Of a stretch of 47,331 nucleotides of DNA, positions 1-47,331 are shown piece by piece. A program made the translations under genes and the position numbers. Source of the stretch: Bacteroidaceae bacterium. Its GTDB lineage: Bacteria; Bacteroidota; Bacteroidia; Bacteroidales; Barnesiellaceae_A. The notes below the pieces were generated by a model. That model was not told where the DNA came from, made no database searches, and worked only from the letters and a program-made list of their open reading frames with translations. Location: positions 1 through 47,331 of the forward strand of contig JAFXIZ010000021.1 of NCBI GenBank assembly GCA_017532725.1, written 5' to 3'. The stretch's first letter is position 1. Each line of letters opens with the position of its first letter.

Positions 1-75
1 CTTGATAAAATAGGTGATATTCCGGCTGTTGGTTATCGCATAGCCTCTTTGCGCTTTCTCTACATTTTCTCTGCG

Positions 76-148
76 TCGAAGATAGCAATGCTCGGGATAA
101 AAAATAAATACATTTATTTTGTTCTCCTCTCGCTTATCGCTATCTTTG
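76..148 (+). promoter_or_regulatory. Promoter module with central palindrome, upstream of the glycosyltransferase
   Basis: The -33 element TTTG (118-121) and the -7 element TATCTTTG (141-148) are exactly 19 nt apart, the Bacteroidetes primary sigma factor pattern, which puts the transcript start near 155 and the start codon at 164. Upstream lies TCGAAGATA (76-84), CTCG (91-94) and a perfect palindrome AAAATAAAT-AC-ATTTATTTT (101-120). The same order of elements (TCGAAGATA, 6 nt, CTCG, A-run, palindrome, T-run, TCTCGCT, TATCTTTG) recurs at 3954-4030, so this looks like a member of a repeated regulatory module. Bases 1-75 hold nothing I can assign. Confidence 0.7.
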
Positions 149-163
149 CCAAAAATTTCACTG

Positions 164-1282
164 ATGAAGAAGATACTTGTTGTTGCATCGTCGTATTATT
201 GTATGAGGATTTTTCTCCTTCCTCACTTGCGCCACTTGGTAGAGAAGGGGTGGACTGTGCACGTATCTTCGGCTAATGATGGTGAGGCAGTGCCTTATGC
301 GCACAAGCAGATAGATATTCCTATATGTCGTTCGCCGTTTCGCTGTGACAACCTTAAGGCAGTGAAAGTATTGGCAAAGCATATTGAGAACGAACGGTAC
401 GATATTGTGCATTGTCACACGCCTATAGGAGCAATGGTGGCGCGATTGGCAGCCCGAAAGGCGCGTCGCTCGCTGGGTACAAAGGTGATATATACCACTC
501 ACGGACTTCATTTCTATAAAGATGCCCCCCTGAAAAATTGGTTGCTTTATTATACGGCCGAGAAGGCTCTTTCGCCTTTGACCGATGCTATAATAACTAT
601 AAATGAGGAGGATCGTAGTCAGGCTGCTCGTTATTTTCCCTCTATCAAACAGCAATTTAAGATATCGGGTATAGGATATGATGCCGAACGTTTCAAGCGT
701 TTGGACCTGTCGCGCAGGGACGAGTTGAGGCGTGAATATGGCTACGATGCGAATGACTTTATTTGTGTCTATTTGGCACGATTCTGCGATGGTAAGAATC
801 ATCAATTCTTATTGTCGAATATGCCGGCGACAATAGCCCGAATACCCAATGTGAAGTATATCTTTCTTGGTGAGGGTGAGACTATTGAAAAATGTCAAAA
901 GTTGGCATCTGCTGTGGGGGTGCAAGATAAAGTGCGATTTGAGGGCTTTAAGACCGATATTACCGATTGTCTTGCCATTGCCGATGTGGGCATTTCATCG
1001 AGCGAGGTTGAAGGCCTTGGTATGGGATTGATAGAGGAGATGTATGCCAAACTGCCGGTGCTTGCCTCTGATGTGCGTGGCCACAGAGAGTTGATTGAGG
1101 ATGGCAAAAATGGCTTGCTGTATCCTCTTGGCGATGTACAACGGTATATAAGTCAACTCGAATTGCTGTATAACGACCCACAATTGCGAAAGCGATTGGG
1201 CGAGTATGCGTCACAAAATATCGATTGCTACCGAGTGGAGAATGTTATAAAGGAGATGGATGCAATATACGATTTGATATAA
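164..1282 (+). CDS. Glycosyltransferase family 4 (GT-B fold)
   Basis: About 372 residues. It transfers a sugar from an activated donor onto a growing surface polysaccharide or lipid-linked glycan at the cytoplasmic face of the membrane. The N-terminal Rossmann half begins MKKILVVASS and carries HCHTPIGAMVARLAAR (near residue 85), typical of GT4 acceptor domains. The C-terminal donor domain has VYLARF, FLGEGE and the EX7E motif EGLGMGLIE near residue 285. I chose the ATG at 164 over the upstream start at 119 because 119 precedes the predicted transcript start (near 155) and the family starts with MKKIL-like residues. It is followed after 205 AT-rich bases by a CapD-type dehydratase, so both probably belong to a capsule or exopolysaccharide locus that extends left of the window. 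Donor and acceptor sugars cannot be read from sequence. Confidence 0.9.
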   Translation: MKKILVVASSYYCMRIFLLPHLRHLVEKGWTVHVSSANDGEAVPYAHKQIDIPICRSPFRCDNLKAVKVLAKHIENERYDIVHCHTPIGAMVARLAARKARRSLGTKVIYTTHGLHFYKDAPLKNWLLYYTAEKALSPLTDAIITINEEDRSQAARYFPSIKQQFKISGIGYDAERFKRLDLSRRDELRREYGYDANDFICVYLARFCDGKNHQFLLSNMPATIARIPNVKYIFLGEGETIEKCQKLASAVGVQDKVRFEGFKTDITDCLAIADVGISSSEVEGLGMGLIEEMYAKLPVLASDVRGHRELIEDGKNGLLYPLGDVQRYISQLELLYNDPQLRKRLGEYASQNIDCYRVENVIKEMDAIYDLI

Positions 1283-1487
1283 TGAATATATTGTTAAAAC
1301 TCCTTAAAATATCATTCTTCTTTAATCTTTTTACAGATATTATTAGTTATTTTGCAATAAATGTTATCATAATAACCTTGAAGAATTAATTTTGTTATTA
1401 TTCGCTAATAATCAATCGAATATGTTATTATGTTGGTTTGTTGTGATAATGTGAATTTATTCTTTTTATTAATAGAAAAGTGGCTTT

Positions 1488-3455
1488 ATGTTAAGTGGAT
1501 TATCGAAAATGAAAATACTGAAAAGATGCTTTGCATCGATAGTACCTCGTCGTGTAGTGCTTCTTATCGATATGGTGCTTGTACTTGTGTCGTGTATCTT
1601 CTCGCTGTACATTGTCAAGACCAATAATTATTCGGCACTTGCCTTCGATAGTTATAATCTTATCAGAACGGCTATTATTCTTGTAGTCTTTGCATTGATG
1701 AGTCGTGTTACCAAGAGTTATTGGGGTATAATACGATATACCGGCTTGGAGGATGCCTATCGATTGTTCAAGATGACCACATTGTCGTGTGTGGTGCTTC
1801 TTGTAATGTCGGGTGTATATCAGTTGCTGGGACACAGATTCCTGTCGTTGATAGAGATAATAGAGTTGGGTATTTTTACCTTTACATTTATATTGCTTGA
1901 ACGCTTGGCTATCAAGGCGTTGTACCATCGTATGACCTCCGAGAAGTCCAATCGCAAGCGCGTTATAGTGCTTGGCTCGGCTATCAACTCGGTTGTGCTA
2001 TCCAACGCATTGCTCAACGAGATAGACAGTGCTTATGAGCCTGTGGCTCTGTTGTCGCTCAATGAGGGTCGTACGGGCGATAATGTGAATGGCTTACCTA
2101 TCGAAACCTATCATCCCGATAAAATAAATAACATATTTGAGAAGTACAACACAAAGACGCTGATATTCCTTGCCACCCATATGGAAATGATGAAAAAGGG
2201 GTTGGCCGATAAGTTCTTGGAGGCCGGTGTCGAGTTGTTGTTGCTCAATCAGGTTGAAGAGTTTGACGGCGACAAGGATAAGAGAGATGTTTCGTCGTAT
2301 GTGTACAACATAAATATCGACGACTTGTTGGGTCGTGAGCCTATTCATACCGATAACCCACACATCAATAAAATGATGACGGGCAAGGTAGTGTTGGTAA
2401 CAGGTGCCGCCGGTTCGATAGGTAGTGAGATTGTGCGTCAGGCAGCGATGTTCCATTCAGGCTCTATCATCCTGCTCGACCAAGCCGAGACACCTATGCA
2501 CAATATGCAACTTGAACTTGAGAAGAATTATCCTCAAATAGATATTCATCTCTTTATAGCCGACGTGCAGAACAAAGACCGATTGCGCCAAGCCTTTGAG
2601 TTGTATCACCCCGATTATGTGTTTCACGCTGCTGCCTATAAGCACGTTCCAATGATGGAGAATAACACTACAGAGGCTATCCTTACCAATGTGGGTGGAA
2701 CTCGCAATATAGCCGATCTTGCACTTGAATACAACGTAGAGAAGTTTGTAATGATATCGACCGACAAGGCTGTGAATCCTACCAATATAATGGGATGTTC
2801 GAAGCGTATTGCCGAGATATATGTACAATCGTTGTTCTACGATATGGAGCGTAGCAAGAAGGAGCATCGCACATCGTTTATTACAACACGATTTGGCAAT
2901 GTGTTGGGCTCAAATGGCTCGGTTGTGCCCCTCTTTAAAGACCAGATTGCGCAAGGAGGCCCTGTTACGGTAACACATCGCGACATAATTCGCTACTTTA
3001 TGACCATTCCCGAGGCTTGCAACCTTGTGCTTGAAGCCGGTTGTATGGGGCACGGTGGCGAGATATTCATATTTGATATGGGCGAGCCTGTGAAGATATA
3101 TGACTTGGCAAAACGAATGATACGCTTGGCAGGTCTTACCCCCGGGGTAGATATAGAGATAAAAGAGACAGGATTGCGCCCCGGTGAGAAACTGTATGAG
3201 GAGTTGCTCAACGACAAAGAAAAGACTATTGCAACATACCACAAGAAGATAATGATAGCACAAGTACGCAAGTATGAGTATGCACAAGTATTGGAGGCCA
3301 TAGAGCCTATGTTGCAACAAGCCAAGGAGGGCGATGCAATGGGTATGGTGCGTTGTATGAAGGAACTTGTACCCGAGTACAAGAGCCGTAACTCAATCTT
3401 TGAAGAACTCGACAAAGCTATTGAGGAGGAGAAGAAAGAGGAAACAGTAGCGTGA
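1488..3455 (+). CDS. Polysaccharide biosynthesis protein, membrane-anchored NDP-sugar 4,6-dehydratase/epimerase (CapD/WbpM/FlaA1 family)
   Basis: 655 residues. Four hydrophobic helices (about residues 22-43, 59-76, 95-114, 119-141) anchor the protein in the inner membrane. They are followed by a first nucleotide-binding-like domain (RVIVLGSA near 158) and a catalytic short-chain dehydrogenase domain with TGAAGSIG at 305-312. The motif STDKAVNPTNIMGCSKR carries Met in place of the usual catalytic Tyr and keeps the Lys, as in the S-M-K type long enzymes such as WbpM. These convert UDP-GlcNAc to a 4-keto-6-deoxy sugar, the first step to diacetamido-sugars. The substrate here is inferred from the family. 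An alternative start ATG is at 1509. The 205 bases before the gene are AT-rich, with no convincing promoter pair. Confidence 0.92.
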   Translation: MLSGLSKMKILKRCFASIVPRRVVLLIDMVLVLVSCIFSLYIVKTNNYSALAFDSYNLIRTAIILVVFALMSRVTKSYWGIIRYTGLEDAYRLFKMTTLSCVVLLVMSGVYQLLGHRFLSLIEIIELGIFTFTFILLERLAIKALYHRMTSEKSNRKRVIVLGSAINSVVLSNALLNEIDSAYEPVALLSLNEGRTGDNVNGLPIETYHPDKINNIFEKYNTKTLIFLATHMEMMKKGLADKFLEAGVELLLLNQVEEFDGDKDKRDVSSYVYNINIDDLLGREPIHTDNPHINKMMTGKVVLVTGAAGSIGSEIVRQAAMFHSGSIILLDQAETPMHNMQLELEKNYPQIDIHLFIADVQNKDRLRQAFELYHPDYVFHAAAYKHVPMMENNTTEAILTNVGGTRNIADLALEYNVEKFVMISTDKAVNPTNIMGCSKRIAEIYVQSLFYDMERSKKEHRTSFITTRFGNVLGSNGSVVPLFKDQIAQGGPVTVTHRDIIRYFMTIPEACNLVLEAGCMGHGGEIFIFDMGEPVKIYDLAKRMIRLAGLTPGVDIEIKETGLRPGEKLYEELLNDKEKTIATYHKKIMIAQVRKYEYAQVLEAIEPMLQQAKEGDAMGMVRCMKELVPEYKSRNSIFEELDKAIEEEKKEETVA

Positions 3456-3483
3456 TATTATAATAGGTACTATAATAAATAGC

Positions 3484-3518
3484 GATACCCCGGGCAAGAT
3501 GTCCGGGGTATCATTTTT
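3484..3518 (+). terminator. Rho-independent terminator
   Basis: A perfect 10-bp stem GATACCCCGG (3484-3493) / CCGGGGTATC (3503-3512) with a 9-nt loop is followed by ATTTTTAT. It lies 28 bases after the dehydratase stop codon and ends the polysaccharide transcript. Confidence 0.9.
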
Positions 3519-3722
3519 ATGAGAAAGAGCATCTTGTTATTGTTGACAGTGCAAGACGGCTGCTCCTCCAAAACCCGACTTGCCTACTGTGATGATAACT
3601 TTCTGACTCTTTCTACACATATAAAACCATTGAGAAGCGAAAAAGTTCGCCACACTACGAAATTTTTTATTTACTACTTTAGTGTGTATTTTGATAGTGT
3701 TGTCTTTAGGGTATAGTTATAT
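3519..3722. other. Gene-free stretch
   Basis: The region between the terminator and the repeat elements has an open frame on the + strand (3519-3716). Its product is compositionally unlike neighbouring proteins and has no recognisable family, so I treat the stretch as non-coding. I see no RNA gene in it. Confidence 0.5.
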
Positions 3723-4030
3723 GATACTTTCACTCGCTGTGAAGAGGCAGGGTGAAAATTGGGGTAATACTCCTCAGTCAGCAGGGCTGACAGCTCCTCT
3801 AACTTAGAGGAGCAGAAGCCTACGGCTTTAAATCAGCGTTACGCTGATTTCTCCTCCCTTAGATTAAGGGAGGTGGTCGCAGACCGGAGGGATATTTCAA
3901 TTTTGACACAGCCTCCCTTCTCGCTCGTTTATGCGTATCTTTGAGAAAAGTACTCGAAGATACTTTCACTCGCTGTGAAAAAAAATTCAAGTAAACTTGA
4001 TTTTTTCTCGCTCGTTTATGCGTATCTTTG
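3723..4030 (+). promoter_or_regulatory. Tandemly duplicated promoter module, one copy interrupted by a repeat element
   Basis: A 21-bp left part, GATACTTTCACTCGCTGTGAA, occurs exactly at 3723-3743 and 3959-3979. A 26-bp right part ending in TATGCGTATCTTTG occurs exactly at 3918-3943 and 4005-4030. In the downstream copy the two parts are 25 bp apart and enclose the palindrome TCAAGT-AA-ACTTGA (3987-4000). In the upstream copy the middle is replaced by the MITE-like element 3744-3915. The left part itself contains TTTCAC-TCGCT-GTGAAA. The last TATCTTTG (4023-4030) is the probable -7 element of the DUF4923 gene at 4063. Confidence 0.65.
3744..3915. mobile_element. MITE-like intergenic repeat, copy 1
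   Basis: This is a 172-bp non-coding element, closely similar along its whole length to 22641-22816. Its ends are imperfect terminal inverted repeats of 17 bp (GAGGCAGGGTGAAAATT against AATTTTGACACAGCCTC). Inside, several hairpins are nested in series: CTCCTCTAA-CTTAGAGGAG, AGCC-TAC-GGCT, AAATCAGCG-TTA-CGCTGATTT and CTCCCTTA-GAT-TAAGGGAG. There is no open reading frame for a transposase, so if it moves it must be mobilised in trans. Mobility is inferred from the two copies and the end structure only. Confidence 0.65.
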
Positions 4031-4062
4031 CACTAATTTGTTACACATAATAATTATTAATT

Positions 4063-4812
4063 ATGAAAACTATTCTTTCAAAAATCTCTATTATCCTGTG
4101 TATGGTGTGCTGTTTTACCTATACAGCATCGGCACAATTCTCATTGGATAATCTGTTGGGTGGCTCATCATCGAGTAAGTCGAGCGATAAACAGGCTTCG
4201 TCGGCCGTTAATGATGTGTTGAGCAAACTTGCAGGTAATACATCGTCGAATACTACCGACAAAACAACCGATGCGCTCACCTCGACATTAGGCGACATCC
4301 TTAACAGTGCTATCACTTATAATCAAGAACTTACCGTGGCCGACCTTGCCGGTAAATGGGTATATGCCGAGCCTGCTTGTAAGTTTAAATCGAGCGACCT
4401 CTTGCAGTCGGCCGGTGGTAGTGTTGTGTCATCGCAAGTATCCAAGATGCTCACATCTTTCTATAAGTTGTTGGGCTTCAAGTCATCGACCTACAGCCTT
4501 ACTTGCCAATCGAATGGCGACTTCAAGATGAAATACAAAAAAATATCTCTGTCGGGTGATGCTACTCGCGCCGCCCAAAAGGGTTATTTTACATTCGAAT
4601 TTGTAAAACTTGGCTCATATTCGTTGGTTAAAGTGCCTGTATATATTGAAATAGCCGGTGATACAATGTTGATGCTTTTCGAAATTGATGAGTTTGTCGA
4701 ATTGTTCCGTTCGCTTGTAGGTAAAGCCGGTATCTCGACGCTCAACAAGATGTTCGATTACATTGATAAGTATGAAGGTATCCTCATTGGTTTTGAAATG
4801 AAACGCCAATAA
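4063..4812 (+). CDS. Secreted DUF4923 family protein (lipocalin-like)
   Basis: 249 residues with a clear Sec signal peptide (cleavage near ASA-QF, residue 24-25), so it acts in the periplasm or is exported. Residues about 30-80 are Ser/Thr/Asp-rich low-complexity. After that comes DLAGKWVYAEPACKF, the opening of a small beta-rich domain that runs to the end, with a C-terminal FEMKRQ. I recognise the pattern of the Bacteroidales DUF4923 family, whose function is unknown and whose fold is suggested to resemble lipocalins. It stands alone between two terminators with its own TATCTTTG promoter. No catalytic residues can be named. Confidence 0.85.
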   Translation: MKTILSKISIILCMVCCFTYTASAQFSLDNLLGGSSSSKSSDKQASSAVNDVLSKLAGNTSSNTTDKTTDALTSTLGDILNSAITYNQELTVADLAGKWVYAEPACKFKSSDLLQSAGGSVVSSQVSKMLTSFYKLLGFKSSTYSLTCQSNGDFKMKYKKISLSGDATRAAQKGYFTFEFVKLGSYSLVKVPVYIEIAGDTMLMLFEIDEFVELFRSLVGKAGISTLNKMFDYIDKYEGILIGFEMKRQ

Positions 4813-4835
4813 GAGTAGCACAATCGTGATTATAC

Positions 4836-4868
4836 AACGAGGGCTTCACCCTGAGTGAAGCCCTCGTT
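4836..4868. terminator. Bidirectional terminator between convergent genes
   Basis: A perfect 14-bp stem AACGAGGGCTTCAC (4836-4849) / GTGAAGCCCTCGTT (4855-4868) with a 5-nt loop lies between the DUF4923 gene and the convergent peptidase gene. It can serve both transcripts. Confidence 0.88.
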
Positions 4869-4890
4869 ATTTGTAGTAAGTCGTTTATAA

Positions 4891-7002
4891 TCAGAACTTG
4901 GGATTCATACCGAGGTTGTACATAATGAATGCAAACATATCGGTCTTTTCGTCGATAATCTTGTGGCGAGGACGGCCTGCACCGTGTCCTGCCTTCGAAT
5001 CGATGCGAATGAGGGTAGGATTGAAGCCATCATTGCAATGTTGCAACTCGGCAGCAAACTTGAATGAGTGAGCCGGTACCACACGGTCGTCGTGGTCGGC
5101 TGTCATAACCAATGTAGCAGGGTAGGTAGTACCCTCTTTGAGTGTGTGCAAGGGAGAGTATCCGATGAGGTATTTAAACATCTCGGCACTGTCGTCGGCT
5201 GTACCGTAGTCGCCTGCCCATCCCCAACCGATGGTAAACTTGTGATAGCGAAGCATATCCAACACACCCACTTGAGGTACGGCTACGGCATACAACTCGG
5301 GGCGTTGGGTCATACAAGCACCTACAAGAAGTCCACCATTTGAGCCACCGTTAATAGCCAACTTCTCGGGAGAGGTATATTTCTCGGCAATCAGGTACTC
5401 GGCAGCACCTATAAAGTCGTCAAATACATTTTGTTTTTGCATCTTGGTACCGGCAACGTGCCACTCCTCGCCATATTCGTTTCCACCACGCAAATTTACC
5501 TCGGCATAGATACCACCTTGCTCCAAGAAGGGTATCATAGAGTTGATGAAACGAGGATTGAGGGTGATGGCAAAGCCACCGTAACCGTAGAGTAGGGTGG
5601 GATTTTGACCGTTTAACTCAAGTCCCTTACGATAGGTTACAGTCATAGGAATGCGAGTGCCGTCTTTGCTGGCAAAGAATAACTGTTTGCTTTCGTAGTC
5701 TTCGGGGTTAAAGTCAACTTCGGGTGCATAATATTTTTCAGATGTATTCTTTTCGACATCAAAGCGATACACTGTTTGAGGATAGGTAAACGATGTGAAA
5801 GTGTAGAATACCTCGGCCTCTTTCTTGTCGGCACTGATGCCTTGCAATGTACCTTGTGCCGGGAGTTCTACTTCGTATAGTCTTGTACCATTCATATCGT
5901 AGCAATACAAGTGGCTCAATACATCGATAGTATAGGCAGCCAAAATCTTGCCGTTGGCAATGGCAACGTCGGCAAGAACACTCTCTTGCTCGGCGATGAT
6001 TTCTTTCCAATTCTCACGTTGAGGCTTGTTGGGATCGACCGAAACGAGGCGATAGTTGGGGGCGTGGTCGTTGGTGTACAGCAAGAGGCGATTGTTGTCC
6101 ATACCTACCAATACATACTCATAGTCGTATCCTTCGACAATGAGGCGTACGGGAGCATTGTTTTGCTTAAGGTCTTGTACATACAGTGCTACGCCCGATG
6201 TGCCTGCCGACTCGGTGAAAACCAAGTATTGCTTGTCGCCCGAAACCTCGGCTTGTACATAACGGAAGGCATTATCCTCGTTGCAGTATATCTTACGGTC
6301 GTTTTCGACACCTGTACCCAACTTGTGGTAATATACGGTGTGATACTTGTTGGTGGCCGATAGTTCTTTACCCTTCTCGGGCTTGAATGCGCTGTAGTAG
6401 AAGCCATCTTTATACCACGAAATAGGAGAGAATTTTACCCATTGGATGTGGTCGGTAAGCAGTTCGAGTGTGTTGAGGTCCATAACGTATATCTCGTTCC
6501 AATCCGATCCACTGCGTGAAATAGAGTAAGCCAAATATTTACCGTCGGGCGAAATCTCAACTTGCGAGAGGGCTACCGTTCCGTCGTCACTCAACTTGTT
6601 GGGGTCGAGTATGAGTCGAGGCTCGGCATCGAGTGATGCTTTTTCGTAAAGCACGCTCTGGTTTTGTGTACCGGTGTTACCATAATAATAGTATTTGCCG
6701 TTTTTCTTTGAGGGCATCGATTGAGTGGCATATTGCGATACGGCGTCCAATCTTGCGCGCAAAGCCTCACGGAATGGGATGGCCTCCAAATAGTTGTTAG
6801 TAACTGCGTTTTGAGCCTCAACCCATTGTGCTGTTGCTGCCGAAGTGTCGTTCTCGAGCCAGCGATAAGGGTCGGCAACTGTTTCACCCCACAATGTATC
6901 GGCGACAGCAGTACGCTCGGTAGTGGGATAGGAAATCTTGTCGCTCGATGTACAAGCCGTAGCAAGAATTGCTCCCATCATTAAGATTGTTTTGTTGTTC
7001 AT
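4891..7002 (-). CDS. Prolyl oligopeptidase family serine peptidase (S9A), lipoprotein
   Basis: 703 residues, close to the usual 700 of the family. The N-terminus is a lipoprotein signal with lipobox LATAC (Cys17), so it should be a lipidated periplasmic or outer-membrane peptidase. After PYRWLEND a seven-bladed propeller occupies about residues 70-420. The alpha/beta-hydrolase domain follows, with LLYGYGGF, GGSNGG (Ser554), ADHDDRV (Asp638) and AGHG (His673) as the apparent triad. The family cleaves after proline in short peptides, and the propeller restricts entry of large substrates. It is monocistronic, with a -7 box on the reverse strand at 7031-7038, and convergent with the DUF4923 gene. 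Confidence 0.95.
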   Translation of the reverse strand: MNNKTILMMGAILATACTSSDKISYPTTERTAVADTLWGETVADPYRWLENDTSAATAQWVEAQNAVTNNYLEAIPFREALRARLDAVSQYATQSMPSKKNGKYYYYGNTGTQNQSVLYEKASLDAEPRLILDPNKLSDDGTVALSQVEISPDGKYLAYSISRSGSDWNEIYVMDLNTLELLTDHIQWVKFSPISWYKDGFYYSAFKPEKGKELSATNKYHTVYYHKLGTGVENDRKIYCNEDNAFRYVQAEVSGDKQYLVFTESAGTSGVALYVQDLKQNNAPVRLIVEGYDYEYVLVGMDNNRLLLYTNDHAPNYRLVSVDPNKPQRENWKEIIAEQESVLADVAIANGKILAAYTIDVLSHLYCYDMNGTRLYEVELPAQGTLQGISADKKEAEVFYTFTSFTYPQTVYRFDVEKNTSEKYYAPEVDFNPEDYESKQLFFASKDGTRIPMTVTYRKGLELNGQNPTLLYGYGGFAITLNPRFINSMIPFLEQGGIYAEVNLRGGNEYGEEWHVAGTKMQKQNVFDDFIGAAEYLIAEKYTSPEKLAINGGSNGGLLVGACMTQRPELYAVAVPQVGVLDMLRYHKFTIGWGWAGDYGTADDSAEMFKYLIGYSPLHTLKEGTTYPATLVMTADHDDRVVPAHSFKFAAELQHCNDGFNPTLIRIDSKAGHGAGRPRHKIIDEKTDMFAFIMYNLGMNPKF

Positions 7003-7030
7003 AGATTAAATTTTTTAGGTGTATTTGACG

Positions 7031-7038
7031 CAAAAATA
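7031..7038 (-). promoter_or_regulatory. -7 element of the prolyl oligopeptidase gene
   Basis: On the reverse strand this reads TATTTTTG, a match to TAnnTTTG, about 28 bases before the start codon at 7002. No clear -33 element is visible. Confidence 0.45.
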
Positions 7039-7176
7039 ATAAAATGCTTTAGTATAAGTTGCAGTTGTGGGCTTAAAAATGTCATTTATAGCAATTTGTT
7101 ATTGAAAAGTGAATGAGTGTCCCTTAAAATATTCACTTTTATTTGCTAAAAACAAGATTTTACAACCTGAAAACTT

Positions 7177-7206
7177 TTTGCGTTTTTATAGTTTTGTGTA
7201 TCTTTG
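7177..7206 (+). promoter_or_regulatory. Promoter of the TetR-efflux operon
   Basis: TTTG (7177-7180) and TATCTTTG (7199-7206) are 18 nt apart. The start codon of the TetR gene follows 21 bases later. The 200-bp divergent region between the peptidase and this operon is otherwise AT-rich, with no clear palindromic operator. Confidence 0.7.
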
Positions 7207-7227
7207 CACCGCTAAAATTGAGAAATA

Positions 7228-7848
7228 ATGGCAAAGGAAACGCAAGAGTTTATAGTAGATAAGGCTCAACCGCTTTTTTATCGTTATGGTATCCGTTCGG
7301 TTACAATGGATTTCATTGCATCGGAATTGGGTATGTCGAAACGTACGTTGTACGAGAATTTTGAAAATAAAGAGGCTCTTATCATCGCTTGTATGGAGAA
7401 GGGTCGTAAGGCGCAGGAACAAGATATGTGTGCCATTTTTAACAGTGACGCCAACATTATAGAGAAGTTGCTTCGCTGTTACAATCGTATTATGTATCAC
7501 ATCAACAAGACAAGTCGTTCGTTCCAATTGGATGTAGAACTTATGCACTCAAAGGCAAGTGAAGAGGCCGAGTTGCATAGGGAAAAACAATATTCCTATA
7601 TACGCGACATTCTTCAAGAAGGTGTTGAAGATGGGCTTATTCGTGCCGATATTGATGTAGATATAGCCACAATGTTCCACAACAGCCAGTTGGAGTGGTT
7701 TCGTAAATCGCAGCAATATACCACCAAAGTGTGGGAATTGAGTGATGTCTTGCGAACGATGGTGCAAATATTCCTCTATGGTATTGTTACCGACAAAGGA
7801 CGCAAAGTGCTTGATGATAACAAAGAATTAATAACGCAAATATTATAA
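7228..7848 (+). CDS. TetR/AcrR family transcriptional regulator
   Basis: 206 residues. The N-terminal helix-turn-helix is clear: residues about 14-60 read FYRYGIRSVTMDFIASELG, then MSKRTLYENFENKEAL, the usual TetR recognition helix and following sequence. The C-terminal two thirds are helical and divergent, as expected for a ligand-binding and dimerisation domain. It is the first gene of an operon with the TolC, adaptor and RND permease genes (13 bp to the next gene). The likely role is an autoregulating repressor relieved by a substrate of the pump; this is inferred from position. Confidence 0.92.
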   Translation: MAKETQEFIVDKAQPLFYRYGIRSVTMDFIASELGMSKRTLYENFENKEALIIACMEKGRKAQEQDMCAIFNSDANIIEKLLRCYNRIMYHINKTSRSFQLDVELMHSKASEEAELHREKQYSYIRDILQEGVEDGLIRADIDVDIATMFHNSQLEWFRKSQQYTTKVWELSDVLRTMVQIFLYGIVTDKGRKVLDDNKELITQIL

Positions 7849-7861
7849 ACAAGTAAAAGGT

Positions 7862-9334
7862 ATGAAAAAAAGATTTAGTTTGTCCATTGCCACAGCGTTG
7901 GTGTTGACAACCGTGATGTCTGCCTCTGCTCAAACAGCTATTACAACCGATTCGGTGCTACATCTTGATATGGAAAGAGCACTGACCATAGCTTTGAGCG
8001 AAAGTCCTACCATTAAAATAGCGGACTTGGAGGTGAAAAAAACAGACTATTCGAAGCGTGAGGTTATAGCCGGATTGTTGCCTCAAATAGATGCATCGGC
8101 TTCTTATCAACGCGCTATCAAGAAGCAACGTATGTATATGTCGGGCAAAGGATTCGACATAGCCGGTATGATGGGTGCATACTTGGGCCCGTTGTATGCC
8201 GCTACAGGTATTCCTTTCCCCGAAACAGAAGACTCATCAACTTCATCGGCCGATGAAGGATTTGAAGTAGGTCTTGACAATACCTATTCGATGGGCTTCT
8301 CAGCAACATTGCCTATAATAGCACCTCAATTGTGGAAGAGTGTGGAGATAAGTTCTATCAATATACAGACCAAGTTGGAGGCTGCGCGTTCATCACGCCT
8401 ATCACTTATCAATGAAGTGCAAAAAGCATATTATAATGTATTGTTGTGTCAAGATTCATACAAGGTGTTGCGTGACCAATACGACAATGCCAAGTTGAAT
8501 GCCGAGACATACGCCAGCCAATACAAGCAAGGTACAGCATCGGAATATGATGTGTTGCGTTCGGAAGTTGCAATGCGCAATATCGAGCCTTCGTTGCTCT
8601 CGACCGAGAATGCTGTGAAGTTGTCGAAATTGCAACTCAAGGTGTTGATGGGTATCGATGCCGGTATCGAGGTTGTTATCAATGACAGCCTTGCCAACTA
8701 TGAGCAAGATATGTATAATGTAACAATGAGTATCAATCGCTCGCTCGACAACAATACCGACTTGCGCCAATTGGACTTGCAAACCAAGATGTTGCAAAAG
8801 ACAGCCACATTGCAAAAGTTTGCCTACATCCCCACATTGGGAGCGCAATTTGGCTACAATTGGATATCGATGAGCGACGGTAATATGTTCAAGAACTTCC
8901 GTTTCAATCCCTATTCGACAGTGGCTGTAGCCTTGAATATTCCCATCTTCTCGGGTGGCTCGCGTTTCTATAAAGTGAAACAGGCTCAAGCCAATGTGGC
9001 TCAAATGGGCTTCCAACGCGAAAACCTTGTGCGTGCGCTTGATATGCAAGTACAGGCTCAAATAGACAATATATCGAAGTCGGTAAAACAAATTGACTCA
9101 AACAAACTCGGTGTACAACAAGCCGAGAAGGCATACAAGATTATGCAAAAGAGTTTTGAGATAGGCTCGGCTACATTCGTTACCCTGAACGATGCCGAAC
9201 TTGCACTGACTCGTGCGCGATTGGCATACAGTCAAGCCATCTACGACTTCCTTGCCGGTGTGAGCGATGTGCAAAAGTTGTTGGGCTCGACCGACATAAG
9301 CAAGTATGAACCCCAAGAGGATAATAATAAATAA
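7862..9334 (+). CDS. TolC family outer membrane efflux protein
   Basis: 490 residues. A signal peptide ends near ASAQ (residue 24). Two TolC-type repeats follow, each with long alpha-helical stretches (for example residues about 175-230 and 365-420) and short beta-barrel segments, including the family feature FSATLPI and ALNIPIFSGGSRFYKVKQA. It forms the outer-membrane channel and periplasmic tunnel through which the RND pump expels its substrates. The insert at about residues 85-140 (SSTSSADEG) is low-complexity. It lies between the TetR and adaptor genes and is co-transcribed. Confidence 0.93.
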   Translation: MKKRFSLSIATALVLTTVMSASAQTAITTDSVLHLDMERALTIALSESPTIKIADLEVKKTDYSKREVIAGLLPQIDASASYQRAIKKQRMYMSGKGFDIAGMMGAYLGPLYAATGIPFPETEDSSTSSADEGFEVGLDNTYSMGFSATLPIIAPQLWKSVEISSINIQTKLEAARSSRLSLINEVQKAYYNVLLCQDSYKVLRDQYDNAKLNAETYASQYKQGTASEYDVLRSEVAMRNIEPSLLSTENAVKLSKLQLKVLMGIDAGIEVVINDSLANYEQDMYNVTMSINRSLDNNTDLRQLDLQTKMLQKTATLQKFAYIPTLGAQFGYNWISMSDGNMFKNFRFNPYSTVAVALNIPIFSGGSRFYKVKQAQANVAQMGFQRENLVRALDMQVQAQIDNISKSVKQIDSNKLGVQQAEKAYKIMQKSFEIGSATFVTLNDAELALTRARLAYSQAIYDFLAGVSDVQKLLGSTDISKYEPQEDNNK

Positions 9335-9360
9335 GAAAACATATAGAACAATCACAAGTT

Positions 9361-10377
9361 ATGAAAAAGATTAATCTTTTCTTTGCTACTGCGAGCATCG
9401 TTATGCTTGCTGCTTGTTCGGGAGGAGAAAAAACAACCGAGCAAACTACAACAGAGGAAACTATCGAGTCGGTAAAAATCGAGTCGGCTGCTCTCCAAAA
9501 TGTACCTCAAGAAACAACTTACACAGCGACGGTACAACCTGACAAACGCAATAACATCAGTTCGTCGATGCCCAACCGTATCAAGAAAATATATGTTGAA
9601 GTAGGCGATTATGTAAAGAAAGGTCAAGTGCTTGTTGACCTTGATGCTTCTAATATCATCCAACAAAAGGTACAACTCGATAACTTGGAGTTGGAATACA
9701 ATCGTGCCAAAGAGTTGGTGGCTGTAGGTGGTGCTTCGCAACAACAACTCGACCAAATCACTACTCAATTTGAGGCAGCCAAGACTGCATACGACAACTT
9801 GATGGAAAATACCAAGTTGCTCAGCCCCGTAAATGGCGTTGTAACAGCGCGCAACTACGATGATGGCGATATGACTCAAGGTCCTATCCTCACCGTTATG
9901 CAAATCAATCCTGTGAAGATTGTTATCAACGTATCGGAAACCGAGTTTACCAAAGTAAAATTGGGTATGCCCATCGATGTAACATTCGATGTATTCGGCG
10001 ATGAGATTTTCAAGGGTCGTGTATCGCTTATCTATCCTACCATCGATCCTATGACTCGTACATTCGGTGTTGAGGTAGAGATACCCAATGGCAACAATCG
10101 TGTGCGTCCCGGTATGTTTGCTCGTGCAACCATCGACTTCGGTGCGCGTGAGCGTGTAGTAGTGTCGGATCGTGCTGTTATTAAGCGTGCCGGCTCGGGC
10201 GACCGTTTTGTATATGTATATAACAACGATGGTACTGTTACTTATACTCAAGTAGAGTTGGGTCGTCACGTTGATACTTATTATGAAGTTCTTTCGGGTG
10301 TATCGGCCGATGCGCAAGTAGTAGTTGCCGGTCAAACTCGTTTGAGCGATGGCGTTAAAGTGAATGTAGTAGAATAA
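9361..10377 (+). CDS. RND efflux periplasmic adaptor subunit (membrane fusion protein), lipoprotein
   Basis: 338 residues, on the short side for AcrA/MexA-like proteins. The N-terminus carries lipobox LAAC (Cys19) for inner-membrane lipid anchoring. The order is: beta-barrel strand start (QNVPQETTYTATVQP), lipoyl half motif (GDYVKKGQVLVDLD, residues about 81-94), a short helical hairpin (residues about 105-145), second lipoyl half (LSPVNGVVTARNYDDGD), a beta-barrel (VKIVINVSETEFTKVK) and a membrane-proximal domain. It links the permease to the TolC channel. The short hairpin suggests a compact adaptor. Confidence 0.93.
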   Translation: MKKINLFFATASIVMLAACSGGEKTTEQTTTEETIESVKIESAALQNVPQETTYTATVQPDKRNNISSSMPNRIKKIYVEVGDYVKKGQVLVDLDASNIIQQKVQLDNLELEYNRAKELVAVGGASQQQLDQITTQFEAAKTAYDNLMENTKLLSPVNGVVTARNYDDGDMTQGPILTVMQINPVKIVINVSETEFTKVKLGMPIDVTFDVFGDEIFKGRVSLIYPTIDPMTRTFGVEVEIPNGNNRVRPGMFARATIDFGARERVVVSDRAVIKRAGSGDRFVYVYNNDGTVTYTQVELGRHVDTYYEVLSGVSADAQVVVAGQTRLSDGVKVNVVE

Positions 10378-10424
10378 TCGAAAGATAGATATTCTGATTG
10401 CTCAATTAAAAAAATAATATAACT

Positions 10425-13400
10425 ATGAGTCTATATGAAGGTGCGGTCAAACGACCGATTATGACGTCGCTTGTATTTATTGCAGTGGCGATATTAGGAC
10501 TCTTCTCCTTGACGAAGTTGCCTATTGACCTCTATCCCGATATTGAGACCAACACTATTATGGTAATGACGGCTTATCCCGGTGCGAGTGCCGAGGATAT
10601 TGAAACCAACCTTACCCGTCCGTTGGAAAATGCGCTCAATGCCGTAGAGGACTTGAAACATATGTCTTCGCAGTCGCGCGAAAATTATTCGTTGATTACT
10701 CTTGAGTTTGAGTATGGTAATGATATCGACGTACTTACTAATGATGTGCGCGATAAACTTGATATGGTAGAGTCGGTGCTTCCTGATGATGCCGAGAATC
10801 CTATCATCTTCAAGTTCAGTACCGATATGGTGCCTATCATTATCCTCTCGGTGCAAGCCAATGAGAGTATGCCTGCCCTCTACAAGATATTGGATGATGC
10901 TGTGGCAACCCCTCTTGCGCGTGTCGATGGTGTAGGTTCGGTGTCGATTGCCGGTGCGCCCAAGCGCGAAATTCAAGTGTATGTCGATCCTAACAAACTT
11001 GAGGCTTATAACCTTACTGTTGAGGCTATATCGGGCATTATCGGTGCCGAGAACCGTAACATCCCCGGTGGTACATTTGATCTCGGCTCGGATACTTACG
11101 CCTTGCGTGTCGAGGGTGAGTTTACCGATGCTTCGCAAATGAATGACCTTGTTGTAGGTACATTCAACGGACAAACAATATACTTGCGCGACGTGGCTCG
11201 TGTAAACGACTCAGTCGAGGAACGTGCGCAAGAGGCGTATAATGATGGTATACAAGGTGCTATGATTGTTATCCAAAAACAATCGGGTGCCAACTCGGTG
11301 CAGATTGCCGATGCTGTGAAAGCCGCAGTGCCCGATTTGCAAAAGAACTTGCCAAAGGATGTGAAACTTGATGTGATTGTCGATACCTCCGACAACATTC
11401 GCAACACCATCAATGGCTTGTTTGAAACCATTATGTATGCCTTGCTGTTTGTGACTTTGGTGGTATTTGTATTCTTGGGTCGCTGGCGCGCTACAATGAT
11501 TATCGTTATCACCATTCCTCTTTCGCTTATTGCAGCATTTATTTATCTGTTCATTGCCGATAGTTCACTCAATATTATATCACTCTCGGCATTGACCGTT
11601 GCCATTGGTATGGTTGTGGATGATGCGATTGTGGTACTCGAGAACGTAACCACTCACATTGAGCGTGGTAGTGATCCTAAGCAGGCAGCCGTACACGGTA
11701 CCAATGAGGTGGCAGTGTCGGTAATTGCATCGACGTTGACACTTATCTGTGTGTTCTTCCCCTTGACAATGATTGAGGGTATGACCGGTGTGCTGTTCAA
11801 GGAGTTGGGTTGGATGGTAACAATCATTATGATTGTATCTACTACTATTGCCTTGTCGCTTACACCTATGTTGTGCTCGCAAATGCTTCGCTTGCAAAAG
11901 AAACGTTCTAAATCGTTTACTCGTTTCTATGGTCCTATCCAACGTGGTCTTGATGCCTTCGACCGTTTCTATGGTCGTATCCTTAAGTGGGCAACAACTC
12001 ATCGTGGTGCAATGGTGACTATTTGTGTGGTATTCTTTGTGGCAAGTTTGGGCTTGATGAAGTTTGTGGGTAGTGAGTTTATGCCTACATCCGACAACTC
12101 TCGTATAGGTGTAACCCTCGAAATGCCTATAGGTACTCGCACCGAGATTACTCGCGAATTGGCATTGGAATTGCAAAAGAAGTGGAGCGAGGATTATCCT
12201 GAAATGACAAAGATTAACTTTACCGTAGGTCAGGCCGATACCGACAATACATTTGCATCGTTGAGCGATAACGGCTCGTATATTGCTACCTATAATATAC
12301 GTCTGTGCGACCCCGATGAGCGTGAGCGTACCTTGCAAGAGATTTGCGACCTTATGCGTAAAGACCTTGCCGAGAACTATCCCGAGTTGAAGAAAGCCGA
12401 GGTTAAACTCGGTGGTGGTGGCGGTGGTATGGGTGGTGAAACCACTCTCGACTTTGAGGTGTATGGTTATGACTTCACTGCCAGCGATACTATTGCCAAC
12501 TACTTGAGCAACAAATTGCGTGGTATAAAGGGTGTTACCGAGGTGCGTATAAGCCGTGGTGACTATCAACCCGAGTATCAGGTTGACTTTGACCGTGAGA
12601 AGTTGGCTCTCTATGGCCTTAACCTCTCTACTGCTGCTACATATTTGCGTAACCGTATCAATGGTGCTACTGCATCGCTCTATCGTGAGGATGGTGATGA
12701 GTATGATATCAAGGTAATGTATGCCCCCGAGTTCCGTACCTCTATTGCCGACCTCGAGAATATCCTTATCTACAACAACCAAGGCAAGGCTGTTCGTGTG
12801 AAGGATGTGGGTACTGTAGTTGAACGATTTAATCCTCCTACAATCGAGCGTAAAGACCGTGAGCGTATCAACACCGTATCGGCTATCGTGTCGGGTGCGC
12901 CTATGAGCGACGTTGTGGCTGCTGCCAATAAGGAGATTGATAAGATGGATATCCCCTCGGGCTTCAACATCGAGTTGTCGGGTAGTTATGAGGACCAACA
13001 AGAGTCGTTTGGCGACCTTACTGTACTTATGGTACTCATCATATTGCTTGTGTATGTGGTAATGGCTGCACAGTTCGAGTCGTTGAAGTATCCCTTCCTC
13101 ATAATGTTGTCTATTCCGTTTGCCTTTTCGGGTGTTATCTTAGCCTTGGCTATATCGGGTAGCACGCTCAATATGATGTCGATGTTGGGTGGTATTATGC
13201 TTATCGGTATTGTGGTGAAGAATGGTATCGTGCTTATCGACTACATTTCGCTCAACCGAGAGCGTGGTATGAGTATTCGTCGCGCTGTGGTGTTGGGTGG
13301 TGAGTCGCGTTTGCGTCCCGTTATTATGACCACACTTACTACCATCCTTGGTATGATGCCTATGGCACTTAACCACGGTGAAGGCTCGGAGATGTGGCGT

Positions 13401-13571
13401 CCTATGGCGTGGGCTGTGATAGGTGGTCTTACTGTATCTACCGTTCTTACCCTGTTGCTTATCCCCACACTCTACTGTACAGTAGCCGGTCGTGAGGTGA
13501 AGGGTAACCGTAAGAAATTCCACAAAAAATTGCGTAAACAAGCCGAACTTAAGGCTTTGGGTATAAAATAA
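10425..13571 (+). CDS. RND efflux permease, HAE-1 type (AcrB/MexB-like)
   Basis: 1048 residues, full family length. It is the inner-membrane proton/drug antiporter. The start AVKRPIMTSLVFIAVAILGLFSLTKLPIDLYPDI is the standard TM1 region. TM4 contains AIGMVVDDAIVVLENV with the paired aspartates that carry protons. A glycine-rich loop (residues about 665-671) follows in the second periplasmic half, and TM10 has VVKNGIVLIDYI with the partner lysine. The C-terminus is basic (KFHKKLRKQAELKALGIK). The paired Asp signature separates it from heavy-metal RND pumps. Substrates are unknown. A hairpin follows directly, and the next small gene probably works with it. Confidence 0.96.
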   Translation: MSLYEGAVKRPIMTSLVFIAVAILGLFSLTKLPIDLYPDIETNTIMVMTAYPGASAEDIETNLTRPLENALNAVEDLKHMSSQSRENYSLITLEFEYGNDIDVLTNDVRDKLDMVESVLPDDAENPIIFKFSTDMVPIIILSVQANESMPALYKILDDAVATPLARVDGVGSVSIAGAPKREIQVYVDPNKLEAYNLTVEAISGIIGAENRNIPGGTFDLGSDTYALRVEGEFTDASQMNDLVVGTFNGQTIYLRDVARVNDSVEERAQEAYNDGIQGAMIVIQKQSGANSVQIADAVKAAVPDLQKNLPKDVKLDVIVDTSDNIRNTINGLFETIMYALLFVTLVVFVFLGRWRATMIIVITIPLSLIAAFIYLFIADSSLNIISLSALTVAIGMVVDDAIVVLENVTTHIERGSDPKQAAVHGTNEVAVSVIASTLTLICVFFPLTMIEGMTGVLFKELGWMVTIIMIVSTTIALSLTPMLCSQMLRLQKKRSKSFTRFYGPIQRGLDAFDRFYGRILKWATTHRGAMVTICVVFFVASLGLMKFVGSEFMPTSDNSRIGVTLEMPIGTRTEITRELALELQKKWSEDYPEMTKINFTVGQADTDNTFASLSDNGSYIATYNIRLCDPDERERTLQEICDLMRKDLAENYPELKKAEVKLGGGGGGMGGETTLDFEVYGYDFTASDTIANYLSNKLRGIKGVTEVRISRGDYQPEYQVDFDREKLALYGLNLSTAATYLRNRINGATASLYREDGDEYDIKVMYAPEFRTSIADLENILIYNNQGKAVRVKDVGTVVERFNPPTIERKDRERINTVSAIVSGAPMSDVVAAANKEIDKMDIPSGFNIELSGSYEDQQESFGDLTVLMVLIILLVYVVMAAQFESLKYPFLIMLSIPFAFSGVILALAISGSTLNMMSMLGGIMLIGIVVKNGIVLIDYISLNRERGMSIRRAVVLGGESRLRPVIMTTLTTILGMMPMALNHGEGSEMWRPMAWAVIGGLTVSTVLTLLLIPTLYCTVAGREVKGNRKKFHKKLRKQAELKALGIK

Positions 13572-13580
13572 TAACAATAC

Positions 13581-13612
13581 TCGTATGGGTATCGGTTGCG
13601 ATACCCATACGA
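13581..13612 (+). terminator. Hairpin after the RND permease gene (partial terminator or processing site)
   Basis: A perfect 14-bp stem TCGTATGGGTATCG / CGATACCCATACGA with loop GTTG has no T-run behind it. The PG0541-type gene begins 16 bases downstream without its own promoter, so this hairpin more likely attenuates or protects the transcript than ends it completely. Confidence 0.6.
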
Positions 13613-13627
13613 ACTAACTTATAAGAT

Positions 13628-13921
13628 ATGAAATCTATATTGATAACTTTCGACCAAGCCTACTACGAGCGTATCGTTGATATGCTCGATAAGCACAACT
13701 GTCGTGGATTTAGTTACTTCCAACAAGTGCAAGGTCGTGGCACAAAGACCGGTGAGCCTCACTATGGTAGCCACGCTTGGCCATCGATGTGTTCGGCTAT
13801 TATATCGGTGGTTGAAGACCATCGTGTGAAACCTCTGCTCGATTATATGCGCGAGATGGATGAGGCTACCCCTATGTTGGGTATCAGAGCCTTCGTGTGG
13901 AACATCGAGGATGGTATGTAG
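13628..13921 (+). CDS. PG0541 family transporter-associated protein
   Basis: 97 residues, soluble, without a signal peptide. The pattern MKSILITFDQAYYERIVD, then RGFSYFQQVQGRGTKTGEPHYGSHAWPS, matches the small ferredoxin-like/PII-like proteins found next to RND or ABC transporters in Bacteroidales (PG0541 type). It is the last gene of the efflux operon. The family has no experimentally fixed function known to me. A PII-like fold suggests a cytoplasmic trimer sensing a ligand or touching the permease, which is inference. Confidence 0.8.
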   Translation: MKSILITFDQAYYERIVDMLDKHNCRGFSYFQQVQGRGTKTGEPHYGSHAWPSMCSAIISVVEDHRVKPLLDYMREMDEATPMLGIRAFVWNIEDGM

Positions 13922-13955
13922 TATAATAGTATAATCAACTTTCTTCATAATCAAG

Positions 13956-13995
13956 GTCCGTTGGGTAATGGTTGTTGCCCGACGGACTTTGTTTT
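13956..13995 (+). terminator. Rho-independent terminator of the efflux operon
   Basis: The stem GTCCGTTGGG (13956-13965) / CCCGACGGAC (13978-13987), one G-T pair included, is followed by TTTGTTTTTAT. Confidence 0.85.
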
Positions 13996-14019
13996 TATAT
14001 TTACTATTTATTACTTTTG
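13988..14019 (+). promoter_or_regulatory. Promoter of the small membrane protein gene
   Basis: TTTG (13988-13991) and TACTTTTG (14012-14019) are 20 nt apart, giving a start of transcription near 14026. The -33 element overlaps the T-tract of the preceding terminator. This decides the start codon of the next gene (14040, not 13968). Confidence 0.7.
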
Positions 14020-14039
14020 TCGGCGATATATGTGCGCTT

Positions 14040-14231
14040 ATGAAAAAGTATATATTACAATCGGTTGTTGAGGCTGTTATCGTAGCCTTGTGTGTGTCGG
14101 GGCTGATTGCTCTTGCATACGGTTTTTTCGATAAGGTGCTATGTGCTACCGATATAGGGCATATATTGCTCATTACGGCTGCCTTATGGCTGATGAGAAG
14201 GGTTGTTGGGTGGATGTGTAGAAGGGAATAA
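14040..14231 (+). CDS. Small hypothetical membrane protein
   Basis: 63 residues from the ATG at 14040, which lies just after the predicted transcript start. Two hydrophobic helices (residues about 8-28 and 36-53) are separated by a short loop with FFDKVLC, and the protein ends in the basic tail MRRVVGWMCRRE, predicting both termini in the cytoplasm. It has its own promoter and no obvious partner. It lies between the efflux operon and pyrK. I recognise no family. Confidence 0.5.
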   Translation: MKKYILQSVVEAVIVALCVSGLIALAYGFFDKVLCATDIGHILLITAALWLMRRVVGWMCRRE

Positions 14232-14289
14232 AATACCTATAGTACGAAACATCTGAATAATGTGAGTGTGGATGTAAGAGAATAATTAC

Positions 14290-14297
14290 TACCTTTG
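14290..14297 (+). promoter_or_regulatory. -7 element of the pyrK-pyrD operon
   Basis: TACCTTTG matches TAnnTTTG and lies 33 bases before the pyrK start codon. The -33 position is not conserved. I see no attenuator or hairpin in the short leader. Confidence 0.55.
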
Positions 14298-14330
14298 TAG
14301 GGATAGATATAAATCAAACAAATAGAACTG

Positions 14331-15101
14331 ATGAAAAAATATATTAAAGACTTCGTGCTGACCGAGAATAAGCAATTGCACTCGGCCTATGCGCTTATGA
14401 AGTTCCGTCCTCAAGATGGCGAGTTGCCCGATATGTTGCCCGGACAATTTGTTGAAGTACGCATCGATGATAGTACAACAACCTACCTGCGTCGCCCCAT
14501 ATCGATACACAACATAGATAGCAACAACAAAGAGTTGTGGCTGTTGGTGCGTCGTGCCGGCGACGGAACAAATCGTTTGGCATCGTATAAGGAGGGTACT
14601 ATAGTAAATATGGTGTTGCCGCTGGGTAACACGTTTACAATGCCTGCCGATAAGCAACACCAACCCCTGTTGATAGGTGGTGGAGTGGGGGTTGCCCCCT
14701 TGTTGTATTGGGGTAAGGTATTGCAAGAGCAAGGTTTGCGCCCTGCGTTCTTGTTGGGTGCGCGCACCGATAAAGACTTGCTGCAACTCGATGATTTTGA
14801 GGCTGTAGGCGATGTCTATCTCTCTACCGAAGACGGCTCGGCAGGCGAGAAGGGCTTTGTAACCCAACACTCGGTGCTACAACAACAGTTCTCTTATATC
14901 TATACTTGTGGCCCCAAGCCTATGATGCAGGCAGTGGCACGCATAGCACGCGAGAAAGATGTTCCTTGCGAGGTGTCGCTCGAGAATATGATGGCTTGTG
15001 GTGTAGGTGCTTGCTTGTGCTGCGTGGAGGATACCGTCGAAGGCCACGTTTGTGTATGTAAAGAAGGTCCAATTTTTAATATCGATAGATTGCAATGGTA
15101 G
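14331..15101 (+). CDS. pyrK: Dihydroorotate dehydrogenase electron transfer subunit PyrK
   Basis: 256 residues. It passes electrons from dihydroorotate oxidation to NAD+ in pyrimidine synthesis. The FAD-binding beta-barrel has RRPISIH (residues about 56-62). The nucleotide-binding half has [16 protein letters not shown]. The C-terminal [2Fe-2S] ligands are in [12 protein letters not shown] followed by CVCKEGP. It forms a heterotetramer with the class 1B PyrD encoded immediately downstream, overlapping by 7 bp, so the two are translationally coupled. Confidence 0.96.
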
Positions 15102-16009
15102 ATTTAAGCGTAAAAATAGGAAATCTCGGGTTGAAAAATCCCGTAATGACAGCATCGGGTACTTTCGGTTATGGTCTTGAATTTGCCGATTTTATCGACT
15201 TGTCGCGTCTGGGTGGCATTATCGTAAAGGGTACTACCCTCAATCATCGCGAGGGCAATCTCTATCCCCGTATGGCCGAAACCCCCTCGGGTATGCTCAA
15301 TGCTGTAGGATTGCAGAATAAAGGTGTTGAATACTTTGCCGAGCATATATATCCACAAATCAAGGATATCGATACCAATATGATTGTGAATGTGTCGGGT
15401 GCTTGTGTCGAAGATTATGTGGCAACAGCCGAGCGCATAGCATCGCTCGATAAGATTCCGGCTATAGAGTTGAACATATCTTGCCCCAACGTGAAGCAAG
15501 GAGGTATGGCGTTTGGTACGTCGTGCGAGGGTGCAGCGTCGGTGGTGAGTGCAGTGCGTAAGGTGTATCCCAAGACCCTGATTGTGAAGTTATCGCCCAA
15601 TGTTACCGATATAGCCTCTATAGCAAAGGCTGTAGAGGCCGAAGGTGCCGACTCGGTGTCGCTTATCAATACGCTGATGGGTATGTCTATCGATGCCGAG
15701 CGTCGTCGTCCACGCCTCTCTACTATTACGGGTGGCTTGTCGGGTGCTTGTGTTAAGCCTGTGGCTTTGCGTATGGTGTGGCAAGTGGCAAATGCTGTGA
15801 AGATACCCGTTATAGGTTTGGGTGGTATCTCATCGGCTACCGATGCCGTAGAATTCCTCTTGGCAGGTGCAACAGCCATACAGATAGGTACTGCCAATTT
15901 TATCGACCCTGCCATTACCGTCAAGGTGGTAGAGGGTATTGAGGAGTATCTAAAACGTCACAACTTCAACTCGGTACAAGATATTATAGGCGCCCTTGAG
16001 GTGCGATAA
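15095..16009 (+). CDS. pyrD: Dihydroorotate dehydrogenase, class 1B catalytic subunit
   Basis: 304 residues, FMN-binding TIM barrel. It oxidises dihydroorotate to orotate in the cytoplasm. The N-terminus [20 protein letters not shown] is typical of class 1. The catalytic base is the Cys in [13 protein letters not shown] (class 2 enzymes have Ser here). [18 protein letters not shown] and [22 protein letters not shown] supply FMN contacts. With PyrK it makes the NAD+-dependent 1B enzyme rather than the quinone-linked type. Confidence 0.97.
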
Positions 16010-16029
16010 ATTATAATGAATTGATGCAA

Positions 16030-16065
16030 GAATGGGGATTGGTATTTTGATATCAATCCCTATTC
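16030..16065. terminator. Terminator between pyrD and the convergent methyltransferase gene
   Basis: The stem GAATGGGGATTG (16030-16041) / CAATCCCTATTC (16054-16065), one G-T pair, lies between the two convergent stop codons. It is followed on the + strand by a moderately T-rich stretch. Confidence 0.75.
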
Positions 16066-16067
16066 GC

Positions 16068-17282
16068 TTATATTTTGTTGCAAATAGCGAGTATGTGCTT
16101 GTTGTCGTGATTGGTGGTGGCAAAGAGGTATATGTCGCCACCGTCTTTTACTCGCAGTTTTTTGCGCAGGTCGTTTGCCGATAGGGGGAAGTTGCGCGTT
16201 GCGATGTTGCAGGCAGGGTATTGTGAGGCAAACTTCTTGCATAGGCTCGATGAGAAGGGTAGGGTTTCGACTACTCGGAAGCCCCTGCCGGGAAAGTCGT
16301 TGATGATAGTATCGGACGTGTACAGGTGGCTGCTTTTGTTGAGTTTTGGCGCAGCAAAACGCTCGGATATCAACTTGAATACACCGGCCTTCATAATGGC
16401 TGCATCGGGCTCATACAGGTAGGCTTGTACCTCGTGGGCAATGGAGTGGGGGAGCGATGCCTCTTGTTGCAGGTCGAAGCGATGCTCGGTAGGTGATTGG
16501 CCTTTTCTCAACAGGTCGCATACGACGGTGTGGCTGTCGGGTGTGGTGTCGCTGTTGAAGTCTATCACTGCCAATATCTCCTTACACTCGTTATTTACCG
16601 ATACTATGTGTATGCAGCACGGGCGTTGCAATTCTTGTTGCAATAGCGTTATATCTACCATTGGCGACAGTTTGATAATGAGTCTTTTACAGCGCGTCGA
16701 TAGCGTGTCGAGCATAAGTAGCACGTTAGGCTCGCAGTCGGCAAGCGCATACACGCGCTCCTGCAACTTGCTGCGTCGCGCCGGATCGATATATATGGTG
16801 TCGAAATATTGTGCCGATTCTTGCAGGAATGTGGCACAATCGCTGTTTAGCACAGTGACGTGTTGCAACCCCAATTGGGCAAAATTATGCTTGGCACAGA
16901 TGCTGTATAGTTCGTTTTGCTCGATATATACGGCCTGTTTTACGCGCTGCGCCATATAGTAAGTATCTATGCCCAAGCCTCCTGTAAGGTCGCACAGCGT
17001 GTCGCCAACGACCAGAGGTTGCTTGTTGCGTGCAGCATCCTCCGAGGAGCATTGTTCGGTAGCGAGGATCGACGGAAACACCACCTTGTCGCAAGCCGTC
17101 CACGAAGGCAATTTCTGCTCAAGACGGCGATTATGAGCCTCGACTTGTGTAATAGCGAGGTCGATAGGAAAGTCGGCATCGCAATTCTTCTTCAGTCGCA
17201 GTCGCATCGCATCTTTGCCCATATTTTCCTTGACATAGGCAAAGAAATTTTCGTTGAGTGATATCGTATTATCGCTGTCCAT
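16068..17282 (-). CDS. THUMP-like domain class I SAM-dependent methyltransferase
   Basis: About 404 residues from the ATG at 17282. The conserved part begins at SLNENFFAYVKENMGKDA. The SAM-binding core has the motif GDTLCDLTGGLGIDTYYMA, then VYIEQN, and the motif IV IDPARR. The C-terminal 70 residues (FPLSANDLRKKLRVKDGGDIYLFATT) match the THUMP-like domain that follows this methyltransferase fold in Bacteroidetes. The likely substrate is an RNA, inferred from the domain; no target is established. An upstream in-frame ATG at 17336 lies about at the predicted transcript start, so I prefer 17282 (17312 is also possible). Confidence 0.85.
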   Translation of the reverse strand: MDSDNTISLNENFFAYVKENMGKDAMRLRLKKNCDADFPIDLAITQVEAHNRRLEQKLPSWTACDKVVFPSILATEQCSSEDAARNKQPLVVGDTLCDLTGGLGIDTYYMAQRVKQAVYIEQNELYSICAKHNFAQLGLQHVTVLNSDCATFLQESAQYFDTIYIDPARRSKLQERVYALADCEPNVLLMLDTLSTRCKRLIIKLSPMVDITLLQQELQRPCCIHIVSVNNECKEILAVIDFNSDTTPDSHTVVCDLLRKGQSPTEHRFDLQQEASLPHSIAHEVQAYLYEPDAAIMKAGVFKLISERFAAPKLNKSSHLYTSDTIINDFPGRGFRVVETLPFSSSLCKKFASQYPACNIATRNFPLSANDLRKKLRVKDGGDIYLFATTNHDNKHILAICNKI

Positions 17283-17344
17283 AGGTTGCTGTTGCTTAAT
17301 GTTGCAGTGCATAACAACTATCTGTATGCCTTCCATTGCAAGTG

Positions 17345-17375
17345 CAAAAGTATTCTTTTCCTATGGTTTATGCAA
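17345..17375 (-). promoter_or_regulatory. Promoter of the methyltransferase gene
   Basis: Read on the reverse strand, TTG (17375-17373) and TACTTTTG (17352-17345) are 20 nt apart, placing the transcript start near 17338. This argues against translation starting at 17336. Confidence 0.55.
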
Positions 17376-18025
17376 GTCTTTTAGCATTGAGAGGATTATC
17401 CGATGCGTATTTAGTGTATTTATTTGTAATGTATTATCCGAAATACGTGTTGAAAAGGCTTTCTCTACGTAGTGTATCTACATTATAAATATACTACCAT
17501 TTTTGTCCTATAATTAATATTATGTTAAATAGAGTTTGAATAATGTTTGGAATATTGTGTGGGAGTTGGTGTTTGAGTGTGTGTTAGGTGCTTTTGTATG
17601 AGTTTGGTACTTTAGAGAGAATGACTGTTGATATAGCCCCTATTGTGTGGATGTGTTACAATCGCAATTGCTGCTACAAGTTGATGGTATAACGAAGTGC
17701 TCTTTTATTTATCAACTCTACCATTTGTGTGGATGCACCTGCACTATAATAGCAAGTGCTGCGAGATGTATAATGATGTTGCACTTTAGCCAATGCTGGT
17801 ACAATAATTTATCAACTCTTATTATAGTTACCAACAGGCTGTGGCTATTTATTCTTTCCTATATAAAATGTGTTACTATTATTATAAATGTGTTCCTTGC
17901 AGTGCCGGCTGAAGAAACGCAGATATGTGTTACTATTCTTAATCTACAATAGCCGATACTGCTATGATTGCCGAAAATTTAAGCCTTCATTTCAACGGCG
18001 TGAGTTTTGCTTATTTTTCTCCTTT
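17376..18025. other. Gene-free AT-rich region
   Basis: Some 650 bases hold no credible gene. The open frames present have biased, cysteine-rich products without family resemblance. Short words repeat (ATTTATCAACTCT at about 17708 and 17807; TGTGTTACTATT at about 17869 and 17927), and CCCCTATTGTGTG (17637-17649) recurs in a shortened form at 19042-19053 on the other side of the HTH gene. I see no RNA gene or terminator with confidence. Confidence 0.45.
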
Positions 18026-18541
18026 TTACTCCGGCTTGAAACTCTCGAAGGTGTTGTCGTCGTAAAATACCATTATCTTGGTTATTTTACGTTGCTTTTG
18101 CACAGGCTGTTCTACAGGTATTTTATAGCGTTGTGGCATATCTAAGACGGGAATTGCCGATTGTTCAACTTCAATTTCCTGCTCATATTTCGATTCTTCT
18201 TGCACATCGGTCGGGAATATTGCATTCTCGTCGAAGAATGAGAGTTGGGCTTGTTGTTGGAAGTGGTCGGTTGTCGGCGATGATGGTTGTTGTTGCAATG
18301 GTTGTTGTGCTAATTTTTGAGTGGTGGTGGTTGTTTCCATTTCGCCTTCGCCGAAGAGCAGCCATTGGATAGAGAGTTCGGGAAAAGCAGTGTGAATTTT
18401 TCCAATGGTGGCATCACTTATCGACTTGTTGCGTCCGTTCATCAATTGCGAGAACGATGAACGAGGCATACCCAAAGCGTCGGCAAATTGCGAAGGCAAC
18501 AGCCCTCGTTTTTCTATGTACAATTTTAGCCTCTCAACCAT
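18026..18541 (-). CDS. Helix-turn-helix (XRE-like) transcriptional regulator
   Basis: 171 residues. Residues 1-55 form the DNA-binding domain: LPSQFADALGMPRSSFSQLMNGRNKSISDATIGKI, a lambda-repressor-like fold, followed by LSIQWLLFGEGEM. The middle (about 70-105) is a Thr/Gln-rich linker. The C-terminus KITKIMVFYDDNTFESFKPE resembles the ending of other Bacteroidales proteins with this architecture. No peptidase or ligand domain is visible. It is monocistronic and isolated between two long non-coding blocks. Its promoter carries an inverted repeat, so autoregulation is plausible. Target genes are unknown. Confidence 0.85.
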   Translation of the reverse strand: MVERLKLYIEKRGLLPSQFADALGMPRSSFSQLMNGRNKSISDATIGKIHTAFPELSIQWLLFGEGEMETTTTTQKLAQQPLQQQPSSPTTDHFQQQAQLSFFDENAIFPTDVQEESKYEQEIEVEQSAIPVLDMPQRYKIPVEQPVQKQRKITKIMVFYDDNTFESFKPE

Positions 18542-18562
18542 AAAAAATTAGTGTTAAATCTG

Positions 18563-18620
18563 TTTACATTTGGAATTTTTGCTATTTGCAAATGTAAATC
18601 AAATAATTTAAATATGCAAA
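18563..18620 (-). promoter_or_regulatory. Promoter and putative operator of the HTH regulator
   Basis: On the reverse strand, -33 TTTG (18620-18617) and -7 TACATTTG (18596-18589) are 20 nt apart. The -7 element lies within one arm of a perfect 10-bp inverted repeat, TTTACATTTG (18563-18572) and CAAATGTAAA (18589-18598), with a 16-nt spacer. Further GCAAA words occur upstream (18616, 18630, 18645). The layout would let a dimeric repressor block its own promoter. Confidence 0.6.
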
Positions 18621-19363
18621 TTTGGTTTTGCAAATCGAAAGTTTGCAAAATGGATTTGTAATATTACCTGTACATCTTTCCTGTAATATACGTTGGAATG
18701 TGCTGTATATAATATACTTTATATTTAAGTTGCTAAAACTATTGGTAAATAGGTGTTTGTGTGCTAAATAATACCTATAAAACAAGTATACGTCTGTATT
18801 GTGTATTAGATTTAAATAATAATTTATATTTATTTTGTAAATCGCAGTAAATTAGCGTATTGTGTAATTGGTTTATGTGTATAAATGCCGTTTATGGCGT
18901 GATTTTCTCAAATTGGAATGGTGTTTTGTAAACGCAAATTGCTATTTGGTTTATAGAATTGTGTTGTTTGTGCTATAGAATTGTGTTTGTGATTTGAAAT
19001 CGCAAACAGTTAATATTAATAAATAATAACATATTGAGTTCTCCTATTGTGTGCTAAACAAAGGTAAAACCCCTATTTTTTGAAATTCTGCGATAGAGTG
19101 ATTAACTATGTGACGTAATTGAGAATATTTAATTCTCGTGAGGGTTAAATTGGCGAATTGTTGATCTATCTCCCCTATTATCAGTTAATTGGATGTACTA
19201 ATACCTGTGTATGTCTTTAGAGGCTAAAAAATCATAAATTTGTGTTATTGCCCCCTACTCTTTTGTGGATTTGTGGTAAGTAGGTACTGATTGATGTTAT
19301 GTGTTGCTATTATTATGTAGTGAAAAGTAACCCTATATGCTTTAATAATCTTCCTTGTAAAAC
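18621..19363. other. Gene-free AT-rich region
   Basis: About 740 bases without a credible gene. Contents seen: repeated GCAAA/TTTGC words, a short palindrome GAGAAT-ATTTA-ATTCTC (19121-19137), and three CCTATT words (19043, 19071, 19173), two of them preceded by CC. TATAGAATTGTGTT is directly repeated near 18953 and 18975. There are no tRNA-like folds or strong terminators. Confidence 0.45.
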
Positions 19364-19394
19364 TTGCATTTATGCTATATATCTTCTATCTTCG
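19364..19394 (+). promoter_or_regulatory. Promoter of the GNAT acetyltransferase gene
   Basis: TTG (19364-19366) and TATCTTCG (19387-19394), one mismatch to TAnnTTTG, are 20 nt apart and 24 bases before the start codon. Confidence 0.5.
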
Positions 19395-19418
19395 CTGATG
19401 TAACACATAAATAATATA

Positions 19419-19979
19419 ATGATGGAAATAGTACAAGCAACATTAGACGATTTTGAAGGTATCGTTGCCCTACTCCGCCGATATCACGTTGACTATATCT
19501 CGCCCGAAGATAAGAAAGACGGATTTGTAACAACTAATCTTACTACCGATCAACTTACGCGCCTTATTGTCGATGAGCAAGGTGTAACCATTGCCAAAGA
19601 GAATGGTCGTGTATATGCCTTTGCATTGGCTGCATCGTGGGATTATTGGGCAGAATGGCCGTTGTTTGCTTATATGATAGAGCATCTTGAGGAGTATGAA
19701 TTGGATGGTGTGAAGTTGACACGCAATAACTCTTATCAGTATGGGCCTATATGTGTCGATACGGCTGTGCGTGGTACAGGCGTGTTTGAAAAGGTGTTCT
19801 ACGCATCGTTGGCAAGTATGCGCAGTCGCTACCCTATTATGGCAACGTTTATCAATAAGATTAATCCTCGTTCGTATGCAGCCCACACACGCAAGGTGCA
19901 TACAACCGAGGCAGGAACATTTCAATTCAATAATAATAACTACTTCCTAATGTCTTGCTCGACATCGCTTGAGCCGTAA
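19419..19979 (+). CDS. GNAT family N-acetyltransferase
   Basis: 186 residues. The N-terminus MEIVQATLDDFEGIVALLRRYH is the typical GNAT beta1-alpha1 segment. The acetyl-CoA region is YQYGPICVDTAVRGTGVFEKVFYASLASM, in which RGTGV stands for the usual Q/R-x-x-G-x-G/A loop. MATFINKINPRSYAAHTRK resembles the N-x-x-x-x-x-A-x-x-x-Y-x-K-x-G end of the fold. The substrate is unknown. It may start at the second ATG (19422). Its own promoter and a strong terminator frame it as a single-gene unit. Confidence 0.85.
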   Translation: MMEIVQATLDDFEGIVALLRRYHVDYISPEDKKDGFVTTNLTTDQLTRLIVDEQGVTIAKENGRVYAFALAASWDYWAEWPLFAYMIEHLEEYELDGVKLTRNNSYQYGPICVDTAVRGTGVFEKVFYASLASMRSRYPIMATFINKINPRSYAAHTRKVHTTEAGTFQFNNNNYFLMSCSTSLEP

Positions 19980-20002
19980 TATATTACATATATATAATAT
20001 AG

Positions 20003-20040
20003 CATCCCTCCCTTGCAAAGCAAGGGAGGGATGTTGTTTA
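20003..20040. terminator. Bidirectional terminator
   Basis: The perfect 14-bp stem CATCCCTCCCTTGC (20003-20016) / GCAAGGGAGGGATG (20020-20033) with a 3-nt loop is followed by TTGTTTA. It lies between the convergent acetyltransferase and DUF4301 genes. The sequence of the stem resembles the CTCCCTTA hairpin of the MITE-like repeats. Confidence 0.88.
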
Positions 20041-20061
20041 TGGGGCTGCGTTGTGCGAGGG

Positions 20062-21582
20062 TTATTGGTGTTGGTCGCGCAACAGGTCGTTAACCGTCTT
20101 TACGGGGTTGAAAGTGGTGATAGGTACCTCTACAAAGAGTGTGTTCCAATCGCTCATTGCGCCATTCCACAGGCCGGGCAACTCAAGTGCCTTCAGTTCT
20201 TTACCACTCTTCGACTTGTACGAAATAAAACCTGTGTTTTTATCGACGTATTCGGGCAGATTGTATTTCTTCTCCTCGCCATTGCGTACGGCGCATACAA
20301 GGTCAACGGGGTTGAAGTGAGTGCCTTTTTCAAACAGTGCCTTGGCTGTAGCATCGTTCATATCTATTTGCGAACTTTCGAGTATTTGCAACGATACCGT
20401 TCCATCTTGGTTGTACGCAAGGAATGGGCCACCACCCGGCTCGCCCACGTTCTTTACCATACCACACACGCGCACGGGTCGGTCAAATTTCTTCAACAGA
20501 TAGGCTGCGAGTTGGACGTCGTCGAGTGTGTCGATAGCCTCGTTGCGATTGTATAGCGACTTTTCGAGGAATGTTGCCATAGCCTTCAGGTCGTCGCTTG
20601 TGTAGTTTCCGGCCTTCAATTGAGCCATATAGGCATCAATTTGTTTCTTGAGCGAAATAAGAACGCCACCGATAATCTTTTTGTATTTTACGGTTTCATC
20701 TTTGAGGCGATCGGGCACAACGTTGTCGATATTCTTTACGAAGATAACATCGGCATCTATGTCGTTGAGGTTTTCAATAAGTGCGCCGTGACCACCGGGA
20801 CGGAACAGCAGGCTGCCATCGCTGTCGCGGAATGGGTTGTTGTCCATATCGGCGGCAATGGTGTCGGTCGATGGCTTTTGCTCGGAGAATGAGATGTGAT
20901 ATTTCACGTTGTAGCGACTTTCGTATTCGGGGCGTACTTGCTCTACAAGGTCTTTGAACAGTGGCAAGTGGTCGTGCGAAACTGTAAAGTGTACGTTTAC
21001 ATCGCGCTCGGCATTGCCGGCGTACATAGCACCTTCGGCAAGGTGTTCTTCCATAGCAGTGCGCACTTGGTCTTCGTAAGCGTGGAATTGCAGCAAGCCC
21101 TTGGGCAGTGCGCCGTAGTTCAAACCCTCCTCGCCCAATAGCGCAGCGACAACCTCCTTGTAGTTGCCCTCCTCTACCAATCCGTCGATGGTGTTGCCGT
21201 AGAGTACAACGCAAGCATCGTTCAGGGCGTCGTAGAATGCAAATCGGGTTATGTTGTCGAAGAATCTCTTTTCAAAGTCGGTGGTAGGCACATCGTACTC
21301 GGCATCGAGAAATTCAAACAAATTCTTAAACATACGGCTTGCTGCGCCCGATGCCGGTACAAACTTCACGATACGGTGGTTTTGTGCCAAATATTCGTTC
21401 CATTCGGCCAAGAACTTCTCGGCAAGCGTATCGTCAACGGCCAATATGCCATTGTCGATGGCTGCCGATGCCGATAACTTGAGGAATGGAAATCCTGTTG
21501 CGAAACAATTGAGTTGTTCTTTGATTTTTTCCTCCGAGATACCTCGCGAGGCAAGTGTCTTAAGGTCTTCTTGAGTAAACAT
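20062..21582 (-). CDS. DUF4301 family protein
   Basis: 506 residues, cytoplasmic. I recognise the Bacteroidota DUF4301 family. The N-terminal part has HRIVKFVPASGAASRMFKN (residues about 70-88), reminiscent of the glycine-rich nucleotide loop of sugar-1-phosphate nucleotidyltransferases. Later come HFTVSHDHLPLFKDLVEQ, FSEQKPSTDTIA and LLFRPGGHGALIENLND, again like UDP-sugar pyrophosphorylases (Q/E-x-x, P-G-G-H-G). The activity is unproved and the resemblance is my inference. It is monocistronic, possibly using the -7-like sequence read on the reverse strand at 21620-21627. Confidence 0.82.
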   Translation of the reverse strand: MFTQEDLKTLASRGISEEKIKEQLNCFATGFPFLKLSASAAIDNGILAVDDTLAEKFLAEWNEYLAQNHRIVKFVPASGAASRMFKNLFEFLDAEYDVPTTDFEKRFFDNITRFAFYDALNDACVVLYGNTIDGLVEEGNYKEVVAALLGEEGLNYGALPKGLLQFHAYEDQVRTAMEEHLAEGAMYAGNAERDVNVHFTVSHDHLPLFKDLVEQVRPEYESRYNVKYHISFSEQKPSTDTIAADMDNNPFRDSDGSLLFRPGGHGALIENLNDIDADVIFVKNIDNVVPDRLKDETVKYKKIIGGVLISLKKQIDAYMAQLKAGNYTSDDLKAMATFLEKSLYNRNEAIDTLDDVQLAAYLLKKFDRPVRVCGMVKNVGEPGGGPFLAYNQDGTVSLQILESSQIDMNDATAKALFEKGTHFNPVDLVCAVRNGEEKKYNLPEYVDKNTGFISYKSKSGKELKALELPGLWNGAMSDWNTLFVEVPITTFNPVKTVNDLLRDQHQ

Positions 21583-21695
21583 ATACTGTTTAGTTTTATG
21601 GTATTATCATTATGATTTACAAAATTATGAAAAACTCCCGAAACATTGCATCTATATGCCAAAATAATTTTTGAAATAAATTTTATGTTGTAAAA

Positions 21696-21727
21696 TTTGC
21701 ATTTTATTAAATATGTGTTTAACTTTG
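21696..21727 (+). promoter_or_regulatory. Promoter of the DUF2089-Yip1 pair
   Basis: TTTG (21696-21699) and TAACTTTG (21720-21727) are 20 nt apart. The start codon at 21757 follows 29 bases later, which excludes the longer reading frame start at 21697. Confidence 0.7.
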
Positions 21728-21756
21728 TTGCGTTAAATGAAAATAAAATTGCGGAA

Positions 21757-22044
21757 ATGAAAAAGAATTTTCCTACAGTGTGTCCCTCCTGTGGTGGTGG
21801 ACTAAAGGTGCAATCGTTGCATTGCAATGAATGTGGAACAACCATTTCGGGTGAATATGATGTGCCTGCCATTTTGCGCCTCAAGCCCGATGAATTGGCG
21901 TTTGTTACCGGATTTGTAAAATGTAGTGGCTCGCTCAAGCAGATGGCGAGCGATATGGGGTTGAGTTATCCCACTGTGCGAAACCTGTTAGATGAAATTA
22001 TTAATAACCTCAATAAACTTGAAAAAGATGGACAGACTATTTAA
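21757..22044 (+). CDS. DUF2089 family protein (zinc ribbon plus HTH)
   Basis: 95 residues. A zinc ribbon opens the protein: CPSCGG (residues about 9-14) and CNECGT (about 23-28). The second half, LKPDELAFVTGFVKCSGSLKQMASDMGLSYPTVRNLLDEII, is a helix-turn-helix with the SYPTVR recognition helix typical of DUF2089. Some family members are regulators encoded next to membrane proteins. Here the gene overlaps the Yip1-like gene by 17 bp, so the two are certainly co-translated. Likely role: a DNA-binding regulator whose activity depends on the membrane partner (inference). Confidence 0.85.
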   Translation: MKKNFPTVCPSCGGGLKVQSLHCNECGTTISGEYDVPAILRLKPDELAFVTGFVKCSGSLKQMASDMGLSYPTVRNLLDEIINNLNKLEKDGQTI

Positions 22045-22585
22045 TCCGTTCCGTTACATTGCCGGAACTAAATCGTTGGTATTAGGGCTTATTTTTATGG
22101 TGTCGGCCGTATTTCTGCTCTATAGTGCAGGAATGATACAAGATGGTTATTTGCATATAGCACCCACCGATGCGACTATATGGAGCATCTTGCTGATGCA
22201 ATTGCTGTGGTGGATAGTACCTGCCCTATTCTACTATGTGGGAGGCTTGTTGCTCTCACGGTCGCACATTCGCATTGTCGATGTGTTGGGTACAACTGCA
22301 TTTGCCCAATTGCTGCTTATACCTATGATTGCACCTATGCTTCTGCCGGCTGTGAAGAATGGTATGAATACCATTTTGCAAGCCTTGCAACAAAGTGTAC
22401 AGCCTGCTATGGGCGATATGATGGCTGTAATGATTAGTGGCATTGTGTCAGCTTTGTTTATCGTACTGTTCTTTATATGGAACTACAACGCCTTTGCTAC
22501 AAGTTGCAATGTGCGTGGTTGGAAGGCTGTACTCTATTTTGTTGTCGTACAACTTGTTGTTACCTTTGTGGGCGTGTTGGTATGA
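22028..22585 (+). CDS. Yip1-like integral membrane protein
   Basis: 185 residues from the ATG at 22028, which overlaps the DUF2089 gene. Five hydrophobic helices are visible (about residues 19-36, 53-75, 84-106, 130-154, 162-182), with RSHIRIVDVLGTTAFAQLLLIPM between TM2 and TM3 as in bacterial YIP1-family proteins. It resides in the inner membrane. Function is unknown. The overlap with a zinc-ribbon HTH protein suggests a two-part sensor or regulator. The MITE-like repeat lies 55 bases downstream. Confidence 0.75.
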   Translation: MDRLFNPFRYIAGTKSLVLGLIFMVSAVFLLYSAGMIQDGYLHIAPTDATIWSILLMQLLWWIVPALFYYVGGLLLSRSHIRIVDVLGTTAFAQLLLIPMIAPMLLPAVKNGMNTILQALQQSVQPAMGDMMAVMISGIVSALFIVLFFIWNYNAFATSCNVRGWKAVLYFVVVQLVVTFVGVLV

Positions 22586-22640
22586 TGAATGTTTAGAGTT
22601 TCGATTGTTGCCGAGAGGCACATTCAGTTATCATAAATAA

Positions 22641-22816
22641 GAGGGTGTGTCAAAATTCCGGTAATACTCCTCAGTCAGCCAAACTGACAGCTCCTCTAAT
22701 TTAGAGGAGCAGAAGCCTACGGCTTTAAATCAGCGTTTTACGCTGATTTCTCCTCCCTTAGATTAAGGGAGGTGTCGCATAGCGACGGAGGGATATTTCA
22801 ATTTTGACACGCCCTC
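22641..22816. mobile_element. MITE-like intergenic repeat, copy 2
   Basis: This is a 176-bp element homologous to 3744-3915. Its terminal inverted repeats are nearly perfect: GAGGGTGTGTCAAAATT (22641-22657) against AATTTTGACACGCCCTC (22800-22816), one mismatch in 17. The internal hairpins (CTCCTCTAA/TTAGAGGAG, AAATCAGCG/CGCTGATTT, CTCCCTTA/TAAGGGAG, GTCGC/GCGAC) are conserved, with compensating or neutral changes in loops. It sits between the convergent Yip1-like and amidase genes and may also act as a terminator. Confidence 0.7.
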
Positions 22817-22877
22817 TTATTTGTGTTTAGGGTAGTGTCTATTCCTTTTTTGATATTTAACTATAAACTCTCACCTC

Positions 22878-23969
22878 TCATCTTTTATCTTTCATAACAT
22901 CTATCATTTCGATAGGTTGTTTTTGCTCTTGGTCGAGAGGCCGTACAGTGGCTTTAATGCGCGAGAAGTCTATAGCCCGTAGGTCGATGCAACGAATATT
23001 GCTATTGTAGGCCGTACGATAGTAGATGCGACGGTTGGTAATATCGCTCACAACAGTCCATTGTGTAGCCGAAGGCATATCTTGAGGTGCTTCGCCCAAA
23101 GCGTGTTCCACACCAATAGGTACATCGAAGTTGTTGAGGATGTGGAAACATTGCAATACTGTGTCGAAAGCCGTCTTGCGTTGAGGCGCTGTGGCTGTGA
23201 AGAAGGCAGCACGAATAAAGCGCGATGGTGAGGTAGCATCGCCCGGGATGCCGTGAAATGCCGATCCGGCACTGATGGATGATAGTTCTACCCCATTCCA
23301 CATTTGTGACTTGGCAACACCGGGATATAGGTTTACATAGTTGTTGAGGTTGGTAACGTGCCAATTGAAGTCGGGCGAGTTGGTAAGTACGCCTATCTTG
23401 TTTTCGTGAATGTTGTAGTGACCGTCGATAATCTCAAGTACAACTTGTCGCCCACTCGGCTCGGCAATGCGCCAATGTATGGTGAGGGTCGAAGGGTCGA
23501 GTGATACCACCCTTACCGAAGGCAGTGCTGCTATTACCTCGTCGATGGTGGAGAATTGTGATAAAATCCATTGTACGAGTTGCAAGTCGGCAATGGTGTT
23601 GGCATTTTGTGCTGCATCGTAACTAACATAACTGCCATAGTGAGGGAAATAGAAGAGTCCGGCCGAGAGTCCTACCTCGTTAAGACCTTCGGCAACAAAT
23701 CCCGGCTCTACGACGCTCATTCCTATGTAGCCATACTTGGCCTTGAAACTCATACCGTTGCGCCCCGTCGGGGTAAATGATACCAACTCCTCGCCACGAG
23801 GAATGGCTGTGTATTCGCTTTTGAGTGTGCCACCCGCCCACTCGATGGTGCGAGCAACGACAAAACTGCCGTCGGCTGCGTGAAATGATATGCCTGTACA
23901 GGCCTCTACACCTGCCAAGCCTGATAGTAATAGGCTCATACTGCTCATAATAAGTTTAGTCGTTTTCAT
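22878..23969 (-). CDS. Linear amide C-N hydrolase, choloylglycine hydrolase family (bile salt hydrolase / penicillin V acylase type)
   Basis: 363 residues. The Sec signal peptide ends directly before Cys24 (GVEA-CTGISF). In this Ntn-hydrolase family the N-terminal Cys is nucleophile and base, so export and maturation coincide. VARTIEWAGG holds the conserved Arg. The residue matching the canonical Asp of BSHs appears to be Glu. AEGLNEVGLSAGLFYFP and LTNSPDFNWHVTNLNNY supply the Asn positions of the oxyanion hole. A periplasmic amidase is expected. Whether it prefers bile salts, acyl-homoserine lactones or penicillin V cannot be decided from sequence. Confidence 0.9.
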   Translation of the reverse strand: MKTTKLIMSSMSLLLSGLAGVEACTGISFHAADGSFVVARTIEWAGGTLKSEYTAIPRGEELVSFTPTGRNGMSFKAKYGYIGMSVVEPGFVAEGLNEVGLSAGLFYFPHYGSYVSYDAAQNANTIADLQLVQWILSQFSTIDEVIAALPSVRVVSLDPSTLTIHWRIAEPSGRQVVLEIIDGHYNIHENKIGVLTNSPDFNWHVTNLNNYVNLYPGVAKSQMWNGVELSSISAGSAFHGIPGDATSPSRFIRAAFFTATAPQRKTAFDTVLQCFHILNNFDVPIGVEHALGEAPQDMPSATQWTVVSDITNRRIYYRTAYNSNIRCIDLRAIDFSRIKATVRPLDQEQKQPIEMIDVMKDKR

Positions 23970-24073
23970 ATTTATAGTATTTAAGTATAGGATATAAACA
24001 TAAAAATATATAAGAGGTTCTCGATATAATGGAAAAAGTCGTAAATTTGGGGTTTCAAAAAAATAGGTAGGAA

Positions 24074-26284
24074 ATGACAGACAAGAGATTTTTTACAGAA
24101 ACTGAATGGAGCGAATTTCGTAGTTGCTATCGTGAGTTGGTGGCAACACTTCGCGATGTCTTTTCGGGAGAAGAGTTGCTGTCGATAAGAAAGATTGTTT
24201 CGGATGCTATATTGCAGGGCGAGTATAAGCGCGATGCTAATGGCGTCAATGCGCTGTTGCGTGCAATGCAGACAGCACAACTGTTGAGCGAAAAGGTTGG
24301 AGCAGAGCACGATATGATAATGGCGGTATTTGCGATGCCACTTGTGGCCTCGGAGTATTGGGGTATCGACGATGTGGCAAGGTTGTACGGGCCGGACGTT
24401 GTCAAGTTGGTTCGAGGCTTGCTCAAGTCGCACGAGTTGGATAGCAAACTCGGTGCTATGAGTAGCGAATACTTCAAAAATCTGCTTATGGTATTTGCCG
24501 ATGATATAAGGGTGATATTTATCATTATTGTAGATAATTTGGCACTAATGCGTATGCTCAACAATCATCCCGATGACGAGTATCGCCTTCGTGTTACCAA
24601 CGAAGCGTTGTGCCTGTATGCCCCATTGGCGCACAAGTTGGGCTTGTATAAGGTAAAGTCGGAACTTGAGGACTTGTCGCTTAAGTACTCCGATCGAGAG
24701 ATGTATAACTTTATAGCCCAAGAACTTAACTCCAAGAAAAAATATCGCGATGAGTATATCGCCTCCTTTATAGAGCCGGTAAAAAAAGAACTTGAAAAGG
24801 CCGGATTGGTATTTGAAATAAAAGGTCGTACCAAGTCGATATACTCGATATGGAACAAGATGAAAAAGCAGCAGATAGGCGTAAGTGGTATCTACGACCT
24901 CTTTGCTGTGCGTGTGATACTCGATAGTGAGGGAAAGAACGAGTATGCCGATTGCTGGAAGGCTTTCTCGATCGTTACCAATATGTATCCCCATAACCCC
25001 AACCGTATGCGCGACTGGTTGTCGGCTCCCAAAAGCAATGGCTATGAGTCGCTGCACGCCACTGTGATAGGCCCCGAGAAGAAGTGGGTTGAGGTGCAGA
25101 TACGCTCCAAGCGAATGGATGAAATAGCCGAGCGTGGATTGGCTGCACACTGGCGATATAAGGGCATCAAGAGCGAGGGTAACCTCGATGCTATGATGAA
25201 CAGCGTGCGCGATATATTGGAGTCGGACAGTAATGACCCATTGGAGAAGATTAAAGACTTCCAGATGGATGTTTACGACAAAGAGGTGTTTGTCTTTTCG
25301 CCCAAGGGCGACCTGTATAAATTCCCATACGGCTCTACTGTACTCGATTTTGCTTTCCATATACACACCAAGTTGGGATGCTCTTGTACTGGTGCGCGCA
25401 TCAATGGCAAAAATCAGACTATCAAATATCTGCTCAAGAGTGGCGATACGGTGGAGATACTCACATCATCGACACAAAAGCCCAAGAAGGAGTGGCTCAA
25501 CATCGTCAACTCGGCCAAGGCTCGCATTAAGATAAAGCAAGCCCTCAATGAGATAGAGAATAAGAGTGCCGAGTTGGGCAAAGAGTTGCTGTCGCGCAGG
25601 GTGAAAAACAGAAAAATAGAGATTGATGATGCCCTGCTTATGCGCCTTATCAAGAAGATGGGCTATAAGACGGTGACAGCCTTTTATCTCGAATTGGGCA
25701 ACGAAAAGATAGATGTAAACGATGTTATAGACCGTTATATAGCCCTTGTCGAAGCCGATAAACAAGAGGCAGTGGAGCAACGCTCGGCCGATGAATATAC
25801 GCTCGATAAAGTGCATCAAGACGACAATAAGGTCGATGAACTTGTTATAGGTGGCGATATAAAGGGTGTCGATTATCGATTGGCTCGTTGCTGTAACCCC
25901 ATCTTCGGCGATAAGATATTTGGCTTTGTGTCGTCGGAGGGTACTATAAAGATACATCGCAACGACTGCCCCAATGCTGCCAATATGCACGAGCGATATG
26001 GCTATCGCATTATCAATGCACGTTGGGCAGGCAAGATGGGTACGAAGTATGTTGTAACCCTGCGTGTGGTAGGTCACGACGATATAGGCATCGTAACCAA
26101 TATATCGTCGATTATAGGTAAGGAGAAGAATGTCTATCTGCGCAGTATATCGATTGACTCGAATGATGGACTTTTTCAAGGTCACCTATCCGTTGCCATC
26201 GATGATATATCGGCACTCAATGCGCTTATTAAGAAACTCAAAACCGTTAAAGGTGTGAAAGATGTACAACGTGGTGCTATGTAA
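24074..26284 (+). CDS. relA: RelA/SpoT family (p)ppGpp synthetase with degenerate hydrolase domain
   Basis: 736 residues, full RSH length. The N-terminal HD region (about 35-190) lacks the metal site: where LHDVVED is expected, residues 86-93 read FAMPLVAS, the first conserved His is absent, and the late Asn is Leu158 (only Asp154 remains). The synthetase domain looks intact: GRTKSIYSIWNKM (251-263), YDLFAVRVI, RMRDWLSAPKSNGYESLH (311-328) and VEVQIRS (339-345). TGS (about 392-455), a Cys-bearing ZFD (RLARCCNPI, NDCPNAA) and a C-terminal ACT domain follow. It is therefore probably a ribosome-linked, synthase-only alarmone enzyme. A lipoprotein gene follows after 22 bp. A TAAATTTG box lies at 24042-24049. 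Confidence 0.95.
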   Translation: MTDKRFFTETEWSEFRSCYRELVATLRDVFSGEELLSIRKIVSDAILQGEYKRDANGVNALLRAMQTAQLLSEKVGAEHDMIMAVFAMPLVASEYWGIDDVARLYGPDVVKLVRGLLKSHELDSKLGAMSSEYFKNLLMVFADDIRVIFIIIVDNLALMRMLNNHPDDEYRLRVTNEALCLYAPLAHKLGLYKVKSELEDLSLKYSDREMYNFIAQELNSKKKYRDEYIASFIEPVKKELEKAGLVFEIKGRTKSIYSIWNKMKKQQIGVSGIYDLFAVRVILDSEGKNEYADCWKAFSIVTNMYPHNPNRMRDWLSAPKSNGYESLHATVIGPEKKWVEVQIRSKRMDEIAERGLAAHWRYKGIKSEGNLDAMMNSVRDILESDSNDPLEKIKDFQMDVYDKEVFVFSPKGDLYKFPYGSTVLDFAFHIHTKLGCSCTGARINGKNQTIKYLLKSGDTVEILTSSTQKPKKEWLNIVNSAKARIKIKQALNEIENKSAELGKELLSRRVKNRKIEIDDALLMRLIKKMGYKTVTAFYLELGNEKIDVNDVIDRYIALVEADKQEAVEQRSADEYTLDKVHQDDNKVDELVIGGDIKGVDYRLARCCNPIFGDKIFGFVSSEGTIKIHRNDCPNAANMHERYGYRIINARWAGKMGTKYVVTLRVVGHDDIGIVTNISSIIGKEKNVYLRSISIDSNDGLFQGHLSVAIDDISALNALIKKLKTVKGVKDVQRGAM

Positions 26285-26306
26285 GACCACATAAAATATA
26301 AGAACA

Positions 26307-27134
26307 ATGAACACCAAAATTTTATTCCTCCCCCTACTCCTCTTGGCTGTGGCTTGCAGTAACAGCAAGCAAGATGCCGAGGATATGTTGAGCACTGCCG
26401 AGCGTCACTTCCTGTCGGGCAACTATGCCGAGGCAACTCAATGGATTGACAGTATCAGTGCTGTGTATCCCCACGAAGTGGATGTGATACGCGAAGGTAT
26501 GATGTTGCAATGCAAGGTCAACCAGATGATGTATGAAGAAGAACTTATACGCGTAGATAGCCTATATAATGTGGCAAAGGCCGAGGTGGAAGCGTTGAAG
26601 CCTCAATTTGTACTCGTGCGCGAAGGTAAGGAACAAACCTTGGCTAACTATGTGTATAAAGGCTATGAATCGAATGGCGCTGTATCGAAGAGTGGCTTGC
26701 GTGCGCAAGTAACCGAAAAGGGCGACTTCCAATTGACAAGCATCTATTATGGTGGTAGCAAGATAAATCATACCGGCATAAGTGTCAACGGTGTGGCATC
26801 GAAAGCCATAGCCTACGACGGTGCCAAGAACTATCGTTACACCACAGGTGGTAATGTTGTGGAAATGGTAACTTACAATATGTCGCAATGCCGTGAGGTG
26901 GCCGATGCTATTGCTAATGCGTCGGGTAAACTTGCTGTGAATTATACAGGTGGCAAAAAGTACAGTGTTACACTCGACGGTAATCACCGTAAGGCCATAG
27001 CCGATACTTATCGTTTGGCGTGTGCCTTGGCGCAAACCGACTCGCTACAGTCGTGCTATGAATATTGTAAACTGCAAGTTGAACTCGCCGACCGTCAACT
27101 GATGAAACTCGAAGAACAGACCTTTCTTGAATAG
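26307..27134 (+). CDS. Hypothetical lipoprotein
   Basis: 275 residues. The lipobox LAVAC (Cys17) marks a lipoprotein. Residues about 22-60 (AEDMLSTAERHFLSGNYAEATQWIDSI) look like a single TPR-type helix pair. The middle 75-190 is beta-rich, without known motifs, and the C-terminal 60 residues are helical and charged. I recognise no named family. It lies 22 bp behind relA and before a strong terminator, so the two are probably co-transcribed, but a functional link is not evident. Confidence 0.75.
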   Translation: MNTKILFLPLLLLAVACSNSKQDAEDMLSTAERHFLSGNYAEATQWIDSISAVYPHEVDVIREGMMLQCKVNQMMYEEELIRVDSLYNVAKAEVEALKPQFVLVREGKEQTLANYVYKGYESNGAVSKSGLRAQVTEKGDFQLTSIYYGGSKINHTGISVNGVASKAIAYDGAKNYRYTTGGNVVEMVTYNMSQCREVADAIANASGKLAVNYTGGKKYSVTLDGNHRKAIADTYRLACALAQTDSLQSCYEYCKLQVELADRQLMKLEEQTFLE

Positions 27135-27159
27135 TAATACAAACACAGTGTTTGATAAA

Positions 27160-27208
27160 ATAACACCCCCGACAGCCTTGAGCCATCGGGGGTGTTTTGT
27201 GCTTTAAG
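27160..27208 (+). terminator. Terminator, copy 1 of a 49-bp exact repeat
   Basis: The stem AACACCCCCGA (27162-27172) / TCGGGGGTGTT (27186-27196) is followed by TTGTGCTTTAAG. The 49 bases 27160-27208 are identical, loop and tail included, to 28288-28336. It ends the relA-lipoprotein transcript. Confidence 0.9.
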
Positions 27209-27287
27209 ACGTGCTATTTTATTTATAGATTTTATGCGCTGTAATGCGCTATAATATTATTTCATTTGTCGTATTTTTTACTAATTG

Positions 27288-27318
27288 CTTGTTAAAAGAA
27301 ATTATTTTATTATATTTG
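27288..27318 (+). promoter_or_regulatory. Promoter of the structured leader
   Basis: CTTG (27288-27291) and TATATTTG (27311-27318) are 19 nt apart. Transcription would start near 27325, about 270 bases before the next start codon, a long leader for this genome segment. Confidence 0.65.
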
Positions 27319-27320
27319 CA

Positions 27321-27576
27321 ATGCAGTCTTCGGATTGCATACATATTTTGATGAAAGTGTATTAGCTTTTATCCTTTGTGCGAAATCTGGAAAATTTCAA
27401 TAAAACAAGGATAGCAATTACGCTCATCACTTCGTATTGGTATATCCCAAGGGGACTCTCCCCTGTCCAATACGAGTGTGAGGTGTTGTTTATTTGTTTT
27501 AGGGTATTCCAGAACCTCGCACAAAATAAACTAAGTAACCTCACACTTTCTTTTTATAATACCCTTATTGAGGTTA
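27321..27576 (+). ncRNA. Structured leader RNA or small RNA with alternative hairpins (unassigned)
   Basis: Elements in order: (1) hairpin ATGCAGTC-TTCG-GATTGCAT (27321-27340), a UUCG tetraloop at or just upstream of the 5' end; (2) TATCCTTTGT (27370-27379) with ACAAGGATA (27405-27413), enclosing GAAAT/ATTTC; (3) a 16-bp stem with two single-T bulges, 27423-27440 with 27467-27482, containing GGGGA-CTC-TCCCC; (4) AGTGTGAGGT (27475-27484) with ACCTCACACT (27538-27547), extended by TTTATTTG with CAAAATAAA, then a T-rich run 27548-27555; (5) TAACCTC (27536-27542) with GAGGTTA (27570-27576). Stems 3 and 4 share bases and exclude each other, as do 4 and 5. I recognise no known riboswitch or 6S/tmRNA/SRP signature. 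It may be a cis attenuator or a free sRNA ended by stem 4. Confidence 0.6.
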
Positions 27577-27597
27577 GAGGGATAGCAAACTCTTATT

Positions 27598-28272
27598 ATG
27601 AAAAAGTTTTTATTGGTTTTGGTTGCGGCAATGAGTATAACTCAATTTGCGATGTCGCAAGATGTTATCATTTTGTTGAATAGCGAGGAGATACAAGCGA
27701 AGGTTAAGACTGTGGGAATTAACGAAATAACATATATTAGATGGGATAACCTTGATGGTCCTGTTTATGAATTGCCCAAATCGGATATTCTCTATGTGAA
27801 GTATGCCAACGGACAAAAAGAAATTTTTAATACTGGGGCAAATGTGAATAAAACTACAAAACCTTACATTAGTAGATTTCAAAGTTATATCTATCTTGGT
27901 GCTGATCTTTTTATAGATTCTGGTGGACCTTCTCTTGATGTTAGTTTAGGTGCCCGTACTTCGCAATATTTCTATATTGGTGGAGGTATTGGGTGTCATA
28001 GTTTGTTTGGACGTGATATGGGGTTGTTGTATGTTCCTTTTACATCAGATATTAAATTCTTTGTTCCTACAAAGAGTGACTTTAATCCGAGATTAGATTT
28101 ATCTGTTGGTGGTATGATGTTTGTTGCACGTCCATCATTCGGAATTTATATGAATTTGGGTGCTGGTTTTGACTGTCGTAGATTCTCTTTTGGTGCTGGA
28201 TATCAAATGATTGTAGGGGGAGGATTTACATCTTTGGGTTATATTCGTTTAGGAATAAGATTGGGTAAATAA
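27598..28272 (+). CDS. Hypothetical secreted protein, probable outer-membrane beta-barrel
   Basis: 224 residues with a signal peptide (cleavage near AMS-QD, residue 20-21). Residues 21-75 (DVIILLNSEEIQAKVKTVG, then DILYVKYANGQKEIF) form a small beta domain seen at the start of various Bacteroidota surface proteins. The rest alternates polar and aromatic/glycine residues in short strands and ends in YIRLGIRLGK, suggesting a small barrel of about eight strands. Arginine is often AGA and leucine often TTA, unlike the CGT/CGC and TTG/CTC of its neighbours. With its leader it is bracketed by exact 49-bp repeats, which suggests later acquisition. Function is unknown. Confidence 0.75.
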   Translation: MKKFLLVLVAAMSITQFAMSQDVIILLNSEEIQAKVKTVGINEITYIRWDNLDGPVYELPKSDILYVKYANGQKEIFNTGANVNKTTKPYISRFQSYIYLGADLFIDSGGPSLDVSLGARTSQYFYIGGGIGCHSLFGRDMGLLYVPFTSDIKFFVPTKSDFNPRLDLSVGGMMFVARPSFGIYMNLGAGFDCRRFSFGAGYQMIVGGGFTSLGYIRLGIRLGK

Positions 28273-28287
28273 TAAAAATTCATATAT

Positions 28288-28336
28288 ATAACACCCCCGA
28301 CAGCCTTGAGCCATCGGGGGTGTTTTGTGCTTTAAG
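28288..28336. terminator. Bidirectional terminator, copy 2 of the 49-bp exact repeat
   Basis: It has the same stem (28290-28300 / 28314-28324), loop and tail as 27160-28208's counterpart at 27160-27208. It lies between the barrel gene and the convergent ridA. Confidence 0.9.
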
Positions 28337-28365
28337 GTGCACTACCTATTTTCTATAAGCGTTGC

Positions 28366-28746
28366 TTATTTTGCAGCGATAACTTCGATTTCTACCATTA
28401 CGCCTTTGGGGAGGTCGCGAACAGCAAAAGCAGCGCGTGCGGGGAATGCTGTGCAGCCTTCGAATGCCTTGGCATAAACCTCGTTCATAGGTACGAAGTT
28501 GGCAATGTCAGAGAGCAAAACAGTTGTTTTAACAACATCTTCCATAGTGTAACCTGCCTCGGTGAGGATGGCTTTGATGTTGGCAAAAACTTGAGTAGTT
28601 TGTGCTGTGATACCTTCGGGAACTTCGCCTGTAGCGGGGTTTACGGGAATTTGACCCGAGATGAACAACATATTGCCTGTTTGAATGGCTTGGCTGTAAG
28701 GACCGATTGCTGCGGGAGCGTTGGTTGTTGCAATTACTTTTTTCAT
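28366..28746 (-). CDS. ridA: RidA family enamine/imine deaminase
   Basis: 126 residues, the usual family length. RidA hydrolyses reactive 2-aminoacrylate and related enamines/imines released by PLP enzymes, protecting the cell. Signature segments are present: [26 protein letters not shown], and near the end [24 protein letters not shown] with the substrate-carboxylate Arg and the catalytic-site Glu. It acts as a cytoplasmic trimer. It lies 20 bp behind the YihY-family gene and is probably co-transcribed with it. Confidence 0.96.
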
Positions 28747-28766
28747 AATACGATTATTTTTATGGG

Positions 28767-30116
28767 TTAATGTGTTATGGTTTCTATCTCTTGGGGTGTG
28801 GGCAGGTCTATTACCAGACTCTTGTCGCCCTCCTTATAGTAACTCTCGACAATGGTGTCGAGTGTGGCTTGTGCCGATTGTTGGGTGTGTAATGAACTGA
28901 CAAAATCTTGGTGTCCGTAATTGTCTATTTTGCGCATCATATAGCCTACGGTGAGTATGTTGCTATCGACGGTTGCAATGTAGGCAAAGTCGTTGCCTAT
29001 GGGAGTTGGGGCTACTAAATCGACGGCCATAAGGTCGTTGACTGCGCGAGTGACCAAGGGCATAGGTAGTTGGTAGTGTTGCGACAAGTCGTAGCACGAT
29101 AGAGGCTCTTTCCCTTCGTTGCGTCGCTTCAATATGATGGCCATTATGACGGCTAAAACGTTTTCGTAGTAGTTGCGCGATATGTGCTTGATATCTTTCT
29201 CAAATTCAAAGTTAAAGACATTCTGTGATGAGTATGACAATACGACTCCTATCAAGCATATTAGCCACGACAACTGCATCCACAGCATCAGTAATGGCAA
29301 GAAGGCAAAACTACCATATATGGCGTTGTATTTCGATACCCATATCTGTCCCGATAGGTATAGCCATTGAAACAGGTTGAATACCGTACCACAAATGATG
29401 CCCGATACAAGTGCGTGCTTGATTTTTACCTTGGTGTTGGGCAGTAGTTTGTATGTGGCGGCAAATAGCAGCCAAGCAAGCACATACGACGAGAATTGCA
29501 TTATGTATTGTCCCAAGGATGAGAAGTATGGCAGTTTGTCGAGCAAGGTGTTGACAAACAATGACATACCACTGCTGGCTATGAGTAGGATGGGGATGAG
29601 GATGAATACTGCCATATAGTCGGTAATGCGACGAGCCAACTTGCGATTGGGTACATTCCACAGGTCGTTAAATGTGTTCTCGATATTGCTTAACAATGTA
29701 ATCAAAGCCCATAACAATAGTATAAGACCGATACCCACGAAGATGCCGTTGTGCATCTGCTCCATATAGGCATCGACAAAGGTAAATGCGTATTGCAGTG
29801 CGCTACGCTGTGCCGGGATGCTATCGTATAATAGGTTTTCGAGTGCTGTGTAGAAACCAAAACCTCGACTGATGGCTATCAGCACCACCAAGGCCGGTAC
29901 TACCGACAGCATACTGTGAAACGTGAGGGCTGCCGCACGTTGTTGCAACTGTTCGTTGAGGAAGCATCGCACCGAGAGGTTCAGTGTCTTGATGATGTGT
30001 ATAAATACATTGTTGCTCTTGCACTTCCACACATCTTCGCTCACAAACGACCAACCCTTGCGTATGGCAAGGATGAGGCGATTCCATTGTGATGCGATGT
30101 TTGATGTGTTGTTCAT
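28767..30116 (-). CDS. YihY/BrkB family inner membrane protein
   Basis: 449 residues from the ATG at 30116. The reading frame is open further up, but that part lies inside RNase P RNA, so I exclude it. Residues about 45-75 contain [24 protein letters not shown], the hallmark of the family, followed by five more membrane segments up to about residue 290 (including [18 protein letters not shown] and [21 protein letters not shown]). The C-terminal 150 residues are soluble, with a winged-helix-like part ([21 protein letters not shown]). The role is unknown. Older RNase BN annotations of the family are wrong. Confidence 0.92.
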
Positions 30117-30148
30117 ATTGCAAGTATAAATATAATAGTCATAAAAAA

Positions 30149-30500
30149 ACAGTAAGCCTATAAGCCGGGTTATGTACTCCGTTTCCGGAGCGTCTGTCAT
30201 TTATCTTGGTTTTATGTCACCATAAAACTCTTTGCGGTTTACCCCCCGGCATCGGACGAGCAGCCCTACTGCGCCGGTATACATAACCTTACAACCCATA
30301 AGACGTACGGCACAATGTGTTGCCACACTGCCCGGTGGGCTCTTACCCCACCTTTTCACCCTTACCACCTTGCGGTGGCGGTTATTCTCTGTTACGCTAC
30401 TCCACCCTCACGAATGGCTTCTCGTTAAGAAGTATGGTGCTCTGCGTTGCCCGGACTTTCCTCACAAGAATATCTTGCGCGACAGACCGACCTACTGTAT
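30149..30500 (-). ncRNA. rnpB: RNase P RNA (class A)
   Basis: Read on the reverse strand, the conserved GAGGAAAGTCCGGGC (30464-30450) follows the 5' end. The 3' part carries ACATAACCCGGCTTAT (near 30177-30160). The terminal helix P1 pairs ACAGTAGGTC (30498-30489) with GGCTTACTGT (30158-30149), wobble pairs included, and a run of T follows directly on the reverse strand, forming the terminator. It is the catalytic RNA that trims the 5' leaders of tRNA precursors. The length of about 350 nt fits class A. The YihY-family gene begins 33 bases further on in the same direction. Confidence 0.96.
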
Positions 30501-30504
30501 CGTG

Positions 30505-30512
30505 CAAAGGTA
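30505..30512 (-). promoter_or_regulatory. -7 element of rnpB
   Basis: On the reverse strand it reads TACCTTTG, immediately upstream of the RNase P RNA 5' end. Confidence 0.65.
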
Positions 30513-30813
30513 ATGATTTTTTGTGTGATAGCGTGATTATATCGAAAATATACCTATATAATTATATATTTTTCGTTATCGATGGAACAAAATGCCCTAC
30601 TCATTACCTTATATAGAAAAGGGCTGTCGGGGCTGTGAACTGTTAAATGTTAACATAAAACCCTTGTAACGTTAATCGCAGTTAAGTCAAGCCTTGCCGT
30701 ATTAAAAGTGCTTAAATTAATTGCTTTTGCGATACAATGTATTGTTGTAAGTGCTAATTTTAACACGAGATTTTTTAAAACGGTAAATATTTTAACATTT
30801 AAATGATGTGGAT
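30513..30813. other. Gene-free AT-rich divergent region
   Basis: This is the space between rnpB and the HtrA gene. It contains short palindromes such as ACAAT-GT-ATTGT (about 30734) and a 5-nt near-repeat GTTAA-TGTTAA (about 30642-30652). I see no canonical TAnnTTTG box for HtrA, so it may use an alternative (extracytoplasmic stress) sigma factor. That is an inference from absence. Confidence 0.35.
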
Positions 30814-32277
30814 ATGAAAATGAAAGATGTAACAAAGGCAATGCCTATATTATTGTTGTGTGCAAGTGTAATCGCTTGTGGCTCGACAACATTCAATAAG
30901 CAGAATGATGAGGTAACGGCTGTTGAGGAGGCTGTATTTACTCCTACATCCTATCGCTCTACAGGCTTGGACTTTACGCAAGCAGCCGAGAATACGGTAA
31001 ATGCCGTAGTGAGTATTCGCACTACCACAGTGGCGCAGTCGCGAGGTGGTGGGTTTAATGACCCTTTCCTCGAGTTTTTCTTTGGGCCGGGTTATAATCA
31101 ACCTCGCCAACAACAACCACAAAGTGGATTGGGCTCGGGTGTTATTATTTCGCAAGATGGATATATCGTGACAAATAACCACGTTATATCGGGTGCCGAC
31201 AAGTTGGAGATAACGCTGAACGACAAGCGTACATTCAATGGTCGTGTGGTAGGTGCCGACCCCACTACCGACTTGGCTCTTGTTAAGATCGAAGCCGAAA
31301 ATCTGCCTACGGTAAGAATGGGTAATTCCGATAACCTGAAAGTGGGCGAATGGGTGCTTGCTGTAGGTAATCCGTTTGGACTTACATCAACGGTAACGGC
31401 CGGTATAGTAAGTGCCAAGGCGCGTCGTATCAGTGGCAATATGAATCAAGGTCGCTTGGATATAGAGTCGTTTATTCAAACCGGAGCCGCAGTCCATACC
31501 GGAAACAGTGGGGGCGCGTTGGTAAAAACTGCCGGAGAGTTGGTGGGTATCAATACAGCCATCTTCTCGCAAACGGGCAACTATGCGGGGTACTCTTTTG
31601 CCATACCGTCGAGCATAGTAAGTAAGGTAATAGGCGACTTGCGCGAGTATGGTGCAGTGCAACGTGCCGTTATGGGTGTAATGTTCCAAGAGATTACAGC
31701 CGACTTTGCCAAGAGCAAGGGCATAGATGTGCTTGAAGGCGTATATGTGGCACAAGTAAATGATCGCAGTGCTGCGATGGAAGCCGGCATTGTCGAGGGT
31801 GATATTATCACAGCCATAAATGGTGTGAAGATATCGAATGGTGCCACCTTGCAGGAGCAAATGAGTAAGTTTAACCCCGGCGATAAGATTACCGTTACCA
31901 TCAATCGTGGTGGAAAGACCGAGGTGAAAAGCCTTATACTCAAAAACAGTCAAGGAGGAACAGAGGTTACCAAAGCCGTAAAATTCAACTCGTTGGGTGC
32001 CGGATTTAAAGAACTTACCGATGCGCAAAAGAAAGAACTGAACACACGCAACGGTATTGAAGTCGTAGGACTGAAGGATGGTAAATTCAAGTCGGCAGGC
32101 ATTCGTGAGGGCTTTGTGATACTCGAAGTAAACAATGTGCCCATAACCTCGGTGAGCGATATGGAGCCTCTTTTTGACCAAATAACCCATTCATCGGGTA
32201 GCCGTAAGGTAATGTTCATTACCGGTATATATCCCAATGGTAAGGTAATGTATTACGCAGTAGATTTGTCAGATTAA
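30814..32277 (+). CDS. htrA: Do/HtrA family serine endoprotease with two PDZ domains
   Basis: 487 residues from the ATG at 30814. The N-terminal hydrophobic segment ends in SVIAC (Cys22), suggesting a lipoprotein. The trypsin-like domain has the triad His123 (TNNHV), Asp153 (TTDLAL) and Ser232 (GNSGGAL). The usual D-A-A-I-N-P before GNSGG is A-A-V-H-T here. PDZ1 spans about 290-375 (VYVAQVNDRSAAMEAGIVEGDIITAINGV) and PDZ2 about 405-487. It degrades or refolds misfolded envelope proteins in the periplasm. It is monocistronic, with a hairpin terminator. Confidence 0.94.
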   Translation: MKMKDVTKAMPILLLCASVIACGSTTFNKQNDEVTAVEEAVFTPTSYRSTGLDFTQAAENTVNAVVSIRTTTVAQSRGGGFNDPFLEFFFGPGYNQPRQQQPQSGLGSGVIISQDGYIVTNNHVISGADKLEITLNDKRTFNGRVVGADPTTDLALVKIEAENLPTVRMGNSDNLKVGEWVLAVGNPFGLTSTVTAGIVSAKARRISGNMNQGRLDIESFIQTGAAVHTGNSGGALVKTAGELVGINTAIFSQTGNYAGYSFAIPSSIVSKVIGDLREYGAVQRAVMGVMFQEITADFAKSKGIDVLEGVYVAQVNDRSAAMEAGIVEGDIITAINGVKISNGATLQEQMSKFNPGDKITVTINRGGKTEVKSLILKNSQGGTEVTKAVKFNSLGAGFKELTDAQKKELNTRNGIEVVGLKDGKFKSAGIREGFVILEVNNVPITSVSDMEPLFDQITHSSGSRKVMFITGIYPNGKVMYYAVDLSD

Positions 32278-32287
32278 TAGAGTTGTT

Positions 32288-32322
32288 CTGTTTCACCGTT
32301 GAACTTTTCAATGGTGAAACAG
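32288..32322 (+). terminator. Hairpin terminator after htrA
   Basis: CTGTTTCACC-G-TTGAA pairs with TTCAA-T-GGTGAAACAG (32288-32322), a long stem with one G-T pair and a 3-nt loop. Only a weak T-run follows. Confidence 0.75.
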
Positions 32323-32496
32323 TTATAAAAAAATAACAAACATACTTAACTGTCAAACTACAATAACACCGGTGTGTTGACAATAAAAGTGCCTATCGAT
32401 GCGTTAAGATTATAATTTGTGCCACGAAACGTAAAAAAGTTTACTAAAGAGTGGTATTTTAACAATAATTTGCGTATCAGATATGCAATAAAGTCG

Positions 32497-32504
32497 TAAC
32501 TTTG
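32497..32504 (+). promoter_or_regulatory. -7 element of rpoD
   Basis: TAACTTTG matches TAnnTTTG and lies 22 bases before the start codon at 32526. The nearest TTTG is 24 nt upstream, so the spacing is loose. Confidence 0.5.
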
Positions 32505-32525
32505 CAATTCACATCATATTGTAAG

Positions 32526-33386
32526 ATGAGACAACTAAAAATTACCAAATCAATCACTAATCGTGAGAGTGCCTCACTCGACAAGTATCTACAGGAAATA
32601 GGCCGTGAAGACCTTATTACAGTCGAAGAGGAGGTAGAGTTGGCGCAACGCATTAAGCAGGGCGACCACGCTGCATTGGAGAAATTGACTCGTGCAAACT
32701 TGCGTTTTGTCGTGTCGGTAGCAAAACAGTATCAAAATCAAGGCTTGAGCCTACCCGACCTTATCAACGAGGGTAATCTCGGTCTTATTAAGGCTGCCGA
32801 AAAATTTGATGAAACGCGTGGTTTCAAGTTTATTTCTTATGCAGTATGGTGGATACGTCAATCGATTCTGCAAGCGTTGGCCGAGCAATCTCGTATCGTT
32901 CGTCTGCCTCTCAATCAGGTAGGCTCGCTCAACAAGATAGGTAAAGCCCTTTCGAAGTTTGAGCAAGAAAACGAGCGTAAACCCTCTCCCGAGGAACTTG
33001 CCGAGGAGTTGGACATTCCGGTAGATAAGATTTCGGATACACTGAAAGTATCGGGACGTCACATTTCGGTAGATGCACCTTTTGTTGAGGGCGAGGATAA
33101 CAGCCTCCTTGATGTCTTGGTTAACGACGACTCCCCCATTGCCGATCGCACTCTTATCGATGAATCTTTGTCAAAAGAGATTGAGCGTGCTTTGCAGTTG
33201 TTGCAACCACGAGAACGTGAAATTATTAAAATGGTCTTCGGTATAGGTTGTCAAGAGATGACTCTCGAAGAGATTGGCGACAAGTTCGGATTGACTCGCG
33301 AGCGTGTACGCCAAATTAAAGAAAAAGCTATCAGACACTTGCGTCAAAAGGCTCAAAGCCAATTATTGAAATCTTATTTAGGATAA
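32526..33386 (+). CDS. rpoD: Primary RNA polymerase sigma factor (sigma-70 family, Bacteroidetes type)
   Basis: About 286 residues. It lacks region 1.1, as is usual for primary sigma factors of Bacteroidetes. Region 1.2 ([20 protein letters not shown]), region 2 ([36 protein letters not shown]), region 3 ([14 protein letters not shown]) and region 4 ([13 protein letters not shown], then [25 protein letters not shown]) are all complete. It directs polymerase to the TTTG/TAnnTTTG promoters seen across this window. I use the ATG at 32526, since the longer frame begins inside the promoter. Confidence 0.96.
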
Positions 33387-33401
33387 CAGTCTGATAAAGT
33401 T

Positions 33402-33803
33402 TTAAAAGCCACCTTCGGGTGGCTTTTTTGTTGCTTTGATAGCAGGTGTATGTGTCGGATGTGTATAAGTAAAACCTCTATCGCAAGGAACAGAAAAGAA
33501 GATTATATCCTCGTGTGTAAGAGAGATATCGGCCGAGAAACCATTTGATGTGCCTTGAAATCTACTGCAAACTGTGGCGCGACGGGCTATTGCAAGACTA
33601 TCGACGGTAGGTAATGTGTCGGGTATGGAATAATAACTCAAGTGCGAGGGCAATTGCTCGACTGCATCATCCGGGATAATGAGGGTTGCGAGCATCAGAT
33701 GAAACAGGTTGTTATTAACATTGGCACGACACCATTTTTCGGCTTCGCTTTGAGGTAAATACGAGTTGTAAGTATAGCCCTGATGTAAATGTCTATAGTA
33801 CAA
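33402..33803 (-). CDS. Doubtful hypothetical protein, possibly a truncated remnant
   Basis: An open frame of about 133 codons. The product looks protein-like (YTYNSYLPQSEAEKWCR, EDIIFFSVPCDRGFTYTHP) and codon use resembles true genes here (GCC GAT, TCG GCC). However, there is no ATG near the front: it could start only at a TTG at 33803, which lies within the secG terminator just after a stop codon. Its last codons (KKPPEGGF) are the rpoD terminator read backwards. No promoter is seen. It may be the C-terminal remnant of a gene that lost its 5' part. I recognise no family. Confidence 0.3.
   Translation of the reverse strand: MYYRHLHQGYTYNSYLPQSEAEKWCRANVNNNLFHLMLATLIIPDDAVEQLPSHLSYYSIPDTLPTVDSLAIARRATVCSRFQGTSNGFSADISLTHEDIIFFSVPCDRGFTYTHPTHTPAIKATKKPPEGGF
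33407..33430. terminator. Terminator of rpoD
   Basis: The stem AGCCACC-TTCG-GGTGGCT (33407-33424) with a UUCG tetraloop is followed by six T. The reverse strand also has a T-run, so it may work in both directions. Confidence 0.93.
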
Positions 33804-33833
33804 AAGAGGCTATCTACATAGTTGCAGATAGCC
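33801..33833 (-). terminator. Terminator of the sigma-54 activator-lptE-secG operon
   Basis: On the reverse strand GGCTATCT pairs with AGATAGCC (33833-33826 with 33815-33808), followed by TCTTTTG. Confidence 0.75.
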
Positions 33834-33857
33834 ACTTGATATTTGTTGCTTTTGTTA

Positions 33858-34205
33858 TTATTCTTCGGGAGTTGCAGGAGTTTCCTCGGCAGTGGGAAGA
33901 ACATCGGTAGGTGTTGATGTCTCGAAGTTGGCAGTAGGAACTTCTTGAGTTTGACCTTCAACAACCGATTGTTGTACTGTAGCCTTGGGCATAAATGCTA
34001 CTGTGGCGATGCACAATACCATAATGATAACGGCGATAGTCCAAGTTGTCTTTTCAACAACGTCGGTAGTTTTACGAACGCCCATAATTTGGTTTGAGCC
34101 GGCAAAGTTTGAGGCCAAGCCACCACCTTTTGACTTTTGAATAAGCACAATTCCTATCATCAATATCGATGCAATAAGAATTAAAATGGTAAGTAATGTT
34201 GTCAT
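33858..34205 (-). CDS. secG: Preprotein translocase subunit SecG
   Basis: 115 residues. Two membrane helices (about 4-22 and 55-73) flank the conserved loop IVLIQKSKGGGLASNFAGSNQ, diagnostic of SecG. The acidic, Pro/Thr/Glu-rich C-terminal tail of about 38 residues is longer than in E. coli SecG. It assists SecYE in protein export at the inner membrane. Last gene of a four-gene minus-strand operon, 9 bp behind the TPR protein gene. Confidence 0.95.
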   Translation of the reverse strand: MTTLLTILILIASILMIGIVLIQKSKGGGLASNFAGSNQIMGVRKTTDVVEKTTWTIAVIIMVLCIATVAFMPKATVQQSVVEGQTQEVPTANFETSTPTDVLPTAEETPATPEE

Positions 34206-34214
34206 TTTTATCTT

Positions 34215-34994
34215 TTAATTTTTGACGTTAATAATCAATTTTTCCAAAAATCTAATTTGGTCTGCAAAGTAAATATTTTTTTCTGGATTATTCAAGTTTA
34301 ATTTACGAATAATTTCCAAAGCTTTTGCATATCGTCGTTGTTTGATGTAAATTTTGGCCAAACTTTCGCTGAAGAACGACTCGTTCTCCTCGGTTGTGGT
34401 TTTGGGAACGGCAGTGCTTGTGGTTGCAGTAGTGGTATGCTCGGGCTTGGAAAAGAGTTGCTCTCCTGCAGCATCGGCTTCGAGAAATCGCTCCAACAGG
34501 TCGCCTCCACTCATTGGTTGTGCATCTTCGGCATCGGGCATTGCTTCCAATTCGCTCAAGTAGTCGTATGCCGGTATGGCAAGCAGTTGCTCTTTCTCTT
34601 TTTGTGCAACGGCTTGTAGGGTCTCTATGGTGGGCTTTTCCGATGATTCATCGGTTGATATGGGCAACTCTACATTGTAATCGGTATTCTTTCCGTAGGT
34701 CTGCAAGAATAGTTCAATGGTCGATTCGGTGGTTTCGCTTGGTTGTGTATCTTGCGGATACAGTTGCGAAAAGTCCTCTTTCAGTCCTGTCTGTACAGCC
34801 CAATATTCGATATCTCCTGCATAAATGGCACTTAATGATAGGGCTTCGCAATCGTTCTTGCGCTCTTGGCGAGCATACAGCATCAGTGGCAGCGAGAAGT
34901 AGGGATACAACTTTCGCCACTCTTGCAACTCACCTTGCCCCATAGGCTCTTGATTGGCAAGTTGCTTATATAATGTATCAATCAACGATTGCAT
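34215..34994 (-). CDS. Tetratricopeptide-repeat-like hypothetical protein
   Basis: About 259 residues from the ATG at 34994, which lies 15 bases beyond the lptE stop codon; the longer frame would need a TTG overlapping lptE. The N-terminal part is helical (YPYFSLPLMLYARQER). The middle is acidic and low-complexity with a Thr-rich stretch. The C-terminus holds one TPR-like pair, SLAKIYIKQRRYAKALEIIRKLNLNNPEKN, followed by YFADQIRFLEKLI. It lies between lptE and secG in an arrangement I associate with Bacteroidales. Function is unknown. Confidence 0.75.
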   Translation of the reverse strand: MQSLIDTLYKQLANQEPMGQGELQEWRKLYPYFSLPLMLYARQERKNDCEALSLSAIYAGDIEYWAVQTGLKEDFSQLYPQDTQPSETTESTIELFLQTYGKNTDYNVELPISTDESSEKPTIETLQAVAQKEKEQLLAIPAYDYLSELEAMPDAEDAQPMSGGDLLERFLEADAAGEQLFSKPEHTTTATTSTAVPKTTTEENESFFSESLAKIYIKQRRYAKALEIIRKLNLNNPEKNIYFADQIRFLEKLIINVKN

Positions 34995-35008
34995 ATAACT
35001 ACTGTCTA

Positions 35009-35509
35009 TTACCAATTGGCTACTGTTGCATTGAATATCAACTCAACAAGTTCTTCGGTGATAACATCAATCAATTCATCTTGTACATCGGTGAGCATAC
35101 GGTCGCTGCTAAAGTCTTGGTAGGCCGAGAATGTACGATTTTCGAAATCGAATTGTGGGTCTTTGGTGTTGATGAATGTGACTTTGACCGATATGGTGAG
35201 TCGCGTCATTGTTGCATAGGCATCCGTTCCTACGGCTTGAGGTGTCAGGTTGTAGCCTGTTATTTCGCCACTTACTTGCAAGTCGCCGTTGGTATCAACC
35301 ATTTGCAAGCGAGTTTGTCGGGTATAGGCGTCTTTGAGTTTATTGCTGAATACTTCCTCTAATGGTGGATATACCAATGCGGCACGAATAGGGAAATCGG
35401 ATACCGATATGGTTTTTATCAAGTTGTAATTGATAGATGCTCCGTTGAACTTGTATGAGATGGTGCAAGACGTGAGCATTACCAAGAGTATTGCCAAGAG
35501 TTTTTTCAT
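35009..35509 (-). CDS. lptE: LptE-like LPS assembly lipoprotein
   Basis: 166 residues. Lipobox MLTSC (Cys15), followed by the family start CTISYKFNGASIN and DFPIRAALVYPPLEEVFSNKLKD. These match the Bacteroidota LptE family. It is expected to sit as the plug in the LptD barrel and to help place LPS in the outer leaflet. Two bases separate its start from the sigma-54 activator's stop, so the genes are coupled. Confidence 0.88.
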   Translation of the reverse strand: MKKLLAILLVMLTSCTISYKFNGASINYNLIKTISVSDFPIRAALVYPPLEEVFSNKLKDAYTRQTRLQMVDTNGDLQVSGEITGYNLTPQAVGTDAYATMTRLTISVKVTFINTKDPQFDFENRTFSAYQDFSSDRMLTDVQDELIDVITEELVELIFNATVANW

Positions 35510-35511
35510 TA

Positions 35512-36774
35512 CTATTCGAGGTTATATTCTTTGATTTTGCGATAAAGTGTTCTTTCTGAAATTTGCAGTTCCAAAGCCGTTTTTTTGCGTTTGCCGTTAT
35601 TACGGGCCAAGGCTCGGCGAATGGTTTCGCGCTCGGTATCTTCAAGTGAAGCCGGTTGCTCCTCATAGTCGTTCGACAATACTTCGCCACTCTCTACATC
35701 GCTATACATAGGCTCATTTATATGAATTGAGTCGTGTGGATATGAGATGTGTGTGGTAGTACCCGATGGATGCGATATCATACGAGGCATTGTTTCTATT
35801 ACTGTGTTATCCTTGCCTGCCATCAATCCGTTTACTATCTCGCGCAACTCTTTTAGTTCCTTTTGCATCTTGAGGATGGCTTCGTATATCACCTTGCGCT
35901 CGTTGTCGAGTAGTGGGTTGCTACGTTGCTGATCTTCGTTGCTCACACTCTGCCTTAATACAGGCAAGTTGCCTACAGTGTATTGAGGCAAGTACTTGAT
36001 GAGCATTTCACCGGTTATTTCACGCGAGGTTTCGTATATCGATACTTGTCGTGCTATGTTCTTAAGTTGTCGTACGTTGCCCGGCCAACGATATGATGTG
36101 AGTACGCTGCGGGCATCGTCGGTAAGACGAATGGCCGGCATACGGTATTTCTCGGCAAAATCGGATGCAAACTTGCGAAATAACAGTATGATGTCGTTGG
36201 GACGTTCGCGCAACGGTGGTACTTCGATGTGTACGGTGTTCAATCGATAGTACAAGTCCTCACGGAAACGACCTTCGGATATAGCCTTGAGCATATCGAG
36301 GTTGGTGGCTGCAACGACGCGCACGTTGGTTTTATATACGGCCGATGAGCCAACGCGAATGAACTCGCCACTCTCCAATACACGCAACAAGCGTGCTTGC
36401 GTGGTAAGTGGCAACTCTCCTACTTCATCGAGGAATATTGTACCCCCGTCGGCCTCTTCGAAATAGCCTTTGCGTGATGATACAGCACCTGTGAAGGCTC
36501 CCTTTTCGTGACCGAACAATTCCGAGTCGATAGTTCCCTCGGGTATTGCACCACAGTTTACAGCAATGTACTTGCCGTGTTTGCGCACACTATAGGCGTG
36601 AATGATTTGAGGAAAGAACTCTTTACCCGCACCACTCTCACCTGTAATAAGCACATCGGCATCATCGATGGGTGCTATCTGTACAGCGCGTGATATAGCT
36701 TGTAGCAATTCGGGAGTATCTCCGATAATCCCAAATCTCTGTTTTACTTGTTGTATTTCGGCGTTAGTTTGCAT
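35512..36774 (-). CDS. Sigma-54-dependent transcriptional activator without a sensor domain
   Basis: 420 residues. The AAA+ domain starts almost at once: Walker A GESGAGKE (45-52), the sigma-54 contact loop GAFTGA (92-97), Walker B GGTIFLDEVGELP (about 109-121) and RWPGNVRQLKN near 225. No receiver, PAS or GAF domain precedes it. Residues about 285-320 may form a short coiled coil. The C-terminus is a Fis-type HTH (RRALARNNGKRKKTALELQISERTLYRKIKEY). It activates RNA polymerase with RpoN. Control must come from its amount or a partner. It leads the lptE-TPR-secG genes. Confidence 0.94.
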   Translation of the reverse strand: MQTNAEIQQVKQRFGIIGDTPELLQAISRAVQIAPIDDADVLITGESGAGKEFFPQIIHAYSVRKHGKYIAVNCGAIPEGTIDSELFGHEKGAFTGAVSSRKGYFEEADGGTIFLDEVGELPLTTQARLLRVLESGEFIRVGSSAVYKTNVRVVAATNLDMLKAISEGRFREDLYYRLNTVHIEVPPLRERPNDIILLFRKFASDFAEKYRMPAIRLTDDARSVLTSYRWPGNVRQLKNIARQVSIYETSREITGEMLIKYLPQYTVGNLPVLRQSVSNEDQQRSNPLLDNERKVIYEAILKMQKELKELREIVNGLMAGKDNTVIETMPRMISHPSGTTTHISYPHDSIHINEPMYSDVESGEVLSNDYEEQPASLEDTERETIRRALARNNGKRKKTALELQISERTLYRKIKEYNLE

Positions 36775-36844
36775 ATCAGACTACAAAATTACAAAAAAAT
36801 GGGGCAAAATATCATATATTCGCTCCATTTTTTAATATTGTATC

Positions 36845-36888
36845 ACATATTACACTGTTTGTAAACGGTTGTTTACATATTACAGTGT
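36845..36888. promoter_or_regulatory. Palindrome flanked by direct repeats
   Basis: TGTAAAC-GGTT-GTTTACA (36860-36877) lies between two 14-bp direct repeats ACATATTACACTGT (36845-36858) and ACATATTACAGTGT (36875-36888), one mismatch, 30 bp apart. It is located in the gap between thiF and the sigma-54 activator gene. It could be an operator or the weak end of the thi transcript. No T-run follows on the reverse strand. Confidence 0.45.
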
Positions 36889-36910
36889 GTTTAATGATGT
36901 GTTTGCTCCT

Positions 36911-37609
36911 CTATTTTATCTTCAGCAGTGTTGTTGCCATTGTGCGTATGTCGATGCTGAACAGACTGCCTATCAATGGCGTACCCAAGTGGGTTATGAG
37001 TTTTATTACTTCCGTTGCTTGCACAGTACCTATTATGCCGGGCAGTGTACCTATTACGCCTCTTGTTTGTTGTGGTTGCGACAGTGCATACGCTTTGTCG
37101 GGATATAGGTCGATGTATCGCCACCCTTGTCGAGCATCGAATACCGATACCAGACCGACATAATCGGATATTGCTCCATAGACATAGGGCTTGCCTTGTC
37201 GGGCGCACTCATCATCTATGAGGTATCGCGTGGTAGCATTATCGCATCCATCTACCACGATGTCGTATTGTGCTATGATGTCGGCAGCGTTGTGTGGGGT
37301 TATCATTGTATTGTAGGCCTCGATGTGTGTATGTGGCGACAGTTTGTGCAAGTGGTGTTGGGCGCATAGTGCTTTGCTCTCACCCACTTCATCGGTGTGG
37401 TATAGCACTTGTCGTTGCAGATTGCTCAACGATACGGTGTCGGCATCGACAAGCCCCAGATGCCCTATACCGGCAGCCGTAAGATAGAGGGCTGTAGGAG
37501 AGCCTAACCCTCCTACTCCCACTATCAATACGCGTGCTTCGGACATTTGTTGTTGCCCTTTCTCACCTATCTCGGGCAACATAATTTGTCGTGAATACCT
37601 CTCGTTCAT
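36911..37609 (-). CDS. thiF: ThiF/HesA/MoeB family adenylyltransferase
   Basis: 232 residues. It should adenylate the C-terminal glycine of ThiS to prepare sulfur transfer. The nucleotide site is clear: RQIMLPEIGEKGQQQ, VGVGGLGSP (residues about 30-38), VDADTVSLSNLQRQVLY, and VVDGCDNATTRYLIDD. Missing are the two C-x-x-C zinc pairs and the cysteine near PCYRCL that E. coli ThiF has; the region reads LYPDKAYALSQPQQTRG. It is the last gene of the thi operon, and its start overlaps the thiH stop by one base. Confidence 0.9.
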   Translation of the reverse strand: MNERYSRQIMLPEIGEKGQQQMSEARVLIVGVGGLGSPTALYLTAAGIGHLGLVDADTVSLSNLQRQVLYHTDEVGESKALCAQHHLHKLSPHTHIEAYNTMITPHNAADIIAQYDIVVDGCDNATTRYLIDDECARQGKPYVYGAISDYVGLVSVFDARQGWRYIDLYPDKAYALSQPQQTRGVIGTLPGIIGTVQATEVIKLITHLGTPLIGSLFSIDIRTMATTLLKIK

Positions 37610-38718
37610 CAGTCAAATATTTTATCCCAATCTTTCCATACAACCTCGTATCCGGCTGCTTTAATGGCTGCCTCTACCTCGCAAGGGGTGCGTTCATCGC
37701 TTACCGAGAACTGCTCCAATGCTTGTGGATAGGTATAATAACCACCCGGCTCGGTCTTGCTGCCGGCACTCATCGATGTTGCACCCAATGTGGTTATGTG
37801 GTTACGGAAGTGAGGCGTTTCGCGTGTCGATACCGATATATCGACATCGTGGTCGAAGATGCGAAATGCAAATATGAGTTGCGCCAATTCTCGGTCGTTC
37901 ATAATGACATTGGGAGGAAAGCCTCCTGCGCTGGGTCGCAGTCGAGGGAAGTTGACACTGTATCGCGTGCGCCAATAGTGCTTGCGCAAGTATTGCAGAT
38001 GCAGTGCCATAAAGGTTACATCGGTGCGCCAATCTTCAAGTCCTATCAGCACGCCCATACCTATCTTGTGTACTCCGGCTTGTCCCATACGGTCGTAACC
38101 GTTCAGCCGCCATTCGTAGTTCGATTTCATACCTTTGGGGTGATAGAGTTTGTATCGCTTGGCATTGTAGGTTTCTTGAAAGCACACAACTCCGTTCAGT
38201 CCCGATTGTGTAAGCCTGTAATAATCCTCGCTCTTAAGGGGCATAACTTCAATCGACAGATTGCTGAAGTATGGTCGTGCAGTTTGCAGAGCCTTCTCGA
38301 TGTATGCTACGCCGGCATCACGAGGGTTTTCGCCGGTCACTATCAGCAGGTTTTCAAATGGAGCAAGGCGTTTGATGGCTTGGCATTCTTGCTCAATCTC
38401 TTGCATTGTGAGTATGGTGCGAGGCATAGGGTTGTTGTGATTGAAGCCACAATATACGCAATGGTTGGTACAAGAGTTGGTAATGTACATAGGAATATAC
38501 ATCGACATCACCTTGCCATATCGCTCTTGGGTGTATTGCCTGCTGAGGTGTGCCATACGCTCGATGTAGGGTGCTGCAGCAGGTGAGATAAGTGCCATAA
38601 AATCTTCTATATCGCACACTCTCTTCGACAGCGCAACTTCTACATCCGACGCACTCTTTTGTGCTATATGTTGGGTTATTGCATCCCAATCATATTTGGT
38701 TATTTCATCCGAAAACAT
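37609..38718 (-). CDS. thiH: 2-iminoacetate synthase ThiH (radical SAM)
   Basis: 369 residues. It cleaves tyrosine to dehydroglycine (2-iminoacetate) and p-cresol for thiazole formation. The radical SAM cluster motif is NSCTNHCVYCGFNH (C-x3-C-x2-C). Other ThiH features are QYTQERYGKVMSMYIPMYI just before it, LLIVTGENP, GVVCFQETYN and YSVNFPRLRPSAGGF. The presence of ThiH rather than ThiO indicates an oxygen-independent thiazole route, in keeping with an anaerobe. Confidence 0.97.
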   Translation of the reverse strand: MFSDEITKYDWDAITQHIAQKSASDVEVALSKRVCDIEDFMALISPAAAPYIERMAHLSRQYTQERYGKVMSMYIPMYITNSCTNHCVYCGFNHNNPMPRTILTMQEIEQECQAIKRLAPFENLLIVTGENPRDAGVAYIEKALQTARPYFSNLSIEVMPLKSEDYYRLTQSGLNGVVCFQETYNAKRYKLYHPKGMKSNYEWRLNGYDRMGQAGVHKIGMGVLIGLEDWRTDVTFMALHLQYLRKHYWRTRYSVNFPRLRPSAGGFPPNVIMNDRELAQLIFAFRIFDHDVDISVSTRETPHFRNHITTLGATSMSAGSKTEPGGYYTYPQALEQFSVSDERTPCEVEAAIKAAGYEVVWKDWDKIFD

Positions 38719-38729
38719 AATGAACGGGT

Positions 38730-40454
<1,725 letters not shown>

Positions 40455-41228
40455 TTATAAATCAAGGAATGATGTCAAAGGGCTGCTTGCCGAGGCGTGA
40501 AGCGATTGTGCGCCCAATCCTGCAAGGTATGCTTCGCGTCCTGCCACTACAGCGTCGCGAAAGGCTGTGGCCATACGCACAGGATTGTGAGCCACTGCTA
40601 TGGCTGTATTGACCAATACTGCGTCGGCACCCATCTCCATTGCCTCGGCAGCGTGTGAGGGTGCGCCTATGCCGGCATCTACGATAACGGGTACATTGCT
40701 TTGCTCGATAATAATCTGCAAGAAATCGCGTGTGAGCAGACCTTTATTGGTGCCAATGGGTGCGCCCAGAGGCATTACGGCAGCAGTTCCCACCTCCTCA
40801 AGTCGCTTGCATAGTACGGGGTCGGCTTGGATGTAGGGCAATACTACAAATCCCAATTTTACCAACTCTTCGGTGGCGCGTAGTGTTTCTACCGAGTCGG
40901 GCAGCAAGTATTTGGGATCGGGGTGAATTTCGAGTTTTATAAAGTTGGTTTCAAAGCATTCACGCGCCAATTGCGCCGCTAAAACGGCCTCCTTGGCATC
41001 GCGCACGCCCGATGTGTTGGGCAGTAGTTGTATCGTGTCGCTTTTGATGTGTCTTAACATATCATCATTGGCATTATTCATATCGATACGTTTCATCGCC
41101 ATTGTTACCATTTCGGTTTGCGAAGCCAAGATAGATTGTTGCATTAACTCGTTGGAACTGAACTTGCCTGTACCAAGAAAGAGTCGCGATGTGAATGTGC
41201 GACCTCCGATTACTAATTTATTCTCCAT
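40455..41228 (-). CDS. thiG: Thiazole synthase ThiG
   Basis: 257 residues, TIM barrel. It joins 1-deoxyxylulose-5-phosphate, iminoacetate and ThiS-thiocarboxylate sulfur into the thiazole ring. The Schiff-base Lys is in [16 protein letters not shown]. The phosphate-binding end has [30 protein letters not shown]. It starts with [19 protein letters not shown], as usual. The gene overlaps thiE by 11 bp. Confidence 0.97.
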
Positions 41229-41850
41229 AATGTATTTTATTAAGTGTTTCTATGATATCTCTTGTTGTTTGTGTGGGATCTTCGGTGCGTAGTATTGCAC
41301 CCGAAACGGCTACCCCCGATACCCCTGCCTGCATCAGTGTGGCAAGGTCGCCTACCTCTATACCTCCTATGGCTACAATGGGTATATCTATGTTGGCATT
41401 CTTACACTGTTTTACAATGTTTTTGTAACCCTCGATGCCGAGTATGGGACTCAAATTTTGCTTTGTGTCGGTGTAGCGATATGGGCCTACACCCACATAA
41501 TCGGCACCTGCTTTGACGTGTTTTACTACGTCGTCGAAGGTATTGGCAGTGCCACCTATTATATATTTCTCGCCCAATAGTTCTCGGGCTTGCTCTATGG
41601 GCATATCGTTCTTGCCGAGGTGTACGCCATCGACGTCGAGTTGAGCCACGAGTTCGACATAATCGTCAAGCAGTAGTATGGCTTCGTGCTTTTTGCATAG
41701 TGGTTGCAGTTGGGCAACAGCCTCTTTTACTTCATCGGGTGTGGCATCTTTCATACGCAGTTGTATCCATTTACAACCCCCGTTGAGGGCTGCAATGGCT
41801 CCGTCGATGTATCCGTATCGAGGCGTGCGATGTGTTATAAATTGCAGCAT
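41218..41850 (-). CDS. thiE: Thiamine phosphate synthase ThiE
   Basis: 210 residues, TIM barrel. It couples HMP-PP and thiazole phosphate to thiamine phosphate. Family sites: [61 protein letters not shown], and IPIVAIGGI. Of the two ThiE-like genes in the operon this one keeps the full set of substrate-binding motifs. It overlaps the genes on both sides. Confidence 0.95.
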
Positions 41851-42443
41851 AACAATTCTCTTTTTATTTGTTTAATGGTATGTTCTATATGTTGTGTATT
41901 GGCGTTGTTCCACAGGCAACCCATAATGGCAACACCTCCAAATCGATATTGCATAGTACGCTCGATGTTTGCTGCCGATATACCTCCGAGGGCTATTACA
42001 CGATGGTCTATAATGCCACTCGTTGAGGCTTGCATCAGTTGCTCGTGAGTGAATGCAGCCTTATATCCTGCCTTCGATATACTGTCGTATATGGGGCTGA
42101 GAAACAGGTACTCGTGCGAGGTCTTGTGTTGTGCAACTTCCTCCAATGTGTGGCAAGAGCGACTTAATCTTACATCGGGGTGCTGTGTCGATACCTTATT
42201 GTTGCGAGCATTGATGTGAATGCCACCTACAGCATAGTGTTGCGACAGTTCGTGCCAATCGTGCAGCACAATGCGATTGTGGTACTCGACAGGTATTTGT
42301 TGTAGCAACTTCTCCAACTCACCACACGAGGCTTGGGGCTTGCGCAGATGCATATAGTCTGCTCCCGCATCAAGGGCGCACCTTATCAATAGCGATTCAT
42401 CGGGTAGGAATTGTGGGTGTGTTATAACGATTAATTTACTCAT
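41835..42443 (-). CDS. TenI-like/ThiE-like protein of the thi operon
   Basis: 202 residues with the ThiE fold (LIVITHPQFLPDE, ADYMHLRKPQA, IVLHDWHELSQHYAVGGIHIN, LFLSPIYDSISKAG, VIALGGISAANI). It departs from ThiE at the pyrophosphate sites: the K in LRKP remains, but the G-x-S and D-Y-V-E/D-D type motifs are missing. TenI in Bacillus aromatises the thiazole tautomer. A similar role is likely here because a true ThiE is encoded next to it. Overlap with thiE by 16 bp shows coupled translation. Confidence 0.85.
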   Translation of the reverse strand: MSKLIVITHPQFLPDESLLIRCALDAGADYMHLRKPQASCGELEKLLQQIPVEYHNRIVLHDWHELSQHYAVGGIHINARNNKVSTQHPDVRLSRSCHTLEEVAQHKTSHEYLFLSPIYDSISKAGYKAAFTHEQLMQASTSGIIDHRVIALGGISAANIERTMQYRFGGVAIMGCLWNNANTQHIEHTIKQIKRELLCCNL

Positions 42444-42446
42444 TAC

Positions 42447-42647
42447 CTACCCTCCGTATGCTGCCGCTATGATTATAATACGGTCGCCTTCGTGAAGGGT
42501 GTGTGTAGCCCAATTATTGCGCAGTACGATGCCGTTGTTGACGGCAACGGCAATGTTTTGCATAGGCATATTCTCCTGCTCGATGAGTTGCTGCAAGGTC
42601 GTGTCGGCTGCAACTTCTTTTGCTTGATTGTTTAGTGTGATATTCAT
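42447..42647 (-). CDS. thiS: Sulfur carrier protein ThiS
   Basis: 66 residues from the ATG at 42647, ubiquitin-like fold (MNITLNNQAKEVAADTTLQQL) ending in AAAYGG, whose terminal Gly is adenylated by ThiF and converted to a thiocarboxylate. The longer frame upstream overlaps thiD and is not used. One base separates it from the thiD stop codon. Confidence 0.95.
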   Translation of the reverse strand: MNITLNNQAKEVAADTTLQQLIEQENMPMQNIAVAVNNGIVLRNNWATHTLHEGDRIIIIAAAYGG

Positions 42648-42648
42648 A

Positions 42649-43473
42649 TTATTGATTATTAATGGTTTGTAGTGGTTGTGGCGCATAGGCGTGATTGAGT
42701 GAGCCGTGACCTCGGCCGGCAAAGATATCGGCACCACCGGCTATTGCCTGCGATACATAACTTTTGGCCTTTTCGATGGATGTTGTAAGGTCGTACCCCA
42801 ATGCCCTATATGCAGCAATAGCCGATGACAGGGTGCAACCTGTGCCGTGAGTGTTGTGCGTATCGATAAAGCGTGAGGTATAATGCCGTGTCTTACTATC
42901 GGCTGTGAACAGACGGTCGGTTGCTTCACAGCCTTGTAGGTGTCCTCCTTTCATCAACACGGCTTGGCATCCACATTGTAATATCAGGTGTGCAGCGCGT
43001 GTTATATCGGCTTCGCTCTTGATGGTAATGCCCGACAATAACTCTGCCTCGTGAATGTTGGGCGTAATGAGTTGGGCTATGGGAAATAGTTGTTGTGTGA
43101 TTACCTCTATGGCATCATCCGACAGCAGTTTGTGCCCCGATGTCGAAACCATAACGGGATCTAATATAATAGGTATATTGGTGTGCCGTAGCGTGTGGGC
43201 TACAGTCGAGGCTATCTCGGCATTACACAGCATACCTATTTTTATACTGTCAACAAAGAGGTCGTCGAGTACAGCCTCTATCTGCTTACGCACCATATCG
43301 GGCGTGATGGCTTGTATGCCTTGCACACCGAGTGTGTTTTGTGCCGTAACGGCAGTAATGGCAGTGGCTGCATAAACTCCTATGGCCGAACAACTCTTTA
43401 TATCGGCTTGAATACCGGCACCACCACAACTGTCGGAGCCGGCAATAATCAGTGTTGTAGGATAACGTTTCAT
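42649..43473 (-). CDS. thiD: Hydroxymethylpyrimidine/phosphomethylpyrimidine kinase ThiD
   Basis: 274 residues, ribokinase-like fold. It phosphorylates HMP and HMP-P to HMP-PP. Signature segments: LIIAGSDSCGGAGIQADIKS, AITAVTAQNTLGVQGI, DPVMVSTSGHKLL, LITPNIHEAELLSG, and the anion hole/catalytic DTHNTHGTGCTLSSAIAA with Asp/Gly-x-Gly. First gene of the operon, about 95 nt after the TPP riboswitch, with a short hairpin directly before its start codon. Confidence 0.96.
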   Translation of the reverse strand: MKRYPTTLIIAGSDSCGGAGIQADIKSCSAIGVYAATAITAVTAQNTLGVQGIQAITPDMVRKQIEAVLDDLFVDSIKIGMLCNAEIASTVAHTLRHTNIPIILDPVMVSTSGHKLLSDDAIEVITQQLFPIAQLITPNIHEAELLSGITIKSEADITRAAHLILQCGCQAVLMKGGHLQGCEATDRLFTADSKTRHYTSRFIDTHNTHGTGCTLSSAIAAYRALGYDLTTSIEKAKSYVSQAIAGGADIFAGRGHGSLNHAYAPQPLQTINNQ

Positions 43474-43474
43474 C

Positions 43475-43660
43475 TTGTATCTCGTCAGGTTACGGGATAC
43501 AACAATCGGCTCGGTCGATTATACGCCCGAGAACAAAATACGAGAAAGCCGAAAAGTATGGATATAAAAGTGACTACCAATTCCTACGGCGGCATTACCC
43601 GCATCAGGTTCATAGGGTATAATCTCAGCCGCACGATTGCAGCACCCCTTTGTGTGTTGA
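43475..43660 (-). promoter_or_regulatory. TPP riboswitch and expression platform of the thi operon
   Basis: On the reverse strand the aptamer (about 43660-43571) shows GGGGTGC (43648-43642), CTGAGA (43627-43622), ACCC-TATGAACCTGATGCGGG and TAATGCCGCCGTAGGAATTGG, the universal thi-box features. Downstream, TCGGCT can pair with AGCCGA (about 43536-43531 with 43512-43507). The last hairpin, TTGTATC-N14-GATACAA (43502-43475), stands directly against the ATG at 43473. No T-run is seen, so control of translation initiation is more likely than termination (inference). Confidence 0.93.
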
Positions 43661-43663
43661 GCG

Positions 43664-43671
43664 CAAAGATA
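43664..43671 (-). promoter_or_regulatory. -7 element of the thi operon
   Basis: On the reverse strand it reads TATCTTTG, just before the TPP aptamer. It lies 15 bases from the divergent obg -7 box (43686-43693), so the two promoters overlap. Confidence 0.6.
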
Positions 43672-43685
43672 TAAAAGTTTTTTTG

Positions 43686-43693
43686 TATATTTG
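43686..43693 (+). promoter_or_regulatory. -7 element of obg
   Basis: TATATTTG matches TAnnTTTG, 26 bases before the obg start codon. The -33 element is unclear, as it would fall in the thi promoter. Confidence 0.55.
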
Positions 43694-43718
43694 CACTCGC
43701 AATAAAAAAAATAATCTT

Positions 43719-44906
43719 ATGGCAGCATCTAATTTTGTAGATTACGTTAAGATATTCTGTCGCTCGGGTAAGGGTGGCACAGGCTCTATGCACTTGCATC
43801 GTGCCAAATATGTACCTAAAGGAGGCCCCGATGGTGGCGACGGTGGTCGTGGTGGACACATCATACTGCGTGCCAATCGCAACTTATGGACACTCTTGCA
43901 CTTGCGTTACTCACGCCACGTCTTGGCAGGAAATGGTGGTCACGGTGGCCCTTGTCGCAGTTCTGGTAAGGATGGCGAGGACAAAGTGATAGAAGTACCG
44001 TGTGGTACAGCCGTATTTGATGCCGATACAGGCGAATTTCTAACCGAAGTTACCACCGATGGTCAGGAACTTGTATTGCTGAAGGGTGGCCGTGGTGGCT
44101 TGGGTAACTGGAATTTCCGTACCTCGACCAACCAAACACCTCGCTACGCACAGCCCGGCGAGCCGGCTATCGAGCGCAATATCATTCTCGAACTCAAGTT
44201 GTTGGCCGATGTAGGTCTTGTTGGTTTCCCCAATGCCGGTAAGTCAACCCTACTCTCATCAATCTCGGCTGCCAAACCCAAGATTGCCGATTATCCTTTT
44301 ACTACGCTCGAGCCTAACCTCGGTATCGTGTCGTATCGCGACAACCTTTCGTTTGTTATGGCCGATATTCCCGGTATCATCGAGGGCGCAAGCGAAGGTC
44401 GTGGATTGGGCTTGCGTTTCCTTCGTCACGTCGAGCGCAATGCTCTCTTGCTCTTTATGATTCCGGCCGATGCCGACGACATACGCGAACAGTACAACAT
44501 CTTGTTGCGTGAACTTACCGAGTTCAACCCCGACTTGCTCGACAAACAACGTGTATTGGCCATTACCAAGTGCGATATGCTCGATGATGAACTGATGGCG
44601 CAGATGCGTCAAGAGTTGCCCGATGATATCGAAACGGTATTTATATCTTCAATAACCGGTATGGGACTTACCGAACTGAAAGACCTCTTGTGGCGTACGC
44701 TCAACGATGAGAGTAATCGCGTACTTACGTTCACACATCGCGACCTCGACAAGCATCATCGCATCAAGGAAGAAGATGAGTTTGACTTGTGTGTTGAGGC
44801 ACTCAATCGCAAGGATGATGAGGATGAGGACTATTTGGAAGAAGATTGGGATGAAACTTTTGATGAAGAAAACGATGATTCCAATCATCGTGAGGAGGAG
44901 TGGTAA
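43719..44906 (+). CDS. obgE: Obg family GTPase (ribosome assembly / stress control)
   Basis: 395 residues from the ATG at 43719. The N-terminal Obg domain is glycine-rich ([41 protein letters not shown]). The G domain carries GFPNAGKST (169-177), switch region [32 protein letters not shown] and SSITGMG. The C-terminal tail of about 35 residues is strongly acidic. It binds the 50S subunit late in assembly and responds to ppGpp in species studied. The next gene's apparent start overlaps its stop. Confidence 0.96.
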
Positions 44907-44968
44907 TGCGTGTAACCTAAAAAAGTGGCGTAACACTATATAGTTTCGAGTCACCGGCTTTTGAGTCG

Positions 44969-45715
44969 GTGACTACTTTTGTTACCACCCGACACAACCC
45001 CGACGGTGGTGCCGATAAGCGTGGCAACTTCAATCTCGGACTCTATTGTGGCGATGATAATGTGCAAGTAGAGGCAAACTTACAACGGTTAAGTGCAGCC
45101 TTGGGCATCGGTCGCGACAGGCTGTGCTATCCTCACCAAGTACACGGCAAGGATATACTTGTGGTTGATGAAGCCTTTATCACCCTGCCCCACGCCGAGC
45201 AACTCGCTGCGCTCGATGGCGTGGATGCCATTATTACCAACGTTCCCGGGGTTGCTATTGCCGTAACAACTGCCGATTGTGTGCCGGTTGTTCTATATGA
45301 TGCCGAGCATCGTGCCGTTGCTGCCATTCACGCCGGTTGGCGTGGTACGGCGCAAGAGATTGTGCGCCACACCATCGACCGTATGCAGCAACTGTATGGT
45401 ACTGATGCCACCCATCTGCAAGCCGGTATTGCACCTTGTATTGGCGTTGAGGCGTACGAGGTTGGTAATGAGGTAATTGATGCTTTGCGAAGCGTGGGAT
45501 ATAATATTAATTCCATCGCCATTCGCAACCGTTCGACAGGCAAAATGCACATAGACCTTGCAGCAGCCAATACCGACCTGCTGTTGCGCTGTGGAGTGCA
45601 ACTCGATCGCATCGAAGTGTGTGGTATCTGCACCTATCGCAACAGTCGCGATTTCTACTCGGTGCGCGCCCTCGGTAGCGAAACAGGCCGTTTCCTCACA
45701 GGCATAATGTTGTGA
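44969..45715 (+). CDS. pgeF: PgeF/YfiH family (laccase-domain) protein, start region altered
   Basis: 248 residues if started at the GTG 44969. The family (peptidoglycan editing factor, purine nucleoside phosphorylase activity in relatives) has a zinc site made of His and Cys: CYPHQVHG, TTADCVPVVLYD and AAIHAGWRGT are present, as are QAGIAPCIG and CGICTYRN. The N-terminus is odd. An ATG overlaps the obg stop (TAATG, 44906) in the same frame, but codon 5 is TAA (44918-44920); after it the frame is open through SFESPAFESVTTFVTTRH, which looks like real family sequence. Either a nonsense change removed the normal start or GTG 44969 is used. Confidence 0.85.
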   Translation: MTTFVTTRHNPDGGADKRGNFNLGLYCGDDNVQVEANLQRLSAALGIGRDRLCYPHQVHGKDILVVDEAFITLPHAEQLAALDGVDAIITNVPGVAIAVTTADCVPVVLYDAEHRAVAAIHAGWRGTAQEIVRHTIDRMQQLYGTDATHLQAGIAPCIGVEAYEVGNEVIDALRSVGYNINSIAIRNRSTGKMHIDLAAANTDLLLRCGVQLDRIEVCGICTYRNSRDFYSVRALGSETGRFLTGIML

Positions 45716-45818
45716 TGAAAGTTGAGTTTACATTGGCGTAGAGCCACAGTGCCTGTGGCTGAATTTTATATGAGTGTGCTATGCACGTGTTGAGGGCTGC
45801 AAGCCGAGGGATTAAGAC

Positions 45819-45860
45819 ACAAGAGCGACCTTGCACCGGTGCAAGGTCGCTCTTGTTTAT
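45819..45860. terminator. Bidirectional terminator, 38-bp perfect palindrome
   Basis: ACAAGAGCGACCTTGCACC (45819-45837) is followed at once by its exact complement GGTGCAAGGTCGCTCTTGT (45838-45856) and TTAT. It lies between the convergent pgeF and LRR genes. Two copies of GTGCTATGCAC (about 45777 and 45888) flank it. The rest of 45716-45930 shows no gene. Confidence 0.9.
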
Positions 45861-45930
45861 GTAAGTTTTCGGGTTATAAGCGTGCTATGCACGCTGCTAT
45901 AAACACTAAACTCTAAACACTCATCATTCA

Positions 45931-47331
45931 CTACAATGCTACTTTTTGTGTAACGCCATTCACTTGCACAAGGTATATGCCGTTTGGCAATGCTATACCC
46001 GATGCTTGGGCTACAGTTGTGTGGTGTAGCAATGCTCCGTTGGTGTTGTAGATGTTCACCACAGCATTATCGGCAGCACCGGCTATAGCAAGTGTGCCAC
46101 CTACAACTGTCACCGAGAAGGCGTCATCGGCTCTCACCCCCTCTACGCTTGTCAAATCATCGGTGATATTGGTAAAATATTCCCAATAGGGAGCCTCTGC
46201 ATATACATCTTTATACCCCTTTACAGTGTGTAGTATTACGTCGTTGTTCTCATAGTATCTAAACGTAAACGTGTTGGTATATATGGTAGGAGGCACTGTC
46301 GGATAGGTATACACATCTTTTATTTTATTACAGCCGGAAAACGCATTGTCGCCTATCTCTTGCACTCCACTGCCTATTGTTACAAGACTCAATTCGATAC
46401 ATTCACTGAAAGCACTACAACCAATCGAAGTAACACTATTAGGAATAGTAATAGAAGTCAATCCGCAGCAACAAGAGAAAGCCCGATCGCCAATCGAAGT
46501 AACACTATTGCCGATAGTAACCGAAGTCAATCCGTAGCAATAATCGAATGCTTCATTACCAATTGAAGTAACGCTATTTGGGATAGTAACAACTGTCAAT
46601 TCGTAGCAGTAATAGAACGCACCATCACCAATCGAAGTAACGCTATTAGGGATAGTAACTTCTGCCAATCCGGTGCAATACGAGAATGCCTTATCTCCAA
46701 TCGAAGTAACGCTATTGGGTATCGTAACCGAAGTCAATCCGTCGCAATCAGAGAAAGCCTTATCTCCAATCGAAGTAACACTATTGCCAATAGTAATCTT
46801 TGTCAATCCGGTACAATACCTAAAAGCACCATCACCAATCGAAGTAACGCGATTAGGGATAGTAACCGAAGTCAATCCGTCGCAATTTGAGAAAGCATAA
46901 TCACCAATTGAAATAACACTATTGGGGATAGTAATCTCTGTCAATTCGTTGCAATCAGAGAAAGCCTTATCTCCAATCGAAGTAACGCTATTAGGGATGG
47001 TCGCCTCTGTCAATTCGGTGCAAACCGAGAATGCACCATTACCAATTGAAGTAACACTATTAGGAATAGTAATAGAAGTCAATCCTACGCATCCAGTAAA
47101 TGCACTACCGCCTATAGAAGTAACACTATTGGGGATAGTAATAGAAGTCAATCCGGTGCATCTATAGAAAGCATTATTACCAATCGAAGTAACGCTATAT
47201 TTTGTACCAGAATAGGTTACAGTTTCAGGAATAACTACCGAACCGGTGTATCTGTCATAATTTTCAGAATAATATGATCCACTATAAGTAACCATTACTG
47301 TTTTTTCTGTTTCGCTTGTGATGTAGTAATA
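45931..47331 (-). CDS. BspA-like leucine-rich repeat surface protein (5' end outside the window)
   Basis: At least 466 residues. The frame is open to the window edge (upstream residues [12 protein letters not shown] run into the first Met at 47295), so the true start with its signal peptide lies outside. Thirteen LRR_5 units of 23 residues, consensus [19 protein letters not shown] plus IPNS, form a curved beta solenoid. A linker ([18 protein letters not shown]) and a C-terminal tail [13 protein letters not shown], then [19 protein letters not shown], follow; this resembles Por/type IX secretion sorting domains. Likely a secreted or surface adhesion or host-interaction protein. Confidence 0.9.
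46297..47193 (-). repeat. Tandem 69-bp repeats encoding the LRR units
   Basis: Thirteen units in register with the reading frame; the last is the most diverged. Neighbouring units are similar also at the DNA level (GAAGTAACGCTATTAGGGAT recurs on the + strand), so copy number may change by slippage or recombination. Open frames on the + strand here are shadows of the repeat. Confidence 0.9.

Follow-up and report, generated by a model that had tools for sequence, protein, structure and literature searches.

The question of what the leader RNA upstream of the barrel gene does

A 47,331-nt stretch of DNA from a Bacteroidaceae bacterium (contig JAFXIZ010000021.1, referred to here as the window) contains, at positions 27321-27576, a segment that an earlier note had described as a leader RNA with mutually exclusive hairpins. 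This raises the question of whether this RNA controls the gene behind it (27598-28272), which encodes a 224-aa protein with a signal-peptide-like start and without a Pfam match, or whether it acts as an independent small RNA. The leader was computed to fold at -87.9 kcal/mol, compared with -50.3 ± 4.4 kcal/mol for dinucleotide shuffles (z -8.6; 0/200), and its minimum-energy fold was shown to consist mainly of a long hairpin of helices B, C and D, capped by helix G.

All of the leader elements named in the earlier note were found in the sequence where it had placed them. These include the claimed promoter, with a -7 box TATATTTG at 27311-27318, a UUCG hairpin near the transcription start (27321-27340), an upstream stem (27423-27440 with 27467-27482) and a competing stem (27475-27484 with 27538-27547) followed by a T-run (27548-27555). 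Every listed stem was thus present, yet that inventory had overlooked the dominant long-range helices B, C and D. A stable 5′ hairpin, of unconserved sequence, was observed in 42 of 65 members of the family described below.

A multicopy RNA family in Bacteroidota

Scanning against Rfam 15 did not yield a family above the gathering threshold on the window leader, nor at permissive thresholds, and the relatives scanned were likewise without a match over this region, in agreement with the earlier note, which had matched it to no RNA class it knew. Elsewhere in the window, Rfam identified RNase P RNA at 30145-30498 (minus strand) and a TPP riboswitch at 43564-43659 (minus strand).

A blastn comparison with eight other genomes of the genus revealed full or nearly full copies in four of these, and the genes flanking the leader were shown to differ in every genome of the genus with a copy. 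A covariance model (R1), built from five congeneric copies and searched with a cut-off of E <= 1, matched 71 of 295 genomes of the order, representing 51 of 183 genera, with most E values far below 1e-4. Up to seven copies were found per genome, with three in the source genome, while a sample of the phylum contained the leader in 11 of 296 genomes. Among named genomes, a pattern scan located the leader in Alistipes, Rikenella, Tidjanibacter, Bacteroides acidifaciens, Bacteroides nordii, Phocaeicola, Prevotella, Pedobacter, Belliella and two Fibrobacter assemblies, and all 18 of the 18 loci tested were confirmed by the model. The leader is one member of a multicopy, previously unlisted family of structured leaders in Bacteroidota, the 3,161 unnamed candidates of PMC8040213 being outside this comparison.

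Several other identities were considered and rejected. For a phage origin, only one of the five pattern hits in IMG/VR was confirmed by the model, and matches were seen in two phage records without annotation; for a plasmid origin, there was one Bacteroides finegoldii record; and for a defence function, PADLOC matches were isolated only. RF00013 (6S RNA) was unmatched in this genome and the leader did not match any 6S family, while an ARAGORN match indicative of tmRNA or tRNA was absent.

Two tandem leaders were observed before one gene at three loci (L023, L056 and L149), each in a different lineage; L149 belongs to Bacteroides acidifaciens DSM 15896. At two further loci (L085 and L037), the U-run was absent, with CACGCTTGAACCGAA following segment 4 and no co-oriented gene, possibly representing decayed or gene-less ends of the leader-gene unit.

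Covariation of competing helices

Covariation in homologues, which the earlier note had proposed as the test of its reading, was strong both within and beyond the genus. In the starting alignment of the five congeneric copies, produced by MAFFT and not fitted to structure, helices B, C, D and G were paired in 88% of cells, compared with 75% in shuffled and at most 51% in slid alignments, with 23 double-change cells (0/500 shuffles). Helices B and C were paired in 100% of cells, with compensatory changes in six of the seven pairs of B. In an alignment of 100 rows, which includes five weak or antisense search matches that could only blur the signal, the covariation score was 0.853, compared with 0.212 ± 0.009 for shuffled and 0.03-0.09 for slid versions, and 857 double-change cells were counted across the whole structure versus 249 in shuffles. 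Helices B, C and D were paired in 94-99% of cases in this alignment, although paired percentages beyond the genus lean towards the model, as B, C, D and G are part of the model used to retrieve those members. By helix, these figures were 98.7% for B (27377-27383 with 27517-27523), with compensatory changes at every pair; 99.0% for six of the seven pairs of C (27386-27392 with 27507-27513) and 96.0% for the seventh; and 93.9% for D (27401-27406 with 27496-27501).

Because the search model itself contains helices B, C and D, circularity was controlled for by examining helices outside the model through partner swaps between 85 dereplicated members. Helix A (AUCCUU at 27371-27376 with AAGGAU at 27407-27412), terminator helix E (27475-27484 with 27538-27547) and helix F, which extends the terminator (GUUUAU at 27488-27493 with AUAAAC at 27526-27531), all covary, with z values of -14.5, -13.2 and -12.5, respectively, compared with +1.8, -1.4 and +3.1 for the control combinations A5xE3, A5xF3 and I5xJ3. 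Values of -10.2 and -8.6 were obtained for helix G, which derives from the first stem of the earlier note (27428-27440 with 27467-27478, the latter strand overlapping the terminator), and for a small alternative hairpin (GAAAU/AUUUC, 27382-27398) that holds the C5 strand in its loop. The site of the 5′ strand of helix F also serves as strand J3 of the long hairpin (z -7.6 for J).

The competing pairings can be described by four segments. Segment 3 (AGUGUGAGGU, 27475-27484), which is the 5′ strand of the terminator, pairs with segment 4 (ACCUCACACU, 27538-27547; z -13.2), and its anti-terminator partner is segment 2 (ACGCUCAUCACUU, 27420-27432; 2:3 z -6.8). Segment 1 (GAAAGUGU, 27353-27360) is complementary to segment 4 (ACACUUUC), with which it would form the closing stem of the anti-terminator (1:4 z -7.2; control 1:H +0.1), and weakly to segment 2. 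The 2:3 and 1:4 pairings showed only partial support within lineages, while a 1:2 pairing was rejected, as its z of -5.9 overall was without support within lineages. Both of the mutually exclusive stems from the earlier note were thus shown to covary among the 85 dereplicated members, and since segment 3 is common to G (2:3) and E (3:4), the presence of one segment with two partners holds family-wide.

Other pairings proposed in the earlier note were more restricted. GAGGUUA (strand H, 27570-27576) complements 27536-27542 across the U-tract, as claimed for the window, but applies to a subset of members only, a complement of at least 7 nt being found in 14 of 77 members versus 3.4 expected. The AGGGTAT/ATACCCT pseudoknot was observed in the window only, where the longest complement is 8, compared with 3-4 in six relatives. 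A third pairing of AGTGTGAGGT, with ACCTCGCAC, was likewise confined to the window (5, compared with 0-3 in relatives); the site of ACCTCGCAC is strand B3.

The B/C internal loop is formed by a near-invariant AA (27384-27385; 94 of 96 members) and a near-invariant RCC (27514-27516; ACC in the window, ACC or GCC in 90 of 96), and a nearly invariant, unpaired GG is present in 94 of 96 members. While these nucleotides are nearly fixed, helices B and D exhibit 87 and 90 distinct sequences, respectively, among 96 members. This pattern resembles a binding or tertiary site and is suggestive, at the sequence level only and without amounting to proof of binding, of a candidate aptamer-like core.

The leader and its gene as an inserted unit

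The leader and its gene are enclosed by a 49-bp direct repeat whose two copies (27160-27208 and 28288-28336) are 100% identical and occur nowhere else in the genome. The window unit sits between convergent genes, and the repeat corresponds to their common terminator: copy 1, at the left border of the insert, is the bidirectional terminator behind the upstream lipoprotein gene, and copy 2, at the right border, is the terminator shared with the convergent RidA-like gene. In two sister species (G001 and G008), the convergent lipoprotein, RidA and YihY neighbours are present with one terminator, and both leader and gene are absent. In a third genome (G004), the unit is flanked by a different, 55-bp terminator repeat; an empty site in its sisters was not demonstrable, as the gene order behind the flavoprotein gene differs there. 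A 1.85-kb insert in G215, composed of a leader and four small genes, is located behind folK, between a promoter and its 5′ UTR, and is flanked by a 55-bp repeat that carries the promoter and is found as a single copy in eight of eight sister genomes.

Direct repeats flanking the leader were clear in these 3 cases among 94 loci and are as such not a general feature; nine other repeat pairs in the DNA of the 94 loci were leader copies or were located elsewhere. An artefact of short-read assembly could fake one repeat, but hardly three different ones plus empty sites. The leader appears to travel with its gene upon insertion at new places. Target duplications of about 50 bp are not known to us from any transposition system, and no report of an insertion of this type was retrieved from the literature.

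Two other repeats were observed in the window. One, which may be a MITE-like element, is a pair of ~175-bp copies (3742-3915 and 22639-22816; 89-100% identical) that contain terminator-like hairpins and have AAGAGG.../...CCTC at their ends, and the other consists of about ten 69-nt repeats (46337-47257, minus strand) within a 454-aa ORF, corresponding to 23-residue repeats.

The proteins encoded downstream of the leader are diverse, with 58 Pfam families among 76 proteins, of which Por secretion tails (7) and BspA-type LRR proteins (5) were the most common. Within this genus, the cargo comprises the barrel-like protein, DUF805, fimbrillin-like and unknown secreted proteins. A homologue of the window cargo (31% identical) was found behind a leader at another locus in sister species G001; a related-locus search with the window barrel protein did not yield a match. 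Target genes of a single pathway, which are usual though not obligatory for riboswitches, were not observed, and such unrelated targets speak for a global signal or a cassette-type element rather than for an ordinary metabolite riboswitch.

The 49-55 bp target duplications with their empty sites, together with the unrelated cargo, also fit a reading in which cassettes are mobilised through recognition of the leader, either as RNA or as a folded DNA strand, expression control being secondary. Tandem and truncated leader copies point the same way, as do sister genomes G095 and G196 (loci L068 and L085), which share 96% identity across the upstream region and the leader and diverge right after the terminator. 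However, target duplications were found in only 3 of 94 loci, the distance between leader and left border varies among the three inserts, and neither a linked recombinase nor a reverse transcriptase was seen. Promoter and terminator are moreover conserved as in a regulatory leader, and G-U pairs and UUCG or UACG loops indicate function as RNA over DNA, rendering a primary role in mobility unlikely.

Arrangement of promoter, terminator and downstream gene

The downstream gene is co-oriented with the leader in 86 of 93 cases, whereas upstream genes are divided 48 to 38. Of 67 members, 50 carry a TAnnTTTG box upstream of the leader, whereas only two have one between terminator and start codon, an interval with a median of 60 nt; 4.3 would be expected in either region. 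The intrinsic terminator (27538-27555) comprises segment 4, or E3, and a U-tract; in 86 of the 88 located members, five or more of the nine nucleotides that follow segment 4 are T. A promoter upstream, none between terminator and gene, and a conserved U-run together indicate that the gene is normally reached by readthrough.

These observations bear on the two roles between which the earlier note had left a choice. An independent, trans-acting sRNA of about 230 nt, next to a separately promoted gene, would account for the strong conserved terminator, the own promoter and the multicopy nature of the leader, and other leaders could serve as pairing partners of its exposed, conserved C loop. Such a free-standing sRNA is nevertheless improbable, and slightly more so than a primary role in mobility, given the same-strand gene at a near-fixed distance in 86 of 93 cases, the promoter box missing in front of that gene and the joint insertion of leader and gene. 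Promoter position and co-orientation instead favour a cis-acting leader of the gene at 27598, the terminated transcript of which could additionally act as an sRNA.

Control by a leader peptide or a start-stop uORF was rejected, as mini-ORFs were found in 37 of 96 members versus 45.6 expected; an ATG precedes segment 1 in only five members, and a conserved short ORF of the trp type was not observed. Two features expected of a transcription attenuator are present, namely a co-oriented intrinsic terminator upstream of the gene and a mutually exclusive anti-terminator with comparative support.

A proposed attenuation mechanism

The leader is probably a cis-acting, bistable transcription attenuator that forms part of a single leader-plus-gene unit. 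Starting from the observed helices and their covariation, the order of promoter, terminator and gene, and the insertion with target duplication, we infer that the switch is used, in which direction it acts and that a factor binds. RNA polymerase would start just before about 27325 and then transcribe the leader. In the terminated fold, segments 3 (27475-27484) and 4 (27538-27547) would pair; together with helix F as an extension and the U-run behind it, this stem would constitute an intrinsic terminator and halt transcription after about 230 nt. Helix A and the small hairpin would meanwhile keep strands B5, C5 and D5 in loops. In the anti-terminated fold, the C loop would meet its partner and zip into the long hairpin of B, C, D and G; segment 2 would then occupy segment 3, segment 1 could occupy segment 4, and with the terminator blocked, the gene at 27598 would be transcribed. 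Sensing of a common factor, which may be a small molecule, a protein or an RNA, would probably take place at the B-C-D module, which carries the AA/RCC internal loop and the GG linker.

The anti-terminated fold was computed to be more stable than the terminated fold in 93% of 76 members, by a mean of 11 kcal/mol (-71.6 versus -62.4 kcal/mol in the window), suggesting that termination would need a kinetic win or a stabilising factor. Alternatively, a single knotted fold could accommodate several of the helices; a static RNA of this type, in which two hairpins have loops that kiss via B, C and D and which protects mRNA or binds protein without switching, would agree with the covariation of A, B, C, D, E and F, not all of which are mutually exclusive on paper, but is very improbable, as segment 3 is common to the supported helices G and E, so that at least these two exclude each other.

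Comparison with known systems

Like attenuators of the trp/his type, the leader combines a 2:3 pairing with a 3:4 terminator that it excludes, just before the gene. It differs from these in the lack of a conserved leader peptide (mini-uORFs are not enriched) and in having long-range helices B, C and D, an invariant internal loop and unrelated target genes. The orphan riboswitch candidates crcB and pfl, first described in PMC2864571, are likewise structured 5′ leaders that overlap an intrinsic terminator in many genera, whereas the targets of the present leader do not share a pathway, the leader is multicopy and inserted together with its cargo, and no ligand is assigned to it.

DUF805 RNA (RF03081) is also a Bacteroidales leader located before diverse small secreted or membrane genes, and it directly follows the leader at two loci (L032 and L036). 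It is, however, a 68-nt element with its own Rfam model, which the leader does not match, and, as 20 DUF805 RNA loci were without a leader copy, the idea that it forms a required 3′ portion of the leader was rejected. DUF805 RNAs were also observed in arrays, with up to 17 copies per genome. Each copy immediately precedes a single small co-oriented gene, the kind of which varies, as at locus L287 (G020:C350:6500-15500; copies at 1556, 1967, 3056, 3565 and 6694). Such an arrangement is more suggestive of a cassette array than of a regulator of DUF805 genes.

The FopS and GibS RNAs of Bacteroides share with the leader a multicopy RNA family, sigma-ABfr promoters and terminators (PMC11697453). 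FopS RNAs are 65-70 nt in length, with a single-stranded 5′ seed and a terminator, and act in trans on PUL mRNAs (PMC11697453), whereas the leader is about 230 nt, cis-acting and structured; identity with FopS was rejected on length and structure. Integron gene cassettes resemble the leader unit in joining single accessory genes to a common structured element, but the leader lies 5′ of its gene, carries a promoter and terminator, and is associated with ~50-bp target duplications. An integrase was not seen in a non-systematic look at the flanks examined.

Significance

In view of the insertions, it becomes relevant to ask how these units move with such long target duplications. Speculatively, and with a probability that we consider low, they may represent an undescribed gene-cassette system of Bacteroidota, in which a leader with one or a few accessory genes would insert at terminators or promoters with ~50-bp target duplications, the insertion mechanism needing the leader structure and the same structure providing a common on/off switch for the arrived gene. 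About one in four sampled genomes from a dominant gut order contains this covarying leader, which is absent from Rfam, and its location before dozens of unrelated secreted and accessory genes implies a shared signal or mechanism, unnamed in the sources that could be searched. Its bistable anatomy makes the leader directly testable in cultured species, for example Bacteroides acidifaciens, B. nordii, B. finegoldii and Pedobacter.
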